Shown piece by piece: positions 1-64,000 of a DNA stretch of 64,000 bases. The DNA is taken from NCBI RefSeq assembly GCF_003597675.1, contig NZ_CP030827.1, positions 1,116,001 to 1,180,000 of the forward strand, written 5' to 3'. The notes under the pieces were generated by a model that made no database searches, was not told where the DNA came from, and worked only from the letters and a program-made list of their open reading frames with translations. The DNA is from Neorhizobium sp. NCHU2750 (GTDB lineage: Bacteria; Pseudomonadota; Alphaproteobacteria; Rhizobiales; Rhizobiaceae). The stretch's first letter is position 1, and the number at the start of each line of letters is the position of its first letter. A program made the translations under genes and the position numbers.

Positions 1-315
1 CCCTTCGACCGCAACAAGCTCGTCCGCTCATTCCAGATCGCGCTGCGCAAACGGCCGGTCGATGCCGATCGCATCGAGCGTGCCGTTTCCGGCATCGTCC
101 GCCGGCTGGAAAGCTCCGGCGAGGCCGAGATCTCCTCCGAGCAGATCGGCCTGCAGGTCCTCGAGGCACTGAAGAGCCTCGATGACGTCGGCTTCGTCCG
201 CTACGCCTCCGTCTATCGGGATTTCTCCCATGCGGAGGATTTCGAGAAGGTGATCGAGGAGATCAATGCCAAGATCGGCCGTGACCCGGGCCTCGATCCG
301 GATCTCGACAAGTGA
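1..315 (+). CDS. nrdR: NrdR transcriptional repressor, C-terminal part (5' truncated)
   Basis: The frame is open from the first base and ends at TGA 313-315, giving about 104 residues. They match the end of the ATP-cone domain of NrdR, the zinc-finger/ATP-cone repressor of ribonucleotide reductase genes: a PFDRNKL start, a [10 protein letters not shown] segment, and a [17 protein letters not shown] motif near the end. The zinc ribbon lies outside the window. The stop overlaps the GTG start of ribD by three bases, so the two are probably co-transcribed; nrdR-ribD adjacency is common in alphaproteobacteria. Identification is from motif and context. Confidence 0.85.
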
Positions 316-1400
316 CGAGCGCGGCACAGGACCGGCGTTTCATGGCGGCAGCCCTTCGGCTGTCGCGATGGCATGACGGGCTGACGGCCACCAATCCTTC
401 TGTCGGATGCCTCGTCGTCAAGGATGGCGCCATCGTCGGCCAGGCCGTGACGGCGATCCGCGGCAGGCCTCATGCCGAGACCCAGGCACTGGCCGTGGCC
501 GGCGAGAAGGCGAGGGGAGCGACCGCCTATGTCACGCTCGAACCCTGCTCGCATTATGGCCGCACTCCGCCTTGCGCCAACGCGCTGGTGGCGGCCGGCG
601 TGTCGCGTGTCGTGGTCTGCCTCAACGATCCCGATCCGCGCGTATCCGGCCGCGGCTTTGCCATCCTGCGGGAAGCGGGCATCACGGTCGATACCGGCAT
701 TCTGCAGGAGGAGGGGCAGCGGGTTCTGGCCGCATATCTTTCGCGCCAGACGAACAGACGCCCCTATGTGACTCTCAAGCTTGCCGTTTCCGCCGACGGC
801 ATGCTGGGGCGCCCCGGCGAGGAATTGCTGATCACCGGGCCGCAGTCGCGTGCCCAGGTTCATATGATGCGCGCCGAAAACGACGCGATCCTGGTCGGCG
901 TCGGCACGGCTCTGGTGGATGATCCGGAACTGACGGTAAGGCTGCCGGGGCTGGAAAAGCGCTCGCCGCTGCGCATCGTGCTCGATCGCCGGCTGCAACT
1001 GCCGCTGACCTCGAAACTGGTTGCTTCAGCGCCGGTCGTGCCGGTGGTGGCCGTCACCGATCCCTTCTGCCGCCAGCAGCCGGCCAGCGAGGAAAAGATT
1101 CGTGCGCTGATGTCTGCGGGCGTGGAAATCCTGCAGGCGGCCGATCTTGATGATCTTCTTTCCAACCTTGCAACGCGCGGCATCTCGTCGCTGATGGTGG
1201 AAGGTGGGGTACAGGTTGCCCGCAATTTCCTGCAAAGCGGGCTGGTGGACCGGCTTGTTTTGTCGCAGTCGCAACTCGTGGTCGGCGATGGCGGGCTTGT
1301 ATCGCCCGTAACGCCATCCGATATTCCGCCGGAGTTTCATTGCGTTCGCGACGAGCATTTCGGCAGCGACCGCTGGCTAGAATATGAAAGAGGCGTCTGA
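312..1400 (+). CDS. ribD: Bifunctional riboflavin deaminase/reductase RibD
   Basis: RibD carries out the second and third steps of riboflavin synthesis: deamination of the pyrimidine from GTP cyclohydrolase II, then NADPH-dependent reduction of its ribose. The N-terminal half is a zinc deaminase with HAE at residues 54-56 and [11 protein letters not shown] around 78-88 (zinc ligands H54, C79, C88). The C-terminal half, from about residue 150, is the reductase domain, including a SLMVEGG motif. At 362 residues it is of normal length. The start is GTG overlapping the nrdR stop, and its stop overlaps the ribE start (TGATG), which indicates translational coupling. Confidence 0.95.
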
Positions 1401-2014
1401 TGTTTACCGGAATTGTCACCGATGTCGGCACCGTTGCCGAGACGACGGCTCTCGATGCGGGTGTGAAGCTGCGCATCGCCACCAATTATGATCCGAAGAC
1501 GATCGACATGGGGGCGTCCATCGCCCATGGCGGCGTTTGCCTGACCGTGACCAACCTGCCGGCCGAAGGCAGCAACGAGCGCTGGTTCGAGGTCGAGGCC
1601 TGGGAAGAGGCGCTGCGTCTGACGACGATTGCCTCCTGGTCCAAGGGCACCCGCGTCAATCTCGAGCGTGCCTTGAAGATCGGCGACGAACTCGGCGGTC
1701 ATATTGTTTCCGGCCATGTCGACGGACGCGCCGAGATCCTGGCGGTCGAGCCGGAAGGCGAGGCGGTTCGCATCACCCTTCGTGCGCCCGAAGACCTTGC
1801 TCGCTTCGTCGCGCCCAAGGGCTCTGTCGCACTCGACGGCACGTCTCTGACGGTCAACGCGGTCAACGGCACCGACTTCGATATCCTGCTGATCCGTCAT
1901 ACGCTTGCCGTCACCACCTGGGGCGACCGCAAGCCCGGTGACTTCGTCAATTTCGAGGTCGATACGATGGCCCGCTATGCGGCCCGCCTGGCGGAATTCC
2001 CGGCCAAGGCCTGA
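1400..2014 (+). CDS. ribE: Riboflavin synthase, alpha subunit type
   Basis: This 204-residue protein begins [10 protein letters not shown], the hallmark start of the RibE (also called RibC) family. The enzyme dismutates two molecules of 6,7-dimethyl-8-ribityllumazine to riboflavin. The two lumazine-binding repeats are visible: the first contains GGVCLTVT (about residues 46-53), the second GSVALDGTSLTVN (about 137-149) and a GGHIVSGHVDG segment between them. Its ATG shares one base with the ribD stop. Downstream the operon is broken by an antisense gene that ends only 19 bp beyond the ribE stop. Confidence 0.95.
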   Translation: MFTGIVTDVGTVAETTALDAGVKLRIATNYDPKTIDMGASIAHGGVCLTVTNLPAEGSNERWFEVEAWEEALRLTTIASWSKGTRVNLERALKIGDELGGHIVSGHVDGRAEILAVEPEGEAVRITLRAPEDLARFVAPKGSVALDGTSLTVNAVNGTDFDILLIRHTLAVTTWGDRKPGDFVNFEVDTMARYAARLAEFPAKA

Positions 2015-2033
2015 AACGTCTCGTCGGCAGGCC

Positions 2034-3188
2034 TCAATTGACCTGACCGAAGCGCTCGTGGATCTGGGCAAATTGGGTTGCGACCTCATCGAAGGCCGCG
2101 ACCACGGCCGGGTCGAAATGCTTGCCGCTCTCACCATTGATGAGGTCGACGGCCTCGTTGTGGCTCATCGCCGGCTTGTAGACCCGTTCCGAGACGAGCG
2201 CGTCATAGACGTCGGCGACAGCCATGATCCGGCCGGCAAGCGGAATGTCCTCGCCCTTCAATCCGCGCGGGTAGCCGGTCCCGTCCCATCTTTCGTGATG
2301 GCAATGGGCAATTTCCTTGGCGAGGCTGAGGAACGGATTGCTCTCGCCGATATAGCGCTCCGCCGTGGCGATTGCTGCGCGGCCGAGGTCCGCATGGGTT
2401 TTCATGATGTCGAATTCAGCCCGGTCGAGCCGGCCGGGTTTCTGCAATATGCGGTCGGGAATGCCGACCTTGCCGATATCGTGCAGCGGTGCCGACTTGT
2501 AGAGAAGGTCGACGAACTCGCCGTCCAGCCCTTCCGTCTGCGGTTCGCGGCGGTTCAGGGCCTCGGCCAGAACCTTCACATAATGCTGCGTGCGGCGGAT
2601 ATGGTCGCCGGTCTCGTGGTCGCGGGTCTCGGCCAGCGAGGCCATCGCGAGGATCATCGCGTCGCGGGCGCGGGACGCCTCGTCGCGAGCCTCGGCAAGC
2701 GAATTGGCAAGCGCCACATTGGCAATCGCAAGCGTTGCGGCATTGGCGATCCGCTGGAGGCGGCGGACGCTTTCTTCGGGTGGTGATCCCGGCTTCGACC
2801 AATAGGCTCCGATCGCGCCCAGCGCATCGCCGGGTCGCAGCGGCACGATGACGAGGCTCTTGACGAAGGCGGGGCGCTGGGCAGTCTCGGGCATGCGCGG
2901 GTCGGTATGGATGTCGTCGACGACGACCACTTCCGAATTGCGCATCGCCCAACCCGAGATGCAGGCATCCATGGGAAAACGCTGTCCCTTCCAGAGCGGA
3001 CGGGCGGCATCTTCATCGATATAGAAGCACTCACCGCTTTCCCGCAGCAGGAAGGTCAGGCCATCCGCGCCGATCAACCGGCGCGCAGATTGCCTCAGCA
3101 CGGTCATGATCTCTTCCAGATCGCGGGCCGTGGATATGTTCAGCAGCAGGTCGTCCATGTCATCCATCTGGAAGCGGTGATTTTCCAT
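2034..3188 (-). CDS. GAF/HD-GYP domain c-di-GMP phosphodiesterase
   Basis: The 384-residue protein has an N-terminal GAF-type sensor domain (about residues 15-160), a short helical linker and a complete HD-GYP domain (about 175-370). Catalytic signatures are intact: HDIGK at 236-240, HHERWDGTGYP at 297-307, and a further VADVYDAL helix. HD-GYP proteins hydrolyse cyclic di-GMP to pGpG or GMP, and the GAF domain presumably senses a ligand. No signal peptide or membrane segment is seen, so it should be cytoplasmic. The start ATG follows an AGGTGG ribosome site. It lies antisense between ribE and ribH, so it is not part of the rib operon. Confidence 0.9.
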   Translation of the reverse strand: MENHRFQMDDMDDLLLNISTARDLEEIMTVLRQSARRLIGADGLTFLLRESGECFYIDEDAARPLWKGQRFPMDACISGWAMRNSEVVVVDDIHTDPRMPETAQRPAFVKSLVIVPLRPGDALGAIGAYWSKPGSPPEESVRRLQRIANAATLAIANVALANSLAEARDEASRARDAMILAMASLAETRDHETGDHIRRTQHYVKVLAEALNRREPQTEGLDGEFVDLLYKSAPLHDIGKVGIPDRILQKPGRLDRAEFDIMKTHADLGRAAIATAERYIGESNPFLSLAKEIAHCHHERWDGTGYPRGLKGEDIPLAGRIMAVADVYDALVSERVYKPAMSHNEAVDLINGESGKHFDPAVVAAFDEVATQFAQIHERFGQVN

Positions 3189-3483
3189 TGTCCACCTGCA
3201 TCGGAGCCGAGGATAATAAAGGCCTAATAAAGTGGAAGTGACAAGAATGGTACGCGCTGTTTCTTTAGTTTAACAGATAATTCATCATAAGACATGGCGA
3301 TGATCCAAAACTGCACCGGCGAAGTATTGTCGAGCGACCTTGCGACGCTCCTATTCCTCAGGCGCAGACCTTGTTCCTGCAAAATCGCTTGCCAACCGGC
3401 TCAGGGCGTGTTTTGACCCGCCCATGCAGAATGGCCCGCTTTGTTGGCCTTACGATTGCGCAAGATATTTCCGAAGGTGATCC

Positions 3484-3945
3484 ATGTCGCTCGAAACCGC
3501 CCCCCATATCCTGATCATCGAAGCACGCTTCTATGACGACATGGCCGACGCACTGCTTGATGGTGCAACGACCGCCATCAAGGAAGCTGGCGCAACCTAT
3601 GATGTCGTGACCGTTCCCGGCGCGCTCGAAATTCCGCCGACCATCGCCATGGCGCTTGATGCGGCCGAAGAGGGCGGCACCGAATATGACGGCTTTGTCG
3701 CGCTCGGCATGGTCATCCGCGGCGAGACCTATCACTTCGACATCGTCTCCAACGAATCCTCGCGCGCGCTGATGGATCTTGCCGTGTCGGAATCGCTCGC
3801 CATCGGCAACGGCATCATGACCGTCGAAAACGACGATCAGGCCTGGGCCCGCGCCCGCCGCTCCGACAAGGACAAGGGTGGCTTTGCTGCGCGCGCAGCG
3901 CTGACCATGATCGCCGTGCGCGAAAAACTGAATGGTGCACGCTGA
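3484..3945 (+). CDS. ribH: 6,7-dimethyl-8-ribityllumazine synthase
   Basis: RibH condenses the RibD-derived pyrimidine with 3,4-dihydroxy-2-butanone 4-phosphate to give lumazine, the substrate of RibE. The 153-residue protein shows the family motifs VPGALEIP (residues 44-51), [12 protein letters not shown] (75-86, with the catalytic His84) and the following [10 protein letters not shown] helix. The ATG follows a GAAGGTGATCC ribosome site. The stop codon shares one base with the nusB start (TGATG), so the two are translationally coupled. The preceding 295 bp contain no recognisable FMN riboswitch. Confidence 0.95.
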
Positions 3946-4448
3946 TGGCCAACGAGCAGGAAAAGCAGGCTCAGGACAAGACGACCGATAAACAGGTCAA
4001 GCCGGTCAACCAGCGCGGCGCCGCACGTCTCGCAGCCGTCCAGGCACTCTACCAGATGGATATCGGTGGTACCGGCGTGCTGGAAGTCGTTGCCGAATAT
4101 GAGGCCCATCGTCTCGGCCAGGAACTCGACGGCGAAACCTATCTGAAGGCCGATCCGTCATGGTTCCGCTCGATCGTTTCGGGCGTCGTCCGTGACCAGC
4201 AGAAGATCGACCCGATCGTTCGCTCGTCGCTGCAGGAAGACTGGCCGCTGTCGCGTCTCGATTCCACCCTGCGCGCGATCCTGCGTGCCGGCACGTTCGA
4301 AATCCTCGAGCGCAAGGATGTCCCGGTGCCGGTCATCGTCACCGAATATGTCGAGATCGCCCGCGCCTTCTTCGAGGAAGACGAGCCGCGTATCGTCAAC
4401 GCCGTTCTCGACCGCATCGCCAAGCAGGTCCGCGGCGACAGGAAATAA
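3945..4448 (+). CDS. nusB: Transcription antitermination factor NusB
   Basis: NusB binds boxA RNA with ribosomal protein S10 and prevents premature termination of rRNA transcription. The 167-residue product has a charged, lysine-rich N-terminal extension followed by the helical NusB fold: [16 protein letters not shown] at about residues 24-39, [17 protein letters not shown] around 100, and [17 protein letters not shown] near 127. ribH-nusB coupling is widespread in bacteria. The short start overlap with ribH argues for this start over internal alternatives. Confidence 0.95.
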
Positions 4449-4477
4449 CAGCCTAGGGAAATAGCGGGGCAGGTCGC

Positions 4478-5698
4478 ATGGACGGTGTGGTGGACGGTTA
4501 TCAGACGCAGATGCGCACCGCCCGCCGCAACGTCTCATTGCTGGCCGCAACCCAGGCCGTGATGGGCGCCTCGTCGCCACTCTCGATCTCGATCGGTTCG
4601 CTCGCCGGCTACGAGCTTCTGGGCGACGACAAGTCGCTCGCGACAGCCCCGATCACCGCCTTCAATGTCGGAACGGCCTGTGGTGCTGTTGCGATTGCTC
4701 TCATCTCCCGCCTGCTCGGACGGCGTGAAGCCTTCATCCTCGGGGCACTGACCGGCGCCTGCGGTGGTGCACTGGCGGCAATCGCCCTGTTTCGCGCCGA
4801 TTTCTGGCTGTTTGCTGCCGCACTCGTGCTGATCGGCACGTCGGCCGGCTTCACCCAGAAGCTTCGCTTTGCGGCAGCCGATACCTCGCCATCATCCTAC
4901 AAGCCCAAGGCGATTTCCTGGATCCTCGGCGCCGGCATCGTATCTGCCGTACTCGGTCCGCAGATATCCATATGGGCCAAGGATCTGCTGGCACCCGTCA
5001 CCTTCGCCGGCGCCTTCATCTGCATCATTCCACTCGCCCTGGTCTCGATCTGTATCCTGTCCTTTCTGAAGCTCCCGGCGGCAAAGTCTTCAGCCCATGG
5101 TCTGGAACCGGCCCGGCCGCTGAAGGAGATCGTGCTTACTCAGCGCTTCCTCACCGGGATGGCCTGCGGCATTTGCATCTACGCACTGATGACCTTCGTC
5201 ATGACCGGTGCGCCGCTCGCCATGGTCATCGGCTGCGGCTTCCCGACCGAGATGGCGACCCTCGGCATCCAGTGGCACGTGCTTGCCATGTTCGGCCCGA
5301 GTTTCGTCACCGGCAGGCTGATTTCCCGTTTCGGCGCCGAGAAGATCGTCGCTGCCGGGCTGTTCATCCTCATGGCCTGCGCCATCGTCGCCCATCTCGG
5401 CATAGAGCTGTGGAATTTCTGGGGAGCGCTGGTTCTGCTCGGCGTCGGCTGGAATTTCGGCTTCATCGGTTCGACCGCCATCGTCGCGTCGAGCTATCGT
5501 CCGCATGAGGCCGACAAGGTGCAGGGTTTCCACGATATTGTCCTCTTCGGAACGGTCGCTCTCTCGTCCTTCTCCTCGGGCAGGATCTTCGTCGCCTGGG
5601 GCTGGTCCTTCATCAATCTGGTGATCTGGCCGGTCACGTTCATCTGCCTCGCGCTGATCGCGGCATTGCTGTTCAGGCGCTCTTCCGCAAGAGCCTGA
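4478..5698 (+). CDS. MFS transporter (possible riboflavin transporter)
   Basis: This 406-residue protein has about 12 hydrophobic segments and the two-half layout of the major facilitator superfamily, with a loop of basic residues (SRLLGRREA) after the third segment. It begins 29 bp after nusB on the same strand, so it may belong to the rib-nusB transcript. Alphaproteobacteria have an MFS riboflavin transporter, RfnT, known for association with riboflavin genes. Whether this protein is RfnT cannot be settled by eye; the substrate should be treated as unknown. An internal ATG at 4511 is an alternative start. Confidence 0.8.
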   Translation: MDGVVDGYQTQMRTARRNVSLLAATQAVMGASSPLSISIGSLAGYELLGDDKSLATAPITAFNVGTACGAVAIALISRLLGRREAFILGALTGACGGALAAIALFRADFWLFAAALVLIGTSAGFTQKLRFAAADTSPSSYKPKAISWILGAGIVSAVLGPQISIWAKDLLAPVTFAGAFICIIPLALVSICILSFLKLPAAKSSAHGLEPARPLKEIVLTQRFLTGMACGICIYALMTFVMTGAPLAMVIGCGFPTEMATLGIQWHVLAMFGPSFVTGRLISRFGAEKIVAAGLFILMACAIVAHLGIELWNFWGALVLLGVGWNFGFIGSTAIVASSYRPHEADKVQGFHDIVLFGTVALSSFSSGRIFVAWGWSFINLVIWPVTFICLALIAALLFRRSSARA

Positions 5699-5811
5699 GG
5701 CGAGTTATCGCAAAATTACAATCTGCGTCCATTTGAACCCTTGTCGCGCCGGGGCTTGACGTCATTTCATCTCCACCGCAATCTTGCCTCCGCATGCGGA
5801 AATGCTTCCTT

Positions 5812-5899
5812 GGGAGGGGAGGGCGCCGCCGGGAAAATGCGCAGCCGGGATTTGTCCCATCGGGACGTGTCTCCCGGCGATTTGGGAGAGGAAAACAGA
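5812..5899 (+). promoter_or_regulatory. Hairpin-rich 5' leader of hppA
   Basis: The bases before the hppA start contain several complementary blocks. CGCCGGGA (5827-5834) and GCCGGGA (5844-5850) can each pair with TCCCGGCG (5872-5879). GTCCC (5854-5858) pairs with GGGAC (5862-5866). CTCCC (5871-5875) can instead pair with GGGAG (5884-5888), which touches the ribosome site. The pairings involving TCCCGGC are mutually exclusive. I recognise no known riboswitch here; regulation is inferred from the base pairing alone. Confidence 0.4.
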
Positions 5900-8041
5900 A
5901 TGACGGTGATTTTGAGTGTGATCGTCTGCGGTCTGCTGTCGATCATTTATGCCGTGTGGGCGACGCGATCGGTGCTCGCCGCCGATCAGGGTAATGCGCG
6001 TATGCAGGAGATCGCGGGCTATATCCGCGAAGGCGCACAGGCCTATCTGACGCGCCAGTATCTGACCATCGCCACGGTCGGTGTCGTCGTTGCCATTCTT
6101 GCTTGGCTGCTTCTGTCCGGCACGGCTGCCTTGGGCTTCATAATCGGTGCGGTCCTATCCGGTACCGCGGGTTTTATCGGAATGCACGTGTCGGTTCGCG
6201 CCAATGTCAGGACCGCTCAGGCATCGTCCCATAGTCTGGCCGCCGGCCTCGACATCGCCTTCAAGTCGGGCGCCATTACCGGCATGCTGGTGGCGGGCCT
6301 CGCCCTGCTCGGCGTGTCGATCTACTATTTCATCCTGACCTCGGTATTCGGTCATCCGGGCGGCTCGCGCGAGGTGATCGATGCGCTCGTGGCCCTCGGC
6401 TTCGGCGCGTCGCTGATCTCCATTTTCGCCCGCCTCGGCGGCGGCATCTTCACCAAGGGGGCCGATGTCGGCGGCGATCTCGTCGGCAAGGTTGAGGCCG
6501 GTATTCCGGAAGACGATCCGCGCAACCCGGCAACCATCGCCGACAACGTCGGCGACAATGTCGGCGATTGCGCCGGCATGGCGGCGGACCTGTTCGAGAC
6601 CTACGCCGTGTCGGTCGTCGCCACGATGGTGCTGGCCGCCATCTTCTTTGCCGGCACGCCGGTACTCGAATCAGCCATGGTCTATCCGCTGGCGATCTGC
6701 GGTGCCTGCATCATCACATCCATCATCGGCACCTTCTTCGTCAAGCTCGGCTCCAATGGCTCGATCATGGGTGCGCTCTACAAGGGGCTGATCGCAACCG
6801 GCATCCTGTCCATCCTCGGTCTGGCACTCGCCACCTCGATGACCGTCGGCTGGGGCGTGGTCGGCACGGTCGCCGGCAAGGAGATCACCGGCTCGAGCCT
6901 GTTCGTCTGCGGTCTCGTCGGCCTCGTCGTCACGGCGCTGATCGTGGTGATCACCGAATATTATACCGGCACCAACAAACGGCCGGTCAATTCCATTGCC
7001 CAGGCCTCTGTCACTGGCCACGGCACCAACGTCATCCAGGGGCTTGCCGTCTCGCTGGAATCGACGGCCCTGCCGGCCATCGTCATCGTCGGCGGCATCA
7101 TCGCCACCTACCAGTTCGGCGGCCTGTTCGGCACCGGCATCGCCGTCACCGCCATGCTCGGTCTTGCCGGCATGATCGTTGCTTTGGATGCCTTCGGTCC
7201 TGTCACCGACAATGCCGGCGGCATCGCCGAAATGTCGCATCTGCCGCCCGAAGTGAGAAAGTCGACCGACGCGCTCGATGCCGTCGGCAACACCACCAAG
7301 GCGGTCACCAAGGGCTATGCCATCGGCTCCGCCGGCCTCGGCGCGCTGGTGCTGTTTGCGGCCTACGCCAACGACCTGCAATATTTCGCCGCCAACGCCG
7401 AGCAATATCCTTACTTCCAGGGTGTCGGCCCGATCTCCTTCAGCCTTGCCAATCCTTATGTCGTGGCAGGTCTGATCTTCGGTGGTCTGATCCCCTATCT
7501 CTTCGGCGGCATCGCCATGACGGCGGTCGGCAAGGCTGCCGGCTCGATCGTCGAGGAAGTACGTCGCCAGTTCCGCGAAAAGCCCGGCATCATGGCAGGC
7601 ACCGACCGGCCGGATTACGGCCGCGCCGTCGATCTTCTGACCCGTGCCGCCATCCGCGAGATGATCATCCCCTCGCTGCTGCCGGTGCTGGCACCGATCG
7701 TCGTCTATTTCGGCGTGCTGCTGATCTCCGGCGGCGACAAGGCCTCTGCCTTCGCGGCCCTTGGCGCGTCTTTGCTCGGCGTCATCGTCAACGGCCTGTT
7801 CGTGGCAATCTCGATGACGTCTGGCGGCGGCGCCTGGGACAATGCCAAGAAGAGCTTCGAGGATGGCTTCGTCGACAAGGACGGCGTGCGCCACATGAAG
7901 GGGTCGGATGCCCACAAGGCATCGGTCACGGGCGATACGGTCGGCGATCCCTACAAGGATACGGCAGGTCCCGCCGTCAACCCGGCGATCAAGATCACCA
8001 ATATCGTCGCACTGCTGCTGCTGGCGATCCTCGCCGGCTGA
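5900..8041 (+). CDS. hppA: K+-independent H+-translocating membrane pyrophosphatase
   Basis: The enzyme couples hydrolysis of cytoplasmic pyrophosphate to proton export across the inner membrane. The chosen ATG follows an AGAGGA ribosome site and gives 713 residues, the usual length; the frame extends further upstream but without a better start. Many membrane segments are present. The substrate-binding motifs are [11 protein letters not shown], the Asp-rich [12 protein letters not shown] block and, near the C-terminus, [14 protein letters not shown]. The GNTTKA signature carries lysine where K+-dependent enzymes have alanine, so the K+-independent class is inferred. The gene appears monocistronic, with a strong terminator. 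Confidence 0.95.
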
Positions 8042-8110
8042 TTCGCGAGAGCGTCCTGCCTCTGAATGGATGCGGGACGCTCCAATTCTCCGAATAGAAG
8101 CCACAAACAG

Positions 8111-8147
8111 GAAAGCCCCGGATCGTCTCCGGGGCTTTCTCAATTTT
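8111..8147 (+). terminator. Rho-independent terminator after hppA (bidirectional)
   Basis: GAAAGCCCCGG (8111-8121) pairs with CCGGGGCTTTC (8129-8139) over 11 bp, followed by TCAATTTTT. It lies between the convergent hppA and bamE genes. The A-rich flank on the other side lets it serve both strands. Confidence 0.85.
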
Positions 8148-8166
8148 TGAAACTGTTCTGCGGTTC

Positions 8167-8661
8167 TTATTGGCTCATGCCGCTCAGCATGTTCTTGACC
8201 GCTGCGGCACCGCTGCTGGCTGCGCCCGTGCCACCGGCAAGAATCTGCTGCAGGAAGGACAGGTCGCGTCCGCCGGTCGGCGTCGTGCGCGAGATCATGT
8301 CGAACACCTTGCCGTCCTTCATCGTGTAATTGGCCTTGCGGGCGACGGTGCCGTCCTTGTCGAGATAGATCGCAAGAATTGACTGCTCGACCAGATGCGG
8401 CTTCATGAAGGCCACGGGGCGCTCGCGCTTCTGCGAGATGTAGTAGAGCACTTCGGTATCGAAGGTCGCCGTCGTCGACGGCGTCCCCATGGTCAGAAGC
8501 ACCTGCTCGCGGCTCGATCCGACAGGGATCAGCTCGAGCGACTTCTGGTCGATCACATAGCCATTATACATCGTGTCGCCGATATTCATCGACGTGCAGC
8601 CGGAAGCGGTGACGGAAGCGAGAAGCACCAGGCTGATGGCAGTTTTATTCAGAAATGTCAT
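8167..8661 (-). CDS. bamE: BamE/OmlA-family outer membrane assembly lipoprotein
   Basis: The protein has a lipoprotein signal peptide (MTFLNKTAISLVLLASVTASGC, with the modified cysteine at about residue 22). A SmpA/OmlA-type domain follows, recognised by the helix-strand motif PVGSSREQVLLTMGTPSTTATF. BamE is a small accessory lipoprotein of the Bam complex that inserts beta-barrel proteins. At 164 residues it is longer than E. coli BamE because of a Gly/Ala/Ser-rich C-terminal tail. An upstream ATG at 8694 would add 11 residues, but the shorter form gives a normal signal peptide. Confidence 0.85.
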   Translation of the reverse strand: MTFLNKTAISLVLLASVTASGCTSMNIGDTMYNGYVIDQKSLELIPVGSSREQVLLTMGTPSTTATFDTEVLYYISQKRERPVAFMKPHLVEQSILAIYLDKDGTVARKANYTMKDGKVFDMISRTTPTGGRDLSFLQQILAGGTGAASSGAAAVKNMLSGMSQ

Positions 8662-8911
8662 TCCGTACTCGACAGTCCGCTTCTTCAACGGCATCCCCCA
8701 GGGTAATAAAGGCCGGCGTCCTAACCGGGTTTCTGCTGTTCATCACCATTGTGGCTATTCCGGGGACGATGACCCGGTCCCACACAAGGTTTTTCCGGAT
8801 CGAACGCACCGGTCGCGGCCTTGGCCGAACGGCATTGCAATTCGCGCCTGCTTCGGTAAACCAGCTTTTGTCTCCATGCAACATTAGGCCCGGCCAAAGG
8901 CGGGACTTTCG

Positions 8912-9463
8912 ATGATCTTCGGTCTGTTCAGGAAGAAAAAGCACAATCAGGCCATTGTCGAGCGCCAGTACGCAACCTTGACGTCGGCAGCCCGCATCCC
9001 CTTCTTTTACAGCGATCTTGGCGTTCCGGACACGGTCATGGGGCGCTACGAGATGCTGTCGATCGTGATGATCCTTTTTTTTCGCCGCACGGCCCATTCC
9101 GGCACGAGCGGACGGGAATTGGCGCAGGAGATCATCGATGAATTTTTCCAGGACCTCGATCATTCGATTCGCGAACTGGGTATCGGCGATCAGGGCGTGC
9201 CGAAGCGGATGAAGAAACTGGCAGGCATGTTTTATGGCCGGGTGGAAAGCTATGCGAAGGCTCTGGATAGAGGTAACAAGGACGATCTTGCCGCCAGTCT
9301 GGCGCGCAATGTCCGACCCGGTGAGGACCCCGCACCCGATATGGGCGGTCTCGCCGCATGGATGATCGAGGCCGAGCGGCAGCTCGCAGAGGTCTCCGAA
9401 GACGATATATCCCGCGGGGCGGCAATGATCCTGCCGCCGGTCCGCGCAAGTGAGGAAGAATGA
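8912..9463 (+). CDS. Ubiquinol-cytochrome c chaperone family protein
   Basis: The 183-residue soluble protein starts MIFGLFRKKK and contains the helical Cbp3/UQCC1-like chaperone core: YSDLGVPDTVMGRYEMLSI, then a QEIIDEFFQDLDHSIRELG helix with the GIGDQGVPKRMKKL motif. Family members help assemble cytochrome b into the bc1 complex. Its stop overlaps the start of the following YceD gene by four bases (ATGA). The pairing of this gene with a DUF177 gene before plsX is common in rhizobia. Confidence 0.85.
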   Translation: MIFGLFRKKKHNQAIVERQYATLTSAARIPFFYSDLGVPDTVMGRYEMLSIVMILFFRRTAHSGTSGRELAQEIIDEFFQDLDHSIRELGIGDQGVPKRMKKLAGMFYGRVESYAKALDRGNKDDLAASLARNVRPGEDPAPDMGGLAAWMIEAERQLAEVSEDDISRGAAMILPPVRASEEE

Positions 9464-10026
9464 AGAACGATCACAACAATGCGGGCAAGCCGCCTTTCTC
9501 CTATCCGGTCAAGGTCGGTAATATTTCCGCCAATGCCGTCACCGTCATGCTTGAGGCAAATGATCGCGAGCGCCGCGACGTGGCCGACCTCTGGAACGTG
9601 GTGGAGGTGAAGTCGCTGTCTGCCGAAGTCCATCTGTCGCGCTGGAAAAAGGATGGCGTGCGGGCCAAGGGCAGGGTCAAGGCCGAGATCGTCCAGTCCT
9701 GCGTCGTCACGCTGGAACCGGTCGAATCGGTGATCGACGAGCCTTTCGAGCAGATCTTCGTGCCGGAAGGCTCGAAACTGGCCCGTATCGTCGCCAATGA
9801 CGCGGCCGAAATGGTGCTGGATCCCGACGGCCCGGATCTTCCCGAAGCCTTCAACGGCGATACGATCGACGTCGGCGAAGCCGTCACCGAGTTCGCCGCC
9901 CTGGCGATCGACCCATATCCGCGCAAGTCTGGGGTTGAGTTCGCCGATCACATTGAAAGCGATGCGAGCGCCAAGAGCGACAAGCCGAACCCCTTTGCCG
10001 TCCTCAAGGACTGGAAAAAGGACTGA
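9460..10026 (+). CDS. YceD/DUF177 family protein
   Basis: The 188-residue acidic protein carries the DUF177 core, including the QSCVVTLEPVESVIDEPFEQIFVP segment in the middle and a conserved Asp-rich region with DTIDVGEAVTEFAALAIDPYPRK. In E. coli the homologue YceD affects 23S rRNA accumulation. In many bacteria yceD is followed by rpmF, but no L32 gene is found here; plsX comes next, as is usual in alphaproteobacteria. It is translationally coupled to the preceding chaperone gene. Confidence 0.85.
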   Translation: MKNDHNNAGKPPFSYPVKVGNISANAVTVMLEANDRERRDVADLWNVVEVKSLSAEVHLSRWKKDGVRAKGRVKAEIVQSCVVTLEPVESVIDEPFEQIFVPEGSKLARIVANDAAEMVLDPDGPDLPEAFNGDTIDVGEAVTEFAALAIDPYPRKSGVEFADHIESDASAKSDKPNPFAVLKDWKKD

Positions 10027-10071
10027 CCCTGTTGTAAGCGGCGCCGAAAACTATATTTTGGCCACGATTTC

Positions 10072-10110
10072 GCCGGGTGGGCCACGCATGAGCATGGCCC
10101 AAACTCCGGC
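10072..10110 (+). repeat. Two-part inverted repeat between yceD and plsX
   Basis: TGGGCCA (10078-10084) and TGGCCCA (10095-10101) form a perfect 7-bp stem around a 10-base loop. It is enclosed by GCCGG (10072-10076) and CCGGC (10106-10110). No run of T follows, so it is not an obvious terminator. It may be an RNA structure or an operator in the plsX leader. Confidence 0.4.
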
Positions 10111-10171
10111 GGCGACCGCCAGGTAGGCTGAACGCCGGTCTGGATGGCCGAAGATTAAGGATCAGAGACGC

Positions 10172-11218
10172 GTGATCAGAATTTCTCTGGATGCGATGGG
10201 GGGCGATTTCGGTCCCGAGGTTGTCATACCCGGTGCCGCCAAGGCCCTCGATCGGCATCCTGACGTAACCTTCATCCTGTATGGATTGAAGGCGGAATGC
10301 GAGCCGTGGCTCGCCAAGTTTCCCAAGCTGCGCGAACGCTCCGTTTTCCACGAATGCGAAGTCGCCGTCGCCATGGACGAAAAACCGAGCGCCGCTCTCA
10401 GGCGCGGCCGCTACGTATCCACCATGTGGCGCGCGATCGAGGCCGTGAAGCTTGGCGAGGCCGATGCCTGTGTGTCGGCCGGCAATACCGGCGCGCTGAT
10501 GGCGATGGCAAAATTCTGCCTGCGCACCATGGCCAATGTCGAACGCCCGGCGATTGCCGGCGTCTGGCCGACGCTGAAGGGCGAAAGCATCGTGCTCGAC
10601 ATCGGTGCGACGATCGGCGCCGACAGCCAGCAGCTTCTCGATTTCGCCCTGATGGGCGGCGCCATGGCCCGCGCTCTCTTCGAAATCGACCGCCCGACGG
10701 TCGGCCTTCTCAATGTCGGCGTCGAGGAAGTGAAGGGCCAGGAAGAGGTCAAGGAGGCCGGACGTCTGATCCGCGAGGCCAACCTGCCGACGATCGCCTA
10801 TCAGGGCTTTGTCGAAGGTGACGATATCGGCAAGGGCACGGTCGACGTCGTCGTCACCGAAGGCTTTACCGGCAATATCGCCCTGAAGACGGCAGAGGGA
10901 ACCGCCCGCCAGATTGCCACACTGCTGCGTCAGTCGATGTCGCGCACGCTCTTCTCCAAGATCGGCTATCTGCTCGCCAAGCCAGCCTTCGACCTGCTGC
11001 GCGAGAAGATGGACCCCAACAAGGTCAATGGCGGCGTGTTTCTCGGCCTGAACGGCATCGTCATCAAGAGCCACGGCGGCGCCAATGCGGAAGGTTTCGC
11101 GGCGGCGATCGACGTCGGTTACGACATGGCGCGCAATGATCTGAATGCCAAGATTGCCCAGGATATGACAGTTTACCATGCCAAGCGCCAGCCGCCGGCC
11201 GGCCCTGAAGCTGCATGA
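10172..11218 (+). CDS. plsX: Phosphate acyltransferase PlsX
   Basis: PlsX converts acyl-ACP to acyl-phosphate, the acyl donor for glycerol-3-phosphate acylation by PlsY in phospholipid synthesis. The 348-residue protein begins with the signature [18 protein letters not shown]. It also has [14 protein letters not shown] (about residues 107-120) and [18 protein letters not shown] (about 229-246). The start is GTG at 10172, after an ATCAGAG sequence. fabH follows within 20 bp, giving the classic plsX-fabH arrangement that ties phospholipid supply to fatty-acid initiation. Confidence 0.95.
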
Positions 11219-11237
11219 CGACAGGATGTGATTGAGA

Positions 11238-12209
11238 ATGATCCGATCAGTAGTTCGCGGTTATGGGGCAGCGCTCCCGAAGCGGGTAATGACCAACCGC
11301 GAGATGGAGAGCATCGTCGATACCACCGACGAATGGATCGTCCAGCGCACCGGCATCACCCAGAGATACATTGCCGGCGAAGGCGAGACGACCGCCTCGC
11401 TCGGTGAGCTGGCCGCCCGTGCGGCGCTCGACAATGCCGGACTGACACCGGCCGATATCGATCTGGTTCTGGTCGCCACCTCGACGCCGGACAACACGTT
11501 CCCGGCCACTGCCGTCGACATCCAGCGCCGCCTCGGCATGGAGCACGGCTATGCCTTCGACATGCAGGCCGTCTGTACCGGCTTCGTCTACGCGATGGCG
11601 ACCGCCGACCTGCATATCCGCGGCGGAATGGCGCGGCGCGCCCTGGTCATCGGTGCCGAGACTTTCTCGCGCATTCTCGACTGGAAGGACCGCACCACCT
11701 GCGTCCTGTTCGGCGATGGTGCGGGCGCCCTGGTCATCGAGGCACAGGAAGGCGAGGGAACCGTCGCCGACCGCGGCATCCTGACCGCCAAGCTGCGTTC
11801 CGACGGATCGCACAAGGAAAAGCTCTATGTCGATGGCGGCCCGTCTTCCACCGGCACGGTCGGCCATCTGCGCATGGAAGGCCGCGAGGTCTTCAAGCAT
11901 GCGGTCGCGATGATCACCGACGTCATCGAAGGTGCCTTCGCGGCAACCGGCACGACGGCCGACGACGTCGACTGGCTGGTTCCGCATCAGGCAAACCGCC
12001 GAATCATCGATGCTTCCGCCAAGAAACTCGGCATCCCGCCGGAAAAAGTGGTCGTGACGGTGGATCTTCACGGCAACACTTCGGCAGCCTCGATCCCGCT
12101 TGCGCTTTCGGTCGCCTGTGCCGACGGTCGCATCAAGAAGGGTGACCTCGTGATGCTGGAAGCCATGGGCGGCGGTTTTACGTGGGGTTCGGTTCTCGTC
12201 CGCTGGTGA
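11238..12209 (+). CDS. fabH: Beta-ketoacyl-ACP synthase III
   Basis: FabH starts fatty-acid synthesis by condensing acetyl-CoA with malonyl-ACP. The catalytic triad is complete: Cys113 in AVCTGF, His in VPHQANRR (about 249) and Asn in GNTSAAS (about 279). The ATG at 11238 gives 323 residues beginning [10 protein letters not shown], the usual rhizobial form. A TTG six bases upstream is also in frame but less likely. It sits in the plsX-fabH-ihfA-merR block. Confidence 0.95.
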
Positions 12210-12325
12210 TCGTTCCCTTCTTCGGATCAAATAGCTGATTGCTCACAGGTGCTTGACCCTCGCCGCCAAGCAAAATAGTCTTAATTGGCTTTGATAAGAT
12301 CAATATTGGAAACTGGGCGGGGATC

Positions 12326-12664
12326 ATGGCCGGAAAGACAGTGACGCGTGCAGACTTGGCGGAGTCGGTGTTTCGCAAGGTCGGGCTCTCCCGGACCGAA
12401 TCGGCCGAACTGGTTGAAACCGTGATCGACGAGATCTGCAATGCGATCGTCAGGGGCGAAGTGGTCAAGCTTTCGTCCTTTGCGACCTTCCAGGTGCGTT
12501 CGAAGAACGAGCGGATCGGCCGAAATCCGAAGACCGGCGAGGAAGTGCCGATCTCTCCCCGGCGGGTCATGACCTTCAAGGCGTCGAACGTATTGAAGCA
12601 GCGGATCCTCAAGGCGCATCTCAGCCGCAAGGCCAAGATGAAGTCTGCCGCACCGGTCGCCTGA
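12326..12664 (+). CDS. ihfA: Integration host factor subunit alpha
   Basis: IHF-alpha pairs with IHF-beta to bind and sharply bend specific DNA sites. The 112-residue protein shows the HU/IHF fold: [20 protein letters not shown] in the first helices, the [25 protein letters not shown] arm with the proline-bearing RNPKT tip, and a basic C-terminal tail. Its order after fabH and before a MerR gene is typical of rhizobia. A short tail after residue 100 is richer in Lys/Ala than in the E. coli protein. Confidence 0.92.
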
Positions 12665-12817
12665 GCTGGTTTCATTCCCCTCTGGCGAACCAGTCTCCTT
12701 GTCATTCCTGTGAACACACTTGAATCTGTCGTCTCAAGCCATTGAGATAGGTATGATTCGTGACGTACCGTCACGAGCCTCAGGTGATTTGCCCTGCGGT
12801 TGTTTGGAGGTTTGAGC

Positions 12818-13354
12818 TTGGACAAGAGCCCGGATGCATTTCGCACGATCAGCGAGGTTGCGGATGATCTCGACCTGCCGCAGCACGTGCTGCGTTTCTG
12901 GGAAACCCGGTTCACCCAGATCAGGCCGATGAAGCGTGGCGGCGGGCGCCGCTATTATCGCCCGGAAGATGTCGAACTGCTGAAGGGCATCCGCCATCTG
13001 CTCTATGATCACGGCTACACGATCAAGGGCGTCCAGAAGCTCCTGAAGACCAATGGAAACAAGTTCGTCGCGGCCATCGCCTCCGGCGACGTGGCGACGA
13101 TGGACGCCATCATTGCGTCAAACAGCGACAAGCATTCCGAACCCAAGGTGGGGGGAGGCGAGGAGGATCAGGTCCTCGGCCGCCCCAAGGTCAAGCCCAG
13201 CGGCCGCTTCTTCGGCTTCGGCTCCTCCGGAGACGACGATACGCCGGAAGTCTCGATCGGCAAATCCAGCGTGGGCAAGGAAGACCGGGCGCTACTTCAG
13301 GAAGCCTTGTTCGATCTTCTGGAATGCAAGCGTCTTCTCGATCAGGTCCGATAG
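12818..13354 (+). CDS. MerR-family transcriptional regulator
   Basis: The N-terminal MerR winged helix is clear: [22 protein letters not shown] followed by [26 protein letters not shown], and a short coil with VQKLL. The C-terminal part is Gly/Lys/Ser-rich and ends in a helix. No metal-binding cysteine pair is visible, so the effector is unknown. A TTG at 12818 is preferred because TGGAGG (12805-12810) sits seven bases upstream; longer in-frame starts would place that ribosome site inside the gene. It is probably co-transcribed with or next to ihfA, as in other rhizobia. Confidence 0.85.
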
Positions 13355-13358
13355 GCTC

Positions 13359-13378
13359 GCCCGCGCGGGAGCGCGGGC
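13359..13378 (+). terminator. GC hairpin after the merR gene
   Basis: GCCCGCGC (13359-13366) and GCGCGGGC (13371-13378) form a perfect 8-bp stem with a GGGA loop just past the merR stop. There is no T run, so terminator function is only likely. Confidence 0.4.
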
Positions 13379-13582
13379 ATTGAGCGCGTCTATGCAGACA
13401 GCCTGCGCTGGGGCTGGCAACTATAGCGCAATGGTTGAATTTTGAGCCGGAAGACGGGCATGCTTGTCCATCGATAAGCGTATCTCAACTTCCCGTCTTC
13501 ACCGGAATTTTACCGTTCACCTCTGGTTCAGAACGAAAACTGGATCATTTCACCTTGGGAGACACATTCCGAGGAGAAGAAA

Positions 13583-14035
13583 ATGAAGAAACTTGCGATC
13601 ATTCTGGTGTCGGCCGTTACCGCCTTTTCCGGCGTAGTCCCGGCCCAGGCGTTCCCGATGGTGAATGCTCCACAGGTCCAGACCGCGCAACAGGTGGAAA
13701 AGGTGCAATACCACCGCCATCATGAATGGCGCGGCGGTGGCCATCGTTACCACCGCTACCATGGCGGCCGCCACTACCGCTACGATGACCGTCGCTGGCG
13801 CTACCATCGCCACCACCATGGTTCGAATGCAGGCGCCATCATCGGCGGTCTTGCCGCCGGCGCCATCATCGGTGGCGCACTGGCTCAGCCTCGCTACGCA
13901 CCGCCGCGCCGCTATGTCGGCGGCAACAGCCATGTGAACTGGTGCTATTCGCGTTACCGCTCATACCGCGCCTATGACAACACGTTCCAGCCCTATAACG
14001 GCCCCCGCCAGCAGTGCTATTCGCCCTATCGCTGA
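13583..14035 (+). CDS. BA14K-like secreted protein
   Basis: The 150-residue product has a signal peptide (MKKLAIILVSAVTAFSGVVPAQA). A His/Arg/Tyr/Gly-rich stretch (about residues 42-78) follows, then a glycine-rich hydrophobic segment GAIIGGLAAGAIIGGAL and a C-terminal module with HVNWCYSRYRSYRAYDNTF and a second Cys near the end. That C-terminal module is the BA14K signature, named after a Brucella immunogenic lectin-like protein. It is probably periplasmic or surface exposed; its function in rhizobia is unknown. A ribosome site GAGGAGAAGAAA precedes the ATG and a terminator follows. Confidence 0.85.
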   Translation: MKKLAIILVSAVTAFSGVVPAQAFPMVNAPQVQTAQQVEKVQYHRHHEWRGGGHRYHRYHGGRHYRYDDRRWRYHRHHHGSNAGAIIGGLAAGAIIGGALAQPRYAPPRRYVGGNSHVNWCYSRYRSYRAYDNTFQPYNGPRQQCYSPYR

Positions 14036-14051
14036 TCGTCGGCACTGAATG

Positions 14052-14085
14052 AAAATGCCGCCCGGTTCGCCGCGGCGGCATTTTT
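14052..14085 (+). terminator. Rho-independent terminator after the BA14K gene
   Basis: AAAATGCCGCC (14052-14062) pairs with GGCGGCATTTTT (14074-14085), ending in a T run, 16 bp after the stop codon. Confidence 0.8.
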
Positions 14086-14171
14086 CATCCGGACGGACGC
14101 GAAGTCGTTCAGCGGCTTGCGCAAGCCAGAGAAGATAATCGCGAAATGTAATCAGGGAAAAGAGGGGGAAA

Positions 14172-14248
<77 letters not shown>

Positions 14249-14542
14249 ACCCGCTTCGTAGAAGCACGATCTCCATACTGGGATGCCATTCGTAGCGCAA
14301 GCGAAAAATCCGGACAGGATGGCCGACCGCGGACGCTTTCCAGCGCAAAATAATCGCGCGCTGCGCTGCGGCCTTGCAAAGGCACGGCGCGGCTGAAATT
14401 CATCGGAATTGGTGAAAAGTAAAAGGCGGGCTCGACCAAGTCTTACCCTGCTGGACATCGCCGCCATGGGGTTCTGTCAGTATCACACAAGTAACGCTCT
14501 CGCCGGTCTGCGGCAGTATCGCGTCGCCTTCTTGTGGTGAAA
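14249..14542. other. Intergenic region upstream of tRNA-Pro
   Basis: These 294 bp lie between tRNA-Pro and a small minus-strand gene. I see no convincing gene, repeat or terminator in them. The part adjoining the tRNA should hold its promoter. Confidence 0.4.
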
Positions 14543-14731
14543 TCAGCGGAAGCGGGGAGCCCGGCTTGCGTTCATCAGCAGTTCCTGCTGCGATGCAAAT
14601 GGCCCGAGAAGCTTGAGGAGCCGGGCTTCTTCTTCAGTGTCGAGGCGATAGCGCCGGGCAAAGTCCGCAACGCTCCAGACCTTTTTCAGGCCCTTGTCTT
14701 CGATTTCTGCTGTGCTGAGATGCGATGTCAT
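14543..14731 (-). CDS. Small hypothetical protein (62 aa)
   Basis: A 62-residue acidic/basic helical protein starting MTSHLSTAEIEDKG and containing VWSVADFARRYRLDTEEEARLLKLLG. The ATG follows an AAGAGGGG ribosome site. The middle resembles a helix-turn-helix-like helical hairpin, but no family is certain. Clear coding bias and the good start support it being real; similar small proteins occur in rhizobial genomes. Confidence 0.65.
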   Translation of the reverse strand: MTSHLSTAEIEDKGLKKVWSVADFARRYRLDTEEEARLLKLLGPFASQQELLMNASRAPRFR

Positions 14732-14823
14732 GTGAACCCCTCTTCGCGTTCAAAAGACGTTGCTAAAGCAATCTGGACGAACTATGCGCTTTTATAGTTA
14801 AGTTTATATGCGCAATTTTAATT

Positions 14824-14973
14824 TTATTCTTCTTTCACCTTCACGCCGTTTTCGCCGATGCTGATCGACACGCCGTCCGGCTTCGTCTCTTCGCGATAGA
14901 AGTAGAAGCTCAAGCCCGCAATCACGACGATCAGGGCTCCGATGAGTATGTAAAGGCTGTTGCTGCGCGCCAT
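14824..14973 (-). CDS. Small single-pass membrane protein (49 aa)
   Basis: The minus strand encodes 49 residues starting MARSNSLYILIGALIVVIAG. There is one membrane segment (about residues 7-26), then a short charged tail ending GENGVKVKEE. The segment with a few basic residues, followed by an acidic tail with SISIGENG, resembles a family of tiny rhizobial membrane proteins. Function is unknown. The stop is TAA at 14824-14826. Support is the strong TM segment and intact codon pattern; the ribosome site (GGGAAGACGC) is moderate. Confidence 0.6.
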   Translation of the reverse strand: MARSNSLYILIGALIVVIAGLSFYFYREETKPDGVSISIGENGVKVKEE

Positions 14974-15046
14974 GCGTCTTCCCGTTGTTGGTTGGCGGCG
15001 GGAAAACGCGTTAAACCTCAGATGGTTCCTGAAAATTTTAAATTAT

Positions 15047-15337
15047 TTAGCCGTCATTCGCAGAGTTTAGATTGTCGGGCTTGATCCCTTCGTCCATGCC
15101 CTGCTGGTGCAGCCTCACGCCGGCGCCGGACGCGTCCTGCTGGCCGGCCGCGACGAATACCACTCCGCGGGATTCAAACAGGCGCTTGAGGCGCTCCGCA
15201 GTCTCCGGGTCTGCCGTTCCGGATGACGCTTCTATCGAGCGGATAGTATCTGCGCTGACACCCGTGGCGCCGGAAAGGTCGTCCACAGTGATGCCGATCA
15301 GGGCGCGCGCGGCGCGCAATTGGGAGGTCGTGAGCAT
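15047..15337 (-). CDS. XRE-type helix-turn-helix regulator
   Basis: This 96-residue protein carries a Cro/C1-type helix-turn-helix in its first 55 residues: LRAARALIGITVDDLSGATG, then VSADTIRSIEASSG as the recognition part, and ETAERLKRLFESRGVVFV. The compact C-terminal part, with GAGVRL, resembles single-domain regulators common in Rhizobiales. It lies just downstream of, and in the same orientation as, the polysaccharide polymerase gene and may be co-transcribed with it. Its target is unknown. Confidence 0.75.
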   Translation of the reverse strand: MLTTSQLRAARALIGITVDDLSGATGVSADTIRSIEASSGTADPETAERLKRLFESRGVVFVAAGQQDASGAGVRLHQQGMDEGIKPDNLNSANDG

Positions 15338-15367
15338 GAATAAGATGTGGAATGCCCACAGCTCAAG

Positions 15368-16582
15368 TCAAGAGGCGGTTGCTGTATTCACTGACGCAGC
15401 CCGCTGCCGGCGCATCTGCTTGTGCTCGAGCGCGTAGCAGCCCCACAGCAGGCCGAGCAGCATGTAGAAATGGCGCCAGTGGTCGGTATCGATGACGTTG
15501 CCGATCAAGGCATGGCCAACGATCATGATCCAGGCGATCATCAGGAAGGGCTGCCAGGGTCGCTCGCGCAACAGATAGCGAAAACCCATGGAAATCGTCG
15601 ACCAGATCATGATCTGATAGGTGACGAAGCCGAGCCAGCCATAGGTGGTCAGCGATTTCAGCCAGATATTGTGTTCGTCCTCGCCATAGATCTTGCCGAA
15701 GGCCATCGGTCCGAGCCCGAGCGGCCGCTCCATCGCCATCAGGAAGCCGATCTTGTGCCGTTCGAAGCGTCCGAGACGGGCGCCGTCATAGGACTGCACC
15801 AGCTTGGCGCGGTTGGTGAACAGGTCCGAGACCTGATGGAACTGCAGGGCGATCACCAAGGCCAGCACCAGCACCAGCGCCGCCACCATCGATATGGTGA
15901 GGATCTTCAGCCGGAACGCCGTGCTGCGCTCTTTGAGCAGCATGACCACCACCAGGGCCAGTCCGCCGAACACGAGCAAGCCCCAGGCCGCGCGTGAAAA
16001 CGACAGGAACACGCCGAGCACCAGCACCAGCAGGCCCGCGACGAGAAGCGGCGAGATGATCAGCCGTCCGGTCAAGAGCCGGTAGAGCATGTAGAGGATC
16101 GGCCCGACGAGATAGGGGCCGAAGACGTTCGGATCCTGGAAGGCGCCCATGGCGCGATCGTAGCGGGTGAACACATGCGCGCCGGGAAATGCATTGAAAT
16201 AGCCGAGTATGCCCAATATCGCCGTCGCCAGGGCGGCGACGATCCACACCTTGAACACCAGTTCCAGCCGCCAGGGATCGTCCTCGACCACCGCCGCGTA
16301 GAAGACCGAGCTCAGTCCGAGAAAGGTCGATACGGCAAAATACATCGGCGCGCCGCTCATGTCGTTCATCACCGTGATCGAGAATAGCCCGCCGATGTTG
16401 AACACGAGAAGCAGCACCAGCAGCACGCAGGTGGTGCGTGAAAGCTTCAGCCCGAGCAGAAACCAGATGGCGATCTGCACCACCATGAAAAGCTCATAGG
16501 GCGCAGGTTCCGAAATGACGAAGCCGGATAAGAGGACGCCGAACGCGATAAGTCCCTTGCCGCCGAGCCGCACGAGCTGCAT
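15368..16582 (-). CDS. O-antigen ligase/polymerase (Wzy-like) membrane protein
   Basis: A 404-residue protein with about ten hydrophobic segments and a large extracytoplasmic loop before the last ones. That loop has the arginine-rich GARLGRFERHKIGF and the DEHNIWLKSLTTYGWLG motif typical of the Wzy_C/O-antigen ligase family. It probably polymerises lipid-linked repeat units in the periplasm. The frame is open far upstream but overlaps the transferase gene there, so those codons are shadow sequence. ATG at 16582 is chosen; a TTG at 16630 overlapping the upstream stop by two bases is a real alternative. Confidence 0.85.
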   Translation of the reverse strand: MQLVRLGGKGLIAFGVLLSGFVISEPAPYELFMVVQIAIWFLLGLKLSRTTCVLLVLLLVFNIGGLFSITVMNDMSGAPMYFAVSTFLGLSSVFYAAVVEDDPWRLELVFKVWIVAALATAILGILGYFNAFPGAHVFTRYDRAMGAFQDPNVFGPYLVGPILYMLYRLLTGRLIISPLLVAGLLVLVLGVFLSFSRAAWGLLVFGGLALVVVMLLKERSTAFRLKILTISMVAALVLVLALVIALQFHQVSDLFTNRAKLVQSYDGARLGRFERHKIGFLMAMERPLGLGPMAFGKIYGEDEHNIWLKSLTTYGWLGFVTYQIMIWSTISMGFRYLLRERPWQPFLMIAWIMIVGHALIGNVIDTDHWRHFYMLLGLLWGCYALEHKQMRRQRAASVNTATAS

Positions 16583-16626
16583 GGCCGAAGGGCGCTGATC
16601 GCGCGTCGTGTCGAAGGCCGCGGTCG

Positions 16627-18186
16627 TCAATATGCGTTGTCCGTGTTGAACAGGCTGATTGGCGTGAGGAAAAGGATCTTGAGGTCGAAGAGCAGCGACC
16701 AGTTCTCGATATAGTCGAGGTCGTGCTGGGTGCGGGCGCGGATCTTCTCGTCCGAATCGAGTTCGCCGCGCAAGCCCTTGACCTGTGCCCAGCCGGTCAC
16801 GCCGGGTTTTACCCGGTGACGGGCGAAATAGCTTTCCATCACATCGACATATTTGCGCTCGCCGGTCTGGGCGTGCACCGCATGCGGACGCGGACCGACC
16901 AGTGACAGTTCGCCCTTCAGCACGTTGAAAAGCTGCGGCAGTTCGTCGATCGAAGACTTGCGCAGGAAACGGCCGACCGGGGTGACGCGCGGATCGCCCT
17001 TGGTCACCGCCTTCACCGCCGTCTGGTCGCTCATGTTTGTATACATCGAGCGGAACTTCAGAACCTTGATCGTTTCGTTGTTGAAGCCGTGACGGTTCTG
17101 ACGAAACAGGATCGGCCCTTCGGACGTCGCTTTGACCGCAATCGCCGCAATCAGCATGATCGGCCACAGGCAGGCGACTGCAATCACGGTGAAGACGATG
17201 TCGAAGACCCGCTTGGCAACCGAATCCCAGTCGCGGATCGGCTTGTCGTAAAGATCGAACATCGGCACGGTGCCGACATGCGAATAGGAACGGGGCCGGA
17301 ACCGCAGCTGGTTCGCATGGGCCGCGAGGCGGATGTCGACCGGCAGCACCCACAGCTTTCGCACCAGTTGAAGAATGCGAGCCTCGGCGCTTGCCGGCAG
17401 GGCAATGATCAGCATGTCGATCCGCGCCAGACGGGCAAATTCCACCAGTTCGGCGAATGTGCCAAGCTTTGGATAGCCGGCGACGACGCTCGGCGAGCGT
17501 TGGCTGCCGCGGTCGTCGAAGATGCCGCAGATACGGATATCGTTGTCGGACTGTTGCTCAAGCTGGCGGATGAGCTGCTTGGCCGGCTCCCCGCCGCCGA
17601 CGATCACGGCACGCCGCTCCATCACCCCGTTGCGGGCCCAATGGCGGATCGCATAGGCCGTCAGCATGCGCTCGGCCAGCAGGACGACGGCACCTGAAAG
17701 AAACCACACGACCATCGCATCGGTTGGAAGCCGGGCGCCTTCGGCAAACGATATTGCAAGATAGGTCAGCGCAAGGCCGATCAGCCACGATACCAGAACG
17801 CGTCTTGCCGTGCGCCGGACTGCACGAAGCGACGGGATGAGGTAGGTATCCACCAGCTGCAGCATGATAATGGTCAGCACGCTTCCTGCCGCGATCATTG
17901 CCAGCCGCTCCAGAAGGAGACCCTCGGGAGCCGGTGCTACCAGCAGGCTGACGGCCAGGCCGATGGCGAGAAGCAGGGCGAGTTCGAACAGGCGGAACTG
18001 GCCGATCAGCATGGTCGCGGACGTATTGCTTTCGCGAAACTGCTCGGCGATCTGCTTGGCGAATGGATTGAGTTCGACCGACGCGCCAGGCGTCGCCGCA
18101 GCAGCGCCGGCATCTGCCTCGGCGCCCGAGGCGCGGCGACGCAGTGCCTCCGGATCCTGGCCCTGCGGATTACCCAATTCGTTCAT
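16627..18186 (-). CDS. Polyprenyl-phosphate hexose-1-phosphate transferase (WcaJ/UppE-type)
   Basis: The enzyme should transfer a sugar-1-phosphate to undecaprenyl phosphate, the first step of a lipid-linked polysaccharide. The N-terminal half has four or five membrane segments and a Rossmann-like domain with [15 protein letters not shown]. The C-terminal bacterial sugar transferase domain has [35 protein letters not shown] and [11 protein letters not shown]. Start MNELG at 18186 has AAGGA upstream; in-frame ATGs at 18213 and 18225 are alternatives. It precedes the polymerase gene and follows the glycosyltransferase gene on the same strand. In Agrobacterium, UppE of the unipolar polysaccharide locus is this type of enzyme. 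Confidence 0.9.
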
Positions 18187-18263
18187 GGACAGGTTCCTTG
18201 CCCCGCCTTCCATACGGGAAATCATGCTTGGATTTGCTTATCAGCAAGATGCTAAGGAAGCCT

Positions 18264-19421
18264 TTAGGAGGCCCGTTTTGTCGCTGCCGGAAGCAGTTCC
18301 CGATAAAGCCCGATCATGTCGCGGGCCATGACGGGTGCGGAGAAAACGGCCTTGAACGAAGCCGGTTTCGGCATGATGCGTGCCCGCCAGTCCGGCTGCG
18401 TCGCCGCGGCCGTCATGATGCGCGACAGGTCGTCCGCATCGCCCGGCACAGCCAGTGCCTCGCTGTCTTCTCCTAGCACCTCCGGTATGCCGCCGACCCT
18501 GGACGCGATGACGGGCTTGCCCGCCGCCAGCGCTTCCAGCACGATATAGGGCATGGCTTCGGCGCGCGAGGGAACGACGATGGTCTTCGCCAGCGCGAAG
18601 GCCTTTCGGGTCGGCATGGCGGGCTGCATTTTTAGCCGCAGGCCAAGGCCGCTTTCGGCAATCATCGTGCGATAGCTGTCCTCGTCGGGACCGTCGCCCA
18701 CCAGAAGTGCCGTCAGCGGGCGCCCGATGCGTCGCTCGGTACGTGCCAGCGCGTCGATGAACACGTCCGGCCCCTTCATGTCGCGCATCATGCCGATGAA
18801 CATGAAGTCGGCAGCATCCGGCTCCAGCGCGACCGGCGAAAACTCCGCCTCGTTGATACCGTTATAGATGACCTGCGAATGCGGCCGCGGCCTGCCGATC
18901 TTCGCCTCGTAGGTGCGTCGCTCGTAATCGCAGACGAAGACGATCGCGTCGCTGAAGCGTTCCTGGAAACGTTCGAGCCTGAGCACGATCTGGCCGGCGA
19001 GCGACGACCGTGCAAAATGCAGGCTGCCCCCGTGGGGGGAATAGACGCGGGCGACGCGATACCTGTTAACCCGCAACACTGAGCCGATCGCTCGAGCCAT
19101 GGCGCCGCCCTTGGCGCCGTGACCGTGCAGAATGTCCGGCTGCAAACTCTTGATATGCCGATAGCTCTTGAAGAGCGCTATCATGTCGGTTGGCGAAATC
19201 GCCCGCCGCATCGGCATGCGCGTCAGCCCGAGTGCGAGCCGTGGCCGGATCGTCTCGAACAGCGCGTCTTCATAGGCGCCACCCGTCGTGCTGTCGCACA
19301 GGATGCCCACCTGGTGTCCCGCGGCGCTGTGTTCCTCCACCAGATCGCGCACATGCCGGAAGATCCCGCCGATCGGGTTGCGGAAGCAGTGCAGGATTTT
19401 GAGGGGAGGGGCGGCCGCCAT
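18264..19421 (-). CDS. GT4-family glycosyltransferase
   Basis: A 385-residue cytoplasmic or membrane-associated GT-B enzyme. The N-terminal domain has NPIGGIFRHVRDLVEEHSAAGHQVG and a HGHGAKGG motif. The C-terminal domain has the retaining GT4 signature PSRAEAMPYIVLEALAAGKPVIA with its two glutamates, then VGGIPEVLG. It presumably adds a sugar to the lipid-linked intermediate made by the neighbouring sugar transferase; donor and acceptor are unknown. The gap to the upstream export gene is only 18 bp, indicating an operon. Confidence 0.9.
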   Translation of the reverse strand: MAAAPPLKILHCFRNPIGGIFRHVRDLVEEHSAAGHQVGILCDSTTGGAYEDALFETIRPRLALGLTRMPMRRAISPTDMIALFKSYRHIKSLQPDILHGHGAKGGAMARAIGSVLRVNRYRVARVYSPHGGSLHFARSSLAGQIVLRLERFQERFSDAIVFVCDYERRTYEAKIGRPRPHSQVIYNGINEAEFSPVALEPDAADFMFIGMMRDMKGPDVFIDALARTERRIGRPLTALLVGDGPDEDSYRTMIAESGLGLRLKMQPAMPTRKAFALAKTIVVPSRAEAMPYIVLEALAAGKPVIASRVGGIPEVLGEDSEALAVPGDADDLSRIMTAAATQPDWRARIMPKPASFKAVFSAPVMARDMIGLYRELLPAATKRAS

Positions 19422-19439
19422 GTCCGGTCGGGGCTCTGG

Positions 19440-20027
19440 TCAGAACAGTCGCTCGCGGACATAGATCGTATCGCCGGCAAGCACCGTCGCCGTGACGCCG
19501 GTGCGGCCGGTCACCACTTCGCCGTTGATCTTGCGGGTCACGTCAACATCCTGCTCGTAGCCGCGCGACGTGAAGCCGCCGGCAATGGCAATCGCATTCT
19601 GCGCCGTCATGCCCGGCACATAGGAATACTGGCCCGGACGGCCAACTTCACCCATGACGAAGACGGGGCGATAACGGTCGATCTCGATGCTGACATCCGG
19701 ATCGCGCAGATAGCCCTGCTTGAGCTTGGCAGCGATCGTATGTTCCAGTGCCGGCAGTGTTTGGCCGCGGGCGGTGACCTGCCCGACCAGCGGGAAGGCG
19801 ATATAGCCGGCCTGATCAACCGTATAGGTATTGGTAAGCCCCGCCTGTTCGAAAACGGTGACACGCAGGCGATCGCCGCTATCCAGTCGATAGGGCTGCA
19901 ACGCCGAAGTCTCGAAGCCTGCAGTCGCAGGAGGCGTGGTCGCGCAGCCGCTCAGCAGCGCGGCGCCAGCCAGCATGGCTGCAAGCACCGTTTGGGCACG
20001 GACTTTTTTGAAAGGGGCGAGGACCAT
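19440..20027 (-). CDS. Short Wza-type polysaccharide export lipoprotein
   Basis: The 195-residue protein has a lipoprotein signal ending LLSGC (Cys28), a Poly_export domain (YRLDSGDRLRVTVFEQAGL ... DQAGYIAFPLVGQV) and one SLBB domain (VFVMGEVGRPGQYSYVPGM). It should sit in the outer membrane channel that exports the polymer. It is about half the length of E. coli Wza, lacking the extra SLBB repeat and C-terminal helix. Such short forms are common in rhizobia. It is the first gene of the minus-strand polysaccharide operon, divergent from the Wzc-like gene. Confidence 0.9.
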   Translation of the reverse strand: MVLAPFKKVRAQTVLAAMLAGAALLSGCATTPPATAGFETSALQPYRLDSGDRLRVTVFEQAGLTNTYTVDQAGYIAFPLVGQVTARGQTLPALEHTIAAKLKQGYLRDPDVSIEIDRYRPVFVMGEVGRPGQYSYVPGMTAQNAIAIAGGFTSRGYEQDVDVTRKINGEVVTGRTGVTATVLAGDTIYVRERLF

Positions 20028-20213
20028 GTCCCACTCAGGCTCCGGCTTTTCGTAGTATCTGTGTCCGTTATGAAACTGTTAGGGTTAATGGCCGGTAAAA
20101 GCGCCGTCGAAAATCAGCGATTTCGTAAATAACGTCCCGTTGTGGGCACTGTATTAACCGCGAGGTTACCACGGGCCTTTACCATCCCGTGAGCGCGAAT
20201 GGTGGAGCATGTG
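20028..20213. promoter_or_regulatory. Divergent promoter region of the polysaccharide locus
   Basis: The 186 bp between the export and co-polymerase genes must hold promoters in both directions. It contains an inverted repeat TAACC-GCGA-GGTTA (about 20155-20168) close to the plus-strand start, and a second, weaker one, AAATC-AGC-GATTT, about 50 bp upstream of it. No confident -35/-10 pair is named. Confidence 0.4.
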
Positions 20214-22538
20214 ATGTCTGGTGCGAACGGCAGTTACCAGGATGTGGATATCGACCTGGGTCGGGTGGCCGCGGCTCTGTGGGAGCGAAAGGGTCGCATC
20301 CTGGCCGTGACCGCGCTTGCCGCTGTCGGTGCACTTGTCGTGACCAGCCTGATGACGCCGAGCTACAAGGCCGAGACGCGCCTCCTGATCGAATCCCGCT
20401 CGCCCAACCTGACCGGCGCCGACGCGAACGCCGCCAATGATCCGGTTCTCGATGCGCTCAACATCACCAGCCAGGCGCAGATCCTCCAGTCGACAGACCT
20501 GATCCGTCGTGTGGCAAGGGAATTGAACCTTGCCAAATACAAGGAATTCGATCCCGCCGCCAAATCGCTCGTCCCTGATCTTCTTGTGCTGACTGGCCTG
20601 AAACCTGACCCGATGTCGCTCGATCCCGAGGATCGCGTGGTCGAGAAGTTCCGCGAGAAGCTGCAGGTCTATGCGGTGGAAAATTCACGAGTCATCGCGA
20701 TCGAGTTTTCGTCCCATGACCCGAAACTGTCTGCCGCCGTCCCCAACAAGATGGCCGAGGTCTACCTGCAGATCCAGAGCGGCGCAAAGATCGACAATCA
20801 TGAGGAAACGGCCAAGTGGCTTGAACCGGAAATCGCCAGCCTGACCCAGAAGGTCAAGGATGCCGAACGCAAGGTCGCCGACTACCGCTCGCAGAACGGC
20901 CTGTTCCAGACCAATGGCGCAAGCAGCTTTTCGTCCCAGCAGCTGAACGACATTTCGGCCGAACTCACCCGCGTGCGCGGCGATCGCGCCAATGCCGAGG
21001 CGAGGGCGCAGAATGTCCGTGCCGCGCTGAAGGCCGGCCGCAGTCCCGATACGATTTCCGAAGTCTCCAGTTCGCAGGTCATCCAGCGGCTGAAGGAGAC
21101 GGAGACCAATCTCCAGGCGCAGATCTCCGATCTCTCGACGACACTGCTCGATGGCCATCCGCGGCTGAAGGGGTTGCGCGCCCAACTTGCCCAGATCCGC
21201 CAGCAGATTGCAAACGAGACGCAGAAGGTTCTCGCAGGCCTCGACAGCGAGGCAGACGTCGCGCGCCTGCGCGAACAACAGTTGGTAAGCCAGCTCAATG
21301 CGCTGAAGGCAGATTCGGCCCGCTCCGGCGAGGAGGAAGTGGGGCTCAGGGCACTGGAGCGTGAGGCGACCGCCCAGCGCCAGTTGCTCGAAACCTATCT
21401 GTCGCGCTACCGCGAAGCGACGTCCAAGCTCGACGGCAATGCGACGCCCGCCGATGCCCGTATCGTCTCTCAGGCTGTCGAACCGTCCGAACCCTTCTTT
21501 CCCAAGATCATCCCGATCATCGTCGTCATCACGCTGGCCACCCTTATTGTCAGCTGCCTGATCGTGATGATTTCGGAACTGTTCAGCGGCCGCGCCCTTC
21601 GCCCGGTCAATCGCGATGCCGATTCCTTTCCTCACCGCGCCCATGACGAGGCGGGGCGCGATGAGCCGGTGGTTGCTGCCGTTCCGGCTCTTGCGCCCGT
21701 CGTGGCACGGGAAGTCGTGGTTCATCCGGCAACGCCCGAGCCGGCGAGCCTCACGCCGGAGCCGGTCGTCGAAGCTGCTGTGGCGCCGGCGCCAGAACCC
21801 GAAATCCGCAAGGCAGCAATTGCCGCCACCCGTGTCCAGCCGCCGGTGGAACATGTCGCAGCCAAGGAACTGCCGGCCGCCGTTGCTGTCTCCGCCGACC
21901 TGCCGCAAAGCGAAGCCTCGGAGCCGCCGCGTGCCGCCGACACCAGCTTTACCATCGGCTCCGTCGCCCATTATTTGCAGCGCCATGCCATACCGGTAGC
22001 GATTGCCGTATCGCCCGCCGGCGATGATGGATCGACCGCGACCGTCATGCTGGCCCGCGCCGTGGCCGAGACGGCCCGCACCGTCATCCTCGTCGATCTC
22101 ACCGGTTCGGCCTGCCCGACGCGGTTGATGGCCGAGCATGACCGGCTGGCCGGCATTACCGATCTTCTCTGCGGAGAAACCGCATTCGGCGATGCCATCC
22201 ATCGCGACCGGCTTTCGGATGCCCATATCGTGCCGCAGGGCGTCTCAGACGTCGTGCGTGCCATGCGCGCCGCCGACCGCCTGACGATCATCATCGATGC
22301 GCTTTCCGATGCCTATGATCTCGTGCTGATCGAATGTGGTCCGGCCGATATCGCAAGCCTCAAGCGCCTGGTCCGCGGCGAAAACACCGAGATCATCCTC
22401 TCCGTGCCCGGCTTCCGCGAGGAGGCAATCGCCAATCTCGTGGTCACCTATGCGGATGCCGGCTTCCCCAACCTTCTGGTGATGGCGCAGGGCGACGACC
22501 ATCAGACGCCATCTTCCCGCCGCTCGAGCGCGGCCTGA
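20214..22538 (+). CDS. Wzc-like polysaccharide co-polymerase with degenerate kinase domain
   Basis: The 774-residue protein has an N-terminal Wzz domain with a membrane segment near residues 25-45, long coiled coils (about 185-400) containing the GNVR-type region, and a second membrane segment near 432-455. A Pro/Ala/Glu/Val-rich linker (about 490-590) leads to a C-terminal ATPase-like domain. In Wzc/ExoP proteins that domain is a tyrosine kinase. Here the Walker A region reads SPAGDDGSTAT without the GKT lysine, and the tail has no tyrosine cluster. Chain-length control is inferred, kinase activity is doubtful. Start ATG 20214 follows GGTGGAG; upstream in-frame codons are possible. Confidence 0.88.
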   Translation: MSGANGSYQDVDIDLGRVAAALWERKGRILAVTALAAVGALVVTSLMTPSYKAETRLLIESRSPNLTGADANAANDPVLDALNITSQAQILQSTDLIRRVARELNLAKYKEFDPAAKSLVPDLLVLTGLKPDPMSLDPEDRVVEKFREKLQVYAVENSRVIAIEFSSHDPKLSAAVPNKMAEVYLQIQSGAKIDNHEETAKWLEPEIASLTQKVKDAERKVADYRSQNGLFQTNGASSFSSQQLNDISAELTRVRGDRANAEARAQNVRAALKAGRSPDTISEVSSSQVIQRLKETETNLQAQISDLSTTLLDGHPRLKGLRAQLAQIRQQIANETQKVLAGLDSEADVARLREQQLVSQLNALKADSARSGEEEVGLRALEREATAQRQLLETYLSRYREATSKLDGNATPADARIVSQAVEPSEPFFPKIIPIIVVITLATLIVSCLIVMISELFSGRALRPVNRDADSFPHRAHDEAGRDEPVVAAVPALAPVVAREVVVHPATPEPASLTPEPVVEAAVAPAPEPEIRKAAIAATRVQPPVEHVAAKELPAAVAVSADLPQSEASEPPRAADTSFTIGSVAHYLQRHAIPVAIAVSPAGDDGSTATVMLARAVAETARTVILVDLTGSACPTRLMAEHDRLAGITDLLCGETAFGDAIHRDRLSDAHIVPQGVSDVVRAMRAADRLTIIIDALSDAYDLVLIECGPADIASLKRLVRGENTEIILSVPGFREEAIANLVVTYADAGFPNLLVMAQGDDHQTPSSRRSSAA

Positions 22539-22543
22539 TTTTT

Positions 22544-23755
22544 TCAGCCGAGCTTTGATCGAAGGCTCTGCGCCAGCGTGTAGAGCCGCGGATTACGCTT
22601 GATCATGGTTTTGGCGCGGGTTGCCGCGAGGTGCCGGAAGGCGAGCAGCGATCCCTTGAGGGTGAGCGGCAGCAGCATGTCGTGCAGTACCGTCTCCTGA
22701 CTGCACCAGCTGCGCTTGTAGGGCTGGTCTCCGATGCCGAAGTCGAACAGGCCAGCGCCGTTCTCGATACTGTTTTCGATGACGAGCCAGAACAACAGTT
22801 CCCCCGGGCTCGCATCCGCACCGATGCTTTCGTCGATCGAGCTGAACTGGCAAAGCACGTGGCCACCCTGGCGCGACAGGCCGGTAATGGCCGCCAGATG
22901 GCCTTCATGTTCGCCCTTGAGGCGGATGGCATGCATCGCAAGCGCCCTGTCCGTGCCGCGCTCTGGCGCATCCAGAAGACGATGCAGAAACGCCTGCGTC
23001 TCCTGCGGTGCGAACACGTCCGGCAGGCCGAAGGCCTTCAGCCGCGTTCCCTTCTGGACGAAGAAGCGGTCGAGCAGATCGTGCTGCTCGTTGGCCTCCG
23101 TTGCGACCACATAGTCGAACCCGCCGATTGCCTCCAGCCGGCGCACCTGCGCGCGGAATTTCTTCCGTCGCGTCTTGGCATTCACCTGTGAAAGCGTTGC
23201 TTCCATCGTGCCGAGAAGCGGCAGCTGGAAGGAATGGTTCTGGTTCTCGATCGAAGCCAGGGCCGCAAGCGGATGGCTGATGCCCTTCCACTGAAGCGGT
23301 ACCTCGTCGATGACGATAAGATCGGCAAGGCCGTGCAGTGTTTTCGCAAGAGATGCCTTGAACCGCTGCAGCTCTTCCGTATTCGGCTGGGTCAGTTCTT
23401 CATCGAACAGACCCGTATTGATATTGTTGAACCGGCCGCCGGGAAGGCGCGCAACGCGGCCAAGTCGTTCGCGGCTGATCTCGAAGGGCAGGATCAGAAC
23501 CACGCGGGATCCGATCGAGCCGGTGACCGTGGCCATGTCGGCTTTTTGGGTTTCCGCCCAGGTGCGACACCAGTCCAGGCCCTGGTTGAGCGAGTTCCAC
23601 TCGCGGCCTTCCAGCCGCCGCCAGTCGGTCTCGATCGAAGAATAGTCTCTAACCACCGCCAGCCGGATATCGCCGAATTGCAGCGCAGCTCTGTCCGTCG
23701 GGCCGGGCAGGGGCAATGCTACATCCGTACTGGTCTGGCTTGCCGCTATTGTCAT
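22544..23755 (-). CDS. GNAT-family acetyltransferase (BcsL/CelD-like)
   Basis: This 403-residue soluble protein resembles the Acetyltransf_6 group of GNAT enzymes found in polysaccharide loci (CelD/BcsL). It has an early WNSLNQGLDWCRTW segment, the central KTRRKKFRAQVRRLEA basic helix, and the C-terminal SPGELLFWLVIENSIENGAGLFDFGIGDQPYKRSW typical of the family. It may acylate or transfer an amino acid to a polysaccharide precursor; the substrate is not known. Its stop is five bases from the stop of the convergent Wzc-like gene, which ties it physically to that locus. Confidence 0.8.
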   Translation of the reverse strand: MTIAASQTSTDVALPLPGPTDRAALQFGDIRLAVVRDYSSIETDWRRLEGREWNSLNQGLDWCRTWAETQKADMATVTGSIGSRVVLILPFEISRERLGRVARLPGGRFNNINTGLFDEELTQPNTEELQRFKASLAKTLHGLADLIVIDEVPLQWKGISHPLAALASIENQNHSFQLPLLGTMEATLSQVNAKTRRKKFRAQVRRLEAIGGFDYVVATEANEQHDLLDRFFVQKGTRLKAFGLPDVFAPQETQAFLHRLLDAPERGTDRALAMHAIRLKGEHEGHLAAITGLSRQGGHVLCQFSSIDESIGADASPGELLFWLVIENSIENGAGLFDFGIGDQPYKRSWCSQETVLHDMLLPLTLKGSLLAFRHLAATRAKTMIKRNPRLYTLAQSLRSKLG

Positions 23756-23863
23756 GGTTCACCCGTGTCGTTGGGTGCCATGTTAGGACAAGCCGGCAAA
23801 CAATGCGTTTATGCGGCGACGGCAATGGGCCAAGCCTTGCGTCTGGTTAACCGCGAATGAAGC

Positions 23864-24076
23864 TCACTGCTTGGGCCGCGGTCCCGCCATCCATTTGATG
23901 ATCAGCATCGCCGGCAGGATCCACAACAGGCCGGAGAGCAGGAAATACAGGAAATGCACCCACCATGGCGCGTTGGCGAGTGTCAGCGTTGCGATCGTCG
24001 TGGCGGCCAGTGCGTAGACGACCACGAGCACGATGATCAGGATCGTGCCGACAAAGCTTCTCCAGCGCGGAACCAT
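23864..24076 (-). CDS. DUF2842 family membrane protein
   Basis: A 70-residue protein with two membrane segments: SFVGTILIIVLVVVYALAATT and HFLYFLLSGLLWILPAMLII, ending in a short GPRPK tail. This matches the small alphaproteobacterial DUF2842 family. The ATG at 24076 follows a GGGAGG ribosome site; the reading frame upstream of it is not coding. It is divergent from ctaA. Function unknown. Confidence 0.8.
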   Translation of the reverse strand: MVPRWRSFVGTILIIVLVVVYALAATTIATLTLANAPWWVHFLYFLLSGLLWILPAMLIIKWMAGPRPKQ

Positions 24077-24302
24077 TCGTTCGCCTCCCGAACACTTGAT
24101 GCCGCGACCGCATGCCGCGCGACACTGGGACTTGTTTTGCATGGGGGCTTGAGGCAAAGCAACGGTGAATAGAACAATGCCGCGCTTCTGCGTCGCGTTG
24201 TCCCATCGATACGGGCCGATGAACACCCCAGCTGGCGGCCCGCGAACATAGGTTCGGGCGATAAGTCCGAGACCAGAGCCATGAATGGCAGGAGCCTTCG
24301 TC

Positions 24303-25400
24303 ATGTCGGCAGCAGACGCGATCATCATCGAAGCTACGCCCGAGATCGGGCGCATCAGCCGCAATCGCAAGGCGGTTCGCATCTGGCTCGGTCTGGTCAT
24401 CCTGACACTGTTCTGTCTCGTCCTTGTCGGCGGCGCAACGCGGCTGACCGGTTCCGGCTTGTCGATCACCGAATGGAAGCCGATCCACGGGGTCATCCCG
24501 CCGCTCAATGCGGCCGAGTGGCAGGAAGAGTTCGAGCTTTATCAGCGCATCCCGCAATTCCAGCAGTTGAACAGCGACATGACGGTCGATGGCTTCAAAT
24601 CGATCTTCTGGTGGGAATGGTCGCACCGGCTGCTCGCCCGCTCGATCGGCATGATCTTCGGGCTGCCGCTGATCTTCTTCTGGCTGACCGGCCGTATCGA
24701 GCGCCGCCTGCGGCTTCCCTTGGTCGGCCTTCTGGCGCTCGGTGGCTTCCAGGGTTTTGTCGGCTGGTGGATGGTGTCCTCCGGCCTCGAAAAGCTGACC
24801 AGCGTGTCGCAATACCGGCTTGCGACCCACCTGACGATCGCCTGTCTCATTTTCTCTGCCTCGGTCTGGATCATGCGCGGCCTTGCCCGCCAGCCGACCG
24901 ATGCCCCGCCGACCGCATATTCCAAATGGGCCGCCGGCGCGCTCGCCTTCATGGCGCTCTTCCAGATCTATCTCGGCGCGTTGGTCGCCGGCCTGCATGC
25001 AGGCCTTGCCTATAACACATGGCCGCTGATGGACGGCTCGCTGGTACCCGGCGATCTCTTCGTCCAGCAGCCATGGTGGATCAACCTTTTCGAGAACCCG
25101 AAGACGGTGCAGTTCGTCCACCGTTGCGGTGCCTATGTCCTGTGGACCGGCACCTTCCTTCACATGTTGACCGCTATGATCCGCGCGCCGCAATCCTCGC
25201 ATGCCCGCCGCGCGCTGATCCTCTTCATCCTCGTCAGCATCCAGGCCGCGATCGGTATTTCGACGCTCGTCATGGAAGTGCCGCTCGATCTGGCGCTCAC
25301 CCACCAGGGCATGGCGATGATCGTACTTGGCTTCGCTTTCGCCCATTTCCGCGGCTTCGTCGGAGAATATCCGGTCGAAACAAAAACGGCGGCACGCTGA
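24303..25400 (+). CDS. ctaA: Heme A synthase (Cox15/CtaA type 2)
   Basis: The enzyme oxidises the C8 methyl of heme O to a formyl group, giving heme A for cytochrome aa3 oxidase. The protein has about eight membrane segments. Conserved histidines are in [27 protein letters not shown] and LTHQGMAM, and the family motif [18 protein letters not shown] is near the N-terminus. It is of the longer type 2 form found in alphaproteobacteria and mitochondria. ATG 24303 is preferred (AGGAG upstream), giving 365 residues; an ATG at 24285 is also in frame. Confidence 0.93.
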
Positions 25401-25437
25401 GCGCACCGCCGGTTCGGATCTCTATGAAGTCTGTCGG

Positions 25438-26370
25438 TTATGCCGACAGCATCAGGTCCATGTTCTGCACGGCGGCACCCGATGCGCCCTTGCCGAGATT
25501 ATCGAGAAGCGCGACCAGATTGACATGCGCACCGCCCGGCGTGCCGAAGACGAAGAGCTTCATCCGGTCGGTATTGGCAAGTTCCTCCGCATCGACGCGC
25601 GGCAGCTTGGCGCTCTCTTCGAGCGGCACGACCGTGACGATGTTCTGGCCGGCATAATGGGCGACGAGTGCTGCATGGATGCTCTCGGCCGTCGCGCCAT
25701 CCTTCAAGTCGTCGAGGAACAGCGGCACCTGCACGATCATGCCCTGCGGGAAACGGCCGACCGAAGGCGAAAACAGCGGCGAACGATCGAGCAGGCCATG
25801 GGTCTTCATCTCAGGCACATGCTTGTGCTTGAGGGTCAGGCCATAGACGAAATTGTTGGCGGAGATCGCATCCTCGCGGGACTGGTCTTCCATCTGGGCG
25901 ATCATCTGCTTGCCGCCGCCGGTATAGCCGGAAACCGCATTGACCGTGACCGGATAGCTGTCAGGCAGGATGCCGGCAGCCCTGAGCGGCCGGATCAGGC
26001 CGATCGCGCCGGTCGGATAGCAGCCGGGATTTGCCACATGGCGGGCAGCCCTGATCTTGTCGGCCTGCGCCTTGTCCATTTCGGCAAAGCCATAGGCCCA
26101 GTCGGGGGCGATCCGATAAGCGGTCGAGGTGTCGATGACGCGTACCTTGTTATTGCCCGACAGCATCGACACGGCTTCGCGCGAGGCATCGTCCGGCAGG
26201 CAGAGGATGGCGATGTCGGCGCTGTTGAGCAGGTCCTCCCGCATGGCGGCATTGCGCCGCTCGGCTTCCGGGATCGACAACAGGTCGACGTCGCGGCGGC
26301 CGGCCATGCGGGTGCGGATCTGCAGTCCCGTCGTGCCGTGTTCGCCGTCGATGAAGATCTTTGCCGTCAT
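25438..26370 (-). CDS. argC: N-acetyl-gamma-glutamyl-phosphate reductase
   Basis: ArgC reduces N-acetylglutamyl phosphate to the semialdehyde in arginine and ornithine synthesis. The 310-residue protein is the shorter class II type: it has [14 protein letters not shown] at the NADP-binding N-terminus, catalytic Cys117 in NPGCYPTGA, and the [10 protein letters not shown] and [14 protein letters not shown] motifs. The ATG follows AGGACAA. It lies 73 bp downstream of speB on the same strand; both act on arginine-derived metabolites. Confidence 0.95.
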
Positions 26371-26443
26371 TGTCTTTGTCCTGTTGAATCAGTGCCTTGG
26401 ATGAAGTGCTGGAATCAATCTACCAGCAACTTGAGAAAGTTTC

Positions 26444-27436
26444 TTAACGAGCCGTGGCCTCGCGGGCCAAACGCTCGGCCTTGAGCCCGAGCATATACAT
26501 TGCAACCGTTGCCCCGGCAATGGCGGTAATATCGGCATGATCATAGGCCGGAGCCACTTCCACGACGTCGCCGCCGCGTATGTCGAGTGCACCAAGCTTG
26601 CGCAAGACCGACAGGATTTTGGCGCTGGACGGTCCGCCGGCCACCGGCGTGCCGGTGCCCGGCGCGAAGGCAGGATCGAGGCAGTCGATGTCGAAGGTGA
26701 GATAGACCGGCCGGTCGCCGACATGGGCGAGGATCGCATCGGCTATCTGTTGCGCCCCCATGTCCTCCACCTCATAGCCATGCAGGATGCGGATGCCGAA
26801 ATCGTCCGGCGCATGGGTGCGGATGCCGATCTGGATCGAATGCGCCGCATCGATCACGCCCTCCCGCACCGCGCGGGCGACGAAGGAACCGTGATCGATC
26901 CGTTCACCGCCATCATCCCCATTGCTGTCGTCCCCATTGCTGTCGTCCCATGTGTCCTGATGCGCATCGAAATGGACAAGGGCGAGGGGGCCATGCTTTT
27001 CCGCATGAGCCTTGAGCAGCGGCCATGTAACGAAATGATCTCCACCCAGCGAAAGCAGAAAGGCGCCCGAAGCGATGATCTTCGCCGCTTCTGCCTCGAT
27101 CAGCCCCGGCGTCTTCCGGTGATTGCCATAGTCGAGCAGCACGTCGCCGTAATCCACGACTGCCATCGCCTCGAACAGATCACGCTCAAACGGATATTGC
27201 GGGTCATTGTCGAAGATCGCCGAGGCACGACGGATCGCCTGAGGCCCGAAACGGGCGCCGGGACGGTTGGAAACGGCCGCATCGAACGGGATGCCGAGCA
27301 CCACCGCGTCGGCGCCGTCGATATCCTTGGAATAACGCCGCCGCATGAAGGAGAGGGCGCCTGCATAGGTCGGGTCGGTTGCTGCCCCGCGAAGCGCTCT
27401 TGCGGTAAACGCGTTATCGATCGATTTGCTCGCCAT
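26444..27436 (-). CDS. speB: Agmatinase (ureohydrolase family)
   Basis: Agmatinase hydrolyses agmatine to putrescine and urea. The 330-residue protein has the binuclear manganese ligands of the family: GGDH (His134), DAHQD (Asp157, His159, Asp161) and DIDCLDP (Asp249, Asp251), plus GTGTPVAGG. A 10-residue insert, DSNGD twice, sits at residues 165-174 beside the active site and comes from a 15-bp DNA duplication. ATG 27436 follows AGGAG; the frame is open further upstream but there overlaps the next gene. A related ureohydrolase such as guanidinobutyrase cannot be excluded. Confidence 0.88.
   Translation of the reverse strand: MASKSIDNAFTARALRGAATDPTYAGALSFMRRRYSKDIDGADAVVLGIPFDAAVSNRPGARFGPQAIRRASAIFDNDPQYPFERDLFEAMAVVDYGDVLLDYGNHRKTPGLIEAEAAKIIASGAFLLSLGGDHFVTWPLLKAHAEKHGPLALVHFDAHQDTWDDSNGDDSNGDDGGERIDHGSFVARAVREGVIDAAHSIQIGIRTHAPDDFGIRILHGYEVEDMGAQQIADAILAHVGDRPVYLTFDIDCLDPAFAPGTGTPVAGGPSSAKILSVLRKLGALDIRGGDVVEVAPAYDHADITAIAGATVAMYMLGLKAERLAREATAR
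26916..26945. repeat. 15-bp tandem duplication inside speB
   Basis: The sequence TCCCCATTGCTGTCG occurs twice back to back (26916-26930 and 26931-26945). It encodes two DSNGD units and keeps the reading frame. Confidence 0.9.
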
Positions 27437-27444
27437 TGCCTCTC

Positions 27445-27789
27445 CTACCTGTCGAGCCCGTAGGCCCGCTCCACCCGTGCGATACGCACCTGATAATCCT
27501 CGTACCAGCGTTCCCGCCCAAGCCTCTGCGCGGCGGCATGGGAGACGACGGCCTTCCATGCCCTGATACTGTCCTCGTCCACCCAATAGGAATTGGTAAT
27601 TCCGAACCCGTCAATGCCGCGGGCGCTCTCGACCCCGAGAAATCCGGGTTGTTGGCTGGCAAGCTCGACCATCGCATCGGCCATCTGGCCATAGCCCTGA
27701 TCGCCCTCGGTGCGACAGGAAGAAAAGGCGACGACGTAATAGGGCGGTTGCGGAAGCCGAGCGAAGGGGGATGGCGCAGATGCCGACAT
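27445..27789 (-). CDS. Antibiotic biosynthesis monooxygenase-domain (ABM) protein
   Basis: A 114-residue protein with a ferredoxin-like ABM fold: PYYVVAFSSCRT as first strand, then MVELASQQPGFLGVESARG and ITNSYWVDEDSIRAWKAV. Family members range from heme-degrading to quinone monooxygenases and uncharacterised enzymes. The catalytic residues of a specific subgroup are not recognisable. Start ATG 27789 follows GAGAGGACC; a TTG at 27807 is also in frame. The stop is eight bases from the speB start, so it probably heads the ABM-speB-argC operon. Confidence 0.78.
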   Translation of the reverse strand: MSASAPSPFARLPQPPYYVVAFSSCRTEGDQGYGQMADAMVELASQQPGFLGVESARGIDGFGITNSYWVDEDSIRAWKAVVSHAAAQRLGRERWYEDYQVRIARVERAYGLDR

Positions 27790-28062
27790 GGAAAGGTCCT
27801 CTCTCAAACTGATGCATGAAAGTCATCTGTGGCCATGCACAGTTGATGCGCAAATCTCAAATCGTGATGTATGCGGGAAAGTCCGGTTCAATAATAAACG
27901 CGGAGAGTATTAGGGTATTCGCTTCTCTCGTGATGTGTATGGAAGTCAAGTATATTTTGGTTTTCTAATGGTAAATGCGAAAATTCGATATATTCCATTT
28001 AGGCACATTTAGAGATTCCCGTTGTAAGCATCAGTCATATTTGGTGCGGCGGGATATTATTG

Positions 28063-29298
28063 ATGTTAGGCATATTTAATGCGGCAATGAAATGCTGCAA
28101 AAGACTGGTTAAGGATGGTGGCGGCAACTTCGCCGTTACTACGGCGCTCATCTTGCCCGTTCTCGTTGTTGCCGCAGGAGGTGCGGTCGACGCGTCTTCC
28201 GCCTATCTGGAAAAAAGCAGGATCCAGGGGGCGCTTGATTCAGCCGTGCTTGCCGTGGCCGGGGTGAGCGACAATACGCAACGTTTAACCACTGCTGCGA
28301 GCTTCATGCCGCCGGCATCGGAAAATCCAGTTGCCAATCCGCTCGTTCTCGCCGCCAACAGCGACGGCAGCGTGACGGGAACCTACACGTATGAAGTTGA
28401 GAACAATTTCCTCAATATCATCGGGATCGACAACTTCAGGATTGTCGTGACGGCAACCGCAATGTCGTCCGGGACGAGTGCGAGCAGCGGTTCGGCCTGC
28501 ATCCATGTTTTGGGCAATGTCGGGCAGGCGGTCCTCATCAACTCCGGTGCCAACGTCAAGTCGGCGGCCTGCGGTATCGACGTCCTGTCGACGTCCTCCC
28601 CGGCCTTCATCATGAACAGTGGTTCGACGATCTCGACGCCGCGCTTCTGCGTCAAGGGCACGAATTACATCAAGAACGGTGGCACGCTGACCAATCTTCA
28701 GGTCGGCTGCGCGGCCTCCGCCGATCCCTATGCCGGTCTCCTGCCGGAACCGCCGGTGCCTTCCACCTGCACCATGTCCGGCGCGCAATCGGGCACGACC
28801 TTTACGCTCTCCCCCGGCGTCTATTGCGACGTGACGTTCAACGGCAGTCCCAAACTCACGTTCCAGTCGGGTCTCTACATCATCAAGGGAACGATGATCA
28901 TCAATTCCGGCGCGGTGGTGAATGCCCAAGGCGTGACCTTCTACTATCCGGATGTCAACAGCCGCATCCTCGCCAATGGCGGCCTGACGTTCAACGCGTC
29001 TGCGCCGACCTCCGGCACCTATGCCGGCCTGCTGATGTATGAGGCGACGAGCAGCGCCGCTAACAATGCCAACAAGCAGCAATATATCTTCAACGGCTCT
29101 GTCGGCGAGACGCTGAGCGGCATCATTTACCTGCCCAATCGGCAGGTTACCTACAACTCCACGACAAACCAGACGAGCACGATCAACATGGTCGTCTACT
29201 CCCTGATCATGAATTCGTCGAACTGGGCAGTCGAACCCTATGCCGGCTCGTCTCCCTACACCCAGTCCTCGGTCGCTTCCGTCCGGCTGATGAACTGA
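28063..29298 (+). CDS. TadG-like pilus assembly protein with beta-solenoid-like C-terminus
   Basis: The 411-residue protein starts with a basic segment and one membrane helix: GGNFAVTTALILPVLVVAAGGAVDAS (about residues 21-48). This matches the N-terminal TadE/TadG-like domain. The rest is Ser/Asn/Gly-rich, with repeated N-[SG]-G motifs (INSGA, MNSGS, KNGG, FNGS, INSGA, ANGG, FNGS) spaced as in a stacked beta structure. Four cysteine-containing segments suggest disulfides. It is probably exported. No other tad genes are in the window. ATG 28063 is preferred over the TTG at 28060. Confidence 0.75.
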   Translation: MLGIFNAAMKCCKRLVKDGGGNFAVTTALILPVLVVAAGGAVDASSAYLEKSRIQGALDSAVLAVAGVSDNTQRLTTAASFMPPASENPVANPLVLAANSDGSVTGTYTYEVENNFLNIIGIDNFRIVVTATAMSSGTSASSGSACIHVLGNVGQAVLINSGANVKSAACGIDVLSTSSPAFIMNSGSTISTPRFCVKGTNYIKNGGTLTNLQVGCAASADPYAGLLPEPPVPSTCTMSGAQSGTTFTLSPGVYCDVTFNGSPKLTFQSGLYIIKGTMIINSGAVVNAQGVTFYYPDVNSRILANGGLTFNASAPTSGTYAGLLMYEATSSAANNANKQQYIFNGSVGETLSGIIYLPNRQVTYNSTTNQTSTINMVVYSLIMNSSNWAVEPYAGSSPYTQSSVASVRLMN

Positions 29299-29328
29299 CG
29301 CCTTCCGATTTCACTGACGCCTCAGGTC

Positions 29329-29360
29329 GCCGTCGCTCCGATAAAGGGCGGCGGCTTTTT
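29329..29360 (+). terminator. Rho-independent terminator after the TadG-like gene
   Basis: GCCGTCGCTC (29329-29338) pairs with GGGCGGCGGC (29346-29355) over ten positions including G-T pairs, followed by TTTTT. Confidence 0.7.
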
Positions 29361-29408
29361 CTTGCTCGTAGAAAGCCGAAAAATAGCGCTGGAAAAAGCG
29401 CATAACGA

Positions 29409-29437
29409 AAAAGGCGGAGCCGAAGCCCCGCCTTTCC
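29409..29437 (-). terminator. Rho-independent terminator of the rplM-rpsI operon
   Basis: On the minus strand AAAGGCGGGGC and GCTCCGCCTTT form a stem with a TTCG loop followed by TTCG after a T run. It lies beyond the tandem repeats of the rpsI 3' end. Confidence 0.8.
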
Positions 29438-29460
29438 AAAAGCAGATGTCTGAAAGCGAT

Positions 29461-29568
29461 TAGCGCTTGGAGAACTGGCCGAAGCGCGATTAGCGCTTGG
29501 AGAACTGGCCGAAGCGCGATTAGCGCTTGGAGAACTGGCCGAAGCGCGATTAGCGCTTGGAGAACTGG
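29461..29568 (-). repeat. 30-bp tandem repeat at the rpsI 3' end (3.6 copies)
   Basis: Three perfect 30-bp units (29461-29490, 29491-29520, 29521-29550) are followed by an 18-bp partial unit (29551-29568) that is the coding end of rpsI. On the minus strand each full unit reads SRFGQFSKR plus TAA in the rpsI frame, so the S9 tail and its stop codon are repeated three more times after the real stop. Each unit also carries the inverted arms GCGCTT and AAGCGC. Confidence 0.95.
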
Positions 29569-30017
29569 AAGGAACGGCGAGCCTTGGCCTTACCGTACTT
29601 CTTACGTTCGACAACGCGGCTGTCGCGGGTCAGGAAGCCACCCTTCTTGAGGACCGAGCGAAGGCCCGGCTCGAAATAGGTGAGGGCCTTGGAGACGCCG
29701 TGACGAACGGCACCGGCCTGACCGGAGAGACCGCCACCGGTGACGGTCGCGATGATGTCGAACTGGCCGCCGCGGGCAGCAGCAACGAGCGGCTGCTGCA
29801 GGATCATCTGAAGGACCGGACGTGCGAAATACGCGGTGAAGTCGCGGCCGTTGACGATGATCTTGCCGGAACCAGCCTTGACCCATACGCGGGCAACGGC
29901 GTTCTTGCGCTTGCCGGTCGCATAGGAACGACCCTGTGCATCGACCTTGCGGACGTGAACCGGTGCTGCCTGGCCTTCAGCCGGAGCGAGGTCCTTCAAA
30001 GAGGAAAGATCAGCCAT
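29550..30017 (-). CDS. rpsI: 30S ribosomal protein S9
   Basis: S9 sits in the head of the small subunit, and its basic C-terminal tail reaches the P-site tRNA. The 155-residue protein has the alphaproteobacterial N-terminal extension, then [17 protein letters not shown], the [19 protein letters not shown] motif and the tail RRSFQFSKR. The stop is TAA at 29550-29552. It starts two bases after the rplM stop, a normal rplM-rpsI operon. Downstream, 30-bp repeats re-encode the last residues in frame. Confidence 0.98.
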
Positions 30018-30019
30018 TA

Positions 30020-30484
30020 TCAGGCGCTCCTTACGTTCTTGCTGTTCAGCGAAGCCACGTCGAGGGCGACCGGCTGCTGTGCTTCATGGGGATGGTTGGA
30101 ACCGGCGTAAACGCGCAGGTTCTTCATCTGGCGACGGCCGAGCGGGCCACGGGGAACCATGCGCTCGATGGCCTTTTCGAGAACGCGCTCCGGGAAGCGG
30201 CCTTCGATGATGGCGCGTGCGGTGCGTTCCTTGATGCCACCCGGATAGCCGGTGTGCCAGTAATACTTCTTGTCGGAATACTTCTTGCCGGTGAAGACAA
30301 CCTTTTCCGCATTGATGATGATGACGTTGTCGCCATCGTCAACGTGGGGGGTGTAGGTAGCCTTGTGCTTGCCGCGCAGGCGATTGGCAACGAGGGTGGC
30401 GAGGCGGCCGACAACGAGCCCTTCGGCGTCGATGATCACCCACTTCTTCTCCACCTCTGCAGGCTTCTGAACGAAGGTAGACAT
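30020..30484 (-). CDS. rplM: 50S ribosomal protein L13
   Basis: L13 is an early-assembling 23S rRNA binding protein. The 154-residue product has the family motifs [46 protein letters not shown] and [30 protein letters not shown]. It is the first gene of the rplM-rpsI operon, with a strong promoter about 130 bp upstream. Confidence 0.98.
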
Positions 30485-30615
30485 GGTTTTCTCTTTCGTT
30501 GGACCCTGGAACTGTCGGAAAACCGGCTGTAAGGGCGTTTTTTGTTGCTTGGATTGGCAGCCTTGCGGATGCCAAAAAAGAAAGCGGGCCTGTTACGGTC
30601 CGCGATCTGCGGCGG

Positions 30616-30644
30616 CTTATAACCCGGTCGCTTCGGCCGGTCAA
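30616..30644 (-). promoter_or_regulatory. Sigma-70 type promoter of rplM-rpsI
   Basis: On the minus strand TTGACC (30644-30639) and TATAAG (30621-30616) are separated by exactly 17 bp, pointing toward rplM. The resulting leader is about 125 bases. Confidence 0.7.
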
Positions 30645-30982
30645 TATTGCGCATTTGGGTGCTTGAAAAATAAGCCGATATAAATCAATGGGTTAATGTT
30701 GTGGTCTTATAATACCACAATTTATCTTGCTGGCGACACCTGCGCTCTGCCGTCCCGGGAGACCTATTTTAGTAACCCATCACTAAATTATAAGCTGTAT
30801 CTAATATGCCCGGGAACAAAGCTGGAATGTTCCAGAAACAAAAGAGGCAGCTATGCAAATCGGCCCTTCATAAGGGCTCCACGGTGACGATTTGAAGCGC
30901 CCGCCCGGCCGTGCCGAGCATGGCGAAACCTCCCTGCAATCCCTAGATAGATGGCTTGTGAGGGAAATCGCGGGAGCGGAAC
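30645..30982. other. Intergenic region with operator-like inverted repeat
   Basis: This 338-bp AT-richer stretch precedes the CoA-binding protein gene. It holds TTGTGGT-N8-ACCACAA (30699-30720), whose spacer contains TATAAT (30708-30713), a CTGGAA-TG-TTCCAG palindrome (30822-30835) and a GCCCTT-CAT-AAGGGC hairpin (30863-30877). A 63-codon open frame (30696-30887) has no good start context and is not called. The layout would suit a regulated promoter and perhaps a small RNA. Confidence 0.45.
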
Positions 30983-31411
30983 ATGAACCATGATCGATAC
31001 GAGGACGCCTATCTCGCCGGCATCCTGAAGGACGTCAGGACGATCGCCCTTCTCGGTGCCTCGCCGAAGCCCGATCGCCCGAGCTTTGGTGTCATGCGCT
31101 TTCTTCTGGCGCGCGGCTATACTGTCTATCCCGTCAATCCGGGGCAGGCGGGCAAGGAAATCCTCGGACAGAAGACCTATGCAACGCTTGCCGACATACC
31201 GGAGCCGATCGACATGGTGGATGTCTTTCGGGCCCCGGAATATCTCGATGCCGTCGTCGATGAGGCAATGGCGCTGGAACAGCGGCCGGCGGTGATCTGG
31301 GCCCAGCTCGGTGTGCGTGACGACGCGGCTGCCGCAAAGGCCGAAGCCGAAGGCGTGAAGGTCGTCATGGATCGCTGCCCCGCGATCGAATATCCCCGCC
31401 TCGTCGGCTGA
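30983..31411 (+). CDS. CoA-binding domain protein (YccU-like)
   Basis: The 142-residue protein is a single Rossmann-like CoA-binding domain: VRTIALLGASPKPDRPSFGVMRFLLARGY at the nucleotide-binding edge, YPVNPG, then DMVDVFRAPEYL and a VIWAQLGVRDDAAAAKAEAEGVKVVMDRCPAIE segment. Proteins of this kind bind CoA but have no established reaction. It has a GGGAGCGG ribosome site. In rhizobia it commonly lies between rplM-rpsI and a sulfhydrylase gene, as here. Confidence 0.85.
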   Translation: MNHDRYEDAYLAGILKDVRTIALLGASPKPDRPSFGVMRFLLARGYTVYPVNPGQAGKEILGQKTYATLADIPEPIDMVDVFRAPEYLDAVVDEAMALEQRPAVIWAQLGVRDDAAAAKAEAEGVKVVMDRCPAIEYPRLVG

Positions 31412-31452
31412 CGGGGCGACAATCCGGTTCAGGCCCACAGGGGCAGGCCCCG

Positions 31453-31881
31453 TCAGCCGATCAGCAGGTCGGGGTCGGCGCGCATCGCATTGAGGCTCGA
31501 TGCATTGCCGCAATAGTCGGAAAATTCCTGGCCAGCGACACGCTCCTGCAGGTCGTAGCGGCAGCGGCTCTTCGACTGACACTTGGTGCAGGTGAGCTGC
31601 ATTTCCCGGTAAAGGGCAGGGTGCAGCACGGCGACGTCGCTCTGGTCCAGATTGAGCGCCCGCATCATTTCGATCATCTCGTCGGCGGCGTGCGGGCCAG
31701 CCTTGACCAGTTGCAAGAGATCGTCCGGCGCGATCGCGCAATCCTTTGAGATCTGCTGGATCGTATCCTCGTCCAGCATGGCGATTTCTTCCGCCTCTGC
31801 CGCGGCCGACCACGCTTCCGCGCACCAGGTCAGAAACCGCCGCGACATGCTCGTGTTATCCTCGTATGCCACCCTTCCCAT
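31453..31881 (-). CDS. DUF6455-type protein with Cys motif
   Basis: This 142-residue cytoplasmic protein is mostly helical and ends with a cysteine pattern CTKCQSKSRC followed by YC about 22 residues later. These four cysteines could hold a metal or an iron-sulfur cluster. It resembles the DUF6455 family of alphaproteobacteria, recognised from memory. The ATG follows an almost perfect AAAGGAGG ribosome site, which suggests strong translation. It is transcribed divergently from the sulfhydrylase gene. Function is unknown. Confidence 0.7.
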   Translation of the reverse strand: MGRVAYEDNTSMSRRFLTWCAEAWSAAAEAEEIAMLDEDTIQQISKDCAIAPDDLLQLVKAGPHAADEMIEMMRALNLDQSDVAVLHPALYREMQLTCTKCQSKSRCRYDLQERVAGQEFSDYCGNASSLNAMRADPDLLIG

Positions 31882-32018
31882 GACAACCTCCTTTGTTTCC
31901 TGAAGGATGCCGTTTCGCGCAACGATATTCCTTGATCCCCGTCAACGTTCAAGCTTTCCTGCCGGACGATCGACAATAGATGATGTAAGAACAGATCATG
32001 TGATGGGAGGATAATGCC

Positions 32019-33302
32019 ATGCCGCCATTCAACCCCGGCTTTTCCACGCTTGCCGTTCATGCCGGAGCAGCTCCGGACCCGACGACGGGTGCGCGGGCAA
32101 CGCCGATCTACCAGACCACGTCCTTCGTCTTCAACGATACCGACCATGCGGCCGCCCTGTTCGGGCTGAAGCAGTTCGGCAATATCTATACCCGCATCAT
32201 GAACCCCACCCAGGCGGTTCTGGAGGAGCGGGTGGCGGCGCTCGAAGGCGGCACGGCAGCGCTCGCGGTCGCCTCCGGCCATGCGGCGCAGATGCTGATC
32301 TTCCACACGATCATGCAGCCCGGCGCCAATTTCGTCGCCGCAAAAAGGCTCTATGGCGGGTCGATCAACCAGTTCGGCCATGCCTTCAAGAATTTCGACT
32401 GGCATGTGCGTTGGGCCGATACCGATGACCCGGCAAGTTTCGAGGCGGCGATCGATGACGAGACGCGGGCGATCTTCATCGAGAGCCTCGCCAATCCGGG
32501 TGGCACCTTCGTCGATATCTCTGCCATCGCCGATATCGCCCATCGTTACGGCCTGCCGCTGATCGTCGACAATACGATGGCGAGCCCCTATCTCCTGCGG
32601 CCGCTGGAACACGGCGCCGATATTGTCGTCCATTCGCTGACGAAATTCCTCGGCGGCCACGGCAATTCCATGGGCGGCATCCTAGTCGATGGCGGCACGT
32701 TCGATTGGTCGAAATCCGGCAAGTATCCGATGATGTCGGAGTCCCGGCCGGAATATGGCGGCATCGTGCTGCATGAAACCTTCGGCAATATCGCCTTTGC
32801 CATCGGTGCCCGCGTTCTTGGCCTGCGCGACCTTGGGCCGGCCATCTCGCCCTTCAACGCCTTCATGATCCTGACTGGCATCGAGACCCTGCCGCTCCGG
32901 ATGCAGAAACATTGCGACAATGCGCTGGCCGTCGCCGCATGGCTGAAGAAGCACAGCAAGGTTCGCTGGGTCAGCTACGCCGGGCTGGCGGATGACCCGA
33001 ACCATCTGCTGCAGCAGCATTATGCCCCGAAGGGCGCGGGCTCCGTCTTCACCTTCGGCATCGAAGGCGGTTACGAAGCCGGCCGAACCTTCGTCGAGGG
33101 GCTGCAGCTCTTCTCGCATCTCGCCAATATCGGTGACACGCGCTCGCTCGTCATCCATCCGGCCTCGACGACCCACCGCCAGCTCACCGAGGAGCAGCAG
33201 ATCGCCGCCGGGGCCGGCCCGGATGTCGTGCGCCTGTCGATCGGCATCGAGGACGAGGCCGACATCATCGCCGACCTGGAACAGGCCCTGTCGAAGGTGT
33301 GA
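32019..33302 (+). CDS. metY: O-acetylhomoserine sulfhydrylase / aminocarboxypropyltransferase
   Basis: This PLP enzyme of the Cys/Met metabolism family makes homocysteine from O-acetyl- or O-succinyl-homoserine and sulfide. At 427 residues it has the length of the MetY group. The PLP lysine is Lys209 in [12 protein letters not shown], and motifs [22 protein letters not shown] and the [20 protein letters not shown] are typical. The ATG follows GGGAGG. Annotation as MetZ or methionine gamma-lyase is possible; the substrate cannot be told from sequence alone. Confidence 0.88.
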
Positions 33303-33347
33303 TCCTCGGTTGAAGGCGTGATGGCAAAAGCCTGACGGAAGGGCGCC

Positions 33348-34061
33348 TCAGGCGCCCATGCCGCCATCGATCGTGTGCATGGCGCCGGTGGTGAAGCCGG
33401 CCTCCGGGCCAGCCAGATAGGCGGCGAGACCGGCCACTTCTTCCGGACGGCCATGGCGCTTCAACGCCATGAAGCCGTGCATCGTGTCCTTCATCGGGCC
33501 ATCGGCCGGGTTCATGTCGGTATCGATCGGGCCGGGCTGGATGACGTTGACGGTGATGTTGCGCGGTCCGAAATCGCGGGCGAGGCCGCGTGCCAGGCCC
33601 TGTACGGCCGATTTGGTCAGGGCATAGGCGGCACCGCCGGCAAACGGCATGCGGTCGCCATTGACCGAGCCGATGATGATGATCCGCCCGCCATCGTGCA
33701 TCTGGCGTGCCGCCTCTACGGCCGCGTGGTAGGGAGCCCGCACGTTGATGTCGATCATCCGGTCGACCGCATCGGGGTCCGTTTCGAGCGGATCGCCAAG
33801 AACCAGCGTGCCGGCATTGACGACGAGGACATCGAGCGCGCCGGCAGCCTTGACGGTCGCGATCGTCTGGGCCCGGTCGCCCGCATCGGATTTCACCGCG
33901 CTGGCGCCGGTCTCGGCGGCCAGTGCATCGGCTGCATCCTTGGAGCCGGCATAGGTGAATGTCACCGCGCCGCCATCGGCCGCGAAACGCTTGACGATGG
34001 CTGCTCCGATACCCCGGCTGCCGCCGAGAACGAGCACTTTCTTTCCATGGAAGTCGGTCAT
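33348..34061 (-). CDS. Short-chain dehydrogenase/reductase
   Basis: A 237-residue classical SDR: the NAD(P) motif GGSRGIG near the N-terminus, NAG in VVNAGTL, catalytic Ser in IIIGSVNG, Tyr-x3-Lys in YALTKSA, and a C-terminal GGMGA typical of 3-oxoacyl-ACP reductase-like members. The start ATG 34061 lies after GGAGAG. The stop codon sits in the loop of a perfect GGGCGCC/GGCGCCC hairpin (33341-33357). It is divergent from a TetR regulator, so it is probably that regulator's target. The substrate is unknown. Confidence 0.88.
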   Translation of the reverse strand: MTDFHGKKVLVLGGSRGIGAAIVKRFAADGGAVTFTYAGSKDAADALAAETGASAVKSDAGDRAQTIATVKAAGALDVLVVNAGTLVLGDPLETDPDAVDRMIDINVRAPYHAAVEAARQMHDGGRIIIIGSVNGDRMPFAGGAAYALTKSAVQGLARGLARDFGPRNITVNVIQPGPIDTDMNPADGPMKDTMHGFMALKRHGRPEEVAGLAAYLAGPEAGFTTGAMHTIDGGMGA

Positions 34062-34095
34062 TTCATCTCTCCATATCATGGGGCTTGAGATTTAA

Positions 34096-34111
34096 TGTAG
34101 TGAGCGATACA
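34096..34111. promoter_or_regulatory. Putative TetR operator 1
   Basis: TGTAGTGAGCGATACA is an imperfect 16-bp dyad (TGTA...TACA) in the divergent SDR/TetR promoter region. It recurs almost unchanged 47 bp away as operator 2. Confidence 0.6.
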
Positions 34112-34142
34112 TAAATAGCGGAGACGGCAACGTCAAGGATTT

Positions 34143-34158
34143 TGTAGTGAATAATACA
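34143..34158. promoter_or_regulatory. Putative TetR operator 2 (overlaps tetR start codon)
   Basis: TGTAGTGAATAATACA matches operator 1 at 13 of 16 positions; its GTG is the start codon of the TetR gene. Binding here would block its own transcription. Confidence 0.55.
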
Positions 34159-34746
34159 GAAATAAAGCCCCGGCGTGGGCGACCCCGCACATTCGACAGG
34201 GACGAGGCGCTGGCCAAGGCGCAGGCGCTGTTTCATGCCAGGGGCTATGATGCGCTGAGTGTCGCCGACCTCACCCAGGCGCTGGGCATCAATCCGCCGA
34301 GTTTCTACGCCGCTTTCGGCAGCAAGCTGGAACTCTATGACGAGGCGCTGCGCCGTTACGAGAAATACGAGGGGCTCGACGTGGAAACCGCGCTGGCGCC
34401 CGGAACGCCTCTGGCGGAAGGCGTGGCAAAGCTGCTGCGCTACGCGGCCGATGCCTATGCCACCGGCGATGCCCATGGCTGCATGGTGATCGAAGGGGCG
34501 AGGGGTACGGCCGATCCCGAGGCGGGTGGTAGGGCGCGCGCCCGGATGGCGTCAAGCCACGCCTTCATCCGCGACAGGGTTGCGGTTCTCGACAGCGAGC
34601 ATGCCGATCTGGCGGCCGACTATATCATGACGTCGCTGGCGGGCTTGTCGGCAAGTTCGCGCAATGGCATGTCGGTGATGCGCCTGCGCGTGATGGCCGA
34701 GATCGCCGCACAAGGGCTTTCCGCCTATATCAGCCAGACCGGCTGA
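34147..34746 (+). CDS. TetR-family transcriptional regulator
   Basis: The 199-residue protein has an N-terminal TetR helix-turn-helix: RRGRPRTFDRDEALAKAQALF, then LSVADLTQALGINPPSFYAAFGSKLELYDEAL. The C-terminal part (about 75-195) is the ligand-binding/dimer domain with a GCMVIEGARG motif seen in the YxaF/AcrR-like group. The GTG start lies after AAGGA. Divergent orientation to the SDR and two matching operators suggest autoregulation and control of that dehydrogenase. The inducer is unknown. Confidence 0.88.
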   Translation: MNNTEIKPRRGRPRTFDRDEALAKAQALFHARGYDALSVADLTQALGINPPSFYAAFGSKLELYDEALRRYEKYEGLDVETALAPGTPLAEGVAKLLRYAADAYATGDAHGCMVIEGARGTADPEAGGRARARMASSHAFIRDRVAVLDSEHADLAADYIMTSLAGLSASSRNGMSVMRLRVMAEIAAQGLSAYISQTG

Positions 34747-34784
34747 TGCCGCGCATCCACCGGTTCGACCAAGAGGGATCACCA

Positions 34785-35129
34785 ATGAAAGCCTGGACCA
34801 GTCTCGACATTTCCAGCGTGGAACCGGAAGAAGGCGCGCCGGCCGCCGATCGGATCATTTCCGGCAACCCGGTCTTTCGCACCTGGAATGTCGAGGAAGC
34901 AGACGGCGGCATCTATGCCGGCATATGGGAGGCAACGCCCGGCAAGTGGCGCGTCGCCTACGACGAATGGGAATATTTCCATCTTCTCGAAGGCTATTCG
35001 ATCCTGACGGAGGAGGGTGGAGAACCCGTTCACCTGCGTGCCGGCGACCGGATGATCCTCAGACCCGGCTTCAAGGGAAGCTGGGAAGTCGTTGAAACGA
35101 CTCGCAAGGATTACGTCATCCGGCTTTGA
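34785..35129 (+). CDS. Cupin-domain protein (DUF861-like)
   Basis: A 114-residue single-domain cupin: GIYAGIWEATPGKWRVAYDEWEYFHLLEGYSILTEEGG is the first cupin motif and GDRMILRPGFKGSWEVVETTRKDYVIRL the second. This is the ethanolamine-utilisation/(S)-ureidoglycine aminohydrolase-like DUF861 group. Metal ligands are only partly conserved, since the first motif reads EWEYFHLLEG. ATG 34785 follows GAGGG. It starts 38 bp after the TetR gene on the same strand and may be part of the same cassette. Reaction unknown. Confidence 0.8.
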   Translation: MKAWTSLDISSVEPEEGAPAADRIISGNPVFRTWNVEEADGGIYAGIWEATPGKWRVAYDEWEYFHLLEGYSILTEEGGEPVHLRAGDRMILRPGFKGSWEVVETTRKDYVIRL

Positions 35130-35254
35130 TCGATGCTGCTATGCTGCAGCAGATGGGGAGAACCATCGCAGCGGGTTTTTCTCGGCCGTCGTTCAGGTTA
35201 AGCAGTCGCATCGACAACGGCTTGGACAAGGCCTCGATCGGGCCCGGACATCGC

Positions 35255-35494
35255 ATGCGCATTGTAAGACTTCTCGCCATCATCGTCATCGCCTTTGCGG
35301 CGGTCTTCGGCTTCCGCTGGTATCGCTATATCGGCAATACCGACAGTCCCTATGACGAGGTTGGCATCGAGATCAACAGCCGTCTTCCGACGCCTCTGCG
35401 CAAATGGGGCTGCGACAGGCTGCACGCCACTTTCGGCAATGCCCTGCCGCCCTATGGCTGCCAGGCCGGTGCCGACGGACGCAGCTGGATGTAG
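35255..35494 (+). CDS. Small exported or membrane-anchored protein (79 aa)
   Basis: The 79-residue protein begins MRIVRLLAIIVIAFAAVFGF, a signal anchor, followed by a periplasmic part with two cysteines (KWGCDRLHATFGNALPPYGC) that could form a disulfide. The frame continues upstream to 35126, but the extra residues lack a convincing start. No family is recognised. The C-terminal PPYGCQAGADGRSW ending is distinctive. It lies downstream of the cupin gene. Confidence 0.55.
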   Translation: MRIVRLLAIIVIAFAAVFGFRWYRYIGNTDSPYDEVGIEINSRLPTPLRKWGCDRLHATFGNALPPYGCQAGADGRSWM

Positions 35495-35522
35495 TCCCGT
35501 CAACGGCCGGCAGTCTGCTGGT

Positions 35523-36011
35523 TCAGTGCGTCTGGTCTTCTTCGCCCTCATCTGCCGCCGCATAGGCCGCTGCAAATTCGTCCGACGCGATGAAGGCGAG
35601 CGCCCGGCGAAATTCTTCCGATCGCTCCGCACCGAACACCTTGTCGAAGCGACGCTGCGCGTTCTGCCAGGCCGCCACAAGCTCGTCCTGCCTCTGCTCG
35701 CCTGCCGGTGTCAGTCGCACTCGCCTGGCGCGCCTGTCCTTTTCGTCCGGCACCAGTTCTACCAGTCCGTCGCGGATCAACAGCTTCAGCGTGTGGCCGA
35801 GCGCCGAAAGATCCATGATCATCACCTGCGCCAGTTCCTTCTGCGTCGGCTCCTTGAGATGCCGGATCTGTGACAGCAGCGAAAACTGCGTGCCGCGAAG
35901 GTCCGTCATCCCCATTGCGTCGCCATAGAGTTGCCGGAGCTGGCGGGCTGCACGCCGCACGGAACTGTTGCTGCAGTGAAACCAGATATTGTCTTCGATC
36001 TTCTTTTCCAT
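35523..36011 (-). CDS. MarR-family transcriptional regulator
   Basis: A 162-residue winged-helix protein: RRAARQLRQLYGDAMG, LRGTQFSLLSQI, LTQ-like helix EPTQKELAQVMIMDLSALGHTLKLLIRDGLV and the wing DEKDRRARRVRLTPAGEQ, all in MarR order. The C-terminus is Ala/Asp/Glu-rich. ATG 36011 is used; the frame extends upstream to 36098. It is divergent from a second short-chain dehydrogenase gene, with an operator-like palindrome in between, so regulation of that gene is inferred. Confidence 0.87.
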   Translation of the reverse strand: MEKKIEDNIWFHCSNSSVRRAARQLRQLYGDAMGMTDLRGTQFSLLSQIRHLKEPTQKELAQVMIMDLSALGHTLKLLIRDGLVELVPDEKDRRARRVRLTPAGEQRQDELVAAWQNAQRRFDKVFGAERSEEFRRALAFIASDEFAAAYAAADEGEEDQTH

Positions 36012-36129
36012 CGCGTCATCATTCCTGACCCGAGCCGCCGCCGCAACATTGGCCGCTCCCGGCAATCTGCGGCGCGCACAAAAAATTCGGCGCCCCACTT
36101 GCGTTCTCGAAATCCAGGCTCAAATATAG

Positions 36130-36141
36130 TGGCATATACCA
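36130..36141. promoter_or_regulatory. Palindrome between marR and SDR genes
   Basis: TGGCATATACCA is a near-perfect dyad (10 of 12 positions match its complement), 38 bp before the SDR start. A MarR operator is the natural guess. Confidence 0.4.
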
Positions 36142-36179
36142 GTAAATTCCAGCCTTCTTCGGAAAAGGGAAAATCTGTC

Positions 36180-36977
36180 ATGCCATCCAATCTTGGAACT
36201 GCTCTCGTCACCGGTGCCTCGTCAGGCATCGGCGCAACTTATGCCGACCGGCTTGCAGGCCGCGGTTACGACCTCGTCATCGTTGCGCGCGATGCGGCAA
36301 GGCTCACGGAACTGGCTGGAAAGCTGAGTGCGACCCACGGCGTGAAGGTCGATATTCTCGCCGTTGATCTCGGCCAGTCCGCCGGTGTCTCTGCCGTGGA
36401 GCAGCGCTTGCGCCAGGACGACAGCATCACGCTTTTCGTCAACAATGCCGGCATCGGCCCCACCGGTTCGCTGCTTGAGAGCGACCTCGATTATCTCGAC
36501 AAGATGGTGGCCTTGAACGTCACCGCAGCCAACCGTCTTGCCGTCACCGCGGCTCAGGTCTTCGCCGCCAAGGGCAAGGGCGCCATCGTCAACACCGCCT
36601 CGGTCGTGGCGCTTGCACCGCAACTGTTCAATGGCACCTATGTCGCCACCAAGGCCTTCGTGCTGGGCCTGACCGAAGCGCTGGCAAGCGAACTCGTCGG
36701 CAAGGGCGTCAAGCTCCAGGCGGTGCTGCCCGGCCTCACGCGTACGGAGATCTTCGACCGGGTAGGGCGCTCCTTCGACGATTTCGATAAGGAAAGGGTC
36801 ATGGATGTCGGCGATATGGTCGATGCGGCACTGTCCGGCTTCGACCAGGGAGAACTGGTGACCATTCCCTCGCTTGGCGACAAGGGCCTTTACGACAGTT
36901 ACATCGCCGCACGCGGCGAACTCGGTCCGCACCTGTCGCGGCGAGAGCCGGCAGCCCGCTATGGCGTCAAAAGCTAA
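36180..36977 (+). CDS. Short-chain dehydrogenase/reductase
   Basis: The 265-residue SDR has TGASSGIG for the cofactor, NNAGIG, catalytic Ser in VNTASVVA and YVATK as the Tyr/Lys pair. The long C-terminal substrate loop with GLTRTEIFDRVGRSFDDFDKE resembles the DltE/YqjQ-type oxidoreductases. The ATG at 36180 is preceded by AAAAGGGA; upstream codons are probably not translated. Its stop overlaps the convergent lrgB stop by four bases. The substrate is unknown. Confidence 0.88.
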   Translation: MPSNLGTALVTGASSGIGATYADRLAGRGYDLVIVARDAARLTELAGKLSATHGVKVDILAVDLGQSAGVSAVEQRLRQDDSITLFVNNAGIGPTGSLLESDLDYLDKMVALNVTAANRLAVTAAQVFAAKGKGAIVNTASVVALAPQLFNGTYVATKAFVLGLTEALASELVGKGVKLQAVLPGLTRTEIFDRVGRSFDDFDKERVMDVGDMVDAALSGFDQGELVTIPSLGDKGLYDSYIAARGELGPHLSRREPAARYGVKS

Positions 36978-37687
36978 CGCAGGATATGGGCGAGCAGCGG
37001 GGCGGCCAGTACGTTGACCAGGCCGACCAGAACCATCACCAGTCCGGCCACCGAGCCTTCCTCGCGGCCGATCTGGTTGGCCTTGGCCACACCCGCACCA
37101 TGCGCGCCCATGCCGAACAACGCGCCTCTGGCGAGCGATGACTTGAGCGGCAGGATACGCAGCAGGTTTTCGCCCATTGCCGCACCCAGCACGCCGGTGA
37201 CGACCACGAACAGAGCCGTCAGATCCGGCACGCCCCCGATATTCTGCGAGATCGCCATGGCAAACGGCGTGCTGATCGAGCGCGGTACGAGGCTGAGGCG
37301 CAATGCCCCGTCGATCGACAGTAGGCTGGCAAGTGCCCAGGCGGTCACCATGGCCGTGCCGCTACCGACCACGATGCCGAACAGCAGGACTGGCCAATAG
37401 CGCATGATCATCGCGCGCTGCTCATAGATCGGGATGGCGAAGGCGACCGTCACCGGACCGAGGATGACCATCAGCCAGCGGGTGGCACCGATATATTCCG
37501 TATAGGTCGTGTGCAGCGACAGAGCGAGCGCTGCAAGCAGCACCGGCGTCAGCACCAGCGGCGAGGACCAGATGGCCGGCCAGCGGCGATAGGTCCGCTT
37601 GGAGAGAAAGTAGATGGCGATTGTCGCAACCGACCAGAAGATCGTGATCGCGACGGTCTCAAGCGAGGGAGGCTCAAGAGAGGGCAT
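36974..37687 (-). CDS. lrgB: LrgB/CidB family membrane protein
   Basis: A 237-residue protein with about six membrane helices and the LrgB core: FAIPIYEQRAMI, VPRSISTPFAMAISQNIGGVPDLTALFVVVTGVLGA, and GALFGMGAHGAGVAKANQIGREEGSVAGLVM. LrgAB-type proteins are implicated in pyruvate or glycolate transport and in programmed lysis. Its start overlaps the end of the lrgA gene by 14 bp, so the pair is translationally coupled. Confidence 0.9.
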   Translation of the reverse strand: MPSLEPPSLETVAITIFWSVATIAIYFLSKRTYRRWPAIWSSPLVLTPVLLAALALSLHTTYTEYIGATRWLMVILGPVTVAFAIPIYEQRAMIMRYWPVLLFGIVVGSGTAMVTAWALASLLSIDGALRLSLVPRSISTPFAMAISQNIGGVPDLTALFVVVTGVLGAAMGENLLRILPLKSSLARGALFGMGAHGAGVAKANQIGREEGSVAGLVMVLVGLVNVLAAPLLAHILR

Positions 37688-38111
37688 GCCGCGTCTCCAG
37701 CCGGAGCATCAGCCGGTAACCGAGATCGACGGCCATCGCCGTCATGCACATCACTATCAATGTTCCGGCAACGATGACCGCAAGCACCTTCAGGCCCATC
37801 GGCCCGAAGAATTCGTGATGGTCGAGAACGGCCAGCACCGCCGGCACGAAGAACAGCAGCATGTCGGCCAGAAGCATATAGGCGCCGCGTCGCATCGTCG
37901 AAATATGGATCGTGCCGGTCACCAGCAGGTAGAGCAGACCGAACAGCCCGAGCACGCTGCCGGGGATTGGCAGTCCTGTGCTGCGCGACACGGCTTCTCC
38001 GACAAGCCACAGGACCGCGATCAGCATGATCTGGGCGATGCGGCTGCGATGCAGGCTCTTGTGCAAGAGAATGGAAGCTTTGCGCTTGGTCACGGAAGGG
38101 GCCTTATTCAA
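37674..38111 (-). CDS. lrgA: LrgA/CidA family membrane protein
   Basis: This is the holin-like partner of LrgB: four hydrophobic segments with ALWLVGEAVSR-type start (VLWLVGEAVSRSTGLPIPGSVLG) and DMLLFFVPAVLAVLDHHEF. A TTG at 38111 preceded by GGGAGG is preferred, giving 145 residues. The frame also has an ATG at 38150, but that stretch looks like promoter sequence. It overlaps lrgB, forming the usual lrgAB operon. Confidence 0.85.
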   Translation of the reverse strand: MNKAPSVTKRKASILLHKSLHRSRIAQIMLIAVLWLVGEAVSRSTGLPIPGSVLGLFGLLYLLVTGTIHISTMRRGAYMLLADMLLFFVPAVLAVLDHHEFFGPMGLKVLAVIVAGTLIVMCMTAMAVDLGYRLMLRLETRHALS

Positions 38112-38226
38112 CGATCCTCCCTGACCCGTACTATAAGGTACTGTTTCCACTAAACAATCAAACAGATTGCATAAGAGCCATGTGTTTTCGATGTGACCAA
38201 CTGCCGCCCATGCTCCGAACCCCGCC

Positions 38227-39492
38227 TCACCAGGCCAAATCCAGCCGCTCCAGACCGTGAAAATGATAGACGTCCTTCACCTTCGGCGCAGCGGCGATCC
38301 GGAGGTCGGGCAGGCGCTTGAACAGGATCGGCAGGACCGTGTTGAGTTCCAGCCGTGCCAGCGGTGCGCCGATGCAGAAATGGATGCCGGCGCCGAAGGA
38401 GAGGTTCTGCGCCTCTTTCCGATCCGGCTTGAAGCTGAGCGGATCGGAAAACGTCTTCGGATCGAGATTGGCGGCGGCCAGGATCAGGCTCACCTTGTCG
38501 CCGCGCTTCAGCGATACGCCGTCGATCTCGACGTCCTCGAGCGCCCATCGCTGGAAGATGTGGACGGGAGCGCAGATGCGCAGCGTCTCCTCCACCGTTC
38601 GCTCCGTCGCGCTCGCGTCGCAAAACAGGTCTGCCGGCGAAAGACCGCTTTCGAGGATCACCCGCACCGAATTGCCGATCTGGTGCACCGTCGCCTCATG
38701 GCCGGCGTTCAAAAGCACGATCGTCGTCGAAACCAGTTCGTCGTCGGTCAGGTGCTGTCCCCGCCCTGAATCGGAAGACTTTCGCTCGGTATGGATCATG
38801 TGGCTGAGCAGGTCTTCGGCCGGCTGCCGACGACGTTCGACGATCAGCGTCTTCACATAGTCCGAAAACTCCCTGGCCGCCTGATCTGCTGCGTCCTCGT
38901 CTTCCCGCGATCGCTTGAACATGTACATGCCGACATAGGCATGGCTCCATTTCAGGAGCTGCGGTCCCATTTCGTCCGGTATGCCGATCATCCGGGCGAT
39001 CATAGTCACGGGTATGATGTCGGCGAAGGAGGACAGAAGCTCGGTCCGCCCGTCCTTTTCAAAGCCGTCGATCAGCCTCTCCGCCAGATCGGCGATCTCG
39101 GGCCTCAGGCGCTCGATATGGCGCGACACGAAGGCACGGTTGACCAGCGTCCTCAGCCTCGTGTGCTCCGGCGGTTCGATCTCCAAGAGCGAATGCCGTT
39201 CGGCCAGATCGAAATTGGCGATATGCGCTTCCGGCTCCGGCAGGCCGAGCTCCTCGCGGCTTGCCACATGCAGGATCTGCCGCCCGAAGCGCCGGTCTCT
39301 GAGCAGCGCGTTGACATGGTCGTAGCCCGTGAAGAACCACTGTCGCTGTTCCTCCCAGTAAAAGGTCGGACAGTCGCGGTGCAGGGCCGCATAGACGCGG
39401 TTCGGATCGCCGTAAAAGGCCGGGTTGCGGCCGTCGAGGCGAACGCGTCGGGTTTTCGGGTCGATGTGGAGAAAATCGGCGAGAGGTGTCAT
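38227..39492 (-). CDS. Cytochrome P450
   Basis: A 421-residue soluble bacterial P450. The heme-thiolate loop is LSFGAGIHFCIGAPLARLE (F-x2-G-x3-H-x-C-x-G), the oxygen-activating I-helix has AGHEATVH, and the ExxR motif is EETLR. The overall length and the SLLEIEPPEHTRLRTLVNRAF segment fit the class I type that needs separate ferredoxin and reductase; none is encoded nearby. The start is ATG 39492 with a weak ribosome site, 12 residues inside the longest frame. Substrate unknown. Confidence 0.9.
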   Translation of the reverse strand: MTPLADFLHIDPKTRRVRLDGRNPAFYGDPNRVYAALHRDCPTFYWEEQRQWFFTGYDHVNALLRDRRFGRQILHVASREELGLPEPEAHIANFDLAERHSLLEIEPPEHTRLRTLVNRAFVSRHIERLRPEIADLAERLIDGFEKDGRTELLSSFADIIPVTMIARMIGIPDEMGPQLLKWSHAYVGMYMFKRSREDEDAADQAAREFSDYVKTLIVERRRQPAEDLLSHMIHTERKSSDSGRGQHLTDDELVSTTIVLLNAGHEATVHQIGNSVRVILESGLSPADLFCDASATERTVEETLRICAPVHIFQRWALEDVEIDGVSLKRGDKVSLILAAANLDPKTFSDPLSFKPDRKEAQNLSFGAGIHFCIGAPLARLELNTVLPILFKRLPDLRIAAAPKVKDVYHFHGLERLDLAW

Positions 39493-39548
39493 GCCCGATG
39501 CGTAGCGCAATCTTTCGTTGCTGCGCAATCGCGATCGGCAAAATCCCT

Positions 39549-41303
39549 CTACTCGCCGATGGCAATCCCTTCGCGGCGGGGATCGGCGCTGCCGGCAAGC
39601 TTGCCGTCCTTGATCTCGATCGCCTGCAGCCCCGAATTCATCTCGGTGGATTTCACCTCGTAGCCCAGTGCCTTGAGCGGCCCGGCAAGCTTTTCCGCAT
39701 CCGTCCCGGCCTCGATCTCATAGGGGCCGAACCTGTCGATCAGATGCGGCTGCGCGACGATCTTTTCGATCGGCATGCCCCAGTCGATATAGGCGATGAG
39801 CGCCTGCGACACATAGCCGATGATCTGGCTGCCGCCCGGCGAGCCGATGGCGAGAAGCGGCTTGCCGTCCTTCATCACGATCGTCGGCGACATCGATGAA
39901 CGCGGGCGCTTGCCGGGTTCGACGCGATTGGCGACCGCCAGCCCGCCGTCATGGGTCTTGAAGGAAAAGTCGGTGAGTTCGTTGTTGAGCAGAAAGCCAT
40001 GGGTCATCAGTCGCGAGCCAAAACCGTTCTCGATCGTCGTCGTCATCGAGACGACATTGCCTTGCCTGTCGACGATCACGATGTGGCTGGTCGACGGCAG
40101 CTCGATTGCCGCATCGCGGCCGAACAGCATGGCATGGTCCCATTCCGGCTCGCCGGCCTGAACTTGATCCCTGGTCAGCGCCTTGTCGCCGTCGAGAAGC
40201 TTCGCCCGTTCGCCGAGATAGGCCTTTTCGAGCAGGCCCTTGAGCGGCAGCGGCTGGAAATCCGGGTCCGCGACATAGCGTTCGCGGTCGGCAAAGGCGA
40301 GCCGCTGCGCATCGCCGATGATCCGCCAGCTCTGGGGATTTTCCGGCCCGAGCCCCTTGAGATCGAAATTTTCCGCCATGCCCAGCATCTGGCCGATCGC
40401 GATGGCTCCGGAAGAGGGAGGCCCCATGCCGCAAACATCGAGCGCACGATAGGAGAAGCAGACCGGATCGCGTTCCTTGATATGGTAGGTCGCAAGATCC
40501 GTCAGCGACAGGACGCCGGGATTGCCCTTGGCGCTGCTGACGGTCCTGACGATGTCCTCGGCGATCGGGCCACGATAGAAGGCATCGGCGCCGCCGGTGG
40601 CGATCGCTTCCAGCGTATCGGCATAGGCGGGGTTCTTCAGGATCGCCCCGGCCTTCAACGGTGCGCCGTCGGCATCGAAGAAATACTCGCGTGCCCCTTC
40701 GAAGCGTTTCAGCTTGTCACCCTCGGCGGCGATCAGCGAGGCAAGGCGAGGGGAGACGGCAAAGCCGTTGCGCGCCAGCGTGGCAGCGGGCTTTAACAGC
40801 GAAGGCCAGCTTTCGTGGCCATAGCGCTTCTGCACGTCTTCCATCAGGCGCACCGTGCCGGGCGTGCCGACCGAGCGGCCGCCGACCACCGCATCCATGA
40901 ATTTGAGCGGCTGCCCCTTGTCGTCTAGGAAGAGCTGCGGTGTCGCCTCCATCGGCGCGGTCTCCCGCGCGTCGAAGGTCGTCAGGTGTTTCGAGGCGGC
41001 ATCGTAATAGACGAGAAAGGCGCCGCCGCCGAGGCCGGAACTCTGGGGTTCGACCAGGCCGAGAACGGTCTGCACCGCCACCAGGGCGTCGATCGCGTTT
41101 CCGCCGCGCGCCAGCACATCGCGGCCGGCCTTGGCTGCCGCCGGATTGGCGGCTGCGACCATGAAATCCTTGGTCTCGACCCGCTTGGCAACCGTCGTCG
41201 CGGTCGCCCGTTCCGGCGCTGTCGTATCCGAGGCCTGCTGTGCCATGGCCGGTGAGATCGACATAAGGCCGATGATGACGGCCCCGTAAAATCGCTTCGC
41301 CAT
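39549..41303 (-). CDS. ggt: Gamma-glutamyltransferase (glutathione hydrolase)
   Basis: The 584-residue precursor has a signal peptide (MAKRFYGAVIIGLMSISPAMAQ), then the large-subunit motifs ANPAAAKAGRDVLARGGNAIDALVA and SGLGGGAFLVYYD. The autoprocessing/nucleophile Thr lies in LPSTSHIVIVD, followed by GNVVSMTTTIENGFGS and the C-terminal SMSPTIV and GSPGGSQII. The enzyme matures to a periplasmic heterodimer that cleaves glutathione and gamma-glutamyl compounds. A GGAGG ribosome site precedes the ATG. It is of full length. Confidence 0.94.
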   Translation of the reverse strand: MAKRFYGAVIIGLMSISPAMAQQASDTTAPERATATTVAKRVETKDFMVAAANPAAAKAGRDVLARGGNAIDALVAVQTVLGLVEPQSSGLGGGAFLVYYDAASKHLTTFDARETAPMEATPQLFLDDKGQPLKFMDAVVGGRSVGTPGTVRLMEDVQKRYGHESWPSLLKPAATLARNGFAVSPRLASLIAAEGDKLKRFEGAREYFFDADGAPLKAGAILKNPAYADTLEAIATGGADAFYRGPIAEDIVRTVSSAKGNPGVLSLTDLATYHIKERDPVCFSYRALDVCGMGPPSSGAIAIGQMLGMAENFDLKGLGPENPQSWRIIGDAQRLAFADRERYVADPDFQPLPLKGLLEKAYLGERAKLLDGDKALTRDQVQAGEPEWDHAMLFGRDAAIELPSTSHIVIVDRQGNVVSMTTTIENGFGSRLMTHGFLLNNELTDFSFKTHDGGLAVANRVEPGKRPRSSMSPTIVMKDGKPLLAIGSPGGSQIIGYVSQALIAYIDWGMPIEKIVAQPHLIDRFGPYEIEAGTDAEKLAGPLKALGYEVKSTEMNSGLQAIEIKDGKLAGSADPRREGIAIGE

Positions 41304-41405
41304 GCCCCATCCTCCGCGGTTGATTTCAGAGAGATTTGGAGGGTTCGGCGAGGGAAGGCAAGAGGCAAATACGAAAAGCGGAGCCGCCTCCGATGTCGCT
41401 GCGGC

Positions 41406-42653
41406 CTATTTTCCGATGGCGACGATGCGCCGGAGGGCGGCAACCTGCTGCGTCATGCTTGCCTGCACCGGAGTGCTCTCCGTCTCGGCATGGTCGATCG
41501 CCGGAACGATCGATACGTCGTTGTCCGTGCCGATCGCCGTCCGGTCGCGGCCGTTCGTCTTGGCCACATAGAGTGCCCGGTCGGCGGTACTGAGCAGGGT
41601 ATCGAGATTGGCCGAGCCGATCTCTGCCAGCGCGATGCCGATGCTGACGGTGACGGGGATCTGGTGTTCGCCGACGGTCACCGGCTGGCGCTTCAGCGTC
41701 GTCCGGATCGCTTCGGCAACGCTTGCTGCCTCGATCATGTTGGCAACATGCATGATCGAGGCGAATTCCTCACCCCCCATGCGGCCGAAGGAGCCGCGGC
41801 CGCGCTGCGCGGCGATGCCGATCCTGGCGAATGCCACCAGCACCTCGTCGCCGGCCTGGTGCCCGTAGAGGTCGTTGATCTGCTTGAAACCGTCGAGATC
41901 CAGATGGATGAGCGCCATAAGGCCGCTGTCAGACGCATGGCTGCGCTTCAGCATGTGGAATTCATCGATCATGCCGCGACGGTTGAGAAGGTTGGTCAAC
42001 GGATCGGTGACGGCGAGCAACCTGAGCTTCTGCTCGTTGCGCTCGTTGATCAGTCTTGCGCCGCTCATGATCGCCGCCATGAAGCAGAAGGCGGCAATCA
42101 GGAGCAGCCAGATGGAACTGTTTCCGGCAGCAAAGGACTGCGGCTTGTTGATCAGCGCATAAATCGCCACGGTCGTGCTCGACAGGACCTGAATGCCGAC
42201 GAAGAGCGAAAATACCCGGCGGGTTCGGGAATGCCCGTTCTCTCCCCACAGGGCTGCGGCGATCAGCATCAGGTAGCCGATCACGGCCGCGCCGTGAAAC
42301 AGGGCGACACGATAACCGAAGTCTGTGCGCACCGGGTCGAGCATCATGCCGGCGACGCAGATCAGCGCGGGGATCGCGATGAAGGCTTCCACCCGGCGCT
42401 TGTCGAACTGCAGCATGCCGGCGATCCACAGGCCGATGCCGACCAGCGCCATGACGTTGGCGATCTCGATCGACACGAAATCCGGCAGTGTACCGCGCAG
42501 GCCCACCATGCCGACGCCGACACCGTGGAGAATGAAGCCGGCGCCCCAGGTCAGGTAGAATGGTTGCCGTTCGTAGAACCAACGTGACCACAGGAGAACG
42601 CCGAGAGTGCTGGCCTCTGCAGCCCAGATCATGAAACCGGTTACAATATCCAA
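41406..42653 (-). CDS. Membrane-bound diguanylate cyclase (GGDEF)
   Basis: The 415-residue protein has about six membrane segments in its first 200 residues and a C-terminal GGDEF domain starting with DPLTNLLNRRGM (about 217-228). Active site GGEEF is at 293-297. The inhibitory RxxD site is absent: the four residues at that position read RGRG. It should make c-di-GMP without this product inhibition. The start is TTG, supported by GGGGAG eight bases upstream. A proline/serine-containing tail follows the domain. Confidence 0.9.
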   Translation of the reverse strand: MDIVTGFMIWAAEASTLGVLLWSRWFYERQPFYLTWGAGFILHGVGVGMVGLRGTLPDFVSIEIANVMALVGIGLWIAGMLQFDKRRVEAFIAIPALICVAGMMLDPVRTDFGYRVALFHGAAVIGYLMLIAAALWGENGHSRTRRVFSLFVGIQVLSSTTVAIYALINKPQSFAAGNSSIWLLLIAAFCFMAAIMSGARLINERNEQKLRLLAVTDPLTNLLNRRGMIDEFHMLKRSHASDSGLMALIHLDLDGFKQINDLYGHQAGDEVLVAFARIGIAAQRGRGSFGRMGGEEFASIMHVANMIEAASVAEAIRTTLKRQPVTVGEHQIPVTVSIGIALAEIGSANLDTLLSTADRALYVAKTNGRDRTAIGTDNDVSIVPAIDHAETESTPVQASMTQQVAALRRIVAIGK

Positions 42654-43019
42654 CGCAATACTCCCCGCCGACCCTTGGCATGAGCCTGTGTATAAGCGGG
42701 AAAGTTTAAGGCGTCGTTTGCACGTTTCCGACCGCAGATCGCCGGCAGCCTGCTATTGGGCGCTTTCGCACCTGGGATTTACATCCGCTTTACCTTGGTG
42801 ATGAAAAAGCACGTGGGAGCATGGCGATTTCGATTGAGCCGGATCGATTTATTCGCGACAGCGCAGAAGCGATTGGTTTGATACATCCCATGCGAGTTAA
42901 GGATATCCGGCTCTCCGTCTTGAAGTACCGGGCATTGACACTCTATGTAGGGATTGACCCATTCCAATGATTCCGGAGCGGCACGCTGCCTTCGGCAAGG
43001 CATTTGACAAAGGACGGAC
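42654..43019. other. Intergenic region upstream of clpP
   Basis: These 366 bp separate the divergent cyclase and clpP genes. They include the heat-shock-type promoter described next and an AAGGA ribosome site for clpP. No extra gene is convincing. Confidence 0.4.
42919..42948 (+). promoter_or_regulatory. Sigma-32 (RpoH) type promoter of clpP
   Basis: CTTGAA (42919-42924), exactly 17 bp, then TCTATGT (42942-42948). This fits the alphaproteobacterial RpoH pattern CTTGAA-N17-CYTATNT with one mismatch. clpP is a heat-shock gene in many bacteria. Confidence 0.6.
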
Positions 43020-43652
43020 ATGAAAAATCCAGTTGATACCGCAATGGCCCTGGTGCCGATGGTCGTCGAACAGACCAATCGCGGTGAACGCTCCTACGAC
43101 ATCTTCTCGCGCCTGTTGAAAGAGCGCATCATCTTCCTGACCGGTCCGGTGGAAGATCAGATGGCCTCGCTCGTCTGCGCCCAGCTGCTTTTCCTCGAGG
43201 CTGAAAACCCCAAGAAGGAAATCTATCTGTACATCAACTCGCCGGGTGGCGTCGTCACCGCCGGCATGTCGATCTACGATACGATGCAGTTCATCAAGCC
43301 CGCCGTTGCCACGCTGTGTATCGGTCAGGCTGCCTCTATGGGTTCGCTCCTGCTCGCCGCTGGTGAGAAGGGCATGCGGTTTGCAACGCCGAATGCCCGC
43401 ATCATGGTGCACCAGCCTTCGGGCGGTTTCCAGGGCCAGGCATCCGACATCGAGCGTCATGCGCGCGACATCCTCAAGATGAAGCGCCGCCTGAACGACG
43501 TCTATGTGAAGCATACCGGCCGCACGCTCGAGGAAGTTGAAAAGACCCTTGATCGCGACCACTTCATGGATGCAGACGAGGCCCAGGAATGGGGCGTCAT
43601 CGACAAGATCCTGACCTCGCGTCTGGATGCCGAGGGCGGTCCGCAGGGCTGA
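43020..43652 (+). CDS. clpP: ATP-dependent Clp protease proteolytic subunit
   Basis: ClpP forms the double-ring peptidase that partners ClpX or ClpA. The 210-residue protein has catalytic Ser106 (GQAASMGS) and His131 (MVHQPSGG), plus the YINSPGG motif and the start segment [24 protein letters not shown]. Asp is expected in the [26 protein letters not shown] region. The ATG follows AAAGGACGGAC. It is 279 bp upstream of clpX, the usual order. Confidence 0.97.
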
Positions 43653-43663
43653 TCAGGTTGTAG

Positions 43664-43722
43664 CCTTTCGGCCACTGTAACCCCGATGTGAGCGAAAAGG
43701 GGTTTCAAGTCGGCCGGAAAGC
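43664..43722 (+). repeat. Long hairpin between clpP and clpX
   Basis: CTTTCGGCC (43665-43673) pairs with GGCCGGAAAG (43712-43721) with a single bulge, and inside it AACCCC (43679-43684) pairs with GGGGTT (43699-43704). It lies 12 bp beyond the clpP stop and has no T run; it may slow transcription or stabilise the clpP mRNA. Confidence 0.45.
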
Positions 43723-43931
43723 GCTATTAGTAACTATTAATGCTGTGTTGAACTTTTATGACATAGCATTCGTTTCTGAGGGGTTTCGTTGCCGCCGGAT
43801 CAGATAATGACCGGTAGAGTACCCCCGAAGCAGGGCAGGCACGTGAGGCCCGTCGGTGTCACGTGCCGGCAGCGGTTGAGTGGACTGCGACCGTATTATA
43901 CGTGAGCGCAGAGTGCTGGAAGGAAAGTGAT

Positions 43932-45209
43932 ATGAGCAAAGTCAGCAGCGGCAACGGCGGCGACTCGAAGAACACATTGTACTGCTCCTTCTGCGGAAAG
44001 AGCCAGCACGAGGTCCGCAAGCTGATTGCAGGACCGACCGTATTCATCTGCGATGAATGCGTCGAATTGTGCATGGATATCATTCGCGAAGAGAACAAGA
44101 CCTCGATGGTCAAGTCCCGCGACGGCGTTCCCACGCCCCAGGACATCATCAAGGTTCTCGACGAATACGTCATCGGCCAGCAGCAGGCCAAGCGCATCCT
44201 GTCGGTCGCCGTTCACAACCATTACAAGCGCCTCGCGCATGCCTCCAAGGGCGGCGATGTCGAGCTTGCGAAGTCGAACATCATGCTCGTCGGCCCGACC
44301 GGCTGCGGCAAGACCTATCTTGCCCAGACGCTCGCCCGCATCATCGACGTTCCCTTCACCATGGCCGATGCAACGACGCTGACCGAGGCGGGTTATGTCG
44401 GTGAAGACGTCGAAAACATCATCCTGAAGCTTCTCCAGGCTGCCGACTACAATGTCGAGCGCGCTCAGCGCGGCATCGTCTATATCGACGAAGTCGACAA
44501 GATTTCGCGCAAGTCCGACAACCCGTCCATCACCCGCGACGTGTCGGGCGAGGGCGTGCAGCAGGCGCTTCTGAAGATCATGGAAGGCACGGTTGCCTCG
44601 GTTCCCCCACAGGGCGGCCGCAAGCATCCGCAGCAGGAATTCCTGCAGGTCGACACGACGAACATCCTGTTCATCTGCGGCGGCGCATTCGCAGGCCTCG
44701 ACAAGATCATCTCCGCCCGTGGCGAGAAGACCTCGATCGGCTTCGGTGCCATGGTTCGCGCCCAGGACGAACGCCGCGTCGGCGAAGTCCTTCGCGAACT
44801 GGAGCCGGAAGACCTGGTCAAGTTCGGCCTCATCCCGGAATTCATCGGTCGTCTGCCGGTTCTGGCAACGCTCGAGGATCTCGATGAGGACGCACTGATC
44901 CAGATCCTGTCGGAGCCTAAGAACGCGCTCGTCAAGCAGTACCAGCGCCTGTTCGAGATGGAAGACGTGGAACTGACCTTCCACGAGGATGCCCTTCGCG
45001 AAATCGCCCGCAAGGCGATCGTCCGCAAGACCGGCGCCCGCGGCCTTCGTTCGATCATGGAAAAGATCCTGCTCGACACGATGTTCGAACTTCCGGCACT
45101 CGATGGCGTCCGCGAAGTGGTCATCTCCGACGAGGTTGTTAACGGCAATGCCCGTCCGCTCTATATCTATGCGGATCGCCAGGACGAGAAGGCCAACGTC
45201 TCGGCCTGA
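43932..45209 (+). CDS. clpX: ATP-dependent Clp protease ATP-binding subunit ClpX
   Basis: ClpX unfolds substrates and feeds them to ClpP. The 425-residue protein has the zinc finger Cys18, Cys21, Cys40, Cys43, Walker A GPTGCGKT, Walker [11 protein letters not shown], and sensor motifs with GGAFAGL. The chosen ATG follows GGAAGGAAAG, giving exactly the usual length; the longer upstream frame is not needed. It is followed by a terminator, so lon has its own transcript. Confidence 0.98.
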
Positions 45210-45235
45210 GCCATACCGTCAGTATAGAAACGATC

Positions 45236-45260
45236 GAGGCCCCATATTGGGGCCTCTTTT
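45236..45260 (+). terminator. Rho-independent terminator after clpX
   Basis: GAGGCCCC (45236-45243), loop ATATT, GGGGCCTC (45249-45256), then TTTT. Confidence 0.9.
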
Positions 45261-45633
45261 CGTTGGTAAGTTGTGACTTGGCGCAGTCTTTGCGCCAAAT
45301 CGCAAAGCTTGGTGGTTGTGCGATATTCAGCTTGCTTTAGACGTCAAGCACGGAGATCATGGTTCTTCTCGCTGCTTCGCGGTTGCGGCCTGTCCGGCAG
45401 GACGTGGCGCATGTTTCGACAACGGGAAAACTGGTTCGGCGTGCTTGGTCAGCCTGGCCTAGGTGCCATGGCAAATTTGCGTAGGTGCCTTGTAATATCC
45501 CTGTAACACTGGCGACTGTCAGGGGGCTTGCAAGGCTTGAAAATGACATAGGAAAACTCCACCTTGGGCGGGAGTGAAGTGCCTGGGTATTCCTCAGGCC
45601 ATCCCGGAAACGGGACGATGGAAAGGAAACAAG
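45261..45633. other. Intergenic region upstream of lon
   Basis: The 373 bp hold the lon promoter region. I see a CTTGAA near 45536 but no good partner at the right distance, and an AAAGGA ribosome site before the ATG. A 77-codon open frame (45273-45506) lacks a ribosome site and is not called. Confidence 0.4.
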
Positions 45634-48054
45634 ATGACAAGTTCAACGTCTGCTGCAGCCGGCGCCGCGACCTACCCGGTCCTGCCATTGCGCGACATTG
45701 TGGTCTTCCCGCATATGATCGTTCCCCTGTTCGTCGGACGTGAGAAATCCATCCGCGCGCTTGAAGAGGTCATGGGCTCCGACAAGCAGATCATGCTCGT
45801 CACCCAGATCAATGCCAGCGACGACGATCCGGAACCCGATGCGATCTACAAGGTCGGCACGGTCGCCAATGTCCTGCAACTGTTGAAGTTGCCCGATGGC
45901 ACGGTCAAGGTTCTGGTCGAAGGTCGCTCGCGCGCCAAGATCGACACCTATACCGACCGCGAGGAATTCTACGAAGCCAAGGCCGAAGTTCTCGACGAGC
46001 CCGCAGAGGATGCCGTCGAGGTCGAAGCCCTGTCTCGCTCGGTAGTCTCGGAATTCGAGAACTACGTAAAGCTCAACAAGAAGATTTCGCCCGAAGTCGT
46101 CGGCGCCGCCAGCCAGATCGAGGATTACTCGAAGCTTGCTGACACGGTGGCCTCACATCTGTCGATCAAGATCACCGAAAAGCAGGAAATGCTGGAAACG
46201 GTGTCCGTCAAGCTGCGCCTGGAAAAGGCGCTCGGCTTCATGGAAGGCGAGATCTCCGTATTGCAGGTCGAGAAAAGAATCCGCTCGCGTGTAAAACGCC
46301 AGATGGAGAAGACCCAGCGCGAATATTATCTGAACGAACAGATGAAGGCGATCCAGAAGGAACTCGGCGACGGCGAGGAAGGCCGCGACGAGATGGCCGA
46401 ACTGGAAGAGCGCATCTCCAAGACCAAGCTTTCCAAGGAAGCCAAGGAAAAGGCCGATGCGGAGCTGAAGAAGCTGCGCCAGATGAGCCCGATGTCGGCG
46501 GAAGCCACCGTCGTGCGCAATTACCTGGATTGGCTGCTCGGCATTCCGTGGGGCAAGAAGTCCAAGATCAAGGCCGACCTCAACAACGCCGAGAAGATCC
46601 TCGAACAGGATCACTTCGGTCTCGACAAGGTCAAGGAACGCATCGTCGAATATCTGGCGGTCCAGGCGCGTGCCACGAAGATCAAGGGCCCGATCCTGTG
46701 CCTCGTCGGTCCTCCCGGCGTCGGCAAGACCTCGCTCGCCCAGTCGATCGCCAAGGCGACCGGCCGCGAATACGTGCGCATGGCGCTCGGCGGCGTGCGT
46801 GACGAGGCCGAGATCCGTGGTCACCGCCGTACCTATATCGGCTCGATGCCCGGCAAGATCATCCAGTCGATGAAGAAGGCCAAGAAGTCCAACCCGCTCT
46901 TCCTGCTCGACGAAATCGACAAGATGGGTTCGGATTTCCGCGGCGATCCGTCGTCGGCGCTGCTCGAAGTGCTCGATCCGGCCCAGAACTCGACCTTCAT
47001 GGATCATTACCTGGAAGTCGAATACGACCTGTCCGACGTGATGTTCATCACCACGGCGAACACGCTGAACATTCCGGGTCCGCTGATGGACCGCATGGAG
47101 ATCATCCGCATCGCCGGTTACACGGAAGATGAGAAGCGCGAGATCGCCAAGCGTCACCTTCTACCGAAGGCCATCAAGGAACATGCGCTGCAGCCGAACG
47201 AGTTCTCGGTCTCCGACGACGCGCTGATGGCGATCAGCCAGCAGTATACCCGCGAAGCCGGCGTCCGTTCGTTCGAACGCGAACTGATGAAGTTTGCCCG
47301 TAAGGCCGTGACCGAGATCATCAAGGGCAAGACGAAGTCGGTCGCCGTCACGGCTGCCAACATTTCGGATTACCTCGGCGTACCCAGGTTCCGCCACGGT
47401 GAGGCCGAGGGTGAGGATCAGGTCGGTGTCGTCACCGGTCTCGCCTGGACGGAAGTCGGCGGCGAACTGCTGACCATCGAAGGCGTCATGATGCCGGGCA
47501 AGGGTCGCATGACCGTTACCGGCAACCTGAAGGACGTGATGAAGGAATCGATCTCGGCTGCGGCATCCTATGTCCGCTCCCGCGCCGTCGATTTCGGCAT
47601 CGAGCCGCCGCGTTTCGACAAGTCGGACATTCACGTCCACGTGCCGGAAGGTGCGACCCCGAAGGACGGTCCGTCCGCAGGTGTTGCCATGGCAACGGCG
47701 ATCGTGTCGATCATGACCGGCATCCCGGTTTCCAAGGATGTCGCGATGACCGGCGAGATCACGCTCCGTGGTCGCGTCCTGCCGATCGGTGGCCTGAAGG
47801 AAAAGCTGCTCGCCGCACTTCGCGGCGGCATCAAGAAGGTGCTGATCCCGGAAGAGAATGCCAAGGACTTGGCGGAAATTCCGGACAACGTGAAAAACAA
47901 CATGGAGATCATTCCGGTCTCCCGCATGGGCGAAGTCATCAAGCATGCGCTGGTGCGCCGCCCCGAACCGATCGAATGGGATGGCACGGTGGAGACGCCT
48001 GTCATCGCTACCGTCGACGGTTCAGACGACAGCGCGACGACGATTGCTCACTGA
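45634..48054 (+). CDS. lon: ATP-dependent endopeptidase Lon
   Basis: Lon degrades misfolded and regulatory proteins. The 806-residue protein starts [26 protein letters not shown] (LON substrate domain). It then has a coiled region, Walker [10 protein letters not shown] (about 356-364), Walker [13 protein letters not shown], and the protease domain with catalytic Ser in [12 protein letters not shown] and Lys in GLKEKLLAA. The ATG at 45634 has AAAGGA upstream; 20 further in-frame codons are not needed. It is in its normal place between clpX and hupB. Confidence 0.98.
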
Positions 48055-48090
48055 GCAGATGCTCGGGTGAACCAAGTTTGAATTGTGGAG

Positions 48091-48116
48091 AAAGCCGGCG
48101 AAAGCCGGCTTTTTTT
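48091..48116 (+). terminator. Rho-independent terminator after lon
   Basis: AAAGCCGGC (48091-48099), GAAA loop, GCCGGCTTT (48104-48112), then a T run to 48116. Nine perfect base pairs. Confidence 0.92.
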
Positions 48117-48168
48117 GTGAAAAATGCACGAAACCCCTTGTTTTTCAGGCCATCTGAGAGCTTTTGGG

Positions 48169-48206
48169 TTGCCAAGCACCGACGCAAAACTATTGTCGGC
48201 GCCGAC
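48169..48206 (+). promoter_or_regulatory. hupB promoter with overlapping palindrome
   Basis: TTGCCA (48169-48174) and TATTGT (48191-48196) are 16 bp apart. The perfect palindrome GTCGGCGCCGAC (48195-48206) starts within the -10 box and covers the likely transcription start, as an operator would. Confidence 0.5.
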
Positions 48207-48245
48207 TAATCGAGTCGTTCCAAAACCGTAGAAAGGGATGGAAAC

Positions 48246-48521
48246 ATGAACAAGAACGAGCTGGTTTCCGCAGTTGCCGAAAAGGCTGGCCTCTCCAAGG
48301 CTGACGCCGCATCCGCCGTGGACGCAGTATTCGAAACCGTCCAGGGCGAACTGAAGAAGGGCGGCGACATTCGTCTCGCTGGCTTCGGCAGCTTCTCCGT
48401 ATCCCGTCGCGAAGCCTCCAAGGGCCGCAACCCGTCGACCGGCGCAGAAGTCGATATTCCGGCTCGCAACGTTCCGAAGTTCTCGGCCGGCAAGGGCCTG
48501 AAGGACGCCGTGAACAGCTAA
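48246..48521 (+). CDS. hupB: DNA-binding protein HU-beta
   Basis: HU is a small nucleoid protein that bends DNA without strong sequence preference. The 91-residue product has MNKNELVSAVAEKAGLSKADA, the GGDIRLAGFGSFSVSRREASKGRNPSTG arm with RNPSTG at the tip, and VPKFSAGKGLKDAVN. The position next to lon is conserved across proteobacteria. Confidence 0.97.
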   Translation: MNKNELVSAVAEKAGLSKADAASAVDAVFETVQGELKKGGDIRLAGFGSFSVSRREASKGRNPSTGAEVDIPARNVPKFSAGKGLKDAVNS

Positions 48522-48558
48522 TGAGCTGTACCTGGCGATGCATTCGCCATGGTCTTTA

Positions 48559-48586
48559 AACCCCGGATAGTCTCCGGGGTTTTTTG
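48559..48586 (+). terminator. Rho-independent terminator after hupB
   Basis: AACCCCGGA (48559-48567), loop TAGTC, TCCGGGGTT (48573-48581), then TTTTT. Confidence 0.92.
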
Positions 48587-48883
48587 TTGCCTGAGATCTC
48601 CGCTCCACCTGCGGTGGCGCCCAGTAGACCAAGGCCAATTGCCGGTCTTTGCCCACTGGTGCGATGGCGCAACATCATCTTCCCTTTCTTGTCTTTCATC
48701 AGGAAATTGCCGGGAAGCGGTTTTCCAAGTGCTTGTCAGAACAAGTCTATCCCTTCTTTCTCATGGACGGGGGCATAAGCGATTCTTGTTTTAGAGATAT
48801 GATTTAAACTTATATTTTTAGGCAGTTCATATTTCGACTTCGCTGAAAGCATCCGCTCAGTCAATTAACGAGTGGTCTGGAAA
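48587..48883. other. Intergenic region before the autotransporter
   Basis: About 300 bp with no gene I can support. The last 90 bp are AT-rich (around 48790-48840) and should hold the promoter of the autotransporter gene. No clear palindrome was found. Confidence 0.35.
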
Positions 48884-51076
48884 ATGTTACTGAAATCCAA
48901 AGTTTTGTGTCTGCTCGCGAGCTCTGCGCTCGTGGGGATCGTCAGCCTGGCGTCGACCGCCAATGCGTCTGTGGGATCCGATATCCTGGGCCTGAGCAGC
49001 GACGGTTCGGTCATGCTCAACTATTCCTATGATGCCGATACCGAGACTGGCACCTATCTGCTGACGACGACGTCGACCGGAGAAACCCAGCAGATCACAC
49101 CGCCCGCCGGCGCAATGTCTGTTTATCCCTCAGCGCTGAGTGCTGATGGCAAGACGGTAACCGGCTATTACGTCACAGACGCCTACCAGAAGGTGGCCTT
49201 TGTCTGGACCGCCGCCGGTGGCTTTGTTGACCTCGGCGTGCTGGACGAAGATACCACCGGCGCCTTCGCGCAGTCGGTAAGCGGCGATGGCTCGGCCGTT
49301 GCGGGCTATGTCAGCATCGACAGCTATATGGCGGAGGGCTTCTACTGGTCGTCGTCGACGGGCATGGTGGGTATCGGCACGCTCGGCGGCCGTGACTCCT
49401 ATGCCAACGCGATCAGCACGGATGGCAGCACGGTTGTCGGACGGGCAGATACTGCTGACGAAGTTTTCCATGCTTTTGTCTGGAGCGTGGATACCAACAC
49501 CATGCAAAATATCGATACGCTTTACACGAGTTCGTCGGCAACTCTGGTGAGCGATGATGGTACCGCCGTCGCGGGCACCGGATCGACTGGCACTACTTCG
49601 GGTGTCTTCCGCTGGACTGCGGATACCGGCATGGTCGACATCGGTACGCTCGGTGGGATCTACACCAGTGTGGCCGCCATGAGCGGTGATGGGAACGTTC
49701 TGGTGGGTCAATCGACCACCGTGGGCGAGTCCGACTATCATGCATATCGCTATGTAGCGTCGACATCGACCATGACCGACCTCGGAACGCTGGGCGGAAC
49801 CTATTCCTACGCAAGCGACCTGACTGCGGACGGTTCGATCGTCGTCGGCAGGGCGAGCGATTCCGCATCCGCCTATCACGGCTTTGTCTGGAGCGAGGCG
49901 ACCGGCATGCAGACGGTCGAGGATTGGCTGACTGCCCACGGTGCCACTCTTGAAGGTGACATGACGACGAGCGCCGACAAGATCTCTGCCGACGGCAGCG
50001 TCATCGTCGGCTCGACCACCAGCGGCTCCACCTATATCGCCCGCGTCGTCACGACCGGCAGCGATGACAGCACCGGCGGCGACAGCGGCGGCGGCGATAG
50101 CGAGTGCAATGCCGATGTCTGCGATGGCGGCGGCGAGAGCGGCATCATCGACACTGCCAAATATTTCCCGACCGTTGCTTCGGCCAACAACATGATCGTC
50201 CAGAGCGGCGTCAATAGCGCCGACACGATCATGTTCGGTGCCCAGGGTGCACCGATGCGCAACCTGCTCAAGACTGGACAGAAATCCGTCTGGGGCACGG
50301 TCGATGGCGGTTATGACGACAGCGATCATGCCGACGGCGGTCTGGCCCTCGGCGATTTCGGCTTCGGTTATGGCATCGCTGAAGGTGTGACGGCACGATT
50401 CTCGGCCGGCATGACCTATACCGACCAGGATCTCGACGCCGGCGGTGACGTGCGCCAGCGCGGATTCTATCTCTCACCGGAAGTGTCTGCCGATCTCGGC
50501 AGGAACGTCTATATGACGGTTGGCGGCTATTGGGGACGCAGCAGCATCGACAGCCGCCGCGGATACGCAAGCGGTGCCATCACCGATTACTCCTACGGTG
50601 ATACCAATGCCGAAACCTGGGGTGCCAAGATCCGCTTCGACTGGCTGAATGCGGCAACCATCGCCGACACGGCGATCACCCCCTATGCCGGCCTGTCCTA
50701 TGCCCATACCCGCGTCGATGGCTTTTCGGAAACCGGCGGCGCCTTCCCGGTCGAATTCGATGGCAGCAGCGATCACGCCACGATCGCCCGCCTGGGCAGC
50801 GATTTCGTTCGCCCGCTGAACGACACCGTGCGTCTTCTGGCAAAGGCCGAACTGGACTATCAGTTCGAAAATCATGCTGCTGCAACCACCGGCACCCTGA
50901 CCGGCATCAGCGACTTCGACCTTGAGGGCCAGGATCTGCAGCAGTTCTGGGTCCGCGGTGGTCTCGGCGCCGAGTTCGACGTCGGCAAGGGCGTCGCTTC
51001 CTTCATGGTCAATGCCACGACCAAGGGCCAGGACCCGACCGTCTGGCTGCGCAGCAACTATACGGTCAAGTTCTGA
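48884..51076 (+). CDS. Autotransporter with HAF-type repeats
   Basis: The 730-residue protein has a signal peptide ending about STANA. A passenger domain (about residues 35-395) of about 40-50-residue repeats follows, each with a DLGTLGG-like motif (five close or diverged copies) and DGS-x-VVG motifs. A Gly/Asp/Ser linker with two cysteines (SECNADVC) follows, and a C-terminal beta-barrel from about residue 460 ends NYTVKF. HAF repeats form a propeller-like surface structure; the barrel exports the passenger. The ATG at 48884 is preferred over GTG 48872. Role in adhesion is inferred. Confidence 0.85.
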   Translation: MLLKSKVLCLLASSALVGIVSLASTANASVGSDILGLSSDGSVMLNYSYDADTETGTYLLTTTSTGETQQITPPAGAMSVYPSALSADGKTVTGYYVTDAYQKVAFVWTAAGGFVDLGVLDEDTTGAFAQSVSGDGSAVAGYVSIDSYMAEGFYWSSSTGMVGIGTLGGRDSYANAISTDGSTVVGRADTADEVFHAFVWSVDTNTMQNIDTLYTSSSATLVSDDGTAVAGTGSTGTTSGVFRWTADTGMVDIGTLGGIYTSVAAMSGDGNVLVGQSTTVGESDYHAYRYVASTSTMTDLGTLGGTYSYASDLTADGSIVVGRASDSASAYHGFVWSEATGMQTVEDWLTAHGATLEGDMTTSADKISADGSVIVGSTTSGSTYIARVVTTGSDDSTGGDSGGGDSECNADVCDGGGESGIIDTAKYFPTVASANNMIVQSGVNSADTIMFGAQGAPMRNLLKTGQKSVWGTVDGGYDDSDHADGGLALGDFGFGYGIAEGVTARFSAGMTYTDQDLDAGGDVRQRGFYLSPEVSADLGRNVYMTVGGYWGRSSIDSRRGYASGAITDYSYGDTNAETWGAKIRFDWLNAATIADTAITPYAGLSYAHTRVDGFSETGGAFPVEFDGSSDHATIARLGSDFVRPLNDTVRLLAKAELDYQFENHAAATTGTLTGISDFDLEGQDLQQFWVRGGLGAEFDVGKGVASFMVNATTKGQDPTVWLRSNYTVKF

Positions 51077-51117
51077 TCGACCTTGCATAGAGGCGCGCTG
51101 TTTTGAAATGAATGTGG

Positions 51118-51148
51118 AGAAAGGCCCGGCCATGCGCCGGGCCTTTCT
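51118..51148 (+). terminator. Terminator after the autotransporter gene
   Basis: AGAAAGGCCCGGC (51118-51130), loop CATGC, GCCGGGCCTTTCT (51136-51148): 13 perfect base pairs. The T run is partly within the stem. Confidence 0.85.
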
Positions 51149-51271
51149 CGTTTGTGGGGATGAGGGATGCCCATCAACAGAAAATGCCGCGCTCTTTCCT
51201 CGTTACCCTTTCCTCCGGGAAGGACCTGACTTAAGTCTGGCGTTCCTGATGTGTTCTGATCCAGCGAGTCG

Positions 51272-52507
51272 ATGACCTCATTCCGCTTCATTCACGCCGC
51301 AGACCTGCATCTTGGCAGTCCTTTTCAGGGGCTGGCGCTGAAAGATGCCGATCTCGCCGATCTGTTCGTCGAGGCAAGCCGCAGGGCCTTTTCCGCCCTT
51401 GTCGATGAAGCGGTGGCGCGCAAGGTGGATTTCTTCATCGTTGCCGGCGACGTTTATGATGGCGACTGGAAGGACAACAAGATCGGCCTGTTCTTCAACC
51501 GCGAGGTGGCCCGGCTGGAACGTGCCGGCATTCCGGTTTTCCTGTTGAAGGGTAATCACGACGCCGAAAGCGTCATCACCCGGACGATCATGCTGCCGAA
51601 GAATGTCAGCGAGTTCCCGACCGCAAGGCCCGGAACTTTCAGGCTGGAGCATCTGAAGGTGGCATTGCACGGCCAGGGCTTTGCCGAACGCTCGGCGAAC
51701 GAAAATCTGGCGCTGAATTATCCGAAGCCTGAGAGCGGCTGGTTCAATATCGGTGTGCTGCACACGTCGCTCACCGGCCGCGAGCCGCATGCGCCCTATG
51801 CGCCATGCTCGCTCGAAGACCTGCGCTCGCGGGGATACGATTACTGGGCACTCGGCCATGTGCATGATTTCGAGATCGTTGCCGAGGACCCGCTCATCGT
51901 CTTTCCCGGCAATATCCAGGGCCGGTCGATCCGCGAGCAGGGGGCAAAGGGCGCCCTTCTGGTAACCGTCGAGGACGGCCGCATCAGCCACGAGCGCCTG
52001 ATCACCGACAGCGCCCGCTTTGCCGAGATGAATATCAGCGTCGAGTCGGAGGATAACGCAGCCCTGATACTGCGCCGTCTCGAACACGCGCTCGATCCGC
52101 TCGTCGAAGCGATGGAGGGGCGGCCTCTGGCGCTTCGGGTAAGGATCGCCGGCGCCAGCCGCTTCCGCAACGAGATCCTGGCCCGCGGCGAGGATTTTCG
52201 CGACGAGGTGCAGGCCGCCTGCCATCGCGGCCACGCCGATATCTGGCTGGAAAAACTGGAACTGCGTATCGAGGCAGAAGGCGAAGCGTCGTCGGGCGGT
52301 AGCGGACTGCTCGGGCTTGACGGCCTTCTGTCCATCGACGGCTTCCCGGCGGAACTGATTGCCGAGGCTGAAGCCCGCATTGCCGAGATCGCAGCCCGTC
52401 TGCCGGGGGGCGCTGGCGCAGGCGACCTGCCGCTTGGCGACGCGGTCGATGTGTTGCTGGCCGAAGCGCGGGATCTGTTGATGTCGCGCGCGGCGGAGGC
52501 CGGCTGA
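51272..52507 (+). CDS. yhaO: YhaO-type DNA repair metallophosphoesterase
   Basis: This 411-residue protein is an SbcD/Mre11-like calcineurin phosphoesterase. Metal-site motifs are FIHAADLHLG (Asp11, His13), AGDVYDG, LKGNHD and the GHVHDFE pair near residue 193. SbcD-like nucleases act with an SbcC-like ATPase on DNA ends and hairpins. The partner gene starts one base after the stop, so the two form an operon. Naming follows the Bacillus yhaO-yhaN pair; function in alphaproteobacteria is not established. Confidence 0.85.
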   Translation: MTSFRFIHAADLHLGSPFQGLALKDADLADLFVEASRRAFSALVDEAVARKVDFFIVAGDVYDGDWKDNKIGLFFNREVARLERAGIPVFLLKGNHDAESVITRTIMLPKNVSEFPTARPGTFRLEHLKVALHGQGFAERSANENLALNYPKPESGWFNIGVLHTSLTGREPHAPYAPCSLEDLRSRGYDYWALGHVHDFEIVAEDPLIVFPGNIQGRSIREQGAKGALLVTVEDGRISHERLITDSARFAEMNISVESEDNAALILRRLEHALDPLVEAMEGRPLALRVRIAGASRFRNEILARGEDFRDEVQAACHRGHADIWLEKLELRIEAEGEASSGGSGLLGLDGLLSIDGFPAELIAEAEARIAEIAARLPGGAGAGDLPLGDAVDVLLAEARDLLMSRAAEAG

Positions 52508-52508
52508 C

Positions 52509-55500
52509 ATGCGTTTCGACCGTCTCGACATCCTGCGCTACGGCGCTTTGACCGATCGCACGCTCACCTTCCGGCCGGGCGCGAAACTGCATATCGTCTA
52601 CGGGCCGAACGAGGCCGGCAAGTCGTCGGCGCTGTCGGCCATATCGGATCTGCTGTTCGGCTTTCCAGAGCGTACCGCCTACGGCTTCCAGCATGATAGC
52701 GCAGCTCTGCGCATCGGTGCGACGCTGACCGCCAGAGACGGACAGGCGCTTTCCTTCCGTCGCCGCAAGGGCCGGCGGAACACGCTTCTGACCAATGCCG
52801 AGGCCGAGGAAAATCTGGCCGACGACGCGCTGGCACCGTTCCTCGGCAATCTGTCGCGTGACGTCTTCGAGCGTGCCTTCGGTCTCAATTCCGATTCGCT
52901 GCGTGCCGGTGGCGAGACCATGCTGAAGAGCGGCGGCGAGATCGGCAGCCTGCTTTTCTCCGCGGCATCCGGATTGACCGGCCTGTCTGGCCTGCGCAAG
53001 TCGCTGGAAGCCGATGCCGACAGCATCTATTCGCAGCGCCGTTCGAAGGATCGCCGCTTCTATCAGGTTCTCGATGCCCATGACGCGGCCCGCAAGGCCG
53101 AACGCGACAGCGAGTTGAAGTCCGGCGACTGGAAGGGCCTTCTCAAGGAGGAGGCCGAGATCGCTGCCGATCTCGACGCGGTCCAGCAGGTGCGCGGCGA
53201 AACCAAGCGCAGCCTCGATCGCCTGCGTCGGCTGCTCGCACTCGATCCGCTTCTGCGCGAACTGGATTTCGAACGCCAGCGTCTTGCAGAGTTTGCCTTA
53301 CTCGCTTCCCTGCCGGCCGGCTTCGAGCTTCGCCTCGCCGAATTTCTCGATACGCGGCAGCAAAACGTTGAGGCGCTTGCCGCCGCCGACAAGGAGATGG
53401 CAAGGCTTAGCGAAGAGATCGCCGCAATCCATGTGGATGAAGCGCTGCTTGCGCAGGCACCCGCCATCCTTGCCGCCTATGGCCATAGCGGCGTCTATCT
53501 CAAGGCGCGCGAGGATATTGCCCGCGTCCGCGGTGAGGTAGACGATTTCGATGGGCGTATCCTGCAGGCAGCCCGGCGGCTCGGCTTTGCCGCTCTTGCC
53601 GATCTTGAGCGGGCGCAGCCCGCCGATGCCGATCTCGCTCGGCTTCGGGACCTGGTGGAAAAAGGGGCCGAGCTCGATCGCGATATACGCCAGTTGCGCA
53701 AGCGCATCGAGAACGAGGCGGATCAGTTGCGCAAGATGGAGGCCGACCTGCCGCCCGGGCGCCTGATCGACCCGAAACCGTGGAGCGACCAGCTTGCGGC
53801 GCTGAGGCCAGATATCGAGGAACTCGCCAATCTCGAAACGCTGAAGGTTCGGGCAGTGAGGGCAAGGACGGATCTCGATGCGGCTGCGGCCCGTCTCGAT
53901 CCTCCGGTCAGGGATATCGGACTGCTTCTTTCGGTGCCATTGCCGGATATCGAAACGCTTGCCCGTCACCGCCGCCTGATCGAGGCGGAAAGACAGGAAA
54001 GTACCCGCGCCAGCCAGAAACTGGCTGACCTGCGCGACGAGGCGTCAGAACTGGCCGGCCAGATCGAACTTCTGGAAGGCGAGGGGCGGATCGTCTCCCG
54101 CGACACCATCACCGCCGCCCGCCAGTCGCGTGACGGCATGATCGCCTCCCTTGCGGAAAAACCGTCCAGAGAGGCGTTGCAGCAGGCGATAGCGTCGGCC
54201 GGCGATGCCGATGAGCTCGTCGATACAGCTCTTGCCAATGCCGAACGGGTTTCGCGCCATGCTCAACTGACGCTGCGCCGGCGCAAGCTCGACGAGGCGA
54301 TCGCCGCGGCCGAAATGTCGGTGAAGGAAAGCGCGATCGCCGCCTCTGATGCCGTGACGGAATTCGAAGACCTGTTCCATGCAGTGCCGGTAACGCCCGG
54401 CCAACCGGAAAAAATGTTCGAATGGCGCCGTGCCGTCGAAAATCTGTCAGCCCTTTCCTCGGCCCTGAATGCTGCCGAGGATGAGCAAGAGGCCTTGCGG
54501 CTGAAGGAAGAGGCGATCGCGCCGGCCTTGACGGCATTGGCCGACGCCGTCGGCGTCACTTCGGGCGTGCTTCCGCTGCGCAGCCTCGCGCGCGATATCG
54601 CCCGTCGTCTCGATGAAGTGACCCGCCAGTGGACCGAAGGCCGCACGCTGGAACGGGTGAGGGACAATAGCCGTCAGGGGCTGGAAAAACTCGAAGCCGA
54701 TGAAGCACGACTGCGGGGCGAAATCGACGTCTGGCGCTCGGCCTTTTCTTCGGCGGCATCGCTCGCAGGCCTGGCGGAGGATGCGACGATGGAGATGGCG
54801 GCAGCCGCACTGGATGTCTGGCGAACGCTGCCCGATCTTCTGTCGGAACGCGCAAACCGCGACCGCCGCGTTCGCGGCATGGCGCGCGACATGGAGGCGT
54901 TCGAGGAGGAGATTGGAGCACTTTGCCGTACGGTGGCCGCCGACCTGTCCTCGCTGCCGGCCGATCTTGCAGGGCGAATGCTGAACGACCGGGTCTCGGT
55001 CGCGCGTGCGGCGGCCAGCCAGCGATCCGCACATGTTGCCGCGCTGAAACGGATCGAAATCTCCCGCGCCCGCCAACTGGCCGATGCCGAAAGTCTGGCA
55101 GCCGAGGAGGCGGCGCTTGCCGCAACGGCGGCAGTCGAATCGGAGCGTCTTAAATCCGTGCTGGCGGGTCTTCGCCAGCGTGCCACACTCGTCACCACTA
55201 CCGAGCAGTCGCGCAACCGTTTTCTCCTGCAGGCCGAGGGTGCCGACGAAGAAGAGGTGCGTAACGCCCTGACGGATTTTGACCGCAGTGCCGCGGCCGT
55301 GGAAATCGAACGGCTGGAGGCGGAGGACGGCCGTCAGGTCAACCGTCTCGCAGAACTGCGCGCCGCCGAGGCAGACAATCTGCGCCGTCGCCAGGAATTG
55401 GAAAAAGGCACCGGTGCCGAACGTGCAGTGTTCGACAAACTGGCCGCCGAACAGGAAGCTCGGGAGCTTGCCCGCCGCTGGGTCGTGCTCAAGCTTGCGG

Positions 55501-55961
55501 GCTCGCTTCTGTCGCATTCGATGGAAAATTACCGCGAACGCCAGGCCGATCCGGTGATGAGTCGTGCCGGCGACGTGTTCCGCGATCTGACCGGCGGCCG
55601 CTTTTTGCGCCTCGTTCAGGTCTATGACGATAGCGATGAGTTGCAACTGGCCGTCGAGCGAAAGAGTGGCGAGCAAGTGCCGCTTTCCGGCCTGAGCGAG
55701 GGTACTGGCGATCAGCTCTATCTGGCGCTGCGCCTGGCTTTTCTCGAAGACTATTGCCGCCGCAACGAACCGGCGCCGCTGGTGCTCGACGACATCTTCC
55801 AGACTTTCGATGACGAACGCACCGCCGCAGGGCTCAAAACGCTCGCCGCGTCTTCGGACGCCTTCCAGACGGTTCTCTTCACCCATCAGGCCAGCCTGAT
55901 GGAGGCTGCCGGGCGCGAGCTTGGTCAGGGTGTGGACCTAATTCGGCTCGATCGGGCGTAG
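52509..55961 (+). CDS. yhaN: YhaN-type AAA ATPase (SbcC-like)
   Basis: The 1,150-residue protein has Walker A GPNEAGKSS (residues 32-40) in an N-terminal ABC-type half, long coiled coils with an internal repeat-like Glu/Arg/Leu pattern, and a C-terminal half with the signature LSEGTGDQLYLALRLA and Walker B LVLDDIF, followed by FTHQ. The coiled coil contains no obvious CxxC zinc hook, unlike Rad50/SbcC. It would act with the upstream phosphoesterase in DNA repair or end processing. Its last 24 bases overlap the convergent membrane protein gene. Confidence 0.85.
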   Translation: MRFDRLDILRYGALTDRTLTFRPGAKLHIVYGPNEAGKSSALSAISDLLFGFPERTAYGFQHDSAALRIGATLTARDGQALSFRRRKGRRNTLLTNAEAEENLADDALAPFLGNLSRDVFERAFGLNSDSLRAGGETMLKSGGEIGSLLFSAASGLTGLSGLRKSLEADADSIYSQRRSKDRRFYQVLDAHDAARKAERDSELKSGDWKGLLKEEAEIAADLDAVQQVRGETKRSLDRLRRLLALDPLLRELDFERQRLAEFALLASLPAGFELRLAEFLDTRQQNVEALAAADKEMARLSEEIAAIHVDEALLAQAPAILAAYGHSGVYLKAREDIARVRGEVDDFDGRILQAARRLGFAALADLERAQPADADLARLRDLVEKGAELDRDIRQLRKRIENEADQLRKMEADLPPGRLIDPKPWSDQLAALRPDIEELANLETLKVRAVRARTDLDAAAARLDPPVRDIGLLLSVPLPDIETLARHRRLIEAERQESTRASQKLADLRDEASELAGQIELLEGEGRIVSRDTITAARQSRDGMIASLAEKPSREALQQAIASAGDADELVDTALANAERVSRHAQLTLRRRKLDEAIAAAEMSVKESAIAASDAVTEFEDLFHAVPVTPGQPEKMFEWRRAVENLSALSSALNAAEDEQEALRLKEEAIAPALTALADAVGVTSGVLPLRSLARDIARRLDEVTRQWTEGRTLERVRDNSRQGLEKLEADEARLRGEIDVWRSAFSSAASLAGLAEDATMEMAAAALDVWRTLPDLLSERANRDRRVRGMARDMEAFEEEIGALCRTVAADLSSLPADLAGRMLNDRVSVARAAASQRSAHVAALKRIEISRARQLADAESLAAEEAALAATAAVESERLKSVLAGLRQRATLVTTTEQSRNRFLLQAEGADEEEVRNALTDFDRSAAAVEIERLEAEDGRQVNRLAELRAAEADNLRRRQELEKGTGAERAVFDKLAAEQEARELARRWVVLKLAGSLLSHSMENYRERQADPVMSRAGDVFRDLTGGRFLRLVQVYDDSDELQLAVERKSGEQVPLSGLSEGTGDQLYLALRLAFLEDYCRRNEPAPLVLDDIFQTFDDERTAAGLKTLAASSDAFQTVLFTHQASLMEAAGRELGQGVDLIRLDRA

Positions 55962-56831
55962 AGGCCGAGGCTGTGGTATTTGCAGGCATCCTATCGGTGT
56001 CGGCGTAATCTGCGAATTGAGCACCGCGCCGCCGGACGGGAAGGCGGCCGAGCCGCATGCCACGGATGCGGGGAGCGGCAGGATCAGAATGTTGTAGCGC
56101 CGGTCGTCTTCCCGTTCGCGTTCCAGCACGATCCGGTAATTCGCCAGCGTGGAAGCGAAACTGCGGCCCTCGTTTATTCGATTACGGAGATAGCGGCGGC
56201 TTTCGGGCGTCATTTCCAGACCGAACCTTTCGACCGCCTGCAATGCGAGCTGGATCGTCGCCGCGTTCTGGCTTGGATCGAGAAGGCTGAGCTTGAGGCG
56301 AAAGGTCCTGAAGGCGTCGGATGCCGTGCCCTTGATCTGGACGAACAGCACCGAGGGATCTGCCCCGTGACCGAGCTGTTTCGCGTAGAGGCATTCCCAT
56401 TCGTTATTATTTGTCTGGAACGTCGGTGGTTGTTTGTCGCCTTCAGGTGCCAGCCGTGCGCAGCGTTCAGAGGCATTGAAGCGGGGCGTGAGTTCGAACC
56501 GGTCACGGCCGGTGGAACGTGGTTCCGTGAGTCGTTTCGGCATGTCGACGATGAGTGCCGTGCGGTGTGAGCGCAGCGGCTGGGGAGGGGGAGTGGCGAT
56601 AGGCCGCGCAAGGTAATCGTCCATGCCAAGCCAGATTACCAACCTGTGGTAGTTGCGGCCGTCATTGACGGCGAGCACGATCCCGACGAGCGACACGAGG
56701 CCCACAGCGAGCAAGGCGATGAACAGCGTCATCGCCCGCCTGCGTCTGCGCAGGCGCATCATAGGCGTCAGAATTTCCGCCTTGTCCGCCAACCAGATAC
56801 GCTCCACTTCTGTCCAAATGCCCAGAAGCAT
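55938..56831 (-). CDS. Single-pass inner membrane protein (DUF6030-like)
   Basis: A 297-residue protein with a basic run (MRLRRRRRAM) before one membrane helix (TLFIALLAVGLVSLVGIVLAV). The rest is a periplasmic domain with three conserved-looking cysteines (RCARLAP, ECLYAKQL and a final CLQIP) and a compact region SVLFVQIKGTASDAFRTFRLKLSLLD. It resembles what I recall as DUF6030 in rhizobia; that is a memory, not a search. The start is uncertain (ATG 56831 or an upstream TTG). Function unknown. Confidence 0.65.
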   Translation of the reverse strand: MLLGIWTEVERIWLADKAEILTPMMRLRRRRRAMTLFIALLAVGLVSLVGIVLAVNDGRNYHRLVIWLGMDDYLARPIATPPPQPLRSHRTALIVDMPKRLTEPRSTGRDRFELTPRFNASERCARLAPEGDKQPPTFQTNNNEWECLYAKQLGHGADPSVLFVQIKGTASDAFRTFRLKLSLLDPSQNAATIQLALQAVERFGLEMTPESRRYLRNRINEGRSFASTLANYRIVLEREREDDRRYNILILPLPASVACGSAAFPSGGAVLNSQITPTPIGCLQIPQPRPLRPIEPN

Positions 56832-56928
56832 TGCCACATCTGGCAGGTCTGTGTCCAAGATTGATTCGCGGCGCAAGGTGGCGGATGGCTGTAAGGCATG
56901 GAAGCGTCGCGAGGATATCCGTGTCGCC

Positions 56929-56974
56929 GTTAACCACGTTAATTAGGATGCATTTAAGTTAACTTTTTTAAGTT
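56929..56974. promoter_or_regulatory. AT-rich divergent regulatory region
   Basis: Three GTTAA copies (56929, 56938, 56958) and a perfect palindrome AAGTTAACTT (56956-56965), followed by TAAGTT, lie between the membrane protein gene and the export lipoprotein gene. Repeats of this kind suggest a regulator site. Confidence 0.4.
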
Positions 56975-57155
56975 CTGTGCGGAATATCAGTATGCTCATG
57001 ACTATGGCTTTAAGACCGCATCGGAATTTATTTTGCGGATAGCCGGAGCCATGACGCTTGTTGTTCGTCGCCCGGTGTGCTTTCAAAGGCGCAGAATTCT
57101 GGATTGTAAGGACGCGAGACCGCGCTCCCGTGATCCTGACTTGGAGTATCGAGAT

Positions 57156-58334
57156 TTGGTTCGAGTGACTGCGATCGTGATCTGCGCCGCCCTGGCAGGA
57201 TGCCAGGCTGTGCCGGCTGAAGGACCTCTGGCATCCGCGATCAATGATGAAGCCGGCCGTTCCGCGACAGAAGTCGGGCGTCCGAATGCGGCCGTTTTCG
57301 ATATCGTCAACGTCGACAATCACACTGCAAGACTGGTCTCCGACTATGTCTCCACCGCGCTGAAGCGCCGTTTCGGCATCGGCGGCGGGCCGGGCAGGGC
57401 CGTCATCGGTGTTGGCGACCAGCTGAATATCACCATTTTCGAAGCTGGTGCGGACGGGCTGTTCTCCACAAGCGAACGCAAGCAGACACCACTCAACATC
57501 GTTGTCCAGCCGGATGGCACGGCAGCCATCCCGTATGTCGGCACGGTCAAATTCGCCGGCCGCACACTGGAAGAGGCCCGTCAGGCGATTCTCACGTCTT
57601 TGAAGAGCAAGGCGGTCGAGCCTGACGTCATCGTTGCGAGCGGCGATACCCCGTCGCGTTCGGTGACGATTTCAGGTGCGGTCAACAAATCCGCACAGAT
57701 TCCGCTCAATCTGAGCGGCGAAAAGATCTCGGATATCATTGCCAAGGCAGGCGGCCCGACCGCGCAGCCCTATGAGACCTACGTCACGATCGCTCGCGGC
57801 AAGCGGACGGGCACTGCGCTGCTGAAGTCGATTATCGAAAACCCGACCGAAAACATCTACGTCCAGCCGGGTGACCAGATTTTCGTCACCCGTGATCCGC
57901 GCACATTTACACTGCTTGGATCCGTCAAGGCCAGCTCCCGAATCGATTTCGGTGCAAACGACCTGAACCTGCTTGAGGCGGTCGCGCTCGGCCGTGGTGG
58001 CAACGACCAGGCTGTGGATGCGCGAGGCTACTTCCTGTTCCGTTACGAGGATGCAGAAGTTGTCCAGAGCCTGCTTGGCCCAAGCCGCTTCAACGAACTT
58101 GTGCGCAAGGGCATGCAGCCCGACAAGGATGGTCACTATCCGATCGTCTACCGCTTCGACATGAGCCAGCCGGACAGCATGCTCGTCGGCCAGACCTTCC
58201 CGGTCAAGAGCCGTGACGTGATCTATGCTTCACGTCATCCAACTGTAGACCTGACGAAATTCCTGCAGGTCATCGGCACGCCACTGGGCATCGCTGCGAG
58301 AGGTGCCGCAATTTCCAATGATTTGAGTGATTGA
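57156..58334 (+). CDS. Polysaccharide export outer membrane lipoprotein (rkp/KPS-type)
   Basis: The 392-residue protein has a short lipoprotein signal ending AALAGC (Cys16), a Poly_export domain (VIGVGDQLNITIFEAGADGLF ... DGTAAIPYVGTVKFAGRTL) and two SLBB-type segments (VTISGAVNKSAQIPLNLSGEKI and FTLLGSVKASSRIDFG). It should form the outer membrane pore of a capsule export system. A TTG at 57156, nine bases after TTGGAG, gives a normal signal; a longer frame runs back to 57033. Sinorhizobium rkp-1 clusters have rkpU before rkpA; this gene stands in the same place, but identity with rkpU is not certain. Confidence 0.8.
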   Translation: MVRVTAIVICAALAGCQAVPAEGPLASAINDEAGRSATEVGRPNAAVFDIVNVDNHTARLVSDYVSTALKRRFGIGGGPGRAVIGVGDQLNITIFEAGADGLFSTSERKQTPLNIVVQPDGTAAIPYVGTVKFAGRTLEEARQAILTSLKSKAVEPDVIVASGDTPSRSVTISGAVNKSAQIPLNLSGEKISDIIAKAGGPTAQPYETYVTIARGKRTGTALLKSIIENPTENIYVQPGDQIFVTRDPRTFTLLGSVKASSRIDFGANDLNLLEAVALGRGGNDQAVDARGYFLFRYEDAEVVQSLLGPSRFNELVRKGMQPDKDGHYPIVYRFDMSQPDSMLVGQTFPVKSRDVIYASRHPTVDLTKFLQVIGTPLGIAARGAAISNDLSD

Positions 58335-58370
58335 TTTCACGGTCTGATATATTGCTGAATTATCAAGGGT

Positions 58371-58401
58371 TGTGAATTTTGGTCTATTCACACCTAAGGT
58401 G
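58371..58401. promoter_or_regulatory. Overlapping inverted repeats before the RkpA-like gene
   Basis: TGTGAAT-N8-ATTCACA (58371-58392) overlaps CACCT-A-AGGTG (58391-58401). They lie 37-67 bp after the upstream stop and 111 bp or more before the synthase start. No T run follows, so an operator is more likely than a terminator. Confidence 0.5.
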
Positions 58402-58511
58402 TTATTTTATCCGCTTTTCTGGTGACAACCGGAGGCAAGTGTGGTGTTAAAGTCGAAATGTCGGCTTAATTCCGCATTAGCTTTTATATCTGGCACAAAC
58501 GCAGAGTGACG

Positions 58512-61500
58512 ATGACAGTAGAAGTAATTGGCAGATCATGCATTGCGCCCGGTGCCAACTCCATCCAGGAGTTGCAGCAGGTCTTGAGAGCGGGGCGCTG
58601 CACCGTCACGCAAATTCCTGCCGATCGCTGGGAGCTCGCACGCTTCTGGCATCCTGTCCAAGGTACGCCTGGCAAGACCTATACCTATGCCGCCGGTGTC
58701 ATCGATTCGGTCTATGATTTTGATCCCTCCGTCTTCGGCCTTTCCCAGCGCGAAGCCATGCAGATGGATCCGCAGCAGCGCATTCTTCTGACGATCGTCT
58801 GGAAGGCGTTGGAAGACGCGAACCTTCCACCAAGCACGCTCGCAACCCAGAGGGTAGGCGTTTATATCGGTGCGTCGAGTCTGGAAGCCGGTAACCTGTC
58901 GTCTGAGGACCCGGCGTCGGGCAGCCCTTATTTCATGACGGGCAATACGCTCTCCATCGTCTCGAACCGTATCTCGCATGTTTTCGGCTTGAACGGACCG
59001 AGCATGACGATCGACACGGCCTGTTCCTCCTCCCTTGTCGCGCTGGACCAGGCATTCCGGGCACTGCAGCGCGGTGATATCGACACCGCCATCGTCGGCG
59101 GCGTCAACATCCTCGTCCATCCACTCTCCTTCGTCGGTTTCGCCCAGGCACGCATGCTGTCGCCGGAGGGCCTTTGCAGGGCCTATGACACCAATGGTCA
59201 GGGCTATGTGCGTGCGGAGGGTGGTGCTGCCATTGTGCTCCGCCGCAGCGATGTGGCTCGCCAGCAGAACGACCGCAGCTACGGCCGCATTCATGCGACA
59301 GGCGTCAATTCCTCCGGCCGCACCAACGGCATCAGCCTGCCGTCCAGGGAAGCGCAGGCCGATCTGCTGCGTTCCATCTATCAAGGCCAGGGCATCGACG
59401 TGAACCGCGTCGCCTTCATCGAAGGCCACGGCACCGGCACGCGGGTCGGCGATCCGGCAGAGGTATGGGCGATCGGCAGCGTCATCGCGCAGAAACGCCG
59501 CGCGCCGCTCCCGATCGGCTCCATCAAGTCGAATATCGGTCATACGGAGCCGGTTTCCGGTCTGTTCGGCCTGTTCAAGGCCATGCTGGCGCTGGAGAAC
59601 GATTATCTTCCGGCCACCTTACATATCGAAGCGGTCAATGAGGACATCGATTTCGATGGCCTCAACGTGCGGGTCAACACGTCCGCGATCAAGCTCTTGC
59701 CCGCCAAGGAAGCGCGCCTCGTCGGCATCAACTCCTTCGGCTTCGGCGGCACCAATGCCCATGTGGTCATCGGCGACCCAGAGCCGGCGACGCAGGCCGC
59801 TTCTCCTGCCAAGACCGACAACGTGTTGTTCATGGCCAGCGCCCACAGCGCGACGGCGCTGGAAACCCTGCTCAAGGACTATCGTATGCGCCTTGTTGCC
59901 GCCGAGCCCGACAAGGCGCGCCGGATCATTGCCGCGACGACGACCAACCGTGACGCACTGAAACATCGGTTTGCCGTCGATGCGCGCAGCGAGCATGCCG
60001 TGCTTGAAGCCATCGATTCCCATCTCTCCGGCAAGGGGACGATCGGCGAACGCGGCGAAGCTCCGACCACGCTCGGCAAGATCGCCTTCGTATTTTCCGG
60101 GAACGGGGCCCAATGGTCCGGCATGGGCGTAGAGGCTTATCGCGAGAACCGCCATTTCCGTCAGTATTTCCAATCCTTCAGCGCGCTGTTCGAATATCAC
60201 CTCGGCGAAAAGCTGACGGATCTTATCGTCGACGACGAGCTTGGTGCTCGCCTTGGCGATGCGACCATTGCCCAGCCGTTGCTGTTTGCGGTCCAGGCAT
60301 CTCTGTCTGATTGCCTGAGTGTTTATGGTATTCGCCCGGACGTGGTCTTTGGCCACTCCGTCGGTGAAATCGCCGCCGCCTATGCGTCAAAGGCGCTGAC
60401 GGCAGCCGAAGCCGTCGCCATCGTCGCCAAGCGCTCCCGTTCGCAGCATCTGTTTGCCGGCATGGGCAAGATGGCGGCCGCCGTGATGGGCGAGGAAGCG
60501 GCGATCGCCTTTGCCAAGGATCACGGGCTCGACAATATCTGTGTGGCAGCGGTCAATGCGCCCAATTCCGTCACCATCTCCGGTCCTGTCGATGAAATCC
60601 AGGCCTTCCGGGATCTGGCGCGCAAGGCCCAGACGGTCGTCCATATCCTCGATATCAACTACCCGTTCCACCACCCGATCATCGATAGCGCCCGCGACGG
60701 TTTCCTGGCCGAACTGCCGGCCATTGAGCCTCAAAGTGCAGCCTGCACCTTCGTTTCCACGGTCAGCGGTGGCATCTATGACGGCAAGGGTCTCGATGCC
60801 GAATACTGGTGGCACAATGTCCGCGAGCCGGTGCTGTTCCGCTCGGCCGCCGAAACGGCCCTCGATCTCGGCTGCAACCTGTTCATCGAGATCTCGCCGC
60901 GCACCATTCTGTCCAACTACGTGTCGGAAATTGCCAAGAGCCGCGCCCAGCCGGCCGTGGTGATCGGCACGCTGCAGCGCGAGACGCCGGTGGATGGCCG
61001 CGATCCGGTCGCCCGCTCTTTCGCCCGCGCCCTGGCCCATGGTGCAGTTCCGGCGCCGTCGAGACACACGGCAAGACGGGCAGCGGTGATCGATCTGCCG
61101 CCGCTGCCCTTCGAGCCTGTCTCGTTGAAAGTGCCCGGCACGAGCGATGAAATCGACGTCTTCGGGCGCGATCTGAAAAGCCGCTATACGTTGCTCGGCT
61201 GGCGAAACGATCCGAACGGTTCGCACTGGAAGAACCATATCGATGCGCTGCTTTTCCCCGATCTGGCGGAGCATGTGGTCGATTCGCGCGCGATCATGCC
61301 GGGCGCGGGCTTCCTGGATATCGCCGTCACCGCTGCGCAGGCCCATTTCGGCAGCGACGAGGTGGAAATCTCCAACATGGAGATCGTCCGTCCGCTTGAA
61401 CTGCGTGCCGACCGCCTGTTGGAACTGTCGACGCTGCTGTCGCCTGAAACCGGAAATATCGAGATCCGTTCGCGTGAACGCCTGAGCACCGACGACTGGA

Positions 61501-64000
61501 CCATCCACGCTGTCGGCCGTTGTCGGCGCCCGGTGGAGGAGGAAGCCGACCGTTTCGAGCCGGTTGTCCCGGCTGGAGAAGGTGTCAGCCTCTCGTCCGC
61601 CGAAGTCTATGAAACGGCCGAGCGTTTCGGCCTGCAATATGGACCGCATTTCCAGCTCCTGTCGAAGGCGGTCGCATACGGCGACAACATCGTCGAAGTG
61701 GAACTGAAGGATGCCGCAGAGCCCGCGCATCCTTATGTCGGTTATGTTCTCAATCCCTTCTCTGTCGATGCGGCATTCCACGGGCTTGTCGCTCTGTTCG
61801 ATCGCCTTTCCGGCAGCGAGGCGGGCTCTCCCTATATCCCGGTCCGGTTCGGATCGATCCGCGTCACCGGCAGCGGTCGCGCGGTCTCCAGGGCCCGCAT
61901 TGAAATCGAGCGTTTCAGCCACTTCTCGATCAAGGTCAATTTCCGCCTGTTCGATACAGAAGGCGAACAGATCGCCGTCCTGTCCGACTGCCGCTTCCGC
62001 CGCACGTCGCTGCGCCGCCACCATACGCTGGATTCGGTCGCCTTCCATTTCGAGGCCGTCCCGAGCGCGGTCCTGACGTCTTCCACCGTCCGGCCGATGG
62101 CCCTGCCGGATCTCGCCGAAGGATCGCAGACAGGCGCCAAGGACAACGCTTCGCTGATGATCGATGCCGCGATCTATCGCGCATCCCACGAGATCGCGTT
62201 GTCGCTTGTCGGCAGCAATGATCTTGTCCTGTCGATGTCCCTGCCTGGAGACAAAGCTTTCCGCGCCTTCCTGACATCCTGCCTGTTCATTCTGGAGGAT
62301 GCCGGGATCGCGACGCCGGTCGACGGAGGATGGAGCATTCCGGCCGAGTTCTCCTTCCCGAGCGTCGGTGAACTGATCCAGGAAATCTACCGCGAGGATT
62401 CCTCGCGTATCGCCGAGGCGGTACTGGTCAATGACGTCTATCGTGATGCCCTTGAGCAACTGTCTCTCGGTGGTGGCGATGCGGATGAGGAGAGCGATTG
62501 GTCGCGCAATATCGGCGAGGCGACGCTCGATCACGTTTTGGTCCATTCGCCGCTCGGCCGTAATCGTGCCGAACGCGGCTTCACGTTGGCGGAACGCTTC
62601 TGCCGCGATCATCAGGGTCATATCCGCTTCGTCGTCGAACTGGGAACCACCAGCCAGTCGATGAGCACGAGGCTCGCCGCACTCGCCGCCGAAATCGGCG
62701 CGGTGCTCGTCATCGCCGAGCCGAAGGAAAATCCCCGCCGCATGCTGGAGCTGGCATTCGAGCAGAATGTCAACGTCTCGGTCGTCGAGCCGAAGGCTCT
62801 CGAATCGCTGCCGCATGTCGATCTCGTCGTCGCAAGCGGCCTCAACAGCCAGTCGATGATGGCGGCAGATGATGACGTTCGTCAGGCCGTCCGTTCCATC
62901 GCTGCCAAGGGTGCGGCACTGGTGTTCGCAGACCGCGCCCCGTCCGCTTTCAACGACTTCGCCTTCGGCCTTTCCGAAGACTGGTTCGCCGCAAGCCAGT
63001 CCGCCGAATTCCCGGTCGGGCAACTCGGAACGGCAGGTCAGGTCGAAACTCTTCTGGGCGAACTCGGTTTTGCCACAGCGTCGGTCGAGGAAGTCGGTAC
63101 CGACGAGGGCACGCTGATTGTCGCCGTCGCGACATCGCAGGCAAGTGAGCAGCAAGACCTGCAATCCAGGCCGGCGCAATCCGGCGCACGTCTCGTCGCC
63201 GTTGTTGAACCCGCCTCGGAACAGACCTTGGCTGCCCTGCGCCCCAATACTTCCGTGGTCCTGGCGACGCGGGCCGAAGAAGCGCTCGATTTCCTCGCCG
63301 GCGATACCGAGGCGCAGGCCTGTATCGTCTATATAGCCGACCGTGCTGCAGGGCAGGATGTGTCGGCATTGGAAATCGACCGGCTGTCGCGTTTCAAGGT
63401 GCTTGCCGAGGGCCTGACGCGCAAGGCGTCAGGCCTAGCAGGCCGTCCGCGCCTGATCATCGTCGCGCCCGGTGGCTCGCCGCTGGCCGGTGAAAAGAGC
63501 GATGCGGCCAATGGTGGCCTTTGGACATTCGCCCGCGTATTGCAGAACGAATATGATGCGATCGACATCCACCTCATCGATGCCGAAGGTGCAGAGGCGG
63601 CAGCACTTGTCGACCGGATTTCGACTGTAAAGAGCGCCAATCGCGAATGGCTGGCGGATGCTTCAGGCTTGAAGGAAATCCGCGCCGCTTCAGGCCCGTT
63701 TGCCGGCAAGGACGTGAAGACGACCGATTTCGACTCTGCGACCATCCATCAGCTGACGAGCGGTCGCGTCGACAGCATCGTCTGGCAGAGCTGCGAGCGG
63801 CAGGAGCCCGGCGAAAACGAAGTCATCATCGCCGTCGAAGCCGCGGGCCTCAACTTCCGTGACGTCATGTGGTCCATGGGCCTTCTGCCCGAGGAAGCAC
63901 TGGAAGACGGGTTTGCCGGCGCAACGATCGGCATGGAAATGGCCGGCCGCATCGAGCGCGTGGGCTCCGCCGTGACCGATCTCGTTCCCGGCGATCGCGT
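58512..64000 (+). CDS. rkpA: RkpA-like multidomain polyketide/fatty acid synthase (3' truncated)
   Basis: The first 1,829 codons run off the window. Domains are in type I order. Ketosynthase: DTACSSS with Cys171, EGHGTGT with His306, GHTEP with His344. Acyltransferase: GHSVGE with Ser616. Dehydratase: His921 in HVVDSRAIMP. Then a degenerate region resembling inactive methyltransferase and ketoreductase, and the start of an enoylreductase (about residue 1,735 on, EAAGLNFRDVMWSMGL). RkpA in Sinorhizobium makes a lipid needed for K-antigen. The dehydratase motif has Ser where Gly is usual. No acyl carrier domain is seen up to the edge. Confidence 0.85.
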   Translation, partial: MTVEVIGRSCIAPGANSIQELQQVLRAGRCTVTQIPADRWELARFWHPVQGTPGKTYTYAAGVIDSVYDFDPSVFGLSQREAMQMDPQQRILLTIVWKALEDANLPPSTLATQRVGVYIGASSLEAGNLSSEDPASGSPYFMTGNTLSIVSNRISHVFGLNGPSMTIDTACSSSLVALDQAFRALQRGDIDTAIVGGVNILVHPLSFVGFAQARMLSPEGLCRAYDTNGQGYVRAEGGAAIVLRRSDVARQQNDRSYGRIHATGVNSSGRTNGISLPSREAQADLLRSIYQGQGIDVNRVAFIEGHGTGTRVGDPAEVWAIGSVIAQKRRAPLPIGSIKSNIGHTEPVSGLFGLFKAMLALENDYLPATLHIEAVNEDIDFDGLNVRVNTSAIKLLPAKEARLVGINSFGFGGTNAHVVIGDPEPATQAASPAKTDNVLFMASAHSATALETLLKDYRMRLVAAEPDKARRIIAATTTNRDALKHRFAVDARSEHAVLEAIDSHLSGKGTIGERGEAPTTLGKIAFVFSGNGAQWSGMGVEAYRENRHFRQYFQSFSALFEYHLGEKLTDLIVDDELGARLGDATIAQPLLFAVQASLSDCLSVYGIRPDVVFGHSVGEIAAAYASKALTAAEAVAIVAKRSRSQHLFAGMGKMAAAVMGEEAAIAFAKDHGLDNICVAAVNAPNSVTISGPVDEIQAFRDLARKAQTVVHILDINYPFHHPIIDSARDGFLAELPAIEPQSAACTFVSTVSGGIYDGKGLDAEYWWHNVREPVLFRSAAETALDLGCNLFIEISPRTILSNYVSEIAKSRAQPAVVIGTLQRETPVDGRDPVARSFARALAHGAVPAPSRHTARRAAVIDLPPLPFEPVSLKVPGTSDEIDVFGRDLKSRYTLLGWRNDPNGSHWKNHIDALLFPDLAEHVVDSRAIMPGAGFLDIAVTAAQAHFGSDEVEISNMEIVRPLELRADRLLELSTLLSPETGNIEIRSRERLSTDDWTIHAVGRCRRPVEEEADRFEPVVPAGEGVSLSSAEVYETAERFGLQYGPHFQLLSKAVAYGDNIVEVELKDAAEPAHPYVGYVLNPFSVDAAFHGLVALFDRLSGSEAGSPYIPVRFGSIRVTGSGRAVSRARIEIERFSHFSIKVNFRLFDTEGEQIAVLSDCRFRRTSLRRHHTLDSVAFHFEAVPSAVLTSSTVRPMALPDLAEGSQTGAKDNASLMIDAAIYRASHEIALSLVGSNDLVLSMSLPGDKAFRAFLTSCLFILEDAGIATPVDGGWSIPAEFSFPSVGELIQEIYREDSSRIAEAVLVNDVYRDALEQLSLGGGDADEESDWSRNIGEATLDHVLVHSPLGRNRAERGFTLAERFCRDHQGHIRFVVELGTTSQSMSTRLAALAAEIGAVLVIAEPKENPRRMLELAFEQNVNVSVVEPKALESLPHVDLVVASGLNSQSMMAADDDVRQAVRSIAAKGAALVFADRAPSAFNDFAFGLSEDWFAASQSAEFPVGQLGTAGQVETLLGELGFATASVEEVGTDEGTLIVAVATSQASEQQDLQSRPAQSGARLVAVVEPASEQTLAALRPNTSVVLATRAEEALDFLAGDTEAQACIVYIADRAAGQDVSALEIDRLSRFKVLAEGLTRKASGLAGRPRLIIVAPGGSPLAGEKSDAANGGLWTFARVLQNEYDAIDIHLIDAEGAEAAALVDRISTVKSANREWLADASGLKEIRAASGPFAGKDVKTTDFDSATIHQLTSGRVDSIVWQSCERQEPGENEVIIAVEAAGLNFRDVMWSMGLLPEEALEDGFAGATIGMEMAGRIERVGSAVTDLVPGDR

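What the first reader, a model, noticed from the sequence alone, without database searches (positions are those of the whole stretch)
29461..29568. The S9 tail and its stop codon are repeated three times in frame after rpsI
Seen: 30-bp units, three perfect and one partial, run through the rpsI stop. Each full unit reads SRFGQFSKR then TAA in the same frame as rpsI. Known: the S9 C-terminal SKR tail contacts P-site tRNA. Inference: the array arose by slippage, but its size in codons and preserved stops could buffer stop-codon readthrough, giving S9 with extra tails, or form a string of small hairpins (GCGCTT/AAGCGC) that protects the mRNA end. It is not a feature I know from rpsI in other genomes.
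Basis: partly seen in the sequence, partly recalled or inferred. Interest (0 to 1): 0.7.

Follow-up and report, generated by a model that had tools for sequence, protein, structure and literature searches.

The report
Repeated S9 gene tail after stop
Just past the end of a ribosomal protein gene, its last few codons and stop signal are copied three more times; similar copies turn up in scattered other bacteria and look like a recurring DNA-copying accident at a small hairpin, so this is most likely a mutation hotspot rather than a working device.

Summary
The array is real. rpsI (29550-30017, minus strand) ends QFSKR-TAA, and three exact in-frame 30-nt units (SRFGQFSKR-TAA) follow; the tail pattern occurs nowhere else in the 6.35-Mb genome. 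None of 56 congeners has a copy, so it looks recent. It is not unique: a scan of one genome per species found 24 other genomes with a second tail-plus-stop, and later searches added more. In Alphaproteobacteria the linker resembles an inverted, internally shortened copy of the tail: 14 of 16 lineages at p<0.05, combined p 9e-15. The layout is tail, anti-tail, tail, with the stop codon in the loop: the footprint expected of template switching at a quasipalindrome, followed here by slippage. Extra copies decay: 14 nonsynonymous against 3 synonymous codon changes in 22 copies, 6 of them without a stop, and some linkers carry an in-frame TAG. Readthrough buffering is therefore not supported. One puzzle remains: 13 of 14 lineages have the copy in frame. 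I rate it a recurrent, mostly neutral mutational hotspot with an unexplained frame bias.

The parts
29550..30017 (-). rpsI, 30S ribosomal protein S9 (155 aa)
   Evidence: ORF; NCBIfam NF001099 E 7e-58
29550..29567 (-). genuine S9 tail codons QFSKR plus TAA (tail 1)
29538..29549 (-). linker 1 TCGCGCTTCGGC: partial anti-tail (GCGCTT pairs with AAGCGC of the tail)
   Evidence: p 0.015; p 0.049
29542..29558 (-). stop-codon hairpin AAGCGC-TAATC-GCGCTT
   Evidence: fold; scored
29520..29537 (-). tail copy 2 with TAA, in frame
29508..29519 (-). linker 2, identical to linker 1
29490..29507 (-). tail copy 3 with TAA, in frame
29478..29489 (-). linker 3, identical to linker 1
29460..29477 (-). tail copy 4 with TAA, in frame; followed by the short native anti-tail CGCTT
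29407..29435 (-). native terminator-like hairpin (GGCGGGGCTTCGGCTCCGCC then a T run); its apex GCTTCGGC equals the last 8 nt of the linker
30020..30484 (-). rplM (L13), upstream gene

Best explanation
The array is a mutational product at a hotspot. Shown: the rpsI stop codon in many members of this genus sits in the loop of a small quasipalindrome (such as AAGCG-CTAAT-CGCTT), and the linkers of such arrays resemble inverted copies of the tail. Inferred: during replication the nascent strand folded back at the stop-codon loop, copied an anti-tail from itself (shortened in the middle), then switched back to the template upstream of the stop and copied the tail a second time, giving tail, anti-tail, tail. 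In this genome the 30-nt unit then multiplied to three exact copies by slippage. S9 itself is unchanged, and the copies lie in the 3' untranslated part of the mRNA, where they drift and decay. I see no need for a function. The steps of birth and slippage are inferred from sequence, not observed.
For: Absent in 56 of 56 congeners and in 67 of 67 class members read. Three units identical, hence young. Linker complementary to the tail around the stop: 13 of 16 lineages p<0.05, combined p 1e-16, with G-U pairs allowed; 14 of 16, combined 9e-15, counting strict Watson-Crick with one internal gap. Linkers mostly track the tail's own synonymous Lys codon (AAG with CTT, AAA with TTT; CAAGCGC with GCGCTTG in L033 and L102); exceptions are listed in the full report. 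Several linkers keep both ends of the anti-tail (GCGCT then ACTGG in L129, GCGCTTCG then CTGG in L044). Native stop hairpin stronger than shuffles in 34 of 56 congeners, a plausible seed. Intact, decayed and absent states inside single genera. Drift of copies fits no selection. Template switching at quasipalindromes is established in E. coli (PMC7202029, passages read) and proposed to create RNA hairpins (PMC8794818, abstract and outline read).
Against: The excess of in-frame copies (13 of 14 lineages; 7 of 8 in the family search that did not require an intact second tail) is not predicted. Linker totals of 12 or 15 nt recur although their inner partition differs. The GGGGC part of many linkers is not an exact anti-tail. 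This window's own linker is only just significant (p 0.015 and 0.049), and its last 8 nt equal the terminator apex (p 0.011; one of two p<0.05 among 64 such tests), an alternative source. The anti-tail match is not significant in L042 and L049, nor in L042, L035 and L039, and is absent in the three Lachnospiraceae. Across the class the native stop hairpin is weak (11 of 67).
Confidence: 0.6

Rival explanations
1. Spare tails: ribosomes that read through the first TAA add SRFGQFSKR and stop again, so S9 still ends in the SKR that contacts P-site tRNA (contact recalled, not looked up); selection keeps the copy in frame.
For: 13 of 14 lineages in frame, p 6e-6 if independent; 7 of 8 in the family search that did not require an intact second tail, p 0.003; 7 of 10 with two borderline cases, p 0.02. 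Two copies with an extra base near CAG still keep FSKR-stop in frame (L132, L108). In this genus readthrough would meet no in-frame stop before the poly-T in 48 of 49 ends with a poly-T run.
Against: 14 nonsynonymous against 3 synonymous codon changes (no-selection expectation about 80:20). Stops lost in 6 of 22 copies. In-frame TAG in the linker of 4 of 5 named Brucella loci, L045, L127, L128 and L251, and CAG to TAG in L098. Absent from 56 of 56 congeners. Native ends show no excess of early in-frame stops in the genus.
Confidence: 0.12
2. RNA device: the tandem stop-spanning hairpins in the mRNA are selected, for example to protect the 3' end or tune termination.
For: Stable predicted hairpins with the stop in the loop in many arrays, some tandem (L045, L102); G-U closing pairs (GGGGC with GUUCU); L046 against other Brucella loci shows a matched change.
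Against: A strong terminator-like hairpin already follows here; 67 of 67 class members read lack the array and only 11 of 67 have a significant stop hairpin; arrays decay within genera; template switching alone gives matched arms.
Confidence: 0.15
3. Attachment-site scars: an integrative element or prophage targeting the rpsI 3' end left extra att cores.
For: IMESag-rpsI integrates at the rpsI 3' end (PMC5090054, abstract and passages). 9 of 20 viral contigs with the tail pattern show S9-like codons just upstream. In Blautia L043 an ORF with a weak integrase match (phrog_1, E 7e-6; NCBIfam XerA E 0.001 far below cut-off; no Pfam hit) lies downstream, and L037 and L043 share the same second tail.
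Against: Of 237 Rhizobiaceae genomes, 150 have the exact tail; by the per-genome counts four have two or more (own, G526, G538, G539) and in these the copies are adjacent. An element with an altered tail would be missed. No integrase was seen beside the array here. The linker resembles an anti-tail. No viral contig matches tail plus TCGCG.
Confidence: 0.08
4. Plain slippage duplication of the gene end without inversion.
For: Units are exact and in tandem.
Against: The linker does not match the codons before the tail nor nearby DNA in general (combined p 0.64, 0.59, 1.0, 0.88 for four regions), but does match the tail's reverse complement.
Confidence: 0.05

Closest known systems
Quasipalindrome-associated template-switch mutations in E. 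coli (PMC7202029; passages read)
   Same: An imperfect inverted repeat seeds foldback copying that makes inverted-repeat arms more alike.
   Different: Those reporters score arm correction; here a direct copy of the gene's tail is added after the inverted arm, and the same spot is hit in many lineages.
Template-switch origin of RNA hairpins (PMC8794818; abstract and outline read)
   Same: One event creates a reverse-complement copy able to form a stem.
   Different: Described there for RNA genes; here it sits at a protein-coding stop codon and is followed by tandem expansion.
Integrative elements at the rpsI 3' end, IMESag-rpsI (PMC5090054; abstract and passages read)
   Same: Same gene end as target; that such att sites repeat the gene's end is recalled, not read there.
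   Different: That element is about 9 kb between att sites; here the copies are 30-42 nt apart with no element.
Tandem stop codons in yeasts (PMC1088959; search listing with start of abstract only)
   Same: Extra in-frame stops after the main stop.
   Different: There the extra stops are reported as conserved; here 6 of 22 copies have lost the stop.

Membership tests
Template-switch (quasipalindrome) mutation footprint | Inserted segment is a reverse complement of adjacent sequence | tested here: met
   14 of 16 lineages p<0.05, combined 9e-15; own linker p 0.049, so weak for this window alone
Template-switch (quasipalindrome) mutation footprint | A pre-existing quasipalindrome at the site in relatives without the insertion | tested here: met
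   34 of 56 congeners p<0.05; class sample only 11 of 67
Template-switch (quasipalindrome) mutation footprint | Event seen to arise from a known parent | not testable with these tools
   no sister strains of the species held
Tandem repeat grown by slippage | Near-identical head-to-tail units, copy number variable between relatives | tested here: met
   3 exact extra units here; 1 to 4 extra copies elsewhere; 0 in 56 congeners
Functional readthrough cassette | Peptide after the stop under purifying selection | tested here: not met
   14 nonsynonymous, 3 synonymous (11 and 2 after collapsing repeats within a genome)
Functional readthrough cassette | Open frame from first stop to second tail | tested here: inconclusive
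   open here; TAG in the linker of L040, L041, L053, L055, L045, L127, L128 and L251
Functional readthrough cassette | Frame kept | tested here: met
   13 of 14 lineages, p 6e-6 if independent
Functional readthrough cassette | Readthrough product or footprints | not testable with these tools
   no expression data; one search found no protein with doubled tails but lacked power
Integrative-element att scar at rpsI | Integrase or distant second att copy | tested here: not met
   tail only in the array; the four Rhizobiaceae genomes with two or more exact tails have them adjacent

The most novel reading that the evidence does not exclude
Post-stop S9 tails are born again and again at rpsI and kept in frame because they act as spare tails: a ribosome that misses the first stop still ends S9 in SKR and terminates before running off the mRNA, so the ribosome gains robustness against its own termination errors.
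Probability: 0.1. Interest if true: 0.75.

Novelty: new variant of a known kind. Interest (0 to 1): 0.4.

Why it matters
It marks the end of a universal ribosomal gene as a recurrent site of foldback-copy mutations, with births, expansions and decays visible across Alphaproteobacteria, and so gives a natural series for studying template switching in bacteria. The unexplained in-frame bias gives a concrete, testable question about readthrough of a ribosomal protein gene. It also warns annotators that a repeated gene end with its stop need not be functional.

Tried and rejected
Rejected: chance (exact 18-mers, only in the array in this genome); exact duplication of the last 10 codons (linker does not match); linker taken from the terminator as a general rule (two of 64 tests at p<0.05, this genome at 0.011 and L034 at 0.005, combined not significant); strict peptide selection; mobile-element scar for this genome.

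Led nowhere: a search for natural S9 proteins with two tails (nothing at E<=10, low power); Rfam (only weak hits far below gathering scores, among them SorY, SorX, isrL); plasmid collection (no array reported); next in-frame stop statistics (no clear fail-safe signal); three fetched Lachnospiraceae stretches that I did not go on to analyse.

Limits and dropped rows: lineage counts are mine, by genus and linker, with no tree. combine 16 representatives I chose; four more rows of the same lineages were left out (L033 p 0.002, L085 p 0.069, L108 p 0.049, L050 p 0.033), and the three Lachnospiraceae (p 1) and further members of the same lineages. The array rows used a wrong linker cut and were discarded in favour; its genus and class rows stand. 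The 14 lineages of the frame test come from merging Erythrobacter with Novosphingobium and Afipia with L034; itself prints 15 of 16. Loci L033, L035, L038 and L042 appear to be the same genomes as G769, G539, G538 and G526 and are counted once. Shared ancestry or transfer of 33-nt arrays would weaken the frame test (6 of 7, p 0.007, if all 33-nt cases are one event). The codon-change count (22 copies) left out G464 (out of frame), G609, the third copies of G769 and G204, and the strict-pattern genome-contig loci not also held as G handles, since that pattern favours synonymous change; copies of G204 and G099, found by the strict pattern, were included and show no change; changes shared by related genomes or units are counted each time. 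Of 83 other class genomes with an rpsI match I fetched the 69 best-scoring ends and read 67; two gave no end by my rule and the 14 weakest were not fetched. One search scanned 2024 long ORFs, but its loci were mostly chosen for rpsI, so its 36 rpsI hits of 38 are not a fair rate.

Literature: searches listed no paper that by title or abstract start treats repeated S9 tails after rpsI; most subscription papers are not held.

Full report
What is there. rpsI lies on the minus strand at 29550-30017, downstream of rplM (30020-30484). It ends ...KARRSFQFSKR-TAA. Three exact 30-nt units follow, TCGCGCTTCGGC CAGTTCTCCAAGCGCTAA, each reading SRFGQFSKR-TAA in frame; then the ordinary genus sequence (TCGCTTTCAGAC...) and a terminator-like hairpin at 29407-29435. 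Tails are at 29550-29567, 29520-29537, 29490-29507 and 29460-29477; the degenerate tail pattern occurs nowhere else in the 6.35-Mb genome. One refinement: the unit is not the gene's last 30 nt, because the 12-nt linker differs from the codons before the tail.

Close relatives. All 56 other genomes held for the genus match rpsI. I read all 56 3' ends: none has a second tail within 80 nt at up to 4 mismatches. The array thus looks recent in this lineage.

Elsewhere. A scan of one genome per species for two tail-plus-stop copies 3-33 nt apart, in any frame, found 24 other genomes, all at rpsI: Brucella (5), other Rhizobiales and Hyphomicrobiales (Pseudochrobactrum, Allorhizobium, Afipia, Ahrensia and MAGs), Porphyrobacter, Erythrobacter and Novosphingobium, a Parvularculaceae MAG, Marinicaulis, an unclassified alphaproteobacterium, and three Lachnospiraceae. 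In each the first period is divisible by three: 21, 30, 33 or 42. L046 also has a third copy 29 nt on, out of frame, and one L038 spacing of 90 spans copies with lost stops. Looser patterns not requiring an intact second tail hit none of 384 others in the class and 15 of 393 others in the family. Of these 15, ten are clear rpsI arrays: G794, G764, G464, G538, G161, G526, G666, G539, G577, G769. Two rpsI hits are borderline (G675 period 19, G786 period 25) and three are chance hits outside rpsI (G537, G018, G732). G464 is out of frame (period 32) and has lost the stop. A sample of 67 rpsI ends across the class had none.

Birth and decay. Genera with an array also hold members without it, or with decayed copies. 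In g230, G539 is intact, G666 has CAG turned to TAG, G609 is degraded, and G755, G790 and G717 have none. In g178, G577 has three extra units with lost stops and G769 has one intact unit plus degenerate remains, while G487, G689, G731 and G637 have none. In g49, G204, G099 and G174 have units and G139 none. In g217, one of seven has it (23 of 25 genomes asked for had a match). In g157, G764 and G794 have copies with AGG and TAG, G628 reads QLSKRW, and G466 and G562 have none. Across 22 extra in-frame copies there were 14 nonsynonymous and 3 synonymous codon changes (11 and 2 after collapsing repeats within a genome); 16 of 22 kept a stop and 14 of 22 kept FSKR-stop. Without selection about 80% of changes would be nonsynonymous. 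So neither tail nor stop is preserved as such.

The linker resembles an anti-tail. In folded RNA the tail pairs with the linker across a loop holding the stop codon, for example GUUCUCGAAGCGC / UAAUC / GCGCUUCUGGGGC. Against shuffled linkers, 13 of 16 alphaproteobacterial lineages reach p<0.05, combined p 1e-16, this window 0.015. Strict Watson-Crick matching to the tail's reverse complement with one internal gap gives 14 of 16, combined 9e-15, this window 0.049. The proximal part of the linker may in part be native, since congeners already have a short CGCTT there. AAG tails go mostly with CTT in the linker and AAA tails mostly with TTT; L035 and its relatives, L039, L049, L050, L052, L054, L085 and L129 depart. 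Several linkers keep both ends of the anti-tail and lack its middle. Linkers do not in general come from other nearby DNA. The three Lachnospiraceae arrays have 3-nt linkers and no anti-tail. Native congeners already have a weaker stop hairpin (34 of 56 at p<0.05, related genomes; class 11 of 67, combined p 0.006).

Mechanism. Tail, anti-tail, tail is what a there-and-back template switch would leave: the nascent strand folds at the stop-codon palindrome, copies itself backwards, then returns to the template upstream and copies the tail again. The exact repetition of the 30-nt unit here is then slippage. Template switching at quasipalindromes is well described in E. coli (PMC7202029, passages read), and has been proposed as a source of hairpins (PMC8794818, abstract and outline read). 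That the process acted here is inference from the footprint.

The frame puzzle. Counting lineages by genus and linker, 13 of 14 are in frame (p 6e-6 if independent; one search prints 15 of 16 before two merges). In the family search that did not require an intact second tail it is 7 of 8 (p 0.003), or 7 of 10 with the borderline cases (p 0.02). If all 33-nt arrays were one old event it is 6 of 7 (p 0.007). Linkers of 12 or 15 nt are built differently inside yet share these totals. I cannot explain this by mutation alone. Against a coding reason stand the lost stops and the linker TAG codons in 4 of 5 named Brucella loci, L045, L127, L128 and L251. Readthrough in the genus would meet no in-frame stop before the poly-T in 48 of 49 ends with a poly-T run, so a spare stop could help; I keep this as the minority, most novel reading.

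Mobile elements. The rpsI 3' end is a known integration site (IMESag-rpsI, PMC5090054, abstract and passages read), and 9 of 20 viral contigs with the tail pattern carry S9-like codons just upstream, three of them with a stop codon shortly before. For Lachnospiraceae this fits: L037 and L043 share an identical second tail, and L043 has an ORF with a weak integrase match downstream (no Pfam hit). For Rhizobiaceae it does not: of 237 genomes 150 have the exact tail, and the four with two or more have them adjacent (judged from the per-genome counts, as the list of places was cut). No element was seen beside the array here.

Verdict. A real, young, in-frame array that belongs to a recurrent class of foldback-copy insertions at the rpsI stop codon of Alphaproteobacteria, most likely without function. 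The readthrough reading is not supported by the decay data but not excluded by the frame data.

Noticed in passing
L043, L037, L047 (Lachnospiraceae): Second S9 tail 21 nt after the first, with different codons for the same residues in L037 and L043, which share the same second tail (L047 has Cys for Ser); L043 has an ORF with a weak integrase match (phrog_1, E 7e-6) downstream: perhaps att remains of an element at rpsI.
   Followed up: partly
L229, L230, L232, L234, L235, L241, L244, L245, L247 (viral contigs): Nine of 20 viral contigs with the tail pattern carry S9-like final codons just upstream; in L229, L232 and L235 a stop codon lies shortly before them. rpsI may be a prophage attachment site in several bacterial groups; whether the rest hold a whole rpsI was not checked.
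   Followed up: partly
L248 (G036), about 1252-1602 and 2966-3305: A congener carries a second partial copy of the rpsI 3' half (352 nt, 94% identical) about 1.7 kb downstream in what looks like a segmental duplication.
   Followed up: partly
rpsI 3' ends of the genus: In 48 of 49 ends with a poly-T run there is no in-frame stop between the rpsI stop and the poly-T, so readthrough would give a non-stop mRNA.
   Followed up: partly
window 26916-26949: A 15-nt repeat (2.3 copies) inside a long ORF (26444-27586, minus) giving DDSNGDDSNGDDGG.
   Followed up: no
window 28060-29298 +: Gene convergent with rpsI matches the Tad domain (TadE/G-like, PF13400, E 1e-10).
   Followed up: no
L102 (G577) downstream of rpsI: Three extra 33-nt units whose stops have become Gln or Tyr codons, so the frame stays open past them.
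   Followed up: partly
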